Source: Lactobacillus sp. 0.1XD8-4 (lineage in GTDB: Bacteria > Bacillota > Bacilli > Lactobacillales > Lactobacillaceae). From it: 37,876 bases of DNA. Under the pieces are notes generated by a model that saw nothing but the letters and a program-made list of their open reading frames with translations, was not told the origin of the DNA and searched no databases. Location of the stretch: NCBI RefSeq assembly GCF_009663775.1, contig NZ_RDBR01000021.1, positions 1 through 37,876 on the forward strand, in the 5' to 3' direction. The position numbers and the translations under genes were made by a program. Below are positions 1 through 37,876 of this stretch, piece after piece. Position 1 is the stretch's first letter. The number at the start of each line of letters is the position of its first letter.

Positions 1-60
1 AGTAAATTGGTCTACAAAAAAGATTTCCACGACCAGATGAATTATTCATCCAACCTATGA
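1..60 (+). CDS. C-terminal tail of an upstream gene (partial)
   Basis: The first frame is open from the window edge to a TGA at 58-60 and reads SKLVYKKDFHDQMNYSSNL. The mixed polar composition looks like a real protein end, but 19 residues are too few to recognise a family. No clear terminator follows before the next gene. It could also be chance open frame. Confidence 0.35.
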   Translation, partial: SKLVYKKDFHDQMNYSSNL

Positions 61-136
61 AAATCTTACACTAACGTAAATAACCTTAATTAATGGACGT
101 TTCCCCTCTTTTTAATTAAAATTTGTGTATTAGGGG

Positions 137-862
137 GTGGTACTAATTAAAAGATCACGATTTATTTTAATCTTATTTTATTTCATGCTATTTGGCAGTA
201 TTATTTATGCTTACCAAAATAGTTCACGATTCCAAGAACAAACTAATATTATTATCCATGATATTCAAGTATTTACCCAATCCTGGTTTCGTAAAATAAC
301 CGGTAAGGAACTTACAGCTCCCGTAAATCAAAATGCAGATCAACAAACCAATCAAGATGTTCCTACTGACGCACGATGGCAACAAAATTCTGCAACTATT
401 TATATCGATATAAGTAACACGGTATTAAAAAGTGCCACGGAAACTGCAATTTCACAATGGAATAATACCGGAGCTTTTAATTTTAAACGAGTAACTAATA
501 AAAAGGACGCTAATATTATTGTTTCAGCAGTAAACGACCCCAACAACGGTGCCGCTGGACTAACTAATACAAGCATGAACTCCGCAACAGGGTATTACCT
601 CCACGCGACTGTTAACCTAAACTCTTACTACTTGCTTAATCCTGCATTCGGTTATTCACAACAACGAATTGTTAATACAGCTGAACATGAGCTAGGCCAT
701 GCGATTGGTCTACAACATACCAATAAAACTTCTGTAATGCAGCCAGCTGGATCCTATTACCCTATTCAACCATTAGACATTCAACACGTAAAGGCATTGT
801 ACGCGCGCACACCTCAGCCCCCAGCATCACAAAATGAAAACGATCAAACAGTTAAAGAATAA
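137..862 (+). CDS. membrane-anchored matrixin-like zinc metalloprotease
   Basis: Predicted extracytoplasmic zinc peptidase of the matrixin/M10-like type. Counting from the GTG at 137 (241 residues), a basic KRSR stretch is followed by a hydrophobic segment at about residues 9-26, which is an uncleaved anchor or signal peptide. A linker rich in Q, N and D follows. The catalytic domain has the zinc motif HELGHAIGLQH at 184-194 (three His and the catalytic Glu) and a Met-turn at M201. Substrate is unknown. The start is problematic. The GTG at 137 lies inside the only good ribosome binding site (AGGGGGTGG, 132-140), and a TAG just upstream blocks extension. The codon at ideal spacing is ATT at 146, directly before KRSR, so AUU may be used or an ATG may have been mutated. 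An internal ATG at 185 would delete most of the anchor. The coordinates use the outermost conventional start codon. Confidence 0.8.
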   Translation: MVLIKRSRFILILFYFMLFGSIIYAYQNSSRFQEQTNIIIHDIQVFTQSWFRKITGKELTAPVNQNADQQTNQDVPTDARWQQNSATIYIDISNTVLKSATETAISQWNNTGAFNFKRVTNKKDANIIVSAVNDPNNGAAGLTNTSMNSATGYYLHATVNLNSYYLLNPAFGYSQQRIVNTAEHELGHAIGLQHTNKTSVMQPAGSYYPIQPLDIQHVKALYARTPQPPASQNENDQTVKE

Positions 863-866
863 AGCC

Positions 867-896
867 TTTACTCTCTCTACAAGAAATTGGTATAGT
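867..896 (+). promoter_or_regulatory. candidate promoter for the EamA-type transporter gene
   Basis: A weak -35 (TTTACT, 867-872) is followed after 18 bp by an extended -10 (TGG-TATAGT; hexamer 891-896), about 40 bp ahead of the start codon. It suggests that the transporter is expressed separately from the metalloprotease. Assigned by eye only. Confidence 0.4.
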
Positions 897-934
897 AGAA
901 TTAAAGATAAAATCTAATTGGAAAGAGTAGTTTT

Positions 935-1843
935 ATGACAAATAAAAAGGTTTTAGGTACAGCAATGATTATTACTGCTTGTACTTTTTGGGGTATTTCA
1001 GGGCTTTTTGCAAAGGCCCTTTTTAATGTAAGCAGCTCAATTACTTCTATGTGGGTTACCCAAGTACGGATGATTTCGGCAGGAATTCTCCTTATCCTGT
1101 TAAGTCAGGTTCGCGGGGAACACCCTTTTCGGATTTTTAAGGACTTACACTCTGCATGGATTATCTTTGCTTACGGAGTCTTTGGACTAGTTCCTGTTCA
1201 ATATGCATATTTCATGGCTGTGCAATATGGAAATGCATCTATCGCTACAATCTTACAATTTATCGGTCCGTTTTTTATCATCGCCTATCAAGCAGTATTT
1301 CGGCATATCCCACCACGACGTATCGAAATAATCAGTGCTATAATTGCATTTATTGGCGTATTCACTATTGCTACTCACGGACAATTTAACCACTTAGCGA
1401 TGACGCTTAGTGTTCTTATTTGGGGGTTAATATCTGCAATCGGGGTCGCAACTAATACCTTAATTCCACAAAATATTCTTCGCGAAGGACGCATTCCTTC
1501 ATTAATTATTACTGGTTGGGGATTATTATTCGCTGGAATCACACTATTGCTTATCCACCCATCCCAACCGCATGTTCCAAATATTCCTTCCGTATGGCTC
1601 TACTCATTAGGAATCCTTGTTATTGGAACTTTAATCCCTTTTCAACTTGCCAATAACTCACTAAAATATATCGATGCAACTACCTTTAGTTTAATGGATG
1701 CATTTGAACCGCTGTCAGCTACAATTGGTTCAGTATTAGTATTTCATTTACAAATGACTGGTGCTGATATTATCGGGTCAATTCTAGTTATTATTGCCGT
1801 GTTAGCAATAAACATTCGGATTCCCCAAAAAGTTAAAGAATAA
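935..1843 (+). CDS. EamA/DMT-family membrane transporter
   Basis: A 302-residue integral membrane protein with about ten hydrophobic segments arranged as two EamA repeats, the architecture and length of the drug/metabolite transporter superfamily (RhaT/YdcZ-like permeases). The N-terminus (residues 8-30) is the first membrane helix with the TFWGISGLFAK signature. The second repeat starts near residue 155. A GGAAAGAG-like ribosome binding site precedes the ATG. Members export metabolites or take up small solutes, and the substrate cannot be told from sequence. The next gene converges on it, separated by a structured repeat and a bidirectional terminator. Confidence 0.85.
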   Translation: MTNKKVLGTAMIITACTFWGISGLFAKALFNVSSSITSMWVTQVRMISAGILLILLSQVRGEHPFRIFKDLHSAWIIFAYGVFGLVPVQYAYFMAVQYGNASIATILQFIGPFFIIAYQAVFRHIPPRRIEIISAIIAFIGVFTIATHGQFNHLAMTLSVLIWGLISAIGVATNTLIPQNILREGRIPSLIITGWGLLFAGITLLLIHPSQPHVPNIPSVWLYSLGILVIGTLIPFQLANNSLKYIDATTFSLMDAFEPLSATIGSVLVFHLQMTGADIIGSILVIIAVLAINIRIPQKVKE

Positions 1844-1848
1844 ATTAG

Positions 1849-1965
1849 CAAGACAATTGACTAAGCGAGAATGATGATTGGCACAGGAAAGGCAGATTAC
1901 GTCCATACTTACCTGCGAGCCTAATAGTTATTTTCCGTAATCAAACTTTGTAACATTTAAAATCA
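1849..1965 (+). repeat. dispersed structured element, copy A
   Basis: This noncoding stretch between convergent genes resembles 19668-19800. Both share CTAAGC-agaatgatgatt-GCAC, then CTNATAGTTATTYTCC about 60 bases later, then an A/T-rich tail running into a terminator. Arms around the first block can pair (CTAA with TTGG here, CTAA with TTAG in copy B). The middle hairpin differs in sequence between copies but is paired in both (GCAG/CTGC here), which hints at conserved RNA structure. Function unknown. Confidence 0.55.
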
Positions 1966-2003
1966 AAAAGGCTGGTGAAAAACTAATGTCACCAACCTTT
2001 TTT
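1966..2003. terminator. bidirectional terminator between the EamA gene and arcC
   Basis: Hairpin AAAGGCTGGTGA / TCACCAACCTTT with a T-run on the plus side and an A-run on the other. It can serve the EamA gene and, in reverse, arcC, whose stop codon is adjacent. Confidence 0.8.
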
Positions 2004-2007
2004 CTAT

Positions 2008-2940
2008 TTAATTATCACGAATGACAGTACCAACCTTGCCGGCAAGAGCATCATCTAAGCCATCAAGTGAAGTGATTAATGCTTCACGTTCTGGGTGTCC
2101 CTTTACAAAGGAAAGACATGCTTCAATCTTTGGTAACATACTACCAGCAGCAAATTGATCTTCATCCATATACTTATGTGCTTCGGCAAAATTTAATGTC
2201 TTCAAAGCCTTTTCGTCTGGCTTGCCATAATTAATATAAACATGGTCAACAGCCGTCAAAATAATCAACTTATCAGCATCAATATTGGCAGCTAATAAGG
2301 CACTTGACCGATCTTTATCAATAACAGCTGGCACACCTTTAAGCCCTTCATCAGTGATAATAACGGGTACACCGCCACCGCCACCAGCAATAACTAACTT
2401 ATCAGCATCAATCAATATCTTAATGCTATCAAGTTCCATAATCTTCATTGGTAGTGGTGAAGGAACTACTTGTCGATATCCTCGACCAGCATCTTCTTTA
2501 AATGTGTAACCCTTCTCTTTAGCAATTTCGTCAGCTTGTTCTTTAGAATAGAAGTCACCGACTGGCTTTGAAGGATTATTAAATGCCGGATCATCAGGGT
2601 CAACTGCAATTTGGGTAACAATCGTTGCTACACTCTTATTCATCCAACGACGATGTAATTCGTTTTCTAAACTTTGTTGTAAGTGGTAGCCAATATATCC
2701 TTGACTCATAGCACCACATTCAGGGAATGGAAAAGCTGCAGTCTTACCGTGTTCAGCCGCAAAATTCATTCCGAGGTTAATTGCACCAACTTGAGGACCG
2801 TTACCATGACTGATAACTACTTGATTCCCAGCAGCAATTAAACCAATCAATGATGAAGCAGTGTTCTTTACTAACTTTAATTGTTCTTCAGGCGACTTAC
2901 CAAGAGCATTTCCACCTAAAGCAACTACTACTTTAGCCAT
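2008..2940 (-). CDS. arcC: carbamate kinase (arginine deiminase pathway)
   Basis: Converts carbamoyl phosphate and ADP to ATP, ammonia and CO2, the energy-yielding last step of the arginine deiminase pathway in the cytosol. The 310-residue length is normal. Seen: an N-terminal nucleotide-binding [10 protein letters not shown] (about residues 4-13), SHGNGPQVG near 44-52, and a glycine-rich [11 protein letters not shown] at about 182-192, all typical of the amino-acid-kinase fold. An AGGAGG-like site sits 8 bases before the ATG. It lies 16 bp downstream of arcB and is surely co-transcribed with it. No arcA (arginine deiminase) or arcD (antiporter) is in the window, so those genes must be elsewhere or absent. 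Confidence 0.95.
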
Positions 2941-2956
2941 AGTAAATGCCTCCTAA

Positions 2957-3964
2957 TTAGTTTTGTTCACCTAATGTAGCAACCATTACCGCTTTGATAG
3001 TATGCATCCGGTTCTCAGCTTCACGGAATACAACAGAGTGATCACTTTCGAATACTTCGTCAGTAACTTCCATTTCCTTTAAGCCAAACTTCTTTTCGAT
3101 TTCCTTACCAACTTCAGTATCGAGGTTGTGGAATGCTGGAAGACAGTGTTCAAATAATACGTTAGGGTTTTCAGTAGCCTTCATCACATCCATTGTTACT
3201 TGGTAAGGCTTAAGGAGGTTAATCCGCTTTTCCCACATATCATCGGATTCACCCATTGATACCCAAACATCAGCATAGATTACATCCATGCCTTTGACAC
3301 CTTCTTTGATGTCATTTGTAACAACAATCTTTGCACCAGTCTTAGCTGCAATTTCATTAGCCTTATCTAAGGTTTCCTTAGTTGGTTCCAATTCCTTAGG
3401 GGTTACAACGTGGTATTCCATTCCCATTACAGCAGCACCAAGCATTAAAGCGTTAGATACGTTATCTTGACCATCACCGACAAAAGCAAACTTGATGTCT
3501 TGGTATGGCTTCTTTAATACTTCGTGAGCAGTTAAGAAGTCGGCAAGTACTTGAGTTGGGTGGTCTTCGTCAGTTAAACCATTCCAAACTGGGACACCTG
3601 AGTACTTAGCTAAAATTTCAACATTACGTTGGGAGAATCCACGATATTCAATACCATCGAACATTCCACCAAGAACACGAGCAGTATCCTTAACAGATTC
3701 TTTGTGACCGATGTGGGAACCTGATGGGCCAAGGTAAGTTACATGAGCTCCTTCATCCTTAGCACCAACTTCAAATGAACAACGCGTACGGGTAGAACTC
3801 TTTTCAAAAATCAAAGCAATGTTCTTACCTTCAAGGTTCTTGCCTTCATATCCAGCATACTTAGCCTTCTTTAAATCTTCAGCAAGATCAAGCATGTATT
3901 CCATTTCCCGAGTGTTAAAATCTGCAAGAGTTAAGAAACTACGATTACGTAAATTAAAAGCCAT
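2957..3964 (-). CDS. arcB: ornithine carbamoyltransferase, catabolic type
   Basis: Cleaves citrulline with phosphate to ornithine and carbamoyl phosphate, feeding ArcC. The 335-residue length fits the catabolic class. Seen: carbamoyl-phosphate motif STRTR at 57-61, HPTQ at 135-138, the [16 protein letters not shown] loop of the ornithine domain, and HCLPAF near 272-277. The ribosome binding site is AGGAGG at 3973-3978. It is first in an arcB-arcC operon and divergent from a response regulator gene. The upstream region has a TATAGT/TATTAT -10 candidate at about 3996-4004, plus a palindrome and a cre site that may mediate induction and catabolite repression. The catabolic role is inferred from adjacency to arcC. 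An anabolic role is less likely because no arg biosynthesis genes are nearby. Confidence 0.95.
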
Positions 3965-4012
3965 TTTTATTTCCTCCTAAGGTCTTAATACAGTTACTAT
4001 AATAGGCGAAGG

Positions 4013-4027
4013 TTTCAAAATACTTCA
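4013..4027. repeat. 15-bp direct repeat, arcB-side copy
   Basis: TTTCAAAATACTTCA occurs here and again, exactly, at 4176-4190. This copy lies just upstream of the arcB -10 candidate, where a regulator would act. The repeat contains TTCA-N6-TTCA, a plausible tandem half-site. Confidence 0.6.
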
Positions 4028-4056
4028 TTTTTCTTCACTAAATTTCAAGAGATTTT

Positions 4057-4077
4057 TGCATAAAACTTTGTTATGCA
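4057..4077. promoter_or_regulatory. 21-bp palindrome upstream of arcB
   Basis: Perfect 7-bp arms TGCATAA and TTATGCA are separated by 7 bp, about 95 bp ahead of the arcB start and midway in the divergent region. It fits a dimeric regulator site. It is not a clear ArgR box or a canonical Crp/Fnr site, so the binder is unknown. Confidence 0.5.
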
Positions 4078-4094
4078 TCCCTTTATTCACAATG

Positions 4095-4109
4095 ATGTAA
4101 GCGTAAACA
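4095..4109. promoter_or_regulatory. cre site (CcpA) in the arcB / response regulator divergent region
   Basis: ATGTAAGCGTAAACA matches the cre consensus WTGNAANCGNWNNCW at every fixed position. It covers the -35 region of the rightward promoter (-10 TATAAT at 4125-4130) and lies about 130 bp upstream of arcB. It predicts carbon catabolite repression of the regulator gene, the arc operon or both. Confidence 0.65.
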
Positions 4110-4124
4110 CTACCAAATTTGTAA

Positions 4125-4130
4125 TATAAT
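4125..4130 (+). promoter_or_regulatory. -10 element for the orphan response regulator
   Basis: TATAAT about 90 bp before the start codon; no good -35 is visible and the cre site overlaps where it should be. It implies a leader of about 80 bases containing the second 15-bp repeat at 4176-4190. Confidence 0.4.
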
Positions 4131-4175
4131 AAGCTCATTGTATATCTTTTTCACAAATAGTAAAATAAAATTAGA

Positions 4176-4190
4176 TTTCAAAATACTTCA
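4176..4190. repeat. 15-bp direct repeat, response-regulator-side copy
   Basis: Exact copy of the element at 4013-4027, placed about 29 bp before the regulator start codon and in the same orientation. Its presence on both sides of one divergent region suggests a shared protein-binding site. Confidence 0.6.
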
Positions 4191-4218
4191 AAAAACATCA
4201 GAAAAACGGTGAAAATAC

Positions 4219-5055
4219 ATGAATTTTTATATTATAGATAATGACAGCAAAATTATTCATTTATTATCCAATATTATCGAAAACGATTTCAATAATACGG
4301 TTGTTGGTACGACCTCAAATCCCCAACAGGCCTATGATGACGCCATGCGGTTAGGAATCGACATTATGTTTGTTGACTATGCAATGCCACAAATGGATGG
4401 CGTCAATCTGATTCAAAAGATTCAAGACAGCCATCACTACCCGCACTTTATTATGACTGCCCAGGCGATTCTCCCATCAGTAAAAACAAGCGCCTACCAA
4501 CATGGGATTGACTTTTTCATCGAAAAGCCCTTAAATATTGCAGAAGTTAAAACAGTTATTAAACTAGCAGCACAGAATATTAATATGTCAAACCGCCTTT
4601 TACAAGTTCTTGACCTTGTCAGCGGAGCAGCGACTAATAACAACACTGTCACAATCAGCGGAAAAAATAAAAAGAAAGAACAAGCACAGTCAATTCTACG
4701 CTTTCTTGGTATTACTGCCGGAAATGGAGCATCTGATATCACTAAGGTTATAAACATGATGATTGAACGCGAAATCAATTTTGACCAAGTCAGTTTTGAA
4801 AGGCTTTTTCAATGTGATAGCCACGGTAAGAAAATTATCTTTCAACGGATTCGACGTGATATTAAAGCTGGACTTAATAACCTTGCGCATATGTGCATGG
4901 ATTATCCAGAAAATGATATTATTCTTGAATATGCAAATAACTTATATGAATACAAAAACGTCCATAATGAAATGAGCTTTATTAAAGGCGACAAAAAAAG
5001 CGGCGGTCAAGTATCCTTAAAGCACTTTTTCAATGGATTAATCCAAGAAATATAA
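4219..5055 (+). CDS. orphan response regulator, YcbB/GlnL type
   Basis: A 278-residue protein with an N-terminal receiver domain (about 1-118) followed by a C-terminal domain resembling the YcbB/GlnL output domain. Receiver residues are intact: acidic D7 and D9, phospho-acceptor D53 in FVDYAMPQMDG, T80 and K103. The C-terminal half (about 140-278) has no OmpR, NarL or LytTR signature. In Bacillus this family (GlnL) works with an adjacent kinase to control glutamine utilisation genes. Here no kinase gene adjoins. The gene is divergent from arcBC and shares a regulatory region with it, so control of arginine catabolism is a reasonable but untested guess. The ribosome binding site is GGTGA, 7 bases before the ATG. 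Confidence 0.75.
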   Translation: MNFYIIDNDSKIIHLLSNIIENDFNNTVVGTTSNPQQAYDDAMRLGIDIMFVDYAMPQMDGVNLIQKIQDSHHYPHFIMTAQAILPSVKTSAYQHGIDFFIEKPLNIAEVKTVIKLAAQNINMSNRLLQVLDLVSGAATNNNTVTISGKNKKKEQAQSILRFLGITAGNGASDITKVINMMIEREINFDQVSFERLFQCDSHGKKIIFQRIRRDIKAGLNNLAHMCMDYPENDIILEYANNLYEYKNVHNEMSFIKGDKKSGGQVSLKHFFNGLIQEI

Positions 5056-5061
5056 ATAAAA

Positions 5062-5103
5062 CTCCTTGCTGGTACCATAGTTATACCAACAAGGGGTTTT
5101 TAT
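5062..5103. terminator. bidirectional terminator between the response regulator and xylB
   Basis: Hairpin CCTTGcTGGTA / TAtACCAaCAAGG followed by GGGGTTTTTATT on the plus strand, with TTTTATTT on the minus strand. It separates two convergent genes and overlaps the last base of the xylB stop codon. Confidence 0.8.
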
Positions 5104-6611
5104 TAATCCCAACTATTTCGTAATTTCATAATATCGTGACTAAGATCTTTAGTTTGGTCATAAATACGATGATAAATTTTGTACAATTCATCATACTTCT
5201 TTACTATTTCAGACTGCGGTTCATATGCCTTACCAAAATGGACAAATTTCTTTGCACAATCTTGAAGTGAATCAAACCATCCCAGCCCTACTGCAGCTAA
5301 CATTGCAGCACCGAGACCAGGACCTTGTTCATTAGTCAGGGACACTACCTTTTTATTAAAGATATTAGCCTGTAGTTGTAACCAGAAAGCACTTTTAGCT
5401 CCTCCCCCGATAGCAACAACCGTATCAAAATCTTGACCATGCTGATCATAAATCTTCAAGATATCACGAAAACTAAATGTGATTCCCTCAATTACCGCTC
5501 GCACAAAATCATACTTATTTTGCATACTGTCAACACCGATAAAGCTCCCCCGAACATCAGCGTCAGCGTATGGTGTCCGCTCACCGACAAGGTATGGCGT
5601 AAATATCAACCCATTAGCTCCTAATGGCCGTTCAGCTGCCTTATTAACCATTACTGTGAAATCTTCATCTTTAACAAAAGTATGCTTAAACCAATTTAAC
5701 GAATGCCCCGCAGCTAGCGTAACCCCCATTGAATAGTAAGTATCAGGAATTGCATGACATTCATATTGCAAAGCTCCATGATAATTAACATTTGCATCTG
5801 GTTCATACTTTAAGATTACGCCTGAGGTACCGATGCTGCTCATCACCATATTTGGTTTTAAGATGCCAGCTCCAACAGCTCCACAAGCATTATCACCACC
5901 GCCGCCAAAAACTTTGGTGGTGGTCTTTAATCCTGAAAACATTGCATACGAATCAGTAACCGTCCCCGCTTCATCAATTGAACGAATTAATGGTGGGCAC
6001 ATCGACATAGGAATGCCAAATTCATCACAGATTTCTTTACTCCAAGTATTCTTTTTAATATCAAATAAGACTGTTCCGGTTGCATCAGAATAATCAATTG
6101 CTTGTTTACCTGTCATTACATAACGAACATAGTCTTTCGGCAACAAGAAACTTTTTGCTTTTGCCCATATTTCTGGTTCATTCTCTTTTACCCAAAGAAG
6201 TTTGGGCAGTGTAAAACCTTCTAAAGCACGATTACCAGTAATATCGATAACCTTTTCGCCCATTTTTTCTTTAATTTCTTCACATTGTTTAGTCGTTCGA
6301 GTATCATTCCATAGCATTGCTGGACGTAACACTTGCCCGTCTGCATCTAATAATACCAAACCGTGCATTTGTCCCGAAAATGAGATTCCTTTAATTTCCT
6401 CAGCTTTTAGTCCATCTCGTAAAATCAACCGATCAATCGCAATCGTCGTTCCATAAAGCCAATCGCGTGGGTCTTGTTCGCTGTAGCCAGGGTGCGGCTG
6501 ATGAAGATCATAACCATAACTTTGCTGGGCTACAATTTTACCATCATGATCCATCGCTGAAACCTTAACCGCACTTGTTCCAAGGTCGACACCAATTACA
6601 TACTCATTCAT
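5103..6611 (-). CDS. xylB: xylulokinase
   Basis: Phosphorylates D-xylulose to xylulose-5-phosphate, which heterofermenters split by phosphoketolase. The 502-residue FGGY-family sugar kinase has phosphate loop [12 protein letters not shown] at about 5-16, SGQMHGL near 78-84 with an adjacent catalytic-region Asp, and the C-terminal ATP-binding [13 protein letters not shown] near 400-412. It is the second gene after xylA, 130 bp downstream. The gap contains a strong hairpin with T-runs and leaves no room for another promoter next to the start. Expression therefore probably depends on partial read-through or processing. The ribosome binding site is AAGGGAA. Confidence 0.95.
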
Positions 6612-6634
6612 CTTTTTTCATTCCCTTCTGATGT

Positions 6635-6674
6635 AAAAAGGGTCGGGGCAAAGTTGATTGCCTCGGCCCTTTTA
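6635..6674. terminator. intercistronic hairpin between xylA and xylB
   Basis: GGGTCGGGGCAA / TTGCCTCGGCCC forms a GC-rich stem with T-runs in both directions. On the xylA-xylB transcript it ends in CCCTTTTTA just 24 bases before the xylB start. It probably sets a lower xylB level relative to xylA or protects the xylA mRNA end. Confidence 0.7.
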
Positions 6675-6741
6675 TTATATGACTTTTACCATCTTGCATG
6701 ACTGCCTGCTAGTTTTAATTTTATGGATTGATAGGAGATGT

Positions 6742-8091
6742 TTACTTAGCAAGCGTTTCAATCATGTAGTGGTTAATTGTGTCCTTAATTTCTTCAAGAT
6801 GGTCTGAGTGAGTAGCTGCTAACAATTCACTTTGTGGAGTATCGATAACTTTTTCTTCAAGACTAGTGAAGTTTTCGTTACCATCTTCAATACTCTTACC
6901 AAGACCTTTATCCCAAGTTGAGTAACGTTCCTTAATAATGTCATCTAAGAAGCCGTCTTCCTTCATAGCAGCAGCAACACGAAGACCAGCGGCAAAGCTA
7001 TCCATTCCAACAATATGACCATAGAAGAGATCAACAGGTTTAAATGATGTTCGCCGTGGCTTAGCATCAAAGTTCAAGCCACCACGAGGTCCAATGCTAC
7101 CATTTTCAATAACTTCCCACATTGCACCAGTAGTTTCGTACAAGTTTGATGGGTATTCATCAATGTCCCAACCAATTAACTTGTCTCCCTGGTTAGCATC
7201 AAGCGAGCCGAGAAGACCAGCTTCACGAGCAACCCGAATTTCATGTTGGTAAGTGTGACCAGCTAAGTTTGCATGATTGCCTTCAAGATTAAGTTTGAAA
7301 TCTTTATCAAGACCGTATTCCCGCATAAAGTTGATGGTTGTTGCAGCATCAAAATCATATTGATGAGTAGTTGGTTCCTTTGGTTTTGGTTCAAGAAGCA
7401 TTTGAGCATCAAAGCCAATCTCGTTGGCATAGTCCTTAGCCATATGGAAGAACTTGGCGATGTGTGATTGTTCACGCTTCATATCAGTGTTCCATAATGA
7501 TTCGTAACCTTCACGACCACCCCAGAATACATAGTTCTCCGATCCAACACGCTTACCAACTTCAAGGCTGTGCTTTAATTGAGCAGCAGCATAAGCGTAA
7601 ATTTCGGCTGATGGAGATGTTCCTGCACCTTCCAAGAAACGAGGATTAGTAAAGAGATTTGAAGTATTCCAAAGAACTTTCATTCCAGTTGCTTTTTGAT
7701 ATTCAACAATCTTATCAACTACTTTATCCAAGTTCTTATTAGTTTCACGAAGCGTATCACCTTCTGGAGCTAAGTCCCGATCATGGAAACAAAGGAAGTC
7801 AACGCCAAGCTTGTTGTAGAATTCAAATGCATAATCAACTTTTGCTAAAGCACAATCCATTGGATCACTGTACTTGTCATATGGCCGTTGTGCTGTTCCA
7901 TCACCAAATGGATCAACTAAACGCTGATCAAAGGTGTGCCAATAAGCAACCGAAAAGCGGAGCCAATCTTTCATTTTCTTTCCTAAAATAACTTCTTCAG
8001 GATTGTAGTACTGATAGAACAACCCAGACTTAATACTTTTATGTGGTCCCTCATATTTAATCTTATTAATATCTTTCCATAAATCAGCCAT
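6742..8091 (-). CDS. xylA: xylose isomerase
   Basis: Isomerises D-xylose to D-xylulose in the cytosol using two divalent metal ions. At 449 residues it belongs to the longer class II form. Seen: [10 protein letters not shown] with catalytic His at about 103, WGGREGYE near 190, metal ligands in [16 protein letters not shown] near 235, [14 protein letters not shown] near 268-281, and LDANQGD / GWDIDEYP near 298-314. First gene of xylA-xylB. A strong promoter at 8145-8173 and an operator-like palindrome between promoter and gene point to control by a XylR repressor. The ribosome binding site is GGGAGG, 8 bases before the ATG. Confidence 0.97.
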
Positions 8092-8111
8092 ATTTACGGC
8101 CTCCCATTCAT

Positions 8112-8132
8112 TTAGTTTGTATAAACAACTAA
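8112..8132. promoter_or_regulatory. candidate XylR operator upstream of xylA
   Basis: TTAGTT-N9-AACTAA with an inner GTTTGTATAAAC palindrome, 20 bp before the xylA start and just downstream of the predicted transcription start. The same TTAGTT/AACTAA architecture recurs upstream of the xylose symporter (13769-13789). A shorter-spaced variant lies at 12546-12562. A ROK-family repressor gene lies in the same cluster. Confidence 0.65.
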
Positions 8133-8144
8133 CTTACAATTCTT

Positions 8145-8173
8145 AATATATACCCTTAAAGCAGTTTTGTAAA
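8145..8173 (-). promoter_or_regulatory. xylA promoter
   Basis: On the minus strand, -35 TTTACA (8168-8173), a 17-bp spacer and -10 TATATT (8145-8150). The predicted start near 8138 places the palindrome at 8112-8132 at the beginning of the transcript, a road-block position. Confidence 0.65.
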
Positions 8174-8186
8174 CCCTTTCTTTGAT

Positions 8187-8256
8187 ATTTGTATAAAAAC
8201 AATTATTATATAGGGCCTATTTCAATTAGTAGTTTGTATGTTATATAAACAATTAA
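8187..8256. promoter_or_regulatory. two further xyl operator-like palindromes
   Basis: TTGTATAAAAACAA at about 8191-8204 and GTTTGTAT-GTT-ATATAAAC at 8232-8250 resemble the inner part of the xylA operator. They lie upstream of the xylA -35 and could be auxiliary sites. The rest of the 249-bp xylA upstream region shows nothing else clear. Confidence 0.4.
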
Positions 8257-8287
8257 ATAAAAATAAACACCAAAAATGCTTAAGCAG

Positions 8288-8331
8288 AAAAGCTCATCAT
8301 AACTAGGTAAACCTAACTATGATGAGCTTTT
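8288..8331. terminator. terminator downstream of the deacetylase gene
   Basis: Long hairpin with 17- to 20-bp arms (AGCTCATCATA.../...TATGATGAGCT) and short T-tracts in both directions. It ends the symporter-xylosidase-deacetylase transcript and isolates it from xylA. Confidence 0.8.
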
Positions 8332-8340
8332 GAGTGATAT

Positions 8341-8937
8341 TTATTCAATTATTTTATTAGCACTATAAATTACTTTAGCTTTACTAAACTGCTTTTTCCC
8401 TACCAAATCTTGTAATGATAAAATTTCAAATTCATTCTCCAAGAGAAAACTAATAACATTTTCAATAGCTTCCGAATCAGCTAATTGAAAATCATGCATT
8501 AATATAATATCTCCATCCACGGCCTTTGTTATATTTAATAATACCTTCTTTTTATCATGATGATCCCAGCTCTTAGTATCTAAAGACCATATTATTGCTG
8601 GGCGAGTTAGATAAGGCAAAATGTTATTATTAATAGCTCCGAATGGTGGTCTAATTACCTCAGGAAAGTCTCCAGTAATGTTTCTGATTATCTCATCATC
8701 TTTTTTTAACTCTAATTGTACCCTGTTAGAATTGACTTTTGTTAAGTCAGTATGGGAGTACGTATGATTCCCAATTGTAAAAAGTGAATTTTCAGCTTCA
8801 CGTTTTAATATTTCTGGATATTTTTTCGCATGTTCTCCCCAAATCATAAATGTTGCAGGAATATTATATTTTTCTAAAACATGTGGCGTAGTTGCTTCCC
8901 AAGGTCCATCATCAAAAGTTAATGCTATTTTCTTCAA
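8341..8937 (-). CDS. cytosolic polysaccharide deacetylase (CE4/NodB domain), likely xylo-oligosaccharide acetyl esterase
   Basis: A 198-residue single-domain NodB-fold enzyme. All five CE4 motifs are visible: TFDDGP (7-12), the metal-binding HTYSH (about 58-62), RPPFG (about 95-99), the DTKSW Asp/Trp motif and LMHD near 148. There is no signal peptide or membrane segment, so it should act in the cytosol, unlike peptidoglycan deacetylases of this family. It is third in an operon with a glycoside symporter and a beta-xylosidase-like enzyme (17-bp gap). This suggests removal of acetyl groups from imported acetylated xylo-oligosaccharides, which is inference. It starts at TTG (AGAGATGTGA just upstream); no in-frame ATG is near. 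Other de-N- or O-acetylation substrates remain possible. Confidence 0.8.
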   Translation of the reverse strand: MKKIALTFDDGPWEATTPHVLEKYNIPATFMIWGEHAKKYPEILKREAENSLFTIGNHTYSHTDLTKVNSNRVQLELKKDDEIIRNITGDFPEVIRPPFGAINNNILPYLTRPAIIWSLDTKSWDHHDKKKVLLNITKAVDGDIILMHDFQLADSEAIENVISFLLENEFEILSLQDLVGKKQFSKAKVIYSANKIIE

Positions 8938-8954
8938 TATTCACATCTCTTTTT

Positions 8955-10994
8955 CTAGAATAACTTTTCTCCTATTTCTTCTTCGTCTGTAAATGGTCCA
9001 GCTGTCACTTTCACTCCTTCGCGATGTGTACCAAAGAAATCAGTATTAAATACAATTGCCGTACCATCAGGATTTTCATACTTCTCTTCAGGTTCAAATG
9101 CCATTTCAATAGTATCAGTTGAAATAACACCATCGGTCTTTTTAGGAAGAGCGTTGAAGAGATTAGTCTTCAGGACTAAGCCTTTATCCATTTGTTCAAG
9201 TTTTAGATATACTTCTTTATCAGAAATAATTGAGTCTTTTTCTGAATCACATGGTTGAGCCCCATTAAAGTAAACATTACCTCCTGTCCAGATTGGTAAA
9301 TGATTATAATAATGGTCACTATTTGGAGCATATATCCCACAATAACCATCAAATTGTTTCTTCCATTCTTCAAACGTTGGGTATCCATCAAACGGTTTAG
9401 TACCCACTGTAAAGTTATAATCATCCCAATCATCCGGTTCATCTTTCTTCATATCCGCTAGTCTTTTCATTTCTGGGCGTAACTTTTGTTGGACAAAAAT
9501 ATTATTGTAAAATTTATTATCTCCATGTTGAATGGTCATAAAGCCCATTACCTTAGTACCATGAATTTCATGATATGGTGTAAATCGATTAGACGGTAAA
9601 TTAACAGAATTGTTATCAGTACCACGTCCAGTTGCTGTAAAACTTCCTGCAATTAAATTATGAACAAATGCTACCCCTTGAGCTGCTAAACGAACAGATC
9701 GATCAGAAAGCAAGAGATTATTATCAATCAATGTAGGTCCATGAGATACCTCAATCCACATATCTTCTCCAAGACCAGATAAAATATCTCCAACATTATC
9801 CTTAGTGACCTTAAAGTCATTTGGCAAACTGTTATGATCAAATATATTTTGTGTAACTCGAGTTCCTTGCGCCTGCCAATCGAGCCATAATCCTCGAGTA
9901 CAATGGTGAATGTGATTATGGCGATAAGTTACATCAATTGCTGCGTGCATTTTAATTCCACCAATTTCAGCACCTGCAAGATTTTGTCGAACATTAATAT
10001 CATGAATGTCGTTATCTTCAATTAATGAGAATACACCGCCCAAATGACCAACTATTCCTGTTTGTCCACAATCGTGGATATGATTTTGCCGAATAATATG
10101 TGATCCGATATGTTCCTTATCCCAGCCATCATATGATGCTTGACAAATAACATCTCGTTCAGTTTGTGTACCATCCTTATATTTCCACTTTGACCACTTA
10201 TTATCATTGTTAGGTTGAAGATATTTACCGAGAGAAATTCCTGAACATTTAGAATGGGAAATATCACATTTTTCAATGATCCATCCTTTTGACCAATGTG
10301 GTCCTACCATTCCTTCTTGATATGCTGTTGGCGGAGCCCATTGTGTTGCTGCTTTCGTTAAACCAAATCCAGACAATGTGATATAACCTATACCTTCTGC
10401 TTGTGGATAAAAGCAATTTTCACGAACGTTAATTTCAACATTTTCTTCATTAGGATTATTTCCTTGGAAATTAGCATAAATGATTGTTTCATTGTTTTTA
10501 TTATCTTGTTCAGTAAACCATGTGTACACAGTGTCATCTGGATACCATGATTTCTCATTACGAATTGGTTTTTTTACTTCATCAAGCGTGTTTACTTCAT
10601 ACAGTGCTTTATTATTTAAATAAACTTCACCTGTGTGGGCAACAATTCGTGCGTCAAACCAGTCACCATAGACCTTAGTTGTATATGGGTTATAATTGCC
10701 AAAAATACTATTAGGGATAATTACTTTCCAAACGTTATCCTTCACCTTTTCCCAACTAGTTACACGCTCAGCTCCAGTAATAACAGCGCCTAAATTTTCA
10801 ATTGATTTATAAGTAATTTGTGCATTTGCATTTCCGGCATGTTTTGGATTTACATTTTCGCGATAAACTCCAGGGGCTACTAATACTGTGTCCCCTGCCC
10901 GAGCAATATTTGCTGCTGATTGAATTGTCTTAAATGGATGCCCTTTCGTCCCATTGCCATCAATTAATGCATTTTTATCCACATATATATTCAT
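8955..10994 (-). CDS. GH120-like beta-xylosidase (right-handed beta-helix)
   Basis: A 679-residue protein that opens with a DUF1565-like segment (NIYVDKNALIDGNGTKGHPF, then the helix repeat GDTVLVAPGVYREN). It continues as a right-handed parallel beta-helix with many N/H/D-rich turns. Length and fold match GH120 exo-beta-xylosidases of xylo-oligosaccharide users. The family uses an Asp nucleophile and a Glu acid/base; candidates here are the Asp in GLWLDWQAQG (about 375) and the Glu in MWIEVSHGP (about 418). No signal peptide is present, so it should act inside the cell on imported oligosaccharides. The start is placed at 10994, because AGGAGA abuts the ATG at 11003 but is 8 bases from this one. 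It is 21 bp after the GPH symporter gene. Other beta-helix glycosidases cannot be excluded. Confidence 0.7.
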   Translation of the reverse strand: MNIYVDKNALIDGNGTKGHPFKTIQSAANIARAGDTVLVAPGVYRENVNPKHAGNANAQITYKSIENLGAVITGAERVTSWEKVKDNVWKVIIPNSIFGNYNPYTTKVYGDWFDARIVAHTGEVYLNNKALYEVNTLDEVKKPIRNEKSWYPDDTVYTWFTEQDNKNNETIIYANFQGNNPNEENVEINVRENCFYPQAEGIGYITLSGFGLTKAATQWAPPTAYQEGMVGPHWSKGWIIEKCDISHSKCSGISLGKYLQPNNDNKWSKWKYKDGTQTERDVICQASYDGWDKEHIGSHIIRQNHIHDCGQTGIVGHLGGVFSLIEDNDIHDINVRQNLAGAEIGGIKMHAAIDVTYRHNHIHHCTRGLWLDWQAQGTRVTQNIFDHNSLPNDFKVTKDNVGDILSGLGEDMWIEVSHGPTLIDNNLLLSDRSVRLAAQGVAFVHNLIAGSFTATGRGTDNNSVNLPSNRFTPYHEIHGTKVMGFMTIQHGDNKFYNNIFVQQKLRPEMKRLADMKKDEPDDWDDYNFTVGTKPFDGYPTFEEWKKQFDGYCGIYAPNSDHYYNHLPIWTGGNVYFNGAQPCDSEKDSIISDKEVYLKLEQMDKGLVLKTNLFNALPKKTDGVISTDTIEMAFEPEEKYENPDGTAIVFNTDFFGTHREGVKVTAGPFTDEEEIGEKLF

Positions 10995-11015
10995 ACTAGA
11001 CATCTCCTTACTTAT

Positions 11016-12512
11016 TTAGTTTTTAGCAGCTTTTCTTTTATTTTCAATTTCATGATTGATTTTATCTACTTCCGGATCACTTAATGGATATTTACTCATT
11101 ATCCACATTGCAACTACAGCTAAAATAATTGGAATCCAAATCATAGAAATAGAAATACCTGTTAAAGCAGAAGCTGGCTGTGTTGCCTTTGTTCCGTTAA
11201 AGTGACAGAAGGCATTTATATACCCTGGAATAATGCCACCTAATGCTAAACCAATCTTAAAGAAAAGTCCCATAATAGAGTTAATAATTCCAGCAACACG
11301 TTTCTTGGAATGCCATTCACCATAAGAAATAACTTCTGGAACTAGTGACCACATATATCCTGTAGCCGCTGTAATTCCCCATTGCATTATAAAACGTCCA
11401 ATATAACCAAGAGTAATATTATTCTTGAAAGCAGGAAATGACCATATCCACAAAATTAATTGACCAATGATAAACAGTATTAAGAATAAGTAGAAGAATC
11501 CTTTTTTACCTATCTTTTTCCGAATAATTGGCCATAGGAATACAAGAAAAATACCAGGAATTGAACCAATAAGATTAATCGACGCCATCCATTCCGAATG
11601 ACCAATATTATATTGAAGGAAGAATGGCCATACAGTATTACCGAAAAACATAAATGTAAAGCCAATCAGGAAGAACCAGCCAAGAATTTGAAGTGGTTTA
11701 TTGTCGATTAATTCATTCCACAAGTCAGAAAACTTTACTGATTCAGTTTCTTCTTTTGTTGGTAAGACACGTTCTTTAATCCCAAAATAAGTGCACAATA
11801 ACATAATAAAGCCAATAATCATGTAAATAATCATAACTTTGAAATAAGCATTTGCTGCATGGGGAGATGCATAATTCCCTAAGTCCAATTTAATTCCAAA
11901 TAATCCAATGCTCTGAAGCTTTTTATCAGGTGATGCTAATTGAACAAATAATGGCAGGAAGGTATACACTAGTAAATTTCCAATATTAGCTTCTGTCATT
12001 CTTACAGTAGTAAGCGTAGAAACTTCATCATTATCTCTAGTTAGTGACGCATTTAAAGAACCATATGGAATATTGACAAATGAATAAATTAGAGCTGTTG
12101 CTAAATACATAAAGAATGCATAAAAAACATTCCCTCTAACTGCTGGGATTGGCAAAAACAGTAACGCACAACAAATTGTTAGCGGAATACCAAAATAAAT
12201 TAAAAACGGTCGATACTTTCCTCCATGCTTAAAATGACTTTTATCAACGACAGTTCCTACCCATGGATCCCAAAAAACATTAACCCAACGAACAATTAAA
12301 AATATTGTCGCTCCGGCTGCAGCAGAAATTCCAAAAACTGTAGTAAGATAGAACAATAACATTGAACCTATTGTTCCAAAAATCAAATTTTGTGCTAAAT
12401 CTCCAGCACCGTAACAAATTCTTTCTCGCCAAGAAAGTTTTGCAAATTCATTTACTTTTTCTGTTGTCGATGAATCTGTTTCAACAACCTTTTGTGTTGG
12501 TACATTTTCCAT
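11016..12512 (-). CDS. GPH-family xyloside/oligosaccharide:cation symporter
   Basis: A 498-residue, 12-helix MFS protein of the glycoside-pentoside-hexuronide family. Diagnostic features are SWRERICYGAGDLAQNL before helix 1, RWVNVFWDPWVGTVVDK with the family's conserved Asp near helix 2, and KHGGKYRPF in the first cytoplasmic loop. The closest functional type is XylP-like xyloside transport, inferred from the operon: beta-xylosidase and CE4 deacetylase genes follow at once. First gene of the operon, preceded by a cre site and an operator-like palindrome. The ribosome binding site is GAAAGGAT. Confidence 0.9.
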   Translation of the reverse strand: MENVPTQKVVETDSSTTEKVNEFAKLSWRERICYGAGDLAQNLIFGTIGSMLLFYLTTVFGISAAAGATIFLIVRWVNVFWDPWVGTVVDKSHFKHGGKYRPFLIYFGIPLTICCALLFLPIPAVRGNVFYAFFMYLATALIYSFVNIPYGSLNASLTRDNDEVSTLTTVRMTEANIGNLLVYTFLPLFVQLASPDKKLQSIGLFGIKLDLGNYASPHAANAYFKVMIIYMIIGFIMLLCTYFGIKERVLPTKEETESVKFSDLWNELIDNKPLQILGWFFLIGFTFMFFGNTVWPFFLQYNIGHSEWMASINLIGSIPGIFLVFLWPIIRKKIGKKGFFYLFLILFIIGQLILWIWSFPAFKNNITLGYIGRFIMQWGITAATGYMWSLVPEVISYGEWHSKKRVAGIINSIMGLFFKIGLALGGIIPGYINAFCHFNGTKATQPASALTGISISMIWIPIILAVVAMWIMSKYPLSDPEVDKINHEIENKRKAAKN

Positions 12513-12545
12513 TTTCTCTCATCCTTTCAATTTATCTAATGTAAG

Positions 12546-12562
12546 TTAGTTGTATAAACTGA
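12546..12562. promoter_or_regulatory. candidate XylR operator upstream of the GPH symporter
   Basis: TTAGTT-N5-AACTGA inside a block that also matches the xylA and xylT upstream regions (ACAACYAACTTACA when read on either strand). It sits about 35 bp before the symporter start. Spacer length differs from the other two sites, so affinity may differ. Confidence 0.5.
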
Positions 12563-12585
12563 CGGATGATTTTCCATCTGCTATC

Positions 12586-12602
12586 ATTGTATCCGCTTTC
12601 AT
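12586..12602 (-). promoter_or_regulatory. cre site and -10 of the xyloside operon
   Basis: On the minus strand ATGAAAGCGGATACA (12588-12602) fits the cre consensus at all fixed positions. It overlaps a likely -10 TACAAT (12586-12591), so CcpA binding would block this promoter directly. Confidence 0.6.
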
Positions 12603-12655
12603 AAAAATAAAATAGACCATAAGCTGACAAAAATTTGTCAATTTATGATCTATTT
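12602..12655 (-). terminator. terminator of the AraC-type regulator gene
   Basis: Long hairpin AAATAGAcCATAA.../...TTATGaTCTATTT with an inner TGACAAA/TTTGTCA stem. On the minus strand it is followed by TTTTATTTTTAT. It lies directly before the promoter of the symporter operon. Confidence 0.8.
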
Positions 12656-12664
12656 CAAAATTAA

Positions 12665-13582
12665 TTATTCAAAATAGCCTGTCCTATTTTTTGATTTTAC
12701 CGAGCGTTTTCTAATAATTTGTTTACGAAATTCACTTGGCGAATATCCTGACCATTTCTTAAATTGTTTACTGAAGATTGAAATATTAGCTGCACCAACC
12801 ATATACGCAACTTCTTCAATAGAATTACCTGAATATTCAAGAAGTCGTTGTGCTTTTTTGTACTTCTCCCGATCAATAAAGTGCAATGGAGTTGTGCCAT
12901 AAACTTTCTTAAACACACGATGTCCGTACCCGCTGCTAATTCCTAATTCCTTACATAGATCGCTAAAGTTAAAAGAAGGCTTTTCATCATCATTATTAAC
13001 CCGATTTTCAATAGCAATTACTAAATCACGACTAATTTGTGCTTCCTTATTTGAAAATGGTAAAGAGGAATTATGACTATACTCTTTCTTAATCAAAAGG
13101 TTAACCTGTTTTAAATATTGAAGTAATAAAATTTCAATTTCAACTTGAACATTAAAATCACTTGTATGCTTTTTATCGCGACATAAATTTATAATTTCTT
13201 TTAACATATCATAAGATACATTTGCTAACTGTGAATTTGCCGGAATTAACTTATTACTAATTAAACTAATAATCTGTGACCTTAACTGAACATCTTCAAA
13301 GTCAAAATGTAAACACATATAAGTCATTGGCGCTATTTTGCTTATATTACTATTTGTGTGCAAGGTTCCCGGTGCGATAATAATTACATCCCCAGGGCCT
13401 AAAGTTATTGAACCTTGATCACGAATAGAAGTTAGCTGTGATCCGTCAGTAACAACCATTACTTCAAATACTTGATGTTTTTGTTCAAAAAAGCTCCAAC
13501 CCCCATTAACGGTATGTTTATGTCCACCAAACATATACAAGCCAGATTCAATTGTTGGAATAGATATAAAATTTTTCAACAT
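12665..13582 (-). CDS. AraC-family transcriptional regulator with cupin-like sensor
   Basis: A 305-residue regulator. The N-terminal part (about 1-110) is a cupin-like sugar-sensing fold with GPGDVIIIAPGTLHT. The C-terminal 100 residues form the two-helix-turn-helix AraC/XylS DNA-binding domain (SDLCKELGISSGYGHRVFKK, then SIEEVAYMVGAANISIFSKQ). It is divergent from the xylose symporter, and three TATGATTTTAT repeats, two of them exactly 21 bp apart, lie in the shared region, as is typical for AraC-type activators. It probably activates xylose or xyloside genes in response to a pentose or oligosaccharide. The ligand is not known. Confidence 0.9.
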   Translation of the reverse strand: MLKNFISIPTIESGLYMFGGHKHTVNGGWSFFEQKHQVFEVMVVTDGSQLTSIRDQGSITLGPGDVIIIAPGTLHTNSNISKIAPMTYMCLHFDFEDVQLRSQIISLISNKLIPANSQLANVSYDMLKEIINLCRDKKHTSDFNVQVEIEILLLQYLKQVNLLIKKEYSHNSSLPFSNKEAQISRDLVIAIENRVNNDDEKPSFNFSDLCKELGISSGYGHRVFKKVYGTTPLHFIDREKYKKAQRLLEYSGNSIEEVAYMVGAANISIFSKQFKKWSGYSPSEFRKQIIRKRSVKSKNRTGYFE

Positions 13583-13646
13583 TATTACCTCTTTCCGGCC
13601 TTGATATTTTCTTCACAAGTCTATTATCTCTCATAAAGAATTATTT

Positions 13647-13661
13647 TGTTAGCGTTTTCTA
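13647..13661. promoter_or_regulatory. weak cre-like site upstream of the AraC-type gene
   Basis: TGTTAGCGTTTTCTA has one mismatch to the cre consensus in either orientation. It lies about 65-80 bp before the regulator start, near a possible GATAAT -10. Tentative. Confidence 0.35.
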
Positions 13662-13728
13662 TGATTTTATTTTGTCATTTTATGATTTTAATTGCTCAAA
13701 TTTTAAACTAGAACAAATATGATTTTAT
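13660..13728. repeat. TATGATTTTAT direct repeats (AraC-type binding sites?)
   Basis: TATGATTTTA occurs at 13660, 13681 and 13718, all in one orientation. The first two are spaced exactly 21 bp, two helical turns, as for tandem AraC-family half-sites. The third is immediately next to a cre site. They sit between the divergent regulator and symporter genes. Confidence 0.55.
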
Positions 13729-13729
13729 T

Positions 13730-13744
13730 AGACAGCGCTTACAA
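13730..13744. promoter_or_regulatory. cre site upstream of the xylose symporter
   Basis: AGACAGCGCTTACAA, the reverse form of the cre consensus, matches at all fixed positions. It lies about 110 bp before the symporter start, just upstream of a TTGAAG -35 candidate (13763-13768). Confidence 0.6.
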
Positions 13745-13768
13745 ATAATGTTAAACTTCTTATTGAAG

Positions 13769-13789
13769 TTAGTTATTTTATTAAACTAA
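13769..13789. promoter_or_regulatory. candidate XylR operator upstream of the xylose symporter
   Basis: TTAGTT-N9-AACTAA, same arms and spacing as the xylA site at 8112-8132, placed between the -35 candidate and the gene. The following ACAACCAACTTACAAT also matches the xylA region, so the shared block is longer than the palindrome. Confidence 0.6.
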
Positions 13790-13853
13790 CTAAATACAAA
13801 CAACCAACTTACAATATTTTTCACTGTCTGTATTTATAGTTAGGAGTTTCGAC

Positions 13854-15251
13854 ATGAAACATAAATTATCATCAAGTTGGATATATTTTTTTGCAGCTTT
13901 AGGCGGGTTACTCTTTGGTTATGATACTGGTTCTATTTCAGGAGCAATCCTCTTTATTGAAAAGCAATTATCATTAAATTCATGGCAACAAGGATGGGTA
14001 GTTTCAGCTGTCCTTGTCGGTGCAATCATCGGTGCAATTACAATTGGACCTTTCTCTGACCGCTTTGGACGTCGTAAATTATTGTTATTAACATCGGTTT
14101 TATTTTTCTTCGGAGCATTAGGTTCTGGATTAGCTCCTGAGTTTTGGACATTGATTTTTACACGAATTATCCTTGGACTAGCAGTTGGGGCTGCTTCCTC
14201 ATTAATCCCTACTTACCTTGCAGAATTAGCACCAGTTGCTAAACGTGGTATGATGTCTGGGATGTTTCAGTTTATGATTATGTCTGGTTTACTGTTAGCT
14301 TACATTCTTAATTATTCTCTTCAGGGAATTTATACTGGTTGGCGCTGGATGTTAGGATTCGCAGCGATTCCTGCAGCAATTTTATTTATTGGTGCCCTTA
14401 TCTTACCCGAATCTCCACGGTACTTGGTTCGTAATGATAAAGAGCATATTGCTCGCGAAGTTTTAATGACAATGAATAATAATGACGAGCAAGTTGTGAA
14501 CGGTGATATTGCTAAAATCAAAAAACAAGCTGAAATTGTTTCTGGTGGATGGAAAGAGCTATTCGGCTTAATGGTTCGTCCTGCATTAATTGCTGCCGTC
14601 GGTTTAGCTATTTTCCAACAAGTAATGGGTTGTAATACTGTTCTGTATTATGCACCGACGATTTTTACTGATGCTGGTTTCGGTGTTCATTTTGCCTTAC
14701 TCTCACATATCTGGATTGGTATCTTTAATGTTATCGTTACTTTTATCGGTATCTATCTAATGAATAAAGTAAGCCGACGCAAGATGTTAATTGTTGGTGG
14801 TTGGCTCATGGGGATTACCCTCTTTATTATGTGCTGGGGATTGATGTACTCAAGCGATTCTAAATTTGCTGCTGATATTGCTGTTATTTCAATGGTTATC
14901 TATATTGCATCATTTTCTGGTACATGGGGACCAATCATGTGGACTATGATTGGTGAGATGTTCCCACTTAATATCCGTGGTCTCGGTAACTCCTTTGCCG
15001 CTGGCGTTAACTGGACAGCCAATGCAATCGTTTCAGTAACTTTCCCTCCACTACTCAGTTTCTTCGGGAAAGGTACCCTCTTTATTGGCTACGGAATCTT
15101 CTGTCTTTTAGCTATTTGGTTTGTTCACTCTAAAGTCTTTGAAACACAAGGTAAGTCTCTTGAATCAATCGAACAATGGTTGCGTGACCAAGCTACTAAA
15201 AAACAAAAGAATCCATCTTCTGAAACTGCTACCATACAAAAAGAAAATTAA
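13854..15251 (+). CDS. xylT: D-xylose:H+ symporter (sugar porter family)
   Basis: A 465-residue MFS sugar porter with 12 membrane helices. Seen: GGLLFGYDTGSISGAI in helix 1, the loop 2-3 motif DRFGRRK (about 65-71), PESPRYLV at the end of helix 6, QQVMGCNTVLYYAPTIF in helix 7 with the sugar-binding QQ, and the second RR motif SRRK. It imports free pentose. Xylose is inferred from its place among xylA, xylB and xyl regulators; arabinose or glucose are alternatives for this family. The ribosome binding site is AGGAG. Its upstream region has a cre site, an operator palindrome and possible AraC-type repeats. Confidence 0.88.
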   Translation: MKHKLSSSWIYFFAALGGLLFGYDTGSISGAILFIEKQLSLNSWQQGWVVSAVLVGAIIGAITIGPFSDRFGRRKLLLLTSVLFFFGALGSGLAPEFWTLIFTRIILGLAVGAASSLIPTYLAELAPVAKRGMMSGMFQFMIMSGLLLAYILNYSLQGIYTGWRWMLGFAAIPAAILFIGALILPESPRYLVRNDKEHIAREVLMTMNNNDEQVVNGDIAKIKKQAEIVSGGWKELFGLMVRPALIAAVGLAIFQQVMGCNTVLYYAPTIFTDAGFGVHFALLSHIWIGIFNVIVTFIGIYLMNKVSRRKMLIVGGWLMGITLFIMCWGLMYSSDSKFAADIAVISMVIYIASFSGTWGPIMWTMIGEMFPLNIRGLGNSFAAGVNWTANAIVSVTFPPLLSFFGKGTLFIGYGIFCLLAIWFVHSKVFETQGKSLESIEQWLRDQATKKQKNPSSETATIQKEN

Positions 15252-15263
15252 ACTTATAATATT

Positions 15264-15422
15264 TAGGGAGTGAGACAGAACTAGCTTGCTAGTTCGTTTT
15301 CGAACCCCCGCAAGCACAAAGAGGACTCTAGTGTTCGGATTTTCCGAACGCTAGAGTCCCTTTGTGTACTGCGCTGTAGCATTTTCAACTATATAGGAGA
15401 CTTATGTCACAGCCCCTTTTTT
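15264..15422. repeat. fold-back structured element with nested hairpins
   Basis: After the xylose symporter gene a 160-bp noncoding block contains a nearly perfect stem of about 24 bp (15314-15338 with 15344-15369; core ACTCTAGTGTTCGG / CCGAACGCTAGAGT). It also holds a perfect GAACTAGC-tt-GCTAGTTC palindrome and a GTTCG-tttt-CGAAC hairpin. The outer GGGAGTGAGACA and TGTCACAGCCCC arms pair imperfectly and end in a run of T. The block can terminate symporter transcription. The nested design is that of a mobile-type or repeat-family element. It is related to the hairpin at 15821-15860. Confidence 0.65.
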
Positions 15423-15443
15423 AACCAGCTATAAATTAAATTA

Positions 15444-15452
15444 TGCTATAAT
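15444..15452 (+). promoter_or_regulatory. extended -10 promoter of the 99-residue gene
   Basis: TG-C-TATAAT with the hexamer at 15447-15452, 35 bp before the start codon. No clear -35. It indicates an independent transcript. Confidence 0.5.
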
Positions 15453-15486
15453 GAAGTCGTTATAAGCAATAGGAAGGAGAATAACG

Positions 15487-15786
15487 ATGATATCATATAA
15501 AGATTGTACTCCTGACAAGCTAGACTATACGGTTGGTAAAGGCGGTAAACTAACGATTACTGTCAACGATAAGAAATTCGTTCTCACCTTTAAGGATATT
15601 CCTGCCGAAGATCCTAATTACATGGATGTTAAAATTTTTTCTGATCCCAAACACGTAATGGCTTCAATCGTAATCGATGCTTATCGCAAGGACAAAGCAA
15701 ACGATCCAGAAACAGAAAAAATAGTAAAAGAAAAGTTAGTTGATTGTATTAATACCGCTGTTAGGAATCGTTTCGGCCTTATTTAA
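15487..15786 (+). CDS. uncharacterised 99-residue protein
   Basis: Not recognised. It is a small soluble protein without signal peptide or membrane segment. It has a likely beta-rich N-terminal half (KLTITVNDKKFVLTF) and a helical, charged C-terminal half (DAYRKDKANDPETEKIVKEK). It has two cysteines (C7 and C80). The ribosome binding site AGGAAGGAG is strong and the gene has its own promoter and terminator, so it is very likely expressed. It is bracketed by two related CTCTAGTRTTCGG hairpins, which may mark an inserted segment. No functional link to the xyl genes can be claimed. Confidence 0.75.
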   Translation: MISYKDCTPDKLDYTVGKGGKLTITVNDKKFVLTFKDIPAEDPNYMDVKIFSDPKHVMASIVIDAYRKDKANDPETEKIVKEKLVDCINTAVRNRFGLI

Positions 15787-15820
15787 TAATTGATTAACGC
15801 TAACTCCCTAATAACAGAAA

Positions 15821-15862
15821 AAGGCCTCTAGTATTCGGCGTGCATCCGGATACTAGAGGCTT
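15821..15862. terminator. terminator of the 99-residue gene, related to the fold-back element
   Basis: GCCTCTAGTATTCGG / CCGGATACTAGAGGC, a 15-bp stem with one G-U pair and a 7-base loop, followed by TTATTTAT. The stem core resembles the one at 15314-15369. Confidence 0.75.
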
Positions 15863-15921
15863 ATTTATACTCATTGATATAGAAGTACGAACGATGGTTA
15901 AACTCGGGAAGCTTCGTAACT

Positions 15922-15942
15922 AAAAAAGCTGGTATCCCAGCC
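15922..15942 (-). terminator. terminator of the ROK repressor gene
   Basis: GCTGG-gata-CCAGC stem followed by TTTTTT on the minus strand, starting two bases after the stop codon. Confidence 0.75.
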
Positions 15943-15943
15943 A

Positions 15944-17125
15944 TTAATCAACGTTTTTAACCTCCTTTGGCCATTTAAAGTGTAATAAATAATCATCTAA
16001 CCCCAGCGCGCGATGGATTGCCAGCGAACTAGCCCCGAGCAAGGAGGTCATCCGCGATCCCTTAATCATCCGAATAGGTGAGAATATTCCTAATTCCACT
16101 AATCTATCGCGTATCATTACATACATTTCTGGTAAATCTTCAAACAAGGTCGAATTGAAATATACTTTTTCTGGTCCATAAGATACAACTGCATTGTAAG
16201 AAGCCTCTGCAATGAGGTAAGCAGCATGATTTAAAATGTGTTTTACTTGCTCATCCTCATGATAAAGCTTCACTAATTCTGTGCTTGTTAATGAGGTTAA
16301 GTTTTTGACATCCATTACCTGACGGATAATCGCTTCTTCAGAACATAAAGATTCAACCTTTACAAGTTGCCGTGATTCACCATCTAGGTCATTAGAGATT
16401 AAACTTCTCCCAATTTCGCCAGCCATTCCGCGAAAACCACGATATAGGCTGTGATTTGCAATAATCCCCACACCAATTCCCCGATGGATACTAATAGTTA
16501 TTAAATCACGAATGTTTTGGTTAGCACCAAAGTCTTGTTCAAAAACTGCTGATAAATTAGCTTCATTTTCCAAAACAACTGGTACGCCAAATTCTTTACT
16601 GAAATATTCTTCGAGATCAATACCTTGTAACTCAAGAAATGGCGAGTCAATTATCTTATTATCATGCACAATTCCGTGAATTGAAAATGCAATTGCAAGC
16701 AAACCATGTTGGGTTGAATCAACATGTTGAAGTTTTTTAATTTCTTTCTTGATCATTTGCATAATGTTTAAAATATCAAATTTTTTTATTGGTTCTCGGC
16801 TATATTGAATAATTTCTCCATTCAGATAATTAAACATTGCTGCCATATATGTTGTTCCAATATTAAAACTTGCAACATACCCATAATTATGGTTCAAGCT
16901 AACAAGATGAGGCTTGCGTCCACCGCTACTTGTTGATTCTCCTTGGCGAACGCCTTCGATAAATCCCTCTGCATTTAATTCATCATATATTGACGAAACT
17001 GTAGACTTATTCAAGTTAAGCTGACGTGCTATTTCTGCTCGTGATGTTTCAGTATTATTAAATAACTGTTGTAATACAAGTTTTTTATTTTGTATCCGTG
17101 AAAGATTACGATGGTCATTTATCAT
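15944..17125 (-). CDS. xylR: ROK-family xylose repressor
   Basis: A 393-residue ROK-family regulator. A winged helix-turn-helix fills residues 1-80 (NKKLVLQQLFNNTETSRAEIA, LNLNKSTVSSIYDEL). The rest is a sugar-kinase-like fold. The kinase phosphate loop is degraded (NIGTT instead of DIGGT) and the usual CxCGxxGCxE zinc motif is replaced by a segment with only one Cys (ESLCSEEAI), so it should bind sugar without kinase activity. As in XylR of other Firmicutes, it likely releases operators when xylose is present. Candidate targets are the TTAGTT/AACTAA sites at xylA, xylT and the xyloside operon. No such site is seen at its own promoter. The ribosome binding site is GGAGA. Confidence 0.88.
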   Translation of the reverse strand: MINDHRNLSRIQNKKLVLQQLFNNTETSRAEIARQLNLNKSTVSSIYDELNAEGFIEGVRQGESTSSGGRKPHLVSLNHNYGYVASFNIGTTYMAAMFNYLNGEIIQYSREPIKKFDILNIMQMIKKEIKKLQHVDSTQHGLLAIAFSIHGIVHDNKIIDSPFLELQGIDLEEYFSKEFGVPVVLENEANLSAVFEQDFGANQNIRDLITISIHRGIGVGIIANHSLYRGFRGMAGEIGRSLISNDLDGESRQLVKVESLCSEEAIIRQVMDVKNLTSLTSTELVKLYHEDEQVKHILNHAAYLIAEASYNAVVSYGPEKVYFNSTLFEDLPEMYVMIRDRLVELGIFSPIRMIKGSRMTSLLGASSLAIHRALGLDDYLLHFKWPKEVKNVD

Positions 17126-17191
17126 TTTAAATTCTCCATTAATTAATAAAATATTTTATACTTATAACGCCTATACTACGGTACAATTAGC

Positions 17192-17203
17192 TTTATTATA
17201 GCA
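17192..17203 (-). promoter_or_regulatory. extended -10 of xylR
   Basis: On the minus strand TG-C-TATAAT, hexamer at 17195-17200, about 70 bp upstream of the start. No convincing -35. Confidence 0.45.
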
Positions 17204-17223
17204 CGAAAGAAGCTCAAATTAGT

Positions 17224-17433
17224 TTAACGTTTTAATCGTAACAGCTTAATCTCCAAATAACACCATAAAATAATCAACAATACACTGTAAGCAGCAGACA
17301 GCCAGACTACATATTTCAAAAAGGCTAAAATGTGAAATACAGTAAGAATTTGTAGACAAATCGTTAAAACGATCCACACCACTAGATGCTCCTTAACTCG
17401 ATCACGGTGTTCAATTAACTCATCTTTTTTCAT
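17224..17433 (-). CDS. small two-helix membrane protein
   Basis: A 69-residue protein of unknown function. A charged N-terminus (MKKDELIEHRDRVKEH) is followed by two hydrophobic segments at about 17-37 and 41-61, and a basic tail KLLRLKR. Topology is probably N-in, C-in. The ribosome binding site GGAGTG is 7 bases before the ATG. The pgi terminator lies just upstream, so it either uses read-through or a weak promoter inside 17434-17450, where I see none. No terminator follows before the xylR promoter. Confidence 0.65.
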   Translation of the reverse strand: MKKDELIEHRDRVKEHLVVWIVLTICLQILTVFHILAFLKYVVWLSAAYSVLLIILWCYLEIKLLRLKR

Positions 17434-17449
17434 AAATTACACTCCATAA

Positions 17450-17484
17450 TAAAAAGAGGATGAACGAGATAATCCCTTTCACCC
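17450..17484 (-). terminator. terminator of pgi
   Basis: Minus-strand stem GGGTGAA / TTCATCC with a 13-base loop, followed by TCTTTTTATT, 27 bases after the pgi stop. Confidence 0.65.
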
Positions 17485-17510
17485 TGTATTTGTAATGATC
17501 TAATTAATAA

Positions 17511-18869
17511 TTAGTCATTTTTCTCCATTTTTGCCCGTAGTTCCTGACCGATTTCTTCATAACCAGGCTTGCCGAGTAACCCAAACATGTTTGTCTTGTA
17601 GGCTTCAACTCCTGGTTGATTGAATGGGTTAATGCCGTTTAAGTATCCAGAAATTCCCATGGCAACCTCAAAGAAGTAAATCAAGTAGCCCAGCGTGTAT
17701 TCGTCTTCTTCTGGAATATGAACCGTCATGACCGGTACACCCCCATCAGTATGGGCTGCCACTACTGCTTCATAAGCCTTGGTATTAACGTAATCCATTG
17801 TCTTGCCTTCAAGGTAGCCTAAGCCGTCAAGGTTATCCGGTTCAGTCGGAATTTCCATATCATAGTTTGGCTTATCAAGCTTAACAACTGTTTCCATTAA
17901 GAAACGACGCCCCTCTTGGATGTATTGACCGAGGGAATGGAGGTCCGTCGTGAAGTTAGCTGAAGATGGGAAAATCCCTTTTTGGTCTTTCCCTTCTGAT
18001 TCCCCAGCTAATTGCTTCCACCATTCTGCAAACATCCGCATATTAGGCTCATAGTTTTCAAGCAATTCCGTTTCATAGCCCTTGCGGTAAAGGATGTTCC
18101 GGTAAGCAGCGTATTGGTAAGCTTCGTTCTTGCTCAAGTCAGGGTCAACATAATCTTTTTCAGCTTGGGCAGCACCAGCCATTAACTTATCGATATCAGC
18201 TCCCGAAGCAGCGATTGGCAATAAGCCAACTGCTGAAAGAACCGAGTAACGTCCGCCCACCCCGTCAGGGATAACAAACGTTTCATAGCCGTGAGCGTCT
18301 GCTTCTGTCTTTAAGGCACCCTTGGCCTTGTCAGTTGTAGCGTAGATCCGCTTATTCGCTTCCGTTTCCCCATATTTCTTAATCAATAGGTCCTTGAAGA
18401 TCCGGAAGGCGATTGATGGCTCAGTTGTCGTTCCCGACTTAGAAACAACGTTAATTGAGAAGTCCTTATCGCCAATCAATTGGATCAAGTCATGGACATA
18501 AGTCGAACTCAAGGAGTTACCAGCAAAGACAACTAGCGGTGCTTGCCGGTCCTTGGCCTTTTGGGCCTGGTAGAAAGTATTGTGCAAGAAGTCAATGGCC
18601 ATCTGGGCACCAAGGTATGAGCCTCCAATTCCGATTACCACCAGCACGTCTGAATCGCGTTGAATCTTATCAGCGGCTTTTTTAATCCGCGCAAATTCTT
18701 CTTTATCATATTCCGTTGGCAAGTGGAGCCAGTCACGGAAATCGGCGCCAGCACCGGTTCCGTTGCGTAATTCATCATTAGCCGCGTTAACCATTGCTTG
18801 CATTTCACCAAGTTCATTATCGTGAACAAATTGCTTTAATGCGCTACTGTCAAATTTAATGTGTGTCAT
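17511..18869 (-). CDS. pgi: glucose-6-phosphate isomerase
   Basis: Interconverts glucose-6-phosphate and fructose-6-phosphate. The product also feeds GlmS for amino-sugar synthesis. The 452-residue length is typical of the short Firmicutes form. Seen: [13 protein letters not shown] near 79-91, [16 protein letters not shown] near 140-155 (phosphate-binding SGTTTE), [11 protein letters not shown] near 205-215, and a C-terminal [12 protein letters not shown] with catalytic Lys. It has its own promoter and terminator. Codon usage is more GC-rich in its 5' two thirds than that of neighbouring genes, as expected for a highly expressed core gene. Confidence 0.97.
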
Positions 18870-18908
18870 TCCAATAGCTTCTTTCTTTTTTATTTTTTAG
18901 ACATTTAA

Positions 18909-18937
18909 ATGATAGCGGATTATGAAGTCGGTTTCAA
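18909..18937 (-). promoter_or_regulatory. pgi promoter
   Basis: Minus strand -35 TTGAAA (18932-18937), 17-bp spacer, -10 TATCAT (18909-18914), about 40 bp upstream of the start. Divergent from the promoter at 18972. Confidence 0.65.
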
Positions 18938-18971
18938 TCAGAACCTATAAATTTTTAATGACATTCCCAAA

Positions 18972-19000
18972 TTGACAACATCCAATTCTTTTATCATAAT
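18972..19000 (+). promoter_or_regulatory. promoter of the hexapeptide acetyltransferase gene
   Basis: Perfect -35 TTGACA (18972-18977), 17-bp spacer, -10 CATAAT (18995-19000). Confidence 0.75.
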
Positions 19001-19002
19001 TA

Positions 19003-19017
19003 AGGATACGCTTACAT
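19003..19017. promoter_or_regulatory. cre site over the acetyltransferase transcription start
   Basis: AGGATACGCTTACAT matches the reverse cre consensus at every fixed position and covers the expected +1 near 19007, the classical repressing position for CcpA. Confidence 0.65.
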
Positions 19018-19045
19018 ATTACCGTATGATGAAAGGAAGATCATT

Positions 19046-19660
19046 ATGGATCAAAATACGCAAGACATGCTCGCCGGTAATCCCTACCGCCCAGGAACGC
19101 CAGAACTAAATAAGTTTTCACACCTTGCCCATCGTCTTTGTCGTGATTATAACTTAACGGCCGATGAAGATACTGTTGAACGAACAATGATTATTGACCG
19201 CCTTTTCCCTAATCACGCAGAGGGTATCTATCTTCAAGGTCCTATTCACATTGACTACGGACGTTTTACCACGATTGGTAAGAATTTCTATGCTAATTTT
19301 AACTTCACTATTCTCGATACCTGTCCTGTCGTGATTGGGGATAATGTAATGTGCGGTCCAAACGTTTCATTGATTACCGCCATGCATCCCCTCATGTATC
19401 AGCAACGTAATATTCGCCAACAAGCTGATGGACAATTCGATGACGTTGAATATGGGAAGCCGATTACCATTGGCGATAATTGTTGGCTCGCTAGCAATGT
19501 TACCATCTGTCCCGGAGTCACAATTGGCAACGGGTGTGTAATCGGGGCAGGAACAGTCGTCACAAAAGATATTCCTGATAATTCCCTTGTCCTTGGTGTA
19601 CCCGGAAAGGTTATTCGTACTATCACAGAAAAAGATCGCCTTGAAAATTATCCTTATTAA
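19046..19660 (+). CDS. maltose/galactoside O-acetyltransferase-like (LbH hexapeptide)
   Basis: Acetyl-CoA dependent sugar O-acetyltransferase of the MAT/GAT type, 204 residues. Seen: the family's N-terminal helical part (DMLAGNPYRPGTPEL), then left-handed beta-helix hexapeptide repeats from about residue 63 to 190. It has the catalytic His region TAMHPLMYQQRN near 112-123 and the closing GVTIGNGCVIGAGTVVTKDIPDNSLVLGVPGKVIR split over the last turns. It probably detoxifies excess sugars by acetylation; the substrate is unknown. A cre site on its start predicts repression by preferred sugars. The ribosome binding site is AAAGGAAG. Confidence 0.88.
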   Translation: MDQNTQDMLAGNPYRPGTPELNKFSHLAHRLCRDYNLTADEDTVERTMIIDRLFPNHAEGIYLQGPIHIDYGRFTTIGKNFYANFNFTILDTCPVVIGDNVMCGPNVSLITAMHPLMYQQRNIRQQADGQFDDVEYGKPITIGDNCWLASNVTICPGVTIGNGCVIGAGTVVTKDIPDNSLVLGVPGKVIRTITEKDRLENYPY

Positions 19661-19667
19661 TAAAGAG

Positions 19668-19800
19668 CGGAAAATAATCTTCCCGACAAGGATGTTGGCT
19701 AAGCTAGAATGATGATTAGCACGTCACGAGCTGATTATCGTTTGTCCTTAAGCTTGAGTCTTATAGTTATTCTCCACATAGTCTGGCTATTGTTCGTTAA
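19668..19800 (+). repeat. dispersed structured element, copy B
   Basis: Homologous to 1849-1965. GGAAAATAAT at 19669-19678 can pair with GTTATTCTCC near 19765-19775 as an outer stem (9 of 10 positions). Inside it are GCTAA/TTAGC and CGAGCT/AGCTTG hairpins. Like copy A it lies between convergent genes and runs into a terminator. Confidence 0.6.
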
Positions 19801-19805
19801 ATAGT

Positions 19806-19851
19806 AGAAGCTGAGAGAAAACAAAAGTTTTTCCTCAGCTTCTATTTTTTT
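19806..19851. terminator. terminator between the acetyltransferase and GRP transporter genes
   Basis: AGAAGCTGAG / CTCAGCTTCT stem with an inner AAAC-AAAAGTTTTT region and seven T on the plus strand. Closely related to the glmM terminator at 30443-30482. Confidence 0.8.
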
Positions 19852-20710
19852 ATGCAAAAATTGTTAAAATACTTCCGGCAACAATGAAGATAATACCAGC
19901 AATTGTAAATGACATCTCTCGACGTGTCTTGTGTTCATGAAGGATAAGCACCCCACCAATTGTTGCGATAATAACGTTCATTTGAGTGAAGACAAAGGCA
20001 ACGTTGATTCCGAGGGCCCGTCCAGCAAAGATATATGCTAGCGCAGCAATCCCCCATGAAATACCACCCCAAATATTAAGGTATTGTTCCTTTTGCTTAA
20101 AGGAATTAATATTACCAGAGCAAATTGCGTAAATAATAGAACCAAGTAAAATTCCTAGCATTTCAGGAAGGAAAATTCCCAAAGAACTATCATTGGCAAT
20201 CATTGGCATCTTAGGGAATGCGGAGTATACCCAGTAACCAATTGTTGTAATAAGCAGGAAGAAGAAGTTTTGCACAGTAACTTTCTTTCCAGAACTCTCA
20301 TCAGAAACAGAAGTCATCAAGGCACCCACAATAACAATTGCTAAGGCAATAAAACCAATTGTAAGGGCCCGTGCCCCCCGCCATTCGCCAAAGATAATAA
20401 CACCGATTAAGGAGTTACCAATTAATTGAAATACTGTTGATAGTGGAATAGTGTTTGAAACACCCATACGCTTAAATGAAATAAATTGTCCGATTTGACC
20501 GATTGTCCATAAGGCCCCACATAGCACTGAGAACCAAAAGCCAGCCAAGCTAACAGTCGGATGACCAAAAATAAATGCGACTAAACCAACAATAGTGGCA
20601 CCGGCTCCGATACCGAACATTTGATTAATTGTTGATCCACCAATTTTACCAGTGATTAGTGGCATAATTCCCCAACCAATTGCAGGGATTAAAGCAAGTA
20701 AGTAATTCAT
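19850..20710 (-). CDS. GRP-family sugar uptake protein (GlcU/RbsU type)
   Basis: A 286-residue membrane protein with ten hydrophobic segments and the glucose/ribose porter family layout (GWGIMPLITGKIGGSTINQMFGIGAG near the N-terminus). Members such as GlcU of Gram-positives and RbsU of lactobacilli are proton-coupled importers. Glucose is the more likely substrate because the rbs genes are 13 kb away, but ribose is possible. The start is set at 20710 where AGGAGAG is correctly spaced. A longer reading from 20785 would begin upstream of the -10 and lacks a binding site. A cre site lies just before the promoter. Confidence 0.85.
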   Translation of the reverse strand: MNYLLALIPAIGWGIMPLITGKIGGSTINQMFGIGAGATIVGLVAFIFGHPTVSLAGFWFSVLCGALWTIGQIGQFISFKRMGVSNTIPLSTVFQLIGNSLIGVIIFGEWRGARALTIGFIALAIVIVGALMTSVSDESSGKKVTVQNFFFLLITTIGYWVYSAFPKMPMIANDSSLGIFLPEMLGILLGSIIYAICSGNINSFKQKEQYLNIWGGISWGIAALAYIFAGRALGINVAFVFTQMNVIIATIGGVLILHEHKTRREMSFTIAGIIFIVAGSILTIFA

Positions 20711-20753
20711 AAAAAGTTCTCTCCTATCAATCCGTAATATATGATTACGAGAT

Positions 20754-20785
20754 ATTATATTATCACAAGGTAAACGCTTACACAA
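20754..20785 (-). promoter_or_regulatory. promoter and cre site of the GRP transporter
   Basis: Minus strand -10 TATAAT at 20754-20759. A cre core TGTAAGCGTTTAC at 20770-20782 covers the -35 region; only the outermost A/T positions of the cre consensus fail. Predicts control by CcpA. Confidence 0.6.
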
Positions 20786-20832
20786 GCGCTTTCTTTAAAT
20801 TTTCCCAAAATTAAGAATTGGTCTATAACGAG

Positions 20833-20865
20833 AAAAAACGCTTTAACACAGTAGTTAAAACGTTT
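20833..20865 (-). terminator. terminator of the two-component operon
   Basis: AAACGTTTTAAC / GTTAAAGCGTTT, a 12-bp stem with one G-U pair and 6-base loop, followed by T-run on the minus strand. Confidence 0.85.
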
Positions 20866-20881
20866 AATACGAAAAAATGGC

Positions 20882-22369
20882 TTACTTTTTATCTTTATTA
20901 TTTGTTTGTTGATTATTATGAGGCGCGTAATCACGATCCGGAAAGAAAATCGTAAAAGTAGTCCCTTTCCCATATGTGCTCTCTACATCAATCTTTCCAC
21001 CATGAAGCAGCACTAACTGATGAACAATCGCCAAACCTAAGCCTGATTCACCATATTTAGTATTCATCCGTGAGCGATCAGCTTTATAGTAACGTTCCCA
21101 AATATTATCACGTTGTTCTGGCGTCATCCCAATACCGTTATCTTGTACTTGGAACTGACTGCCTTTCTCAACCCGCTTACCACGAATGTTAATTAGCCCA
21201 TGGTCGGTAAATTGAATTGCATTTTGAATAATATTAAACATGATTTGCACAAAACGATCATAGTCTGCATAGACACGCAAGTTTTTGACTACGTCTAATT
21301 TAAGCGTGTCGTGCTTTTCTTTGGCCTTTTTTGCTAATTGTTCCCGTAAATTTTCTAGAACAGCTGAAGCGTCAAAAACTTTTCGTTCCATCGCAATTTG
21401 ATTTGTCCGAATCTTCTCATAATCAAGGTTATCATTAACAAGGCGGATTAAGCGGCGGGTATCATTTTGCATCAGTTGAATACTATGTTTTTTGTCTTCT
21501 TCAGGAATAGCGTCATATTGCAACCCCTCAAGGATTCCATTAATCGTCGTTAGCGGTGTCCGCATTTCATGGGCTGCATCGGCCATAAACTGCCGTCGAC
21601 GCTCTTCTTGCCGACGAATTTCCTGTTGCGATTCTCGAAGCGAGGCCGTCATTTGATTAAAACTGCGGCCTAAATCAGCAACCTCATCACGACCGCTGGC
21701 ATCTACTTCAACATTGTAATTTCCGCGAGCAATCTGGTGTGTTGCCATTCTGAGACTATCAATCCGTTTGGTAATTGATCGTGCTAAAAAGTAACTTACA
21801 GCCAATGTTACTAAGCTTGCCGTCAATAGGGCCATGATTAAGTTAAGCTTAATCTGGCGCATATTCTGTTCAATTGTCGATACAAAGGTTGCAATCGATA
21901 CTACTGCGATCATTTTCCCCTTATAAAAGTACGGCCGGGAAACCTCAGTCATCCGCGGTGAGGTGCTATTAGAAACTCTCGTGTTAATCTTCGGGGTAAT
22001 TAATTTAGTATAAACTGTTTCCCCTTTTTTTAGTTTTTTCCAATCAGCCTTGCTCATATTAGGCGTAAAGCCATTACTAGCAAAAATTTTTCGGTGTGTC
22101 GTGTCATAAATAGCAAAGTGAACATTTTGGCGGGTTAATAAGTTGGCATTGCTATTTAAGGACTCGGTCGCAAAGCCTTCAAAACTTTGTGTTGCCATAT
22201 TATAACGAATTGAATCTTGGATTAAACTGTCAGAGTAACTTTTCAGTTGTTGCCACGTATTGTGATATAAAGTGTTGTTAGTAACGTTAATAAACGAAAT
22301 ACTGACAATAATCATCAATGTTACGATGATTGCAAAAAACGATAGCATCAACCGGTACATCAACTTCAT
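20882..22369 (-). CDS. sensor histidine kinase
   Basis: A 495-residue membrane kinase. TM1 is at about 7-28, an extracytoplasmic sensor region at 29-183, TM2 at 184-205, then HAMP (207-255), HisKA with H267 in DAAHEMRTPLT, and an HATPase domain with N-box (FNIIQNAIQFT), DNGIGM and GLGLAI boxes. All catalytic motifs are intact. It overlaps the regulator stop by one base (TAATG), so the two are translationally coupled. The input signal is unknown. Its position between sugar genes and tmRNA gives no clear hint; a cell-envelope stress role is a common one for this kinase type. Confidence 0.93.
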   Translation of the reverse strand: MKLMYRLMLSFFAIIVTLMIIVSISFINVTNNTLYHNTWQQLKSYSDSLIQDSIRYNMATQSFEGFATESLNSNANLLTRQNVHFAIYDTTHRKIFASNGFTPNMSKADWKKLKKGETVYTKLITPKINTRVSNSTSPRMTEVSRPYFYKGKMIAVVSIATFVSTIEQNMRQIKLNLIMALLTASLVTLAVSYFLARSITKRIDSLRMATHQIARGNYNVEVDASGRDEVADLGRSFNQMTASLRESQQEIRRQEERRRQFMADAAHEMRTPLTTINGILEGLQYDAIPEEDKKHSIQLMQNDTRRLIRLVNDNLDYEKIRTNQIAMERKVFDASAVLENLREQLAKKAKEKHDTLKLDVVKNLRVYADYDRFVQIMFNIIQNAIQFTDHGLINIRGKRVEKGSQFQVQDNGIGMTPEQRDNIWERYYKADRSRMNTKYGESGLGLAIVHQLVLLHGGKIDVESTYGKGTTFTIFFPDRDYAPHNNQQTNNKDKK

Positions 22370-23088
22370 TAGTCATTACCTTCGTCATCAAATTTATAGC
22401 CAACGCCCCAAACTGTCTTAATTACTTGGGGGCCAATATCTTCAAGCTTTTGGCGTAATTTTTTAATATGGGCATCAACGGTCCGCTCATCGCCATAATA
22501 CTCGTAATCCCATACTAACTGGAGCAATTGAGACCGTGTAAATACTTGCCGTGGCTTTGAAGCTAGCGTCTTTAACAAGTCAAACTCTTTAGGTGTTAAG
22601 TCATTTACTGGCTTGTTATATAAGAAGACTTCGCGAGTCTTAGTATTCATCTTAAAATGCTTAGTTTGGATATCAAACGTTTCGTCGTTCTCACTGTTCT
22701 GCGTATCTTCAAGCTTATTTAAATGTGTTCGCCGATACAATGCCTTAATGCGAGCAATCAAGGTAATCGTGCTAAACGGTTTCGTTACATAATCATCTGC
22801 ACCAATTTCTAAGCCAAGTACTTGATCGCTTTCTGTATCACGTGCCGTAAGCATGATTAACGGAACCGTTGGCGATACCCGTCGAATATCTGCCGCAACT
22901 TGCATCCCATCTTTTTTAGGTAAATTTAAATCAAGCAAAATTATATCCCATTTATGGGGGTCAGAATTAAATTTTTCCTCTGCTTCAACACCATCATAGG
23001 CAAATTCATATTGCCATTTCTCTTTTTTAAAAAACATTGCCATCATTTCACAGACAGAATGGTTATCTTCAATCATTAATATTTGCAT
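22369..23088 (-). CDS. OmpR-family response regulator
   Basis: A 239-residue regulator with a receiver domain (D53 in LLDLNLPKKDG, acidic E7 and D8, TARD threonine near 81, K near 103) and a C-terminal winged-helix DNA-binding domain (LTPKEFDLLKTLA ... YYGDERTVDAHIKKLRQKL). Partner of the kinase encoded directly downstream. The ribosome binding site is AAAGGAA. A possible extended -10 (TG-T-TAGAAT) lies about 60 bp upstream. Confidence 0.95.
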   Translation of the reverse strand: MQILMIEDNHSVCEMMAMFFKKEKWQYEFAYDGVEAEEKFNSDPHKWDIILLDLNLPKKDGMQVAADIRRVSPTVPLIMLTARDTESDQVLGLEIGADDYVTKPFSTITLIARIKALYRRTHLNKLEDTQNSENDETFDIQTKHFKMNTKTREVFLYNKPVNDLTPKEFDLLKTLASKPRQVFTRSQLLQLVWDYEYYGDERTVDAHIKKLRQKLEDIGPQVIKTVWGVGYKFDDEGND

Positions 23089-23185
23089 TTAATTCATTCC
23101 TTTATCTAATCATTAACTCCCTATTTCCCTAATTCTAACACAAGTTCTTAAAAGATTATTTTAAATTAAGGCTAATAGATGCTAA

Positions 23186-23215
23186 TAAAAAAACTGCCAC
23201 ATACCAGTGACAGTT
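23186..23215 (-). terminator. tmRNA terminator
   Basis: AACTGtCAC / GTGgCAGTT stem, 6-base loop, followed by TTTTTTT on the minus strand, 19 bases after the mature 3' end. Confidence 0.85.
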
Positions 23216-23233
23216 ATTGTAGACAACTAGCAA

Positions 23234-23605
23234 TGGAGATGACGGGAGTCGAACCCGTGTCCAAGCATATCGCCATTTCAACCTCTACGTTCATATCTCA
23301 ACTATTTAAGTTTCACTAACCAAAACGCCGTTGATCAAGGCAACCATGATTAGCTAGCTTGATTAGACTCTTCTTATTACTTCAAGCGGGAGTAATAAGC
23401 GTAGTCCACTAATTATAAAACCCATTACCGCATCATGGACGAACCCGGAATGGATCTACGCGCGCTACTTGTTAGGCAGCGTATGCGTAAGCGTTTGAAT
23501 TATTGTTTGCAGTTATAATTTAAAACTGAGCGTTTTTACGAAGACGCAACCTTCGAAACGCAATTGAAACTCGACCTATACCTGTCGAATCCATAAAACA
23601 TCCCC
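23234..23605 (-). ncRNA. ssrA: transfer-messenger RNA (tmRNA)
   Basis: Rescues stalled ribosomes by trans-translation. On the minus strand the RNA begins GGGGATGTTTTATGG-ATTCGACAGG. It ends with the T-arm GGTTCGACTCCCG and acceptor strand CATCTCC, which pairs with GGGGATG over 7 bp including one G-U. After the discriminator A the DNA reads TTG, so the CCA end is not encoded. The tag frame is at 23472-23510: resume codon GCA and peptide ANNNSNAYAYAA, then TAA. Length is about 372 nt, a normal one-piece tmRNA. It has its own promoter and terminator. Confidence 0.96.
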
Positions 23606-23621
23606 ATAAAGAAGCAACTAT

Positions 23622-23630
23622 ATTATATCA
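23622..23630 (-). promoter_or_regulatory. ssrA extended -10 promoter
   Basis: TG-A-TATAAT on the minus strand (hexamer 23622-23627), 17-22 bases ahead of the mature 5' end, leaving a short leader for RNase P removal. Confidence 0.65.
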
Positions 23631-23640
23631 TATCTATGAA

Positions 23641-23684
23641 AAAATAAAAGTCGGAAAAGCCCTTATAAGAACTGTTCCGACTTA
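23641..23684 (-). terminator. terminator of apf
   Basis: AAGTCGGAA / TTCCGACTT stem followed by TTTATTTTTT on the minus strand, directly before the tmRNA promoter. Confidence 0.8.
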
Positions 23685-23704
23685 AAGTTAGATTCAAATT
23701 AATT

Positions 23705-24316
23705 TTAGTACCAACCGTTTGCTTGCCAGTGAGCTTGAGCATTTTGCCATGAGCCGTAACGACTAGCAACGTATTGGTCAGCTACCCGTTCTTGGTTTGC
23801 TGGAGAGTAATCACCATTAAGGTATGATGCTGATAATTGGTACTTACCAATGTATTGACCATTTGTAGCACCGTAGTTACCACCAGATTCACGACCAGCA
23901 ATCCAAGCCTTAGCAGCAGCTTCTGAACCAGAAGCATTTGAAGTGTAGCTTTGGTTAGCTTGGTTTTGCGTTTGTTGTGCTTGAGTAGTTTGTGTATTTT
24001 GTTGAGCAGCTTGTTGAGTATTAACGTTAGCGTTAGCTGCGTTTTGAGCATTGTATTCTTGGATTTCTCCATCGCTCTTAATGATTAACTTTTGACCAAC
24101 AAAAATCTTGTTAATATCTTGAATATTATTCTTCTTAGCAAGGTCATTGATCATACTGTTGTTCTTAGCGAATTTGTAAGAAATACCTGAAAGTGTGTCA
24201 CCACTTTGTACGGTGTAGATTGTGTCGGCATTAGCAGCAGTAGCCGTTGCACTAACACCTAAGGCCACTGCACCAAGAGTAGCAGATACTTTAGCAAAGT
24301 TTTTCTTAGAAATCAT
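23705..24316 (-). CDS. apf: secreted LysM aggregation-promoting-factor-like protein
   Basis: A 203-residue exported cell-surface protein. A signal peptide is at 1-30 (AxA-type site before DTIYTV). One LysM peptidoglycan-binding domain lies at about 32-78 (YTVQSGDTLSGISYKFA). A low-complexity linker rich in Q, N, A and T spans about 85-130. The conserved C-terminal domain (AAKAWIAGRESGGNYGATNG ... AHWQANGWY) is a lysozyme-like/transglycosylase-type domain seen in lactobacillar Apf proteins. Roles in cell shape, wall turnover and aggregation are known for the family. It is a single-gene transcript with a long untranslated leader. Confidence 0.9.
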   Translation of the reverse strand: MISKKNFAKVSATLGAVALGVSATATAANADTIYTVQSGDTLSGISYKFAKNNSMINDLAKKNNIQDINKIFVGQKLIIKSDGEIQEYNAQNAANANVNTQQAAQQNTQTTQAQQTQNQANQSYTSNASGSEAAAKAWIAGRESGGNYGATNGQYIGKYQLSASYLNGDYSPANQERVADQYVASRYGSWQNAQAHWQANGWY

Positions 24317-24559
24317 AAATTAAACAACCATCCTTTATTATTTAGCAAATTATCTTTTCCGTTTCAACACCTTATATACTACACTCTGAATATTACTAAG
24401 CTGTAACAACATCATTTCTATTTCCTGCTCTTCGTTTGTTTTTTGTAATATTTTGTAATATAGGCTGTCAAGCAATTAGGCCTCAAGTTTTGTAATCCCT
24501 TGTCCCCGTTATGGTTTCGGTTACCTTAACTTTTTAGGGAATTTCAATAAAATACAAAT
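24317..24559 (-). promoter_or_regulatory. apf upstream region and long leader
   Basis: A noncoding stretch. On the minus strand a perfect TTGACA (24466-24471) stands about 150 bp ahead of apf, but the hexamer 17 bp later (TTACAA) is poor, so the promoter is uncertain. Three copies of TTTTGTAAT (plus strand; about 24442, 24452 and 24490), two of them 10 bp apart, lie over the promoter and resemble, without fitting exactly, the TGTWAH direct repeats of WalR-type regulators. I see no known riboswitch. Confidence 0.4.
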
Positions 24560-24613
24560 AAAAAAGGTGAATTTTTTCGCAAAAACTTCATAATTGCTTC
24601 AAATTCACCCTTT
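24560..24613 (-). terminator. terminator of the OatA-MarR-HAD operon
   Basis: AAAGGGTGAATTT / AAATTCACCTTT stem with a T-run on the minus strand, 25 bases after the HAD gene stop. Confidence 0.8.
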
Positions 24614-24638
24614 ATTTCACGTTTTATAACAATCTTTA

Positions 24639-25445
24639 TTACAAAAGTGTTGCAAAATAACGCTCGCAATACTTTGCAACCCCATCATTATCATTAGTAT
24701 CTGTAATAGCAGTTGCTGCTGCCTTAATATTTGGCAACCCATTTTCCATTGCAATTCCCTGTGTAGCTGCTTCAATCATTTCTAAATCATTATCTGCATC
24801 CCCAAATGCCATTAAATTACTAAAGTCTTCGTTAAAGTGATCTAGTAACGCCTTTAATCCAACTGCCTTATTTAAGTGCTTTGGTAAAAATTCCATAATC
24901 ATCGGTTGGGATTGAACCGCATGATAATGTACTTTAAGATCAGCTGGTAAATTTTCGATGATTGTCGATAATTCAGCTGGCTCAATTGCCATCACTGCCT
25001 TACTATATGTTGTTTCTGGTAAATCACGCATAGCTAAATTATTGAACTCAATATTTTTTAAGACAGTTCGATAAATTGAACCTGGGTAATCGTTTAGTTC
25101 ATATACCCGTTCAAAATCAAGCACATTTAATGGGATCTTTTCAGCCTTAATATATTCAAATAGGGGCATTAAATCTGCCTTTTCCATTCCCAATTCAAAA
25201 AGGTGTTCTCGAGATGCATTATTAATAACTAAGCCACCATTAAATGTAATTGTATAATCATCAGGCTTTGTTAACCCTAGTTGTTCAATATACGGCCAAA
25301 TTGCATTAATTGGGCGGCCGGTACACAAAACAACCCGGATTCCTTGTTCATGTAATTGTTTAAGCACCGCTGCGTTGCGTGTGCTAATTTCCTTATCACT
25401 ATTTAATAAGGTGTTATCAAGATCTAAAGCAATCATCTTAATCAT
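24639..25445 (-). CDS. HAD-superfamily Cof-type phosphatase
   Basis: A 268-residue cytosolic phosphatase of the Cof/YidA subgroup. Seen: motif I ALDLDNTLL at the N-terminus (nucleophile Asp), motif II CTGRP near 40, and motif IV FGDADNDLEM near 215 with metal-binding Asp residues. The C2 cap lies between. The substrate is probably a sugar phosphate or FMN-like compound and cannot be deduced. The start is set at the ATG overlapping the end of the MarR gene (ATGATTAAG). A longer reading from 25502 lies fully inside the MarR gene and lacks a binding site; the ATG at 25436 is an alternative. Translationally coupled. Confidence 0.85.
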   Translation of the reverse strand: MIKMIALDLDNTLLNSDKEISTRNAAVLKQLHEQGIRVVLCTGRPINAIWPYIEQLGLTKPDDYTITFNGGLVINNASREHLFELGMEKADLMPLFEYIKAEKIPLNVLDFERVYELNDYPGSIYRTVLKNIEFNNLAMRDLPETTYSKAVMAIEPAELSTIIENLPADLKVHYHAVQSQPMIMEFLPKHLNKAVGLKALLDHFNEDFSNLMAFGDADNDLEMIEAATQGIAMENGLPNIKAAATAITDTNDNDGVAKYCERYFATLL

Positions 25446-25905
25446 TATCTTGTTCTCTCTTTCTAATTTTGCCTTGAATAATTTGTTGGTTAAAGTCTTC
25501 AAATAAATTCAAAAATTGATCAGCACGATCCTTACCATAAATCCGAACCCATTTTGAAAAACGTTGATTAATTTTTTGCCAAATCTGTGTTTCAACCTGC
25601 TTACCCTTTACCGTGGCTACTAGAAACATCCGTCGCCGATCTGCTGGGTCTGCTTTTTGCTCAACGTATTCTTGTTGGAAAAGAATTTTTAGCTGCCGTG
25701 AAACAGCACTTCTCGTTACCTGGCGCTGTTTAGCAATATCCATTAATTTAATGTTAGGATGACTGATAATCATCCGTAAAATCAAGAATTGCTCAAAAGA
25801 AAGATTGTATTCACTCGCTGGCTCAGAAATAAAACTTTCTAACCCTTTTAAGCCGGTTAAGTATATATTAATTGCTTTATCTAACAATTGATCTTCTGTC
25901 GCCAT
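25438..25905 (-). CDS. MarR-family transcriptional regulator
   Basis: A 155-residue winged-helix regulator with the MarR core: LSFEQFLILRMI, recognition region MDIAKQRQVTRSAVSRQLKILFQQEYVEQ, and wing DPADRRRMFLVATVKG. It lies 11 bp after an OatA-like gene and overlaps the HAD gene, so it may regulate its own operon. No palindromic operator was obvious upstream of the operon. The ribosome binding site is GAGGAG. Confidence 0.9.
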   Translation of the reverse strand: MATEDQLLDKAINIYLTGLKGLESFISEPASEYNLSFEQFLILRMIISHPNIKLMDIAKQRQVTRSAVSRQLKILFQQEYVEQKADPADRRRMFLVATVKGKQVETQIWQKINQRFSKWVRIYGKDRADQFLNLFEDFNQQIIQGKIRKREQDND

Positions 25906-25916
25906 TATTCTCCTCC

Positions 25917-27782
25917 CTAATGATTAGTTAAAATTGCCTTAGCGATTAAACGAGCAAAATGGTCATTTCCAGCTGGTCCCATATGAACGTTATCGCTTGC
26001 AAACCATTCGGTATGTCCTTGACTAGCCTTATACCAATCAACAACGTGAACATTTTTGTGTTTCTTGGCAACGTCTTTTATCTCATCATTAACTGTTTGT
26101 TGCCAAGGTTTTGTTGGAACATGCGCAGTTACCCAAAAAATCTGATGTCCAGGGCCAATTGCACTTAATATATCATCTAATGTATCCTGCGTCATGGCAC
26201 CATTTGTTCCAAGATTCAAAACAACGATCTTATTTAAATGACCATCTGCTTTTAGCTGCTTGATTACTTCTGGCGTTGCTGACCCTTGTCGCCCAACTTG
26301 CGCATCGACATAAGCATTCGGCATCAATTTTTGGATACTATCTGCTGCATCTGCCATTACTGAATCACCAATCGCCGTAACTTTTAGCTTTTGGGCGGCT
26401 TTTATCTGGGCGGGCGTTAGATCATATTGCTTTTGAAGTTTCTTTGTAGTACCACTTGCTTCGGCAACCGTTTCGCCTTTAGCAATCTTTTTATTATGTT
26501 CTTCAGCAGCTTGGTGATTTTGCTCAATCCGCTGTTGAACTGCGGTCTTCTTTGGTGCCCGGTTTGGTTGACAAAAACCGATAAATGCAATTATCAACAC
26601 TAATGTACCAGCTAAAAGCTTACTTCCGCTTTGCCAGCTAATATGATGTTTTTCTAAAACTCTTTGAAGATCCGCAGGTAACTCTGTCCACCGATACCGC
26701 GCAAATGGTTGTTCAATTAATCGGTACGAAGCCTCGCTAATCGCTAAAATTATTGCGATCTCAACCAGAGCATTTATTAACGGGTGATTGCCGACCTTAA
26801 TTAACCGTTCGTAGAAAATCATTACAGGGTACTGATAAACATAGATACCGTATGAGCGTTGTCCCACCCAGTGAAATACTGGATTAGAAAACCATTTGTT
26901 CATACTTGCTCCCGGATGGAGAATAGTAGCCATTAAAAGAATACCGACAAAGCTGTAGAGGAACATTCCCCCACGATAAGTAAATGCTGACTGTCCATTT
27001 AACGAGCAAAAACCAAAAATCGTAATAACAGTTGCCAGGATTCCTGTAATATTCAGTAAATCTCGGCTATTTTTCTGCAGATTTGGCCGTAAACGATTCA
27101 ATGGCCACGCCAGACCTAACCACGAACCAAGAAAAAGCGAAAATGCTCGCGTATCAGTTCCGTAGTATACACGGTTAATATTGGCTGGATCATATAAAAC
27201 AGCCATTTCCACCGCTGATAAGATTGCTAATACAAATACAATCCGCCGAACTACTTGCGTTTCTTTAAAAATCCTAAATAAAAGGGTAATAATTAACGGC
27301 CACAATAAATAAAACTGTGCTTCAACTCCCAATGTCCATAAGTGCGTAAATGGTGAAATCCCGCCAAACTGGTCAAAATAGGACTGGCCGTGACTTATTT
27401 CCCACCAATTGTAAACCCAGGTTAAATTAGTGATGATTACCGCTCGAATATTATGGAGCAACTCGTGAGCAAATAAAGTAATATAAGCAGTCGTTAATAC
27501 TAACATTGCTACTAATGTTGGGTACAACCGTCGAAAACGTTTCAGGTAAAAGTGCTTAATATCAATTCTTCCACCATATTTAAGTTGCCGACTAAATTGA
27601 AAAGTTACAAAATACCCAGAAATTAATAGAAAAAGCGGAACTCCTAAGTACCCACCCATCAAAAAATTGGGTAATAAATGATAAATTATAACGCCTAAGA
27701 CAGCTAGCGTTCGTAATCCGTCTATTCCAGTCACAAAGTAGTGCGTATGCATTCCCTGAGATGGATTAAAATTCGGCTTCAT
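25917..27782 (-). CDS. OatA-like peptidoglycan/glycan O-acetyltransferase
   Basis: A 621-residue two-domain enzyme. An acyltransferase-3 membrane domain (about ten helices) spans 15-400, starting with TGIDGLRTLAVLGVIIYH. It is followed by a lysine-rich linker and an extracellular SGNH-type esterase domain from about 465. Catalytic candidates are Ser474 in AIGDSVMAD, and Asp597 and His600 in SDNVH; GTNG near 525 is the block III Asn. The domain order is that of OatA, which O-acetylates MurNAc and confers lysozyme resistance. A role on another surface glycan is possible. First gene of an operon with MarR and HAD genes. The ribosome binding site is GGAGG. Confidence 0.88.
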   Translation of the reverse strand: MKPNFNPSQGMHTHYFVTGIDGLRTLAVLGVIIYHLLPNFLMGGYLGVPLFLLISGYFVTFQFSRQLKYGGRIDIKHFYLKRFRRLYPTLVAMLVLTTAYITLFAHELLHNIRAVIITNLTWVYNWWEISHGQSYFDQFGGISPFTHLWTLGVEAQFYLLWPLIITLLFRIFKETQVVRRIVFVLAILSAVEMAVLYDPANINRVYYGTDTRAFSLFLGSWLGLAWPLNRLRPNLQKNSRDLLNITGILATVITIFGFCSLNGQSAFTYRGGMFLYSFVGILLMATILHPGASMNKWFSNPVFHWVGQRSYGIYVYQYPVMIFYERLIKVGNHPLINALVEIAIILAISEASYRLIEQPFARYRWTELPADLQRVLEKHHISWQSGSKLLAGTLVLIIAFIGFCQPNRAPKKTAVQQRIEQNHQAAEEHNKKIAKGETVAEASGTTKKLQKQYDLTPAQIKAAQKLKVTAIGDSVMADAADSIQKLMPNAYVDAQVGRQGSATPEVIKQLKADGHLNKIVVLNLGTNGAMTQDTLDDILSAIGPGHQIFWVTAHVPTKPWQQTVNDEIKDVAKKHKNVHVVDWYKASQGHTEWFASDNVHMGPAGNDHFARLIAKAILTNH

Positions 27783-27838
27783 TGCCTGACCTCCACAAAT
27801 TCTTCATACCATATTACTTATTATTTCTTGAAAGAATG

Positions 27839-27872
27839 AAAAAGCCCAAGACCCTATTTTTTCAGCCTTAGG
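27839..27872 (-). terminator. terminator of the 103-residue gene
   Basis: CCTAAG / CTTGGG stem (one G-U), followed by CTTTTTC on the minus strand, placed between this gene and the OatA-like gene. Confidence 0.65.
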
Positions 27873-27884
27873 TATTTACCTTAA

Positions 27885-28196
27885 TTACCCGACGTGATTT
27901 TCTTTTAAGATTGTTTGAACAATCTTATCAACTTCTGGCGGTCGCCTCCATTCTTCCCAATGATCCATCGATTCATCTTGCATTTTATAATGGGTATTTA
28001 TAAAGTGCTCATACTTAATAACATTCTTGGAATGAGGAATATTTAACTCTAATATCCGCACTTCCTTAATAAATTTACGTTCTGCTGCTAGTTCAGCACG
28101 GCCATTTTGGACCATGTTACCAATTTCATAATATTTTGAACCATCATTACGGGTAATTTCCTCAATCAGTGTCAACGTTTCGTGTTGTTCTTCCAC
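27885..28196 (-). CDS. uncharacterised 103-residue cytosolic protein
   Basis: Not recognised. It is a charged soluble protein with no membrane segment. The first half resembles a beta-hairpin (TLTLIEEITRNDGSKYYEIGNM). The second half has HFINTHYKMQDESMDHWEEWRRPPEVDKIV. The start is set at GTG 28196, because AAAGGGG is 8 bases upstream and the likely -10 (TATAAT at 28222-28227) lies inside the longer reading from 28250, whose extra N-terminus would not be transcribed. Single-gene unit with its own terminator. Confidence 0.7.
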   Translation of the reverse strand: MEEQHETLTLIEEITRNDGSKYYEIGNMVQNGRAELAAERKFIKEVRILELNIPHSKNVIKYEHFINTHYKMQDESMDHWEEWRRPPEVDKIVQTILKENHVG

Positions 28197-28221
28197 TTTC
28201 TCTACCCCTTTCAACCCTACC

Positions 28222-28227
28222 ATTATA
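28222..28227 (-). promoter_or_regulatory. -10 of the 103-residue gene
   Basis: TATAAT on the minus strand, about 26 bases before the GTG start. The hairpin of the candidate small RNA ends about 20 bases upstream. Confidence 0.5.
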
Positions 28228-28245
28228 ACGAGTTTAAACCAAAAA

Positions 28246-28321
28246 ATCATCGTCTAAATGACGATGATTGGCATAAGAGAGAAAGAGAATTGATTAGAAG
28301 GTAAATACTTAATACCTTGCA
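28246..28321 (-). ncRNA. candidate small RNA with its own terminator
   Basis: On the minus strand, between glmS and the 103-residue gene, -35 TTGACT (28351-28356), 17 bp and -10 CATCAT (28328-28333) predict a start near 28321. The RNA of about 75 nt would have a hairpin AAGGTA/TACCTT, a single-stranded pyrimidine tract (CTCTTTCTCTCTT) and a perfect 10-bp terminator stem AATCATCGTC / GACGATGATT with six T. A separate glmS terminator lies upstream, so this hairpin needs another transcript to explain it. The CU-rich loop could pair with ribosome binding sites. No expression data; the -10 is weak. Confidence 0.4.
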
Positions 28322-28423
28322 CATATTATGATGGCGCTTCCAACGAAATAAGTCAACCCTACTTATTAATCATTTTTCAAAAATATATCAATTTAGATAG
28401 TGCCTAATAGATGGAGAAAAGAA

Positions 28424-28467
28424 AAAGAACCAGCAAATTTTATGTAAAATTAACTGATTCTTTTTTA
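28424..28467 (-). terminator. terminator of glmS
   Basis: GAAtCAGttAATTTT / AAAATTtgCTGgTTC stem followed by TTTTTC on the minus strand. Confidence 0.75.
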
Positions 28468-28471
28468 GATT

Positions 28472-30292
28472 TTATTGAACAGTAACTGACTTTGCTAAAT
28501 TCCGTGGCTTATCAACATCAAGTCCCTTGCCAAGACTTGTGTAGTAAGCCAACAGTTGCGCTGGCAAGACACTTAATAACGGTGTAAGAACCTCATCAAC
28601 ATCAGGTAAGACAAATGTATCGTCTTCTTGGGCAAGGTGACGAGAAACGATTGTAATTATACTTGCTCCACGAGCTTGAGTTTCTTCAAGGTTACTCCGA
28701 GTTAAGCCAGCAGTCCGATCTTGAGTAATGATTCCAATAACTGGCGTGTGGTCTTCAATCAATGCAATTGTTCCGTGCTTTAATTCACCAGAAGCAAAAC
28801 CTTCCGCTTGAACGTATGAAATTTCTTTTAATTTCAATGCTGCTTCAAGAGAAACTGACCAATCCATTCCTCGGCCAATATAGAATGCATTTGGAACCTT
28901 TGATAGGTAACGAGAAGCAATTTCTTCAACCTTCTTCTTACTATCCGTAATTGATTGCATCCCATTAGCTACTAATCCTAATTGATGTTTTACGTCAAAG
29001 TCCTTAGCGGCCTGCTTACCCATGTACACGCCAAGTGCTTGGGCTAAAATTGCTTCAACAGCAATTTGTGCAGTATAAGCTTTGGTAGAAGCAACAGCGA
29101 TCTCCGGACCAGCATATAGCAATTCAGTATAGGTAGCTTCACGCGAAAGTGTGGACTTATCAACGTTGGTAATTGTTAAGCTTGGCCAATTATTTTTGTT
29201 AACATTAACAAGTACTTCCCGACTATCAGCAGTTTCACCACTCTGGCTCAAGAAGATAAAGAATGGCTTCTTAGAAAGTAGTGGTTGTTCATAAGCAAAT
29301 TCTGATGAAATATGAACAGAAGTAGGAATTCCACATAATTTTTCAAAAATACGAGCTCCAACTAAACCAGCATGGTAACTAGTACCAGCACCAACGATAT
29401 ATAGGTGGTCAGCATCAGCCATGTCCTTAAGGAGCTTTTCGTCAATTTGTGCTACATCATCATTGCCAAAGTATTCTTGAACAAGTTTCCGCATTACAGC
29501 TGGTTGTTCATCAATTTCTTTAAGCATGTAGTATGGATAGGTTCCCTTGTCAGCAGCGTTAGCATCCATATCAACTTTGAAAGTTGGCCGATCTACTTCA
29601 TTGCCATCAAAGTCCTTCACAATAACATGATCAGGCTTTACAACAACCAATTCGTGGTCGCCAATTTCCATAAAGGTATTAGTTTCTTTAATCATTGACA
29701 TTGCATCCGACCCCACCATATTGTAGCCATCAGCAACCCCAACTAATAATGGACTCTTGTTTTTAGCAACAAACAAGGTGTCCGGTTGTTCTTTGTCCAT
29801 TAATACGAATGCGTATGAAGAATCTGAGCTAATTAAACGCAATACCTTAAGTAAGGCTGCTTCAGTAGACATTCCGGATTCAGTAACAAATTTATCGACT
29901 AATTGAACAATAACTTCAGTATCAGTCTGACTAACAAATTTTACGTCTGACAAATATTCTTTCTTTAATTCAGCATAGTTTTCAATCACACCATTGTGAA
30001 CTAAGTAAAAACGTTCATCTTGTGAGTATTGTGGGTGTGCATTAGCCTCATTTGGTTCACCATGAGTGGCCCAACGAGTATGACCAATACCAGCCATACC
30101 GTGAACATCATCACTAAGGGCTGCTTCTAAGTTAGCAATCCGTCCTGAACGCTTTACAAGATAATCATGTCCTTGCTGGTCATTAACGTAAACCCCAGCA
30201 GAATCGTAGCCCCGATACTCAAGGCGCTTCAATCCATCAATAAGGATTGACAAACTCTTGTCAGTCCCTGTAACTCCAACAATTCCACACAT
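28472..30292 (-). CDS. glmS: glutamine-fructose-6-phosphate aminotransferase (isomerizing)
   Basis: Makes glucosamine-6-phosphate from fructose-6-phosphate and glutamine, the entry step to UDP-GlcNAc. The 606-residue enzyme has an N-terminal glutaminase (Cys2 of MCGIVGVTG; GHTRWATHG near 72-80) and two SIS domains from about 280 (GAGTSYHAG; SQSGETADS near 345) ending in the conserved DKPRNLAKSVTVQ. It has its own promoter. It is downstream of glmM but separated by a terminator. I see no glmS ribozyme signature (AGCGCC core) in the 60-base leader, so control is more likely transcriptional. Confidence 0.97.
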   Translation of the reverse strand: MCGIVGVTGTDKSLSILIDGLKRLEYRGYDSAGVYVNDQQGHDYLVKRSGRIANLEAALSDDVHGMAGIGHTRWATHGEPNEANAHPQYSQDERFYLVHNGVIENYAELKKEYLSDVKFVSQTDTEVIVQLVDKFVTESGMSTEAALLKVLRLISSDSSYAFVLMDKEQPDTLFVAKNKSPLLVGVADGYNMVGSDAMSMIKETNTFMEIGDHELVVVKPDHVIVKDFDGNEVDRPTFKVDMDANAADKGTYPYYMLKEIDEQPAVMRKLVQEYFGNDDVAQIDEKLLKDMADADHLYIVGAGTSYHAGLVGARIFEKLCGIPTSVHISSEFAYEQPLLSKKPFFIFLSQSGETADSREVLVNVNKNNWPSLTITNVDKSTLSREATYTELLYAGPEIAVASTKAYTAQIAVEAILAQALGVYMGKQAAKDFDVKHQLGLVANGMQSITDSKKKVEEIASRYLSKVPNAFYIGRGMDWSVSLEAALKLKEISYVQAEGFASGELKHGTIALIEDHTPVIGIITQDRTAGLTRSNLEETQARGASIITIVSRHLAQEDDTFVLPDVDEVLTPLLSVLPAQLLAYYTSLGKGLDVDKPRNLAKSVTVQ

Positions 30293-30317
30293 AATTAAAT
30301 TCCATCCTTTAAATAAA

Positions 30318-30333
30318 ATTGGTATAGATAACT
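30318..30333. promoter_or_regulatory. NagR/YvoA-like site in the glmS leader
   Basis: ATTGGTATAGATAACT resembles the GntR-family NagR (YvoA) binding sites of Bacillus, which sense glucosamine-6-phosphate or GlcNAc-6-phosphate. Located downstream of the transcription start. Recalled consensus only, not searched. Confidence 0.4.
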
Positions 30334-30356
30334 AGTGCAGGGCACTACATCTACGT

Positions 30357-30396
30357 AACTGTATTGTATAGTACAGTTTTTACTTTTGGTTGTCAA
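30357..30396 (-). promoter_or_regulatory. glmS promoter with overlapping palindrome
   Basis: Minus strand -35 TTGACA (30391-30396), 17 bp, -10 TACTAT (30368-30373). A palindrome with 7-bp arms AACTGTA / TACAGTT (30357-30378) covers the -10 and the start, an ideal repressor position. The leader also folds as TAGAT-TAGTG / CACTA-ATCTA (about 30325-30355). Confidence 0.7.
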
Positions 30397-30442
30397 TCAT
30401 TTTATCCAATTGGTCTATATAATTTACTTTTATTTAATAACA

Positions 30443-30527
30443 AATAAAAAACTGAGAAAAAACTTTTGTCTTCTCTCAGCTTCAAATATTTTAACAAACG
30501 ATAGCAAAATAACACGGAACATTTTAT
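30443..30527 (-). repeat. glmM terminator with partial copy C of the dispersed element
   Basis: Read on the minus strand after the glmM stop, TTCCGTGTTATTTTGCTATC, then GTTTGTTAAAAT and GAAGCTGAGAGAA align with the 3' third of copy B (19770-19843), including its terminator. The 5' two thirds are absent because the glmM gene ends there. The terminator stem is CTGAGA / TCTCAG with TTTTTTATTT. Confidence 0.6.
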
Positions 30528-31882
30528 TATTCAACTTCTAATTCTGCTCGTGCTACATCACCAATTCGTTCAACGTATTCATGAACTAATTCGGGCGTTG
30601 CTGCCTCTGCCATAATCCGCAGTAGCGGTTCAGTACCACTTGGTCGAACAAGAACACGTCCATCGCCGTTCATGTCTTGTTCAACTTGAGCAATGACTTC
30701 TTTTAACTTTTCATTTTGCATGGCACTCGCCTTATCTGCAACTTTAATATTTAATAGTTCTTGTGGATAAGTTGTCACATCACTTGCTAATTCAGCTAAA
30801 GTCTTACCAGAATCCTTAACAACAGATAAGAGTTGCAACGCTGTAAGCATTCCATCCCCCGTCGTATTGTGATCTAAGAAAATGATATGTCCTGACTGTT
30901 CTCCACCAAGATTATAGCCATTCTTTAACATTTCTTCGACAACATAACGGTCACCGACTTTGGTTTTAACGCTCTTGAGGTCATGGGCTTCTAAGGCCTT
31001 ATACATCCCCAAGTTACTCATTACCGTTGTTACTACTGTATCTTTTTTTAGGAGCCCCTTTTTATCCATGTACTTTCCACAGATATACATTATTTTGTCA
31101 CCGTCAACAATGTTTCCTTCGTTATCAACAGCAATACAACGGTCGCCGTCTCCATCAAAAGCTACACCAAGGTCCGCATTATTTTCAACAACTGCTTTTT
31201 GTAAACTTTCAGGATGGGTCGAGCCACAATTCAAATTAGTATTTAAGCCATTTGGCTGGTCATTGATTGGGATAAAATCAACGTTCATATCAGCAAATAG
31301 ATTTGAAATAAAACCACTTGTAGCACCATTTGCAGCATCAACAACAACCTTTAGTCCTTCTAAGTCTGTTGAAACTGTTTGCTCAAGAAATGAGGTATAT
31401 TTTAATGCCCCTTCATGGTAATCAGCAACTGTCCCCAAGCCCTCATCAGAAGGACGTGGCAATGTGTCTTCTTCCGCATCTAATAATTGTTCAATTTCAT
31501 ATTCAAGGTCATCTGATAGCTTAAAGCCATTGCCTCCAAAGTACTTAATTCCATTATATTTAATGGGATTATGACTTGCAGTAATCATGACCCCCGCATC
31601 TGCTTCTTGTGCTCGTACAAGATAAGCAACCCCTGGCGTAGTTACAACGCCCAGCCGTAAAACCTCAATCCCCACAGACAATAAACCTGAAACTAACGCA
31701 TTTTCAAGCATTTGTCCAGAAATTCGGGTATCACGGGAAACTAATACTTGTGGTTGCTTTCTTTCGGAGTGACGCGTAAGAACATACCCACCTGCGCGAC
31801 CAACCCGAAATGCCAATTCAGGACTAAGATCTTTATTTGCAACACCACGAACACCATCAGTTCCAAAATATTTTAACTTCAT
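30527..31882 (-). CDS. glmM: phosphoglucosamine mutase
   Basis: Converts glucosamine-6-phosphate to glucosamine-1-phosphate for UDP-GlcNAc. The 451-residue alpha-D-phosphohexomutase has active-site serine in [11 protein letters not shown] (about residue 101), metal loop DGDGDR near 240-245, GGEQSGH near 325, and phosphate-binding [12 protein letters not shown] near 416. Third gene of cdaA-cdaR-glmM (30 bp after cdaR), an order conserved in Firmicutes, where GlmM also binds and inhibits CdaA. The ribosome binding site is AGAGGAG. Confidence 0.97.
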
Positions 31883-31912
31883 GTCACTTCTCCTCTATCA
31901 TATTAAAAATAA

Positions 31913-32800
31913 TTAATTTGCATCACTTGAGCTTGAATCTCCACTACTATTTATACTACTTGACGACTGAGATGTCTCTGTAGACGATTCTGAAGATGAT
32001 TCCCTAGATGACGTCTTAGAGCTACTCGTATCGTTTTTAGCACCATTGCTTGACGATGAGCTACTTGAATTACTACTTTGTATTCCCGCTGATACAGGAA
32101 TTGTTATATTAGTAGTTGTTGGTGAAATTACAACATTTAATGTTTGCCCGTTCCGATCAAGTGCTTGAAGGGTAACTTGTCGTGAAATGTTATCTTTAGC
32201 ATCATGCGGTACCGCAACGAAAGCGACGATCTTATCAACATGGTTAACCTCTTCACGGGCCCCTGTTACTTGAACATTTTGAATATCACTATGTGGGCGG
32301 CCAATTTGGTAACCATTATCTAAATTCTTAGTGCTCAAACGAACAGTCACTTTCATTGTAATTGTCTTGCGTGGTTGAATATTTACATTAATATATTGCG
32401 GATTGATACTAGAAGTCAATTCAGAATTCAAACCACTCGTTTTTAACTTAACACGGTGTCTTCCTGGTGATAAATCCGAAAGATCTGCGTAAACCTTAAA
32501 ATTTTGCGTATTAGATGTGGTGGTAACCAGTGCTGAAGGACCAGTAACTTTAACTTTTACATATTGAGGATAACCACTCACAATATATTTGGCATTATCC
32601 ACTGTAACGTCAAGCGGCATTTTAATTGTTGCTGATTTATCAGACATTAGCGCGCTATTCTGGTTGTTATTGCGGGTATTTTGGCGAAGAAAGCCGCTTT
32701 TGCTCCCGTTTACATACATAAATAAGAAAAGCGCTAAAATTAACGAAATAATTCGCAAAACCCACTTATGGCGGAAAAAGCCCTTAGTGTCCTTGCCCAT
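31913..32800 (-). CDS. cdaR: CdaR/YbbR-domain regulator of diadenylate cyclase
   Basis: A 295-residue membrane-anchored protein. A cytosolic basic N-terminus and one membrane helix (about 15-32) precede an extracytoplasmic region with YbbR repeats up to about 235. A 55-residue tail of almost only Ser, Thr, Asn, Asp and Glu follows. CdaR modulates CdaA activity in other Firmicutes. The start is at 32800, where AGGAGG is 8 bases upstream, inside the cdaA end (17-base overlap, translational coupling). An ATG at 32833 would place 11 extra residues without a binding site. The Ser-rich tail is longer than I expect for the family and may contact the wall. Confidence 0.93.
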   Translation of the reverse strand: MGKDTKGFFRHKWVLRIISLILALFLFMYVNGSKSGFLRQNTRNNNQNSALMSDKSATIKMPLDVTVDNAKYIVSGYPQYVKVKVTGPSALVTTTSNTQNFKVYADLSDLSPGRHRVKLKTSGLNSELTSSINPQYINVNIQPRKTITMKVTVRLSTKNLDNGYQIGRPHSDIQNVQVTGAREEVNHVDKIVAFVAVPHDAKDNISRQVTLQALDRNGQTLNVVISPTTTNITIPVSAGIQSSNSSSSSSSNGAKNDTSSSKTSSRESSSESSTETSQSSSSINSSGDSSSSDAN

Positions 32801-33635
32801 GACGGCCACCTCCTTTGCGGTGGAACTTAGCATATAATTCTGTTACTAAGTTTTCATGTTGTGGTTCATGAGTATATAACTGCGCACGTAAGAATTTCAG
32901 ATAATCTTCTCGCGACATATTTCGAATTAACTCATTGTCCTTAGTAATTGAAACTTCACCAGTTTCTTCTGAAATTACAATCGTTAATGCGTCAGTCACT
33001 TCACTAATACCAACTGCCGCCCGGTGACGTGTCCCTAATTCTTTAGGGATTAACTTGCTGTCAGAAAGTGGCAAATAGGCAGCCGCAACCGCAATCCGAT
33101 TATCTTTAATGATAACTGCTCCGTCATGCAAAGGTGTGTTAGGAATAAAAGTATTAATTAATAGTGCACCGGAAATATCAGCATCTAATGGAATTCCTGT
33201 TTCAATATATTCTTCAAGCCCAGTCTTCATCTGAATACTCATTAGGGCTCCAATTCTTCGCTTCGACATATACTGAATTGCTTGATCCAACTGTTTGATC
33301 GTATCCTCTTCCTTCTCATTAGCCGTTTGGTTGTGTGTAAAGAAGGTACCTCGACCAAGGTGTTCCAATCCGCGCCGAATCTCCGGCTGAAAGATAATTA
33401 CAATTGCAATAACACCCCAGTTGATGATCTGATCCATCACCCATGAAACAGTGCTCAGGCCAACGTACCAGCTAACAATTTTAACAAGGATAATAATCAA
33501 AATTCCCCGAAAAAGTTGAACTGCTCTTGTCCCACGAATGAGCATTAATAATTCATAGATCAAAAACCAAATCACTAAAATATCAATCAAGTGAATCAGA
33601 TTCTGCCATGTTAGAAGCGAAACTATAAATTGCAT
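32784..33635 (-). CDS. cdaA: membrane diadenylate cyclase (c-di-AMP synthase)
   Basis: Condenses two ATP into c-di-AMP, which controls potassium and osmolyte transport and wall homeostasis. The 283-residue protein has three N-terminal membrane helices (within about 10-90) and a cytosolic DAC domain from about 100 with the DGA (LHDGAVIIKD) and RHR (GTRHRAAVGISE) catalytic motifs. The start was chosen at 33635 since GGTGA is 5 bases upstream. An in-frame ATG at 33647 has its AGAGG directly abutting and is less likely. First gene of the cdaA-cdaR-glmM operon. Confidence 0.95.
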   Translation of the reverse strand: MQFIVSLLTWQNLIHLIDILVIWFLIYELLMLIRGTRAVQLFRGILIIILVKIVSWYVGLSTVSWVMDQIINWGVIAIVIIFQPEIRRGLEHLGRGTFFTHNQTANEKEEDTIKQLDQAIQYMSKRRIGALMSIQMKTGLEEYIETGIPLDADISGALLINTFIPNTPLHDGAVIIKDNRIAVAAAYLPLSDSKLIPKELGTRHRAAVGISEVTDALTIVISEETGEVSITKDNELIRNMSREDYLKFLRAQLYTHEPQHENLVTELYAKFHRKGGGRHGQGH

Positions 33636-33665
33636 CGCATTCACCATCCTCTAAATCACGTTCAT

Positions 33666-33674
33666 ATTATATCA
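33666..33674 (-). promoter_or_regulatory. extended -10 of the cdaA operon
   Basis: TG-A-TATAAT on the minus strand (hexamer 33666-33671), 31 bases before the start; no strong -35. Confidence 0.55.
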
Positions 33675-33732
33675 TTTCATTTTAAGTTTGACCCGACTTG
33701 AACAAAATTAATGCTTATTTTCCTAAGCATAC

Positions 33733-33772
33733 AAATAAAGGTCCAGTAAGCTAACGGTTAGCCACTGAACCT
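33733..33772 (-). terminator. terminator of the ribose operon
   Basis: AGGTtCAGTggCTAA / TTAGcttACTGgACCT stem followed by TTTATTT on the minus strand. Confidence 0.8.
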
Positions 33773-33806
33773 CATAATTGATTTTTAGATTATTTCCTGG
33801 GAAATA

Positions 33807-35171
33807 CTAATGTTCCTGAACTTCATTTGGATGAGCTTTTTCCCAGCGGTGTTCTGTCCAGAAGTAAAGGGTAATAAAGGCAAAACAAATTGCTGGAACA
33901 ATAAATGATAGCTGCATTGAACCAGTCAAGTCAGATACCCGTCCTTGAATAGTTGGGATGATTGCTCCACCAATTAAGGACATAACAATAAATGCCCCAC
34001 CAGTTTCTGTGTACTTCTTTTCATGAATTTGATCAAGCGTATGTGCATAGATTGTTGGCCACTCTGGTCCAAAGAAGAAACTAGTAGCAATTGCTGCAAT
34101 TACAGCAGTAATATTCGGAATAGTAAAGGTAATAATCAATGAAACAGTTCCTAGTAATGAGAACCATGTCAATACCTTAGTGATTGAATAACGATCAAGG
34201 AACCAGTTAGCAACAAGCTTCCCAAAGAACCAGGCAATATAACTATAAATCATAAACGTTGACGCAGCGGCATCAGAAATATGCGAATCAAGACGCAATG
34301 CTAACCGAATCGTAAATGACCATACAGTCGTCTGCATCCCAGCATAGATAAACTGACAAAGAACCCCCTTCATATAACGCTTATTATGGAATAAGTAGTT
34401 AAATGTTTCTCCTAATGATGGTTGTTCTTCTGCTGCTTCCTGCGCTTCTGCACTTGTTGAAAAAGCCTTGGCCCGTGGCATCTTAGTAACGGCCAAAACG
34501 ATAAAGATAATGATTAAAACAATTAAAATATATTTATAAGGCTGTAATGTCAATTGTAATAAGTGCTGATTATATGCTTCAGCTTCAGCCTTTGACATCT
34601 TAGAAACCTTATCGGCAATATTGCCACCTTCACCAAAGATAAGGTACTTACCAAGCACGATCCCCATAATATCACCAAGGGGAATCAAAACATTTGCAAC
34701 GTTCAAGCGCTTATTGGCTGTTTCCTTTGGTCCAAACATTGTGGCATAAGTATCACAACTTGTTTCAAGGAAACTTAAGCCAATGGCAATTGCAAAAATG
34801 GCAACTAAAAACATACTGTAGGTAGCAACATGTGATGCAGGGAAAAACATTCCACAACCAATAATATAAAATAAGAGCCCAATAAGAATTGCTAACTTGT
34901 ATGATGTCTTTTTGATAATGATTGATGCCGGAATTGCCATCAAGAAGTAACCACCATAAAAAGCACTCTGCACGAAAGCAGTTGCTGTATCATTTAAAGT
35001 AAAAACAGTCTTAAACTGCGTAATTAAAATATCGTTAAGACTCGCAGCAGCTCCCCATAGCGGAAAGATTAGACACAAAATAACAAATTGGAACATCGGT
35101 GTCCGACTAAGATATCCATCGGAAAGTTGTATCCAACTTTGTCCTTTACTGCTATTCATTTCTTTATCCAT
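33807..35171 (-). CDS. FHS/FucP-family sugar:H+ symporter (likely ribose)
   Basis: A 454-residue MFS transporter with 12 helices, of the fucose/glucose-galactose symporter type (FPLWGAAASLNDILITQF in helix 1, FLETSCDTYATMFGP near helix 4). It is third in an operon with ribokinase and ribose pyranase, so ribose or deoxyribose is the probable substrate. This replaces the RbsABC ABC importer found in many Firmicutes. The gap to rbsD is 22 bp and the ribosome binding site is GGGGGAG. Fucose remains possible, as RbsD and FucU are related. Confidence 0.87.
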   Translation of the reverse strand: MDKEMNSSKGQSWIQLSDGYLSRTPMFQFVILCLIFPLWGAAASLNDILITQFKTVFTLNDTATAFVQSAFYGGYFLMAIPASIIIKKTSYKLAILIGLLFYIIGCGMFFPASHVATYSMFLVAIFAIAIGLSFLETSCDTYATMFGPKETANKRLNVANVLIPLGDIMGIVLGKYLIFGEGGNIADKVSKMSKAEAEAYNQHLLQLTLQPYKYILIVLIIIFIVLAVTKMPRAKAFSTSAEAQEAAEEQPSLGETFNYLFHNKRYMKGVLCQFIYAGMQTTVWSFTIRLALRLDSHISDAAASTFMIYSYIAWFFGKLVANWFLDRYSITKVLTWFSLLGTVSLIITFTIPNITAVIAAIATSFFFGPEWPTIYAHTLDQIHEKKYTETGGAFIVMSLIGGAIIPTIQGRVSDLTGSMQLSFIVPAICFAFITLYFWTEHRWEKAHPNEVQEH

Positions 35172-35193
35172 AATTTACTTTTCTCCCCCTAGC

Positions 35194-35589
35194 TTAGAAT
35201 GTTACACCTGATTCAAGAATAATATTTGAATATGGCGTCATTTCTCCAGTCCGAATAAAGGCATGCGTCTTAGCAAGATTCTTTTTCAAATCGCTATGAG
35301 GCATAAATGCGATGTCAACATCGGGTAAAGCCTTTTTGATGTTTTCTAATTGCTTTGGATTTTGGTCTTTGATCTCGTCTGCCAAATAAATTTTTTGAAC
35401 TTTCATTTCTTTCAAAACGTTATTCAAGACATCCATAAAACTTGGCAATTCTTTATCTACTGCCAAATCAATCTTTTTTGTTCCAAACGGAACCGGCATT
35501 CCCGCGTCACCAATCGAAAGCCAATCCATATGTCCCATATTGGCAACAACTGCGGAAACCTCTGAATTAATAATCCCTGTTTTTTTCAT
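35194..35589 (-). CDS. rbsD: D-ribose pyranase
   Basis: Converts beta-D-ribopyranose to the furanose form that is the ribokinase substrate. The 131-residue RbsD/FucU-fold protein has the catalytic His in [17 protein letters not shown] (about residue 20) and the conserved C-terminus [14 protein letters not shown]. The length is that of RbsD. Lies 12 bp after rbsK. Confidence 0.95.
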
Positions 35590-35601
35590 TAAGCTTACTC
35601 C

Positions 35602-36525
35602 TTACTTTTCTGCTAATGCTTTTACAACCATCTCATAATCTGGAATGGATGGCATTGCTCCCATTTGCTGAACAGTCAAACTAGATGCACGTTGAGCATA
35701 TACCAATGCTTTATCAACATTTGACAGGTCCTTCTCTAATTGTGAACTTAGTGCTCCAAGGAACGTATCACCTGCTGCTGTAGTATCTACAGCTTTGACC
35801 TTAAATGCTGGCACCAATCCATGTGCTGTTGGCGTTGAATAGAAGACACCCTTAGATCCTAATGTAATCAAAAGATGCTTAACGCCACGTTCACGGAAGT
35901 ATTCTGCACTCTTTAACATTGATTCTTCATCAGTAATCGTAATTCCCGTTAAAAGCGCACACTCACTCTCATTTGGCGTGATAACATCGGTATATTTTAA
36001 TAATTCAGGCAAAATTTCATGAGCTGGCGCTGGGTTTAAAAGCGTCGTTACTCCGTGTTCTTTAGCCTGTTTAAATGCAGCCAACGTCACTTCTTGTGGA
36101 GTTTCAAATTGACTAATTAAGAAATCAGCGTTAGATAGTACATCTTCAATCCCCGCTAAAACATCCGTAGTCATTGCTTGATTAGCACCACCATACACCA
36201 TAATGTCATTTTGACCATTGGCGTCAAGAGTAATCGCCGCGCTACCAGTACCATGTAATTTATCAGTCATAATATGGTGAGTATCAATGCTGTCATCTGC
36301 TAATGATTCCAGCATATAAGTCCCTTCTTTATCAGAACCCACGGCCCCAATAAAAGCAGTTACCGCACCAGATCGAGCTGCCGCTACCGCTTGATTAGCA
36401 CCCTTACCACCTGGAGCAGAACTTTTACTTACTGCAGAGATAGTTTCGCCAGGTTGTGGGAAACGATCGACATGATAAGTCGTATCAACATTAATGCTTC
36501 CCAAAACAACTACATTATTGCTCAT
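35602..36525 (-). CDS. rbsK: ribokinase
   Basis: Phosphorylates D-ribose at O5. The 307-residue PfkB-family kinase has sugar-binding GSINVDTTYHVDRFPQPGET (9-28), GGKGANQAVAAAR (39-51), TPNESE near 186, and the anion hole with catalytic Asp in DTTAAGDTFLGAL (about 246-258). First gene of rbsK-rbsD-permease. The weak GGGG binding site is 7 bases before the ATG. Confidence 0.95.
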   Translation of the reverse strand: MSNNVVVLGSINVDTTYHVDRFPQPGETISAVSKSSAPGGKGANQAVAAARSGAVTAFIGAVGSDKEGTYMLESLADDSIDTHHIMTDKLHGTGSAAITLDANGQNDIMVYGGANQAMTTDVLAGIEDVLSNADFLISQFETPQEVTLAAFKQAKEHGVTTLLNPAPAHEILPELLKYTDVITPNESECALLTGITITDEESMLKSAEYFRERGVKHLLITLGSKGVFYSTPTAHGLVPAFKVKAVDTTAAGDTFLGALSSQLEKDLSNVDKALVYAQRASSLTVQQMGAMPSIPDYEMVVKALAEK

Positions 36526-36572
36526 AAATATACCCCTAATTTTGTGAATTTTTTATAAAACGAGACTTAAAT

Positions 36573-36601
36573 ATCCTATCACATTTTGAAAGTGATTACA
36601 A
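36573..36601 (-). promoter_or_regulatory. rbs operon promoter with palindrome in the spacer
   Basis: Minus strand -35 TTGTAA (36596-36601), 17-bp spacer, -10 TAGGAT (36573-36578). The spacer holds ATCAC-N9-GTGAT (36578-36596), a likely repressor operator. Confidence 0.55.
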
Positions 36602-36646
36602 AATTAATTAGCTTTTATAGTTTATCGATATACCTTTAAAGACTGC

Positions 36647-36660
36647 GAAAACGCTTTTTG
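36647..36660. promoter_or_regulatory. cre-like site upstream of the rbs promoter
   Basis: GAAAACGCTTTTTG carries the AANCGNTT core of a cre but lacks the TG/CA ends, so it is a weak match. It lies about 50 bp upstream of the -35. The remaining 36661-36790 stretch is AT-rich with nothing else I can identify. Confidence 0.35.
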
Positions 36661-36790
36661 TCAAAGTAAATAATTTTTCAATGAGTAATTTGTGAGATTT
36701 TTTCATAATCTACCAATAAATAATCGTAGTTACTATCATTTTCCTTTGATGTTAAGGCAATTTAACCTCGCTAAAGATTTCACGATATTT

Positions 36791-36840
36791 AAAAAAGAAA
36801 AAGCATAAAGCTATGAGAGATCTACCTCAAGCCTTACACT
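36791..36840 (-). terminator. terminator of murB
   Basis: AAGGCT-TGAG / CTCA-t-AGCTTT stem with one bulged T, followed by a T-rich tract (GCTTTTTCTTTTTT) on the minus strand. Confidence 0.65.
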
Positions 36841-36848
36841 TTTAATTA

Positions 36849-37745
36849 TTAATCGCGGCGTCCAATAATTCTTACTTCAGTTTCTAAATCAACGCCAAAT
36901 TTCTCTTTAACTGTTTTTTGGACATGGTGGATTACATTTACGTAATCAGCTGCAGTCCCATGGTCAATGTTGACAATAAAGCCCGCATGTTTAGTTGAGA
37001 CCTGAGCACCACCAGATGTATAACCTTGTAGACCGGCATCATGAATTAATTTACCTGCATAATATCCTTCCGGTCGCTTAAATACACTTCCGCAAGACGG
37101 TAAATCAAGGGGCTGCTTTGCTGCACGACGATCGTTTAAATCATCCATTTTGGCTTTTATTTCATCGTAATCACCAGGTTCAAGGGTAAAGGTCGCATCC
37201 AATACCACCCCATTATTTTCTTGAATACTGCTATGACGATAGCCAAAATCTAACTCCTTATTTGAAAGATGCTTGATTGTCCCATCTGGCAACATAACCG
37301 TCACATCAGTAACAACGTTTTTGGTCTCGCCACCATACGCCCCAGCGTTCATAAAAATGGCCCCGCCAATACTTCCAGGAATTCCTGCAGCAAATTCTAA
37401 TCCAGTAAGATTGTTATCGCGAGCAGCCTTAGTAGTATCAATGTATGACGCTCCGGCCTGAGCCGTCACTTTATTGTCTTGAACCGCAATTTTATTAAGA
37501 CGGGTAAGAATTATCGTTAAATCATCTACCCCACCATCACCAACAATTAAGTTACTTGCGTTTCCAAGAACAGTTAACGACATATTATGTTCCCGAACAT
37601 AATCTACTAATTCTTTAACCTGATCAACCGTTTCAGGAAAGGCTAGCCAATCAGCTGGTCCCCCAGTATGAGTGTAAGTATAATTCATTAATGGTTCATC
37701 TTGTTTAATTTCAATATCAGGAAACTCATTCATCAAATTAGCCAT
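36849..37745 (-). CDS. murB: UDP-N-acetylenolpyruvoylglucosamine reductase
   Basis: Reduces UDP-GlcNAc-enolpyruvate to UDP-MurNAc with NADPH and FAD. The 298-residue type II enzyme has [14 protein letters not shown] (FAD domain start), [12 protein letters not shown] near 61-72, [21 protein letters not shown] near 120-140, the catalytic SCGSVFKRP near 217-225 (proton-donor Ser), and [14 protein letters not shown] near 248-261. The ribosome binding site is AAGGAAG. It is a single-gene unit between the rbs operon and an incomplete gene. Confidence 0.97.
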
Positions 37746-37782
37746 TTTATTTTCTTCCTTTTTGTATTTACTTTCAAAAGCT

Positions 37783-37814
37783 ATTGTATCATTTTTCTAT
37801 ACCTGAAATGTCAA
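37783..37814 (-). promoter_or_regulatory. candidate murB promoter
   Basis: Extended -10 TG-A-TACAAT (hexamer 37783-37788) on the minus strand. A perfect TTGACA lies at 37809-37814 but the 20-bp spacer is long, so the extended -10 probably dominates. Confidence 0.5.
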
Positions 37815-37820
37815 TTTAAA

Positions 37821-37876
37821 TTAGAAAAAAGGTGAAAGTTGTTCTTCTGTGACATGACTTAAGAATACTTCTAATG
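37821..37876 (-). CDS. C-terminal tail of a gene upstream of murB (partial)
   Basis: One minus-strand frame is open from the window edge to a TAA at 37821-37823 and reads LEVFLSHVTEEQLSPFF, an amphipathic, protein-like end. It is too short to assign a family. It may be co-transcribed with murB, 75 bp downstream. Confidence 0.4.
   Translation of the reverse strand, partial: LEVFLSHVTEEQLSPFF

Follow-up and report, generated by a model that had tools for sequence, protein, structure and literature searches.

A short CE4 deacetylase without a signal peptide in a predicted GPH–GH120 operon of a Lactobacillus, and a proposed intracellular route for acetylated xylo-oligosaccharides

The strategy of deacetylating xylan fragments inside the cell has already been proposed for Geobacillus and Bifidobacterium, and a cluster combining GH120, GPH and XylA/XylB genes is known from L. 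reuteri. In the hemicellulose locus of Geobacillus, a CE4 gene lies in a xylo-oligosaccharide cluster; its authors suggested that the encoded esterase, Axe1, acts on xylan or on internalised oligomers, perhaps together with the intracellular GDSL esterase Axe2, and the native substrate of Axe1 is described as unknown (PMC4194401). The same locus is reported to encode an intracellular GH10 xylanase and CUT1 transporters (PMC4194401). In Bifidobacterium, xylo-oligosaccharides upregulate putative esterases along with GH43, GH8, GH120, xylose isomerase and xylulokinase, and the esterases have been proposed to act on xylan fragments imported by an ABC system (PMC3684542; PMC6344601). In the beta-mannan loci of Faecalibacterium and Roseburia, oligosaccharides imported by an ABC system are deacetylated intracellularly by the complementary esterases CE2 and CE17 (PMC8262883). 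The Lr-XylC cluster of L. reuteri encodes GH120, a GPH symporter, xylose isomerase, xylulokinase and ROK and AraC regulators; its GH120 is cytoplasmic and active on xylobiose to xylotetraose, the xylo-oligosaccharide used in that work was non-acetylated, and the word 'deacetylase' does not occur in the main text of the report (PMC8954004). Acetylated xylan has been reported to promote the growth of some Lactobacillus strains, so there is precedent for lactobacilli using acetylated material (PMC6344601).

Here, we describe a locus of Lactobacillus sp. 0.1XD8-4 in which a CE4 gene accompanies genes for a GPH symporter and a GH120 enzyme. The window, by which we mean the whole stretch of DNA that was analysed, comprises 37,876 nucleotides (contig NZ_RDBR01000021.1, positions 1 to 37,876 of the forward strand). 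As in Geobacillus, an esterase that lacks a signal peptide is encoded in a xylo-oligosaccharide cluster; however, a GPH symporter and GH120 stand here where Geobacillus has CUT1 transporters and an intracellular GH10 xylanase. The route that we propose resembles that of Bifidobacterium in relying on imported fragments and differs in its importer, a GPH symporter rather than an ABC system. The loci of Faecalibacterium and Roseburia serve mannan with the serine esterases CE2 and CE17, whereas the present cluster is of the xylan type and contains a CE4 predicted to be metal-dependent. With L. reuteri, the window shares the GH120, the GPH symporter, both xylose enzymes and both types of regulator. 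A literature search of titles and abstract openings, with most subscription journals outside it, found no deacetylase in a Lactobacillaceae xylo-oligosaccharide operon. What appears to be new is a clade of cytosolic CE4 proteins and its repeated tie to differently built xylan operons. Taken as a whole, GPH import, cytosolic deacetylation by CE4, cleavage by GH120 and conversion by XylA and XylB are, in our judgement, a likely account of how acetylated xylo-oligosaccharides would be used by this organism.

The three genes lie on the reverse strand, and their identification as a GPH symporter, a GH120-like beta-xylosidase and a CE4-type deacetylase in the first-pass annotation was borne out, with exact coordinates and firm profile matches. 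The first encodes a GPH-family oligosaccharide:cation symporter and putative xyloside importer (11016..12512, minus strand; PF13347, 287.9 bits), whose score of 304.8 bits against TIGR00792 (cut-off 231.35) places it in the GPH family; a specificity for acetylated xylo-oligosaccharides, which family membership does not reveal, is something that we infer. The second encodes a GH120 beta-xylosidase (8955..11003, minus strand) that scores 485 bits against the GH120 xylosidase structure 3vst and contains both the beta-helix (PF13229, 26.1 bits) and the GH120 insertion domain (PF21258, 132.2 bits). The catalytic Asp and Glu are conserved, D375 and E418 aligning with the nucleophile and the acid/base of 3vst; the catalytic pair of the solved GH120 enzyme is given as Asp382/Glu405 (PMC8954004). 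The third encodes the CE4 deacetylase, a protein of 198 residues with a TTG start (8341..8937, minus strand; PF01522, 103.5 bits against a cut-off of 23.1). Elsewhere in the same genome (L096:7635-9497, G000:C45) there is a second, shorter GH120-like ORF, 38% identical, at an odd site for a xylosidase: it touches or overlaps an ORF of the pyruvate phosphate dikinase type, and ORFs resembling triose-phosphate isomerase and fructose-bisphosphate aldolase were recognised by eye downstream. Similarly short GH120s occur in three genomes of the same genus.

The gaps between the genes are 12 bp (GPH–GH120) and 17 bp (GH120–CE4), and a terminator-like hairpin with a 20-bp stem lies directly 3' of CE4 (8288..8331, minus strand), its fold z of -6.15 being equalled in 0 of 200 shuffles. 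These short gaps and the hairpin right after CE4 suggest a single transcription unit, so that the layout agrees with the co-transcription claimed earlier, which itself stays a prediction. The hairpin is absent from the listing of a simple terminator scan; the promoter and terminator scans yielded no more than shuffles did and were left unused.

Genes for xylose metabolism flank the predicted operon, and the earlier description of xylA, xylB, a xylose symporter and two regulators alongside it held for all of them by profile match. On the minus strand are xylA, encoding xylose isomerase (6742..8091; TIGR02630, 685.9 bits, cut-off 533.25), xylB, encoding xylulokinase (5103..6611; TIGR01312, 586.9 bits, cut-off 380.25), an AraC-family regulator gene (12665..13582; PF12833, 69.9 bits; PF02311, 29 bits) and the gene for a ROK-family regulator that is XylR-like by position (15944..17125; PF00480, 114.2 bits). 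The plus strand encodes a sugar-porter MFS symporter resembling xylose symporters (13854..15251; TIGR00879, 348.5 bits, cut-off 237.8), for which the specific models GlcP and XylE both score below cut-off. An acetyltransferase-like gene (19046-19660, plus strand) sits two genes past the ROK regulator of the xyl block. A response regulator with a YcbB domain is encoded between an ornithine carbamoyltransferase gene and xylB (4219-5055, plus strand); no kinase gene is among the identified genes directly beside it. The window further encodes a Matrixin-like (Peptidase_M10) small protein of 241 residues (137-862, plus strand).

Putative XylR boxes lie upstream of GPH (12541..12553, plus strand; GTAAGTTAGTTGT, an exact copy of GTAAGTTRGTTGT), of xylA (8125..8137, minus strand) and of the xylose symporter gene (13800..13812, minus strand), the latter two following the GTAAGTTRGTTGT pattern. 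Three zero-mismatch copies of GTAAGTTRGTTGT occur in the window against a mean of 0.00 and a largest count of 0 in 100 shuffles, the pattern having been derived from the very sites that it then counts. Among 17 loci of relatives scanned, some of which share a genome, 10 contain the core box GTAAGTTRGTT, with a copy just upstream of xylA in 8 of those 10. The GTAAGTTRGTTGT box may be an XylR operator. Also upstream of GPH is a cre-like site (12587..12602, minus strand) that exactly matches WTGNAARCGNWWNCAW, which we take to be the cre consensus; with at most one mismatch this pattern matches 12 times against a shuffle mean of 3.01, and 1 of the 12 is exact. The operon would be controlled by XylR and by carbon catabolite control.

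The absence of a signal peptide from both enzymes, as claimed in the first-pass annotation, was confirmed. In CE4, the TTG at 8937 is the sole start codon ahead of the motif TFDDGP, with an in-frame stop (TGA) two codons further upstream; since the start is bounded in this way and the motif already occupies residues 7-12, a signal peptide cannot be accommodated. The N-terminus of GH120 is not strongly hydrophobic, the best 17-residue mean in the first 60 residues being 0.9. We then scored as signal- or membrane-like any stretch before the domain with a 17-residue Kyte–Doolittle mean above 1.6. Such a stretch precedes the domain in none of the eight members of the CE4 clade described below but in 16 of 21 control CE4s; of the five controls without one, three fall below the threshold (1.38-1.54), one was missed by the pattern and one is truly short (L089, from genome G189). 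The general statement that CE4 enzymes are normally secreted is therefore correct for most but not always.

CE4 enzymes are built on the NodB domain, with the motifs TFDDGP, H-S/T-x-x-H, RPP, D-x-x-x-W and L-x-H. Residues D9, D10, H58, H62, R96, D120, W124 and H148 are present in the window protein and invariant in a seven-row alignment of the clade; we presume that D10, H58 and H62 form the metal triad and that D9 is the base, with H148 as a further catalytic residue. An AlphaFold2 model built from 15 sequences (mean pLDDT 86.6) has the CE4 fold, its top Foldseek match being the deacetylase ArCE4A (5lfz; E 1.2e-19, TM 0.88); further matches include PdaC and PgdA, two acetylxylan esterases (7fbw and 2c71) and a CE4 domain from a xylanase (7ax7). 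By sequence and structure alike, the nearest solved relatives include peptidoglycan and chitin deacetylases. The predicted fold is compatible with O- and N-deacetylation alike and does not settle the substrate.

The genomic context of CE4 favours a xylan substrate. Among 397 genomes of the family, taken as Lactobacillaceae, 89 had a match to CE4, and the surroundings of the best matches were fetched. Together with the window, they yield a CE4 clade of eight members, seven intact and one decayed (G330), which share the signature FM[IL]WG[EQ]H, the other CE4s listed reading TFF..G.. instead. All eight lie in xylose or xylan loci beside GH120, GH43 or GH3 enzymes, whereas none of the 21 control CE4 loci contains a relative of xylA, xylB, GH120, GH43, GH3, GH67, SASA or GDSL (tblastn, E 1e-10, in stretches of 12-17 kb). 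The controls were the 20 best-scoring matches outside the clade, not a random draw, with L052 left out and L089 added as the twenty-first. In seven of the eight clade loci xylA is within about 8 kb of CE4; in G158 it is about 12 kb away, visible only in an extended stretch of a kind that the controls did not get.

The clade loci are differently built (ABC genes were identified by eye). In G279, whose CE4 is 60% identical to that of the window, the order is ROK-xylA-xylB-two symporters-CE4-transposase-AraC-GH43-GPH-GH43-SASA, with CE4 as a lone gene on the opposite strand; its upstream region yielded a cre-like site alone and no XylR-type box. G330 (53%) has xylA and xylB and then GH43-GPH-GH43-SASA-CE4; the CE4 copy ending this row (L084:7920-8536) is disrupted at the N-terminus by an in-frame stop and a change of frame and looks decayed. 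The remaining loci read ABC-GH3-CE4-xylB-xylA-ROK (G181), GH67-GDSL-xylA-xylB-CE4-GH3-GH8-GH115-GH43 (G083), ROK-GH31-xylA-xylB-CE4-GH3 (G052), ROK-ABC-xylA-xylB-CE4-GH3-GH1 (G107) and CE4-ROK-two genes on the other strand-ABC-GH67-GDSL-ROK-xylA-xylB-GH3 (G158). Partner esterases thus comprise SASA in G279 and G330 and GDSL, with GH67, in G083 and G158; GH115 and GH8 are also present in G083. The G083 cluster (L086/L169) apparently encodes a pathway for glucuronoxylan oligomers that is cytosolic for the most part, the start of its GH8 containing a borderline hydrophobic stretch (1.62).

Being related, the clade members do not represent eight independent events. Profile A2 gives the seven intact members 297-345 bits, and the next best among the matches listed reach at most 232 bits in 395 genomes of the order and at most 214 bits in 398 genomes of the phylum; these next-best frames are, among the matches listed, at least 278 residues long in the order and at least 223 in the phylum. 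A careful tree of 71 rows recovers the eight-member clade with support 100/99, after the removal of 25 near-copies and nine long rows (including L003 and the short CE4 of G189), a pruning that could influence the clade. In a quick tree of 105 rows, with G330 outside the labelled group, the clade was split, and the window, G279 and G330 joined the very long row L003. A scan with CE4 across genome contigs gave 21 loci with 27-38% identity, from cyanobacteria, Actinomycetota, one Bradyrhizobiaceae and one Ruminococcus record.

The contrast between clade and controls strengthens the earlier proposal that a cytosolic CE4 acts on imported xylo-oligosaccharides as far as its xylan context is concerned; that the substrate is acetylated, and imported as such, is presumed. 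The contrast also bears on the alternative that CE4 removes N-acetyl groups from imported chito-oligosaccharides or from recycled sugars of the cell wall, its place in the operon being due to chance or to shared regulation. N-acetyl groups, too, are removed by enzymes of the CE4 family, for which N-acetyl sugars are frequent substrates, and the best structure and sequence matches of the window protein include ArCE4A, PdaC and PgdA. Nevertheless, the whole clade resides in xylose or xylan clusters with differing beta-xylosidase families, unlike the 21 other CE4 loci of the family, and those genes beside the window CE4 that could be identified belong to xylose and xylan use, so that we regard N-deacetylation as unlikely.

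The occurrence of CE4 within genera is sporadic. It is the sole PF01522 match in its own genome and is found in 1 of 50 genomes of the genus (E 1e-20); at E 1e-65, a limit chosen to catch only the clade, CE4 occurs in 1 of 35 genomes of the G279 genus, 1 of 30 of the G107 genus and 4 of 8 of the G181 genus. Five loci of the window's genus (L091-L095) encode GPH 84-92% and GH120 76-81% identical to those of the window and lack CE4. At 30.8%, the GC content of the CE4 gene is the lowest of eight genes measured (window, 37.5%), although the GC3 of the AraC, GPH and GH120 genes is about as low, so that GC alone does not single out CE4. Together, the sporadic occurrence and low GC suggest that CE4 was acquired by transfer. 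These observations could also describe a recently acquired passenger of little effect beside a self-sufficient GPH–GH120 pair, and the decayed copy in G330 would fit as well. We find this quite improbable for the window, where the predicted fold and every catalytic motif are intact; moreover, the clade has repeatedly kept this kind of context across different genera.

On plasmids, 298 records match CE4 at E 1e-10 and three match GH120 at E 1e-20, all with less than 60% identity, and nothing points to a copy of the GPH-GH120-CE4 operon among them. A Levilactobacillus brevis plasmid (NZ_CP147491.1:27083-29086) carries a GH120 gene 53% identical to that of the window; thus, GH120 genes can be plasmid-borne in the family. 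CE4 would be a family 'spare part', resembling the exported peptidoglycan-deacetylase-like domains of the order but lacking the anchors, and was probably handed from one xylan cluster to another. In its fuller form, the clade marked by FM[IL]WG[EQ]H would have arisen in Lactobacillaceae from such exported domains by anchor loss, been re-aimed at acetylated xylo-oligosaccharides and moved horizontally between clusters of the GPH-GH120, GH43-GPH-GH43-SASA, ABC-GH3 and GH67-GDSL-GH3-GH8-GH115 types; to this history we give even chances. A short anchorless CE4 is also known outside any xylan context (L089 in G189). That CE4 instead salvages acetylation made in the cell, on xylose or xylosides by a sugar O-acetyltransferase, finds a candidate partner in the maltose-O-acetyltransferase-like product of 19046-19660, with its Mac and hexapeptide domains, but is very improbable, as this gene is not part of the operon, being separated from it by the ROK regulator and a phosphoglucose-isomerase-like gene, and as several clade loci contain additional esterases and alpha-glucuronidases of the sort that go with decorated plant xylan.

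The reading that we favour is CE4 as a digestive enzyme for imported, acetylated xylo-oligosaccharides. The GPH symporter would bring in short xylo-oligosaccharides, some of them O-acetylated, and the presumably metal-dependent, cytosolic CE4 would strip single O-2 or O-3 acetyls that block the exo-acting enzyme; GH120 would then cleave the bare oligomer to xylose, which XylA and XylB would convert to xylulose 5-phosphate. The CE4 family is counted among the esterases active on O-2 and O-3 monoacetylated xylose units (PMC9105624). No SASA (PF03629) match was found in the genome of the window, so CE4 may remove just part of the acetyl groups; in four clade loci (G279, G330, G083 and G158) a SASA or GDSL esterase is added, as though the task called for two esterases of differing positional specificity. 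The further suggestion that this strategy denies debris to competitors was not supported: it presupposes that the cell itself makes the debris, and in the genome no xylanase of GH10, the endoxylanase family searched, was found, while the three GH43 matches fall in two ORFs with no obvious signal peptide by eye. For these reasons, scavenging of oligomers freed by other microbes, a form of cross-feeding, is likelier.

The CE4 gene thus offers a testable candidate to explain why certain lactobacilli might exploit the acetylated xylo-oligosaccharides of plant fibre when closely related species might not. Near relatives that share the importer and the cutter may make incomplete use of acetyl-decorated fragments, and species with and without CE4 beside the same GPH-GH120 pair offer a natural comparison for prebiotic work. 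The clade also suggests that a deacetylase fold of the cell-wall type has been reused for nutrition. If its proposed history is true, CE4 would be a plug-in by which one species within a genus, its GPH-GH120 operon otherwise standard, gains the use of acetylated oligomers.
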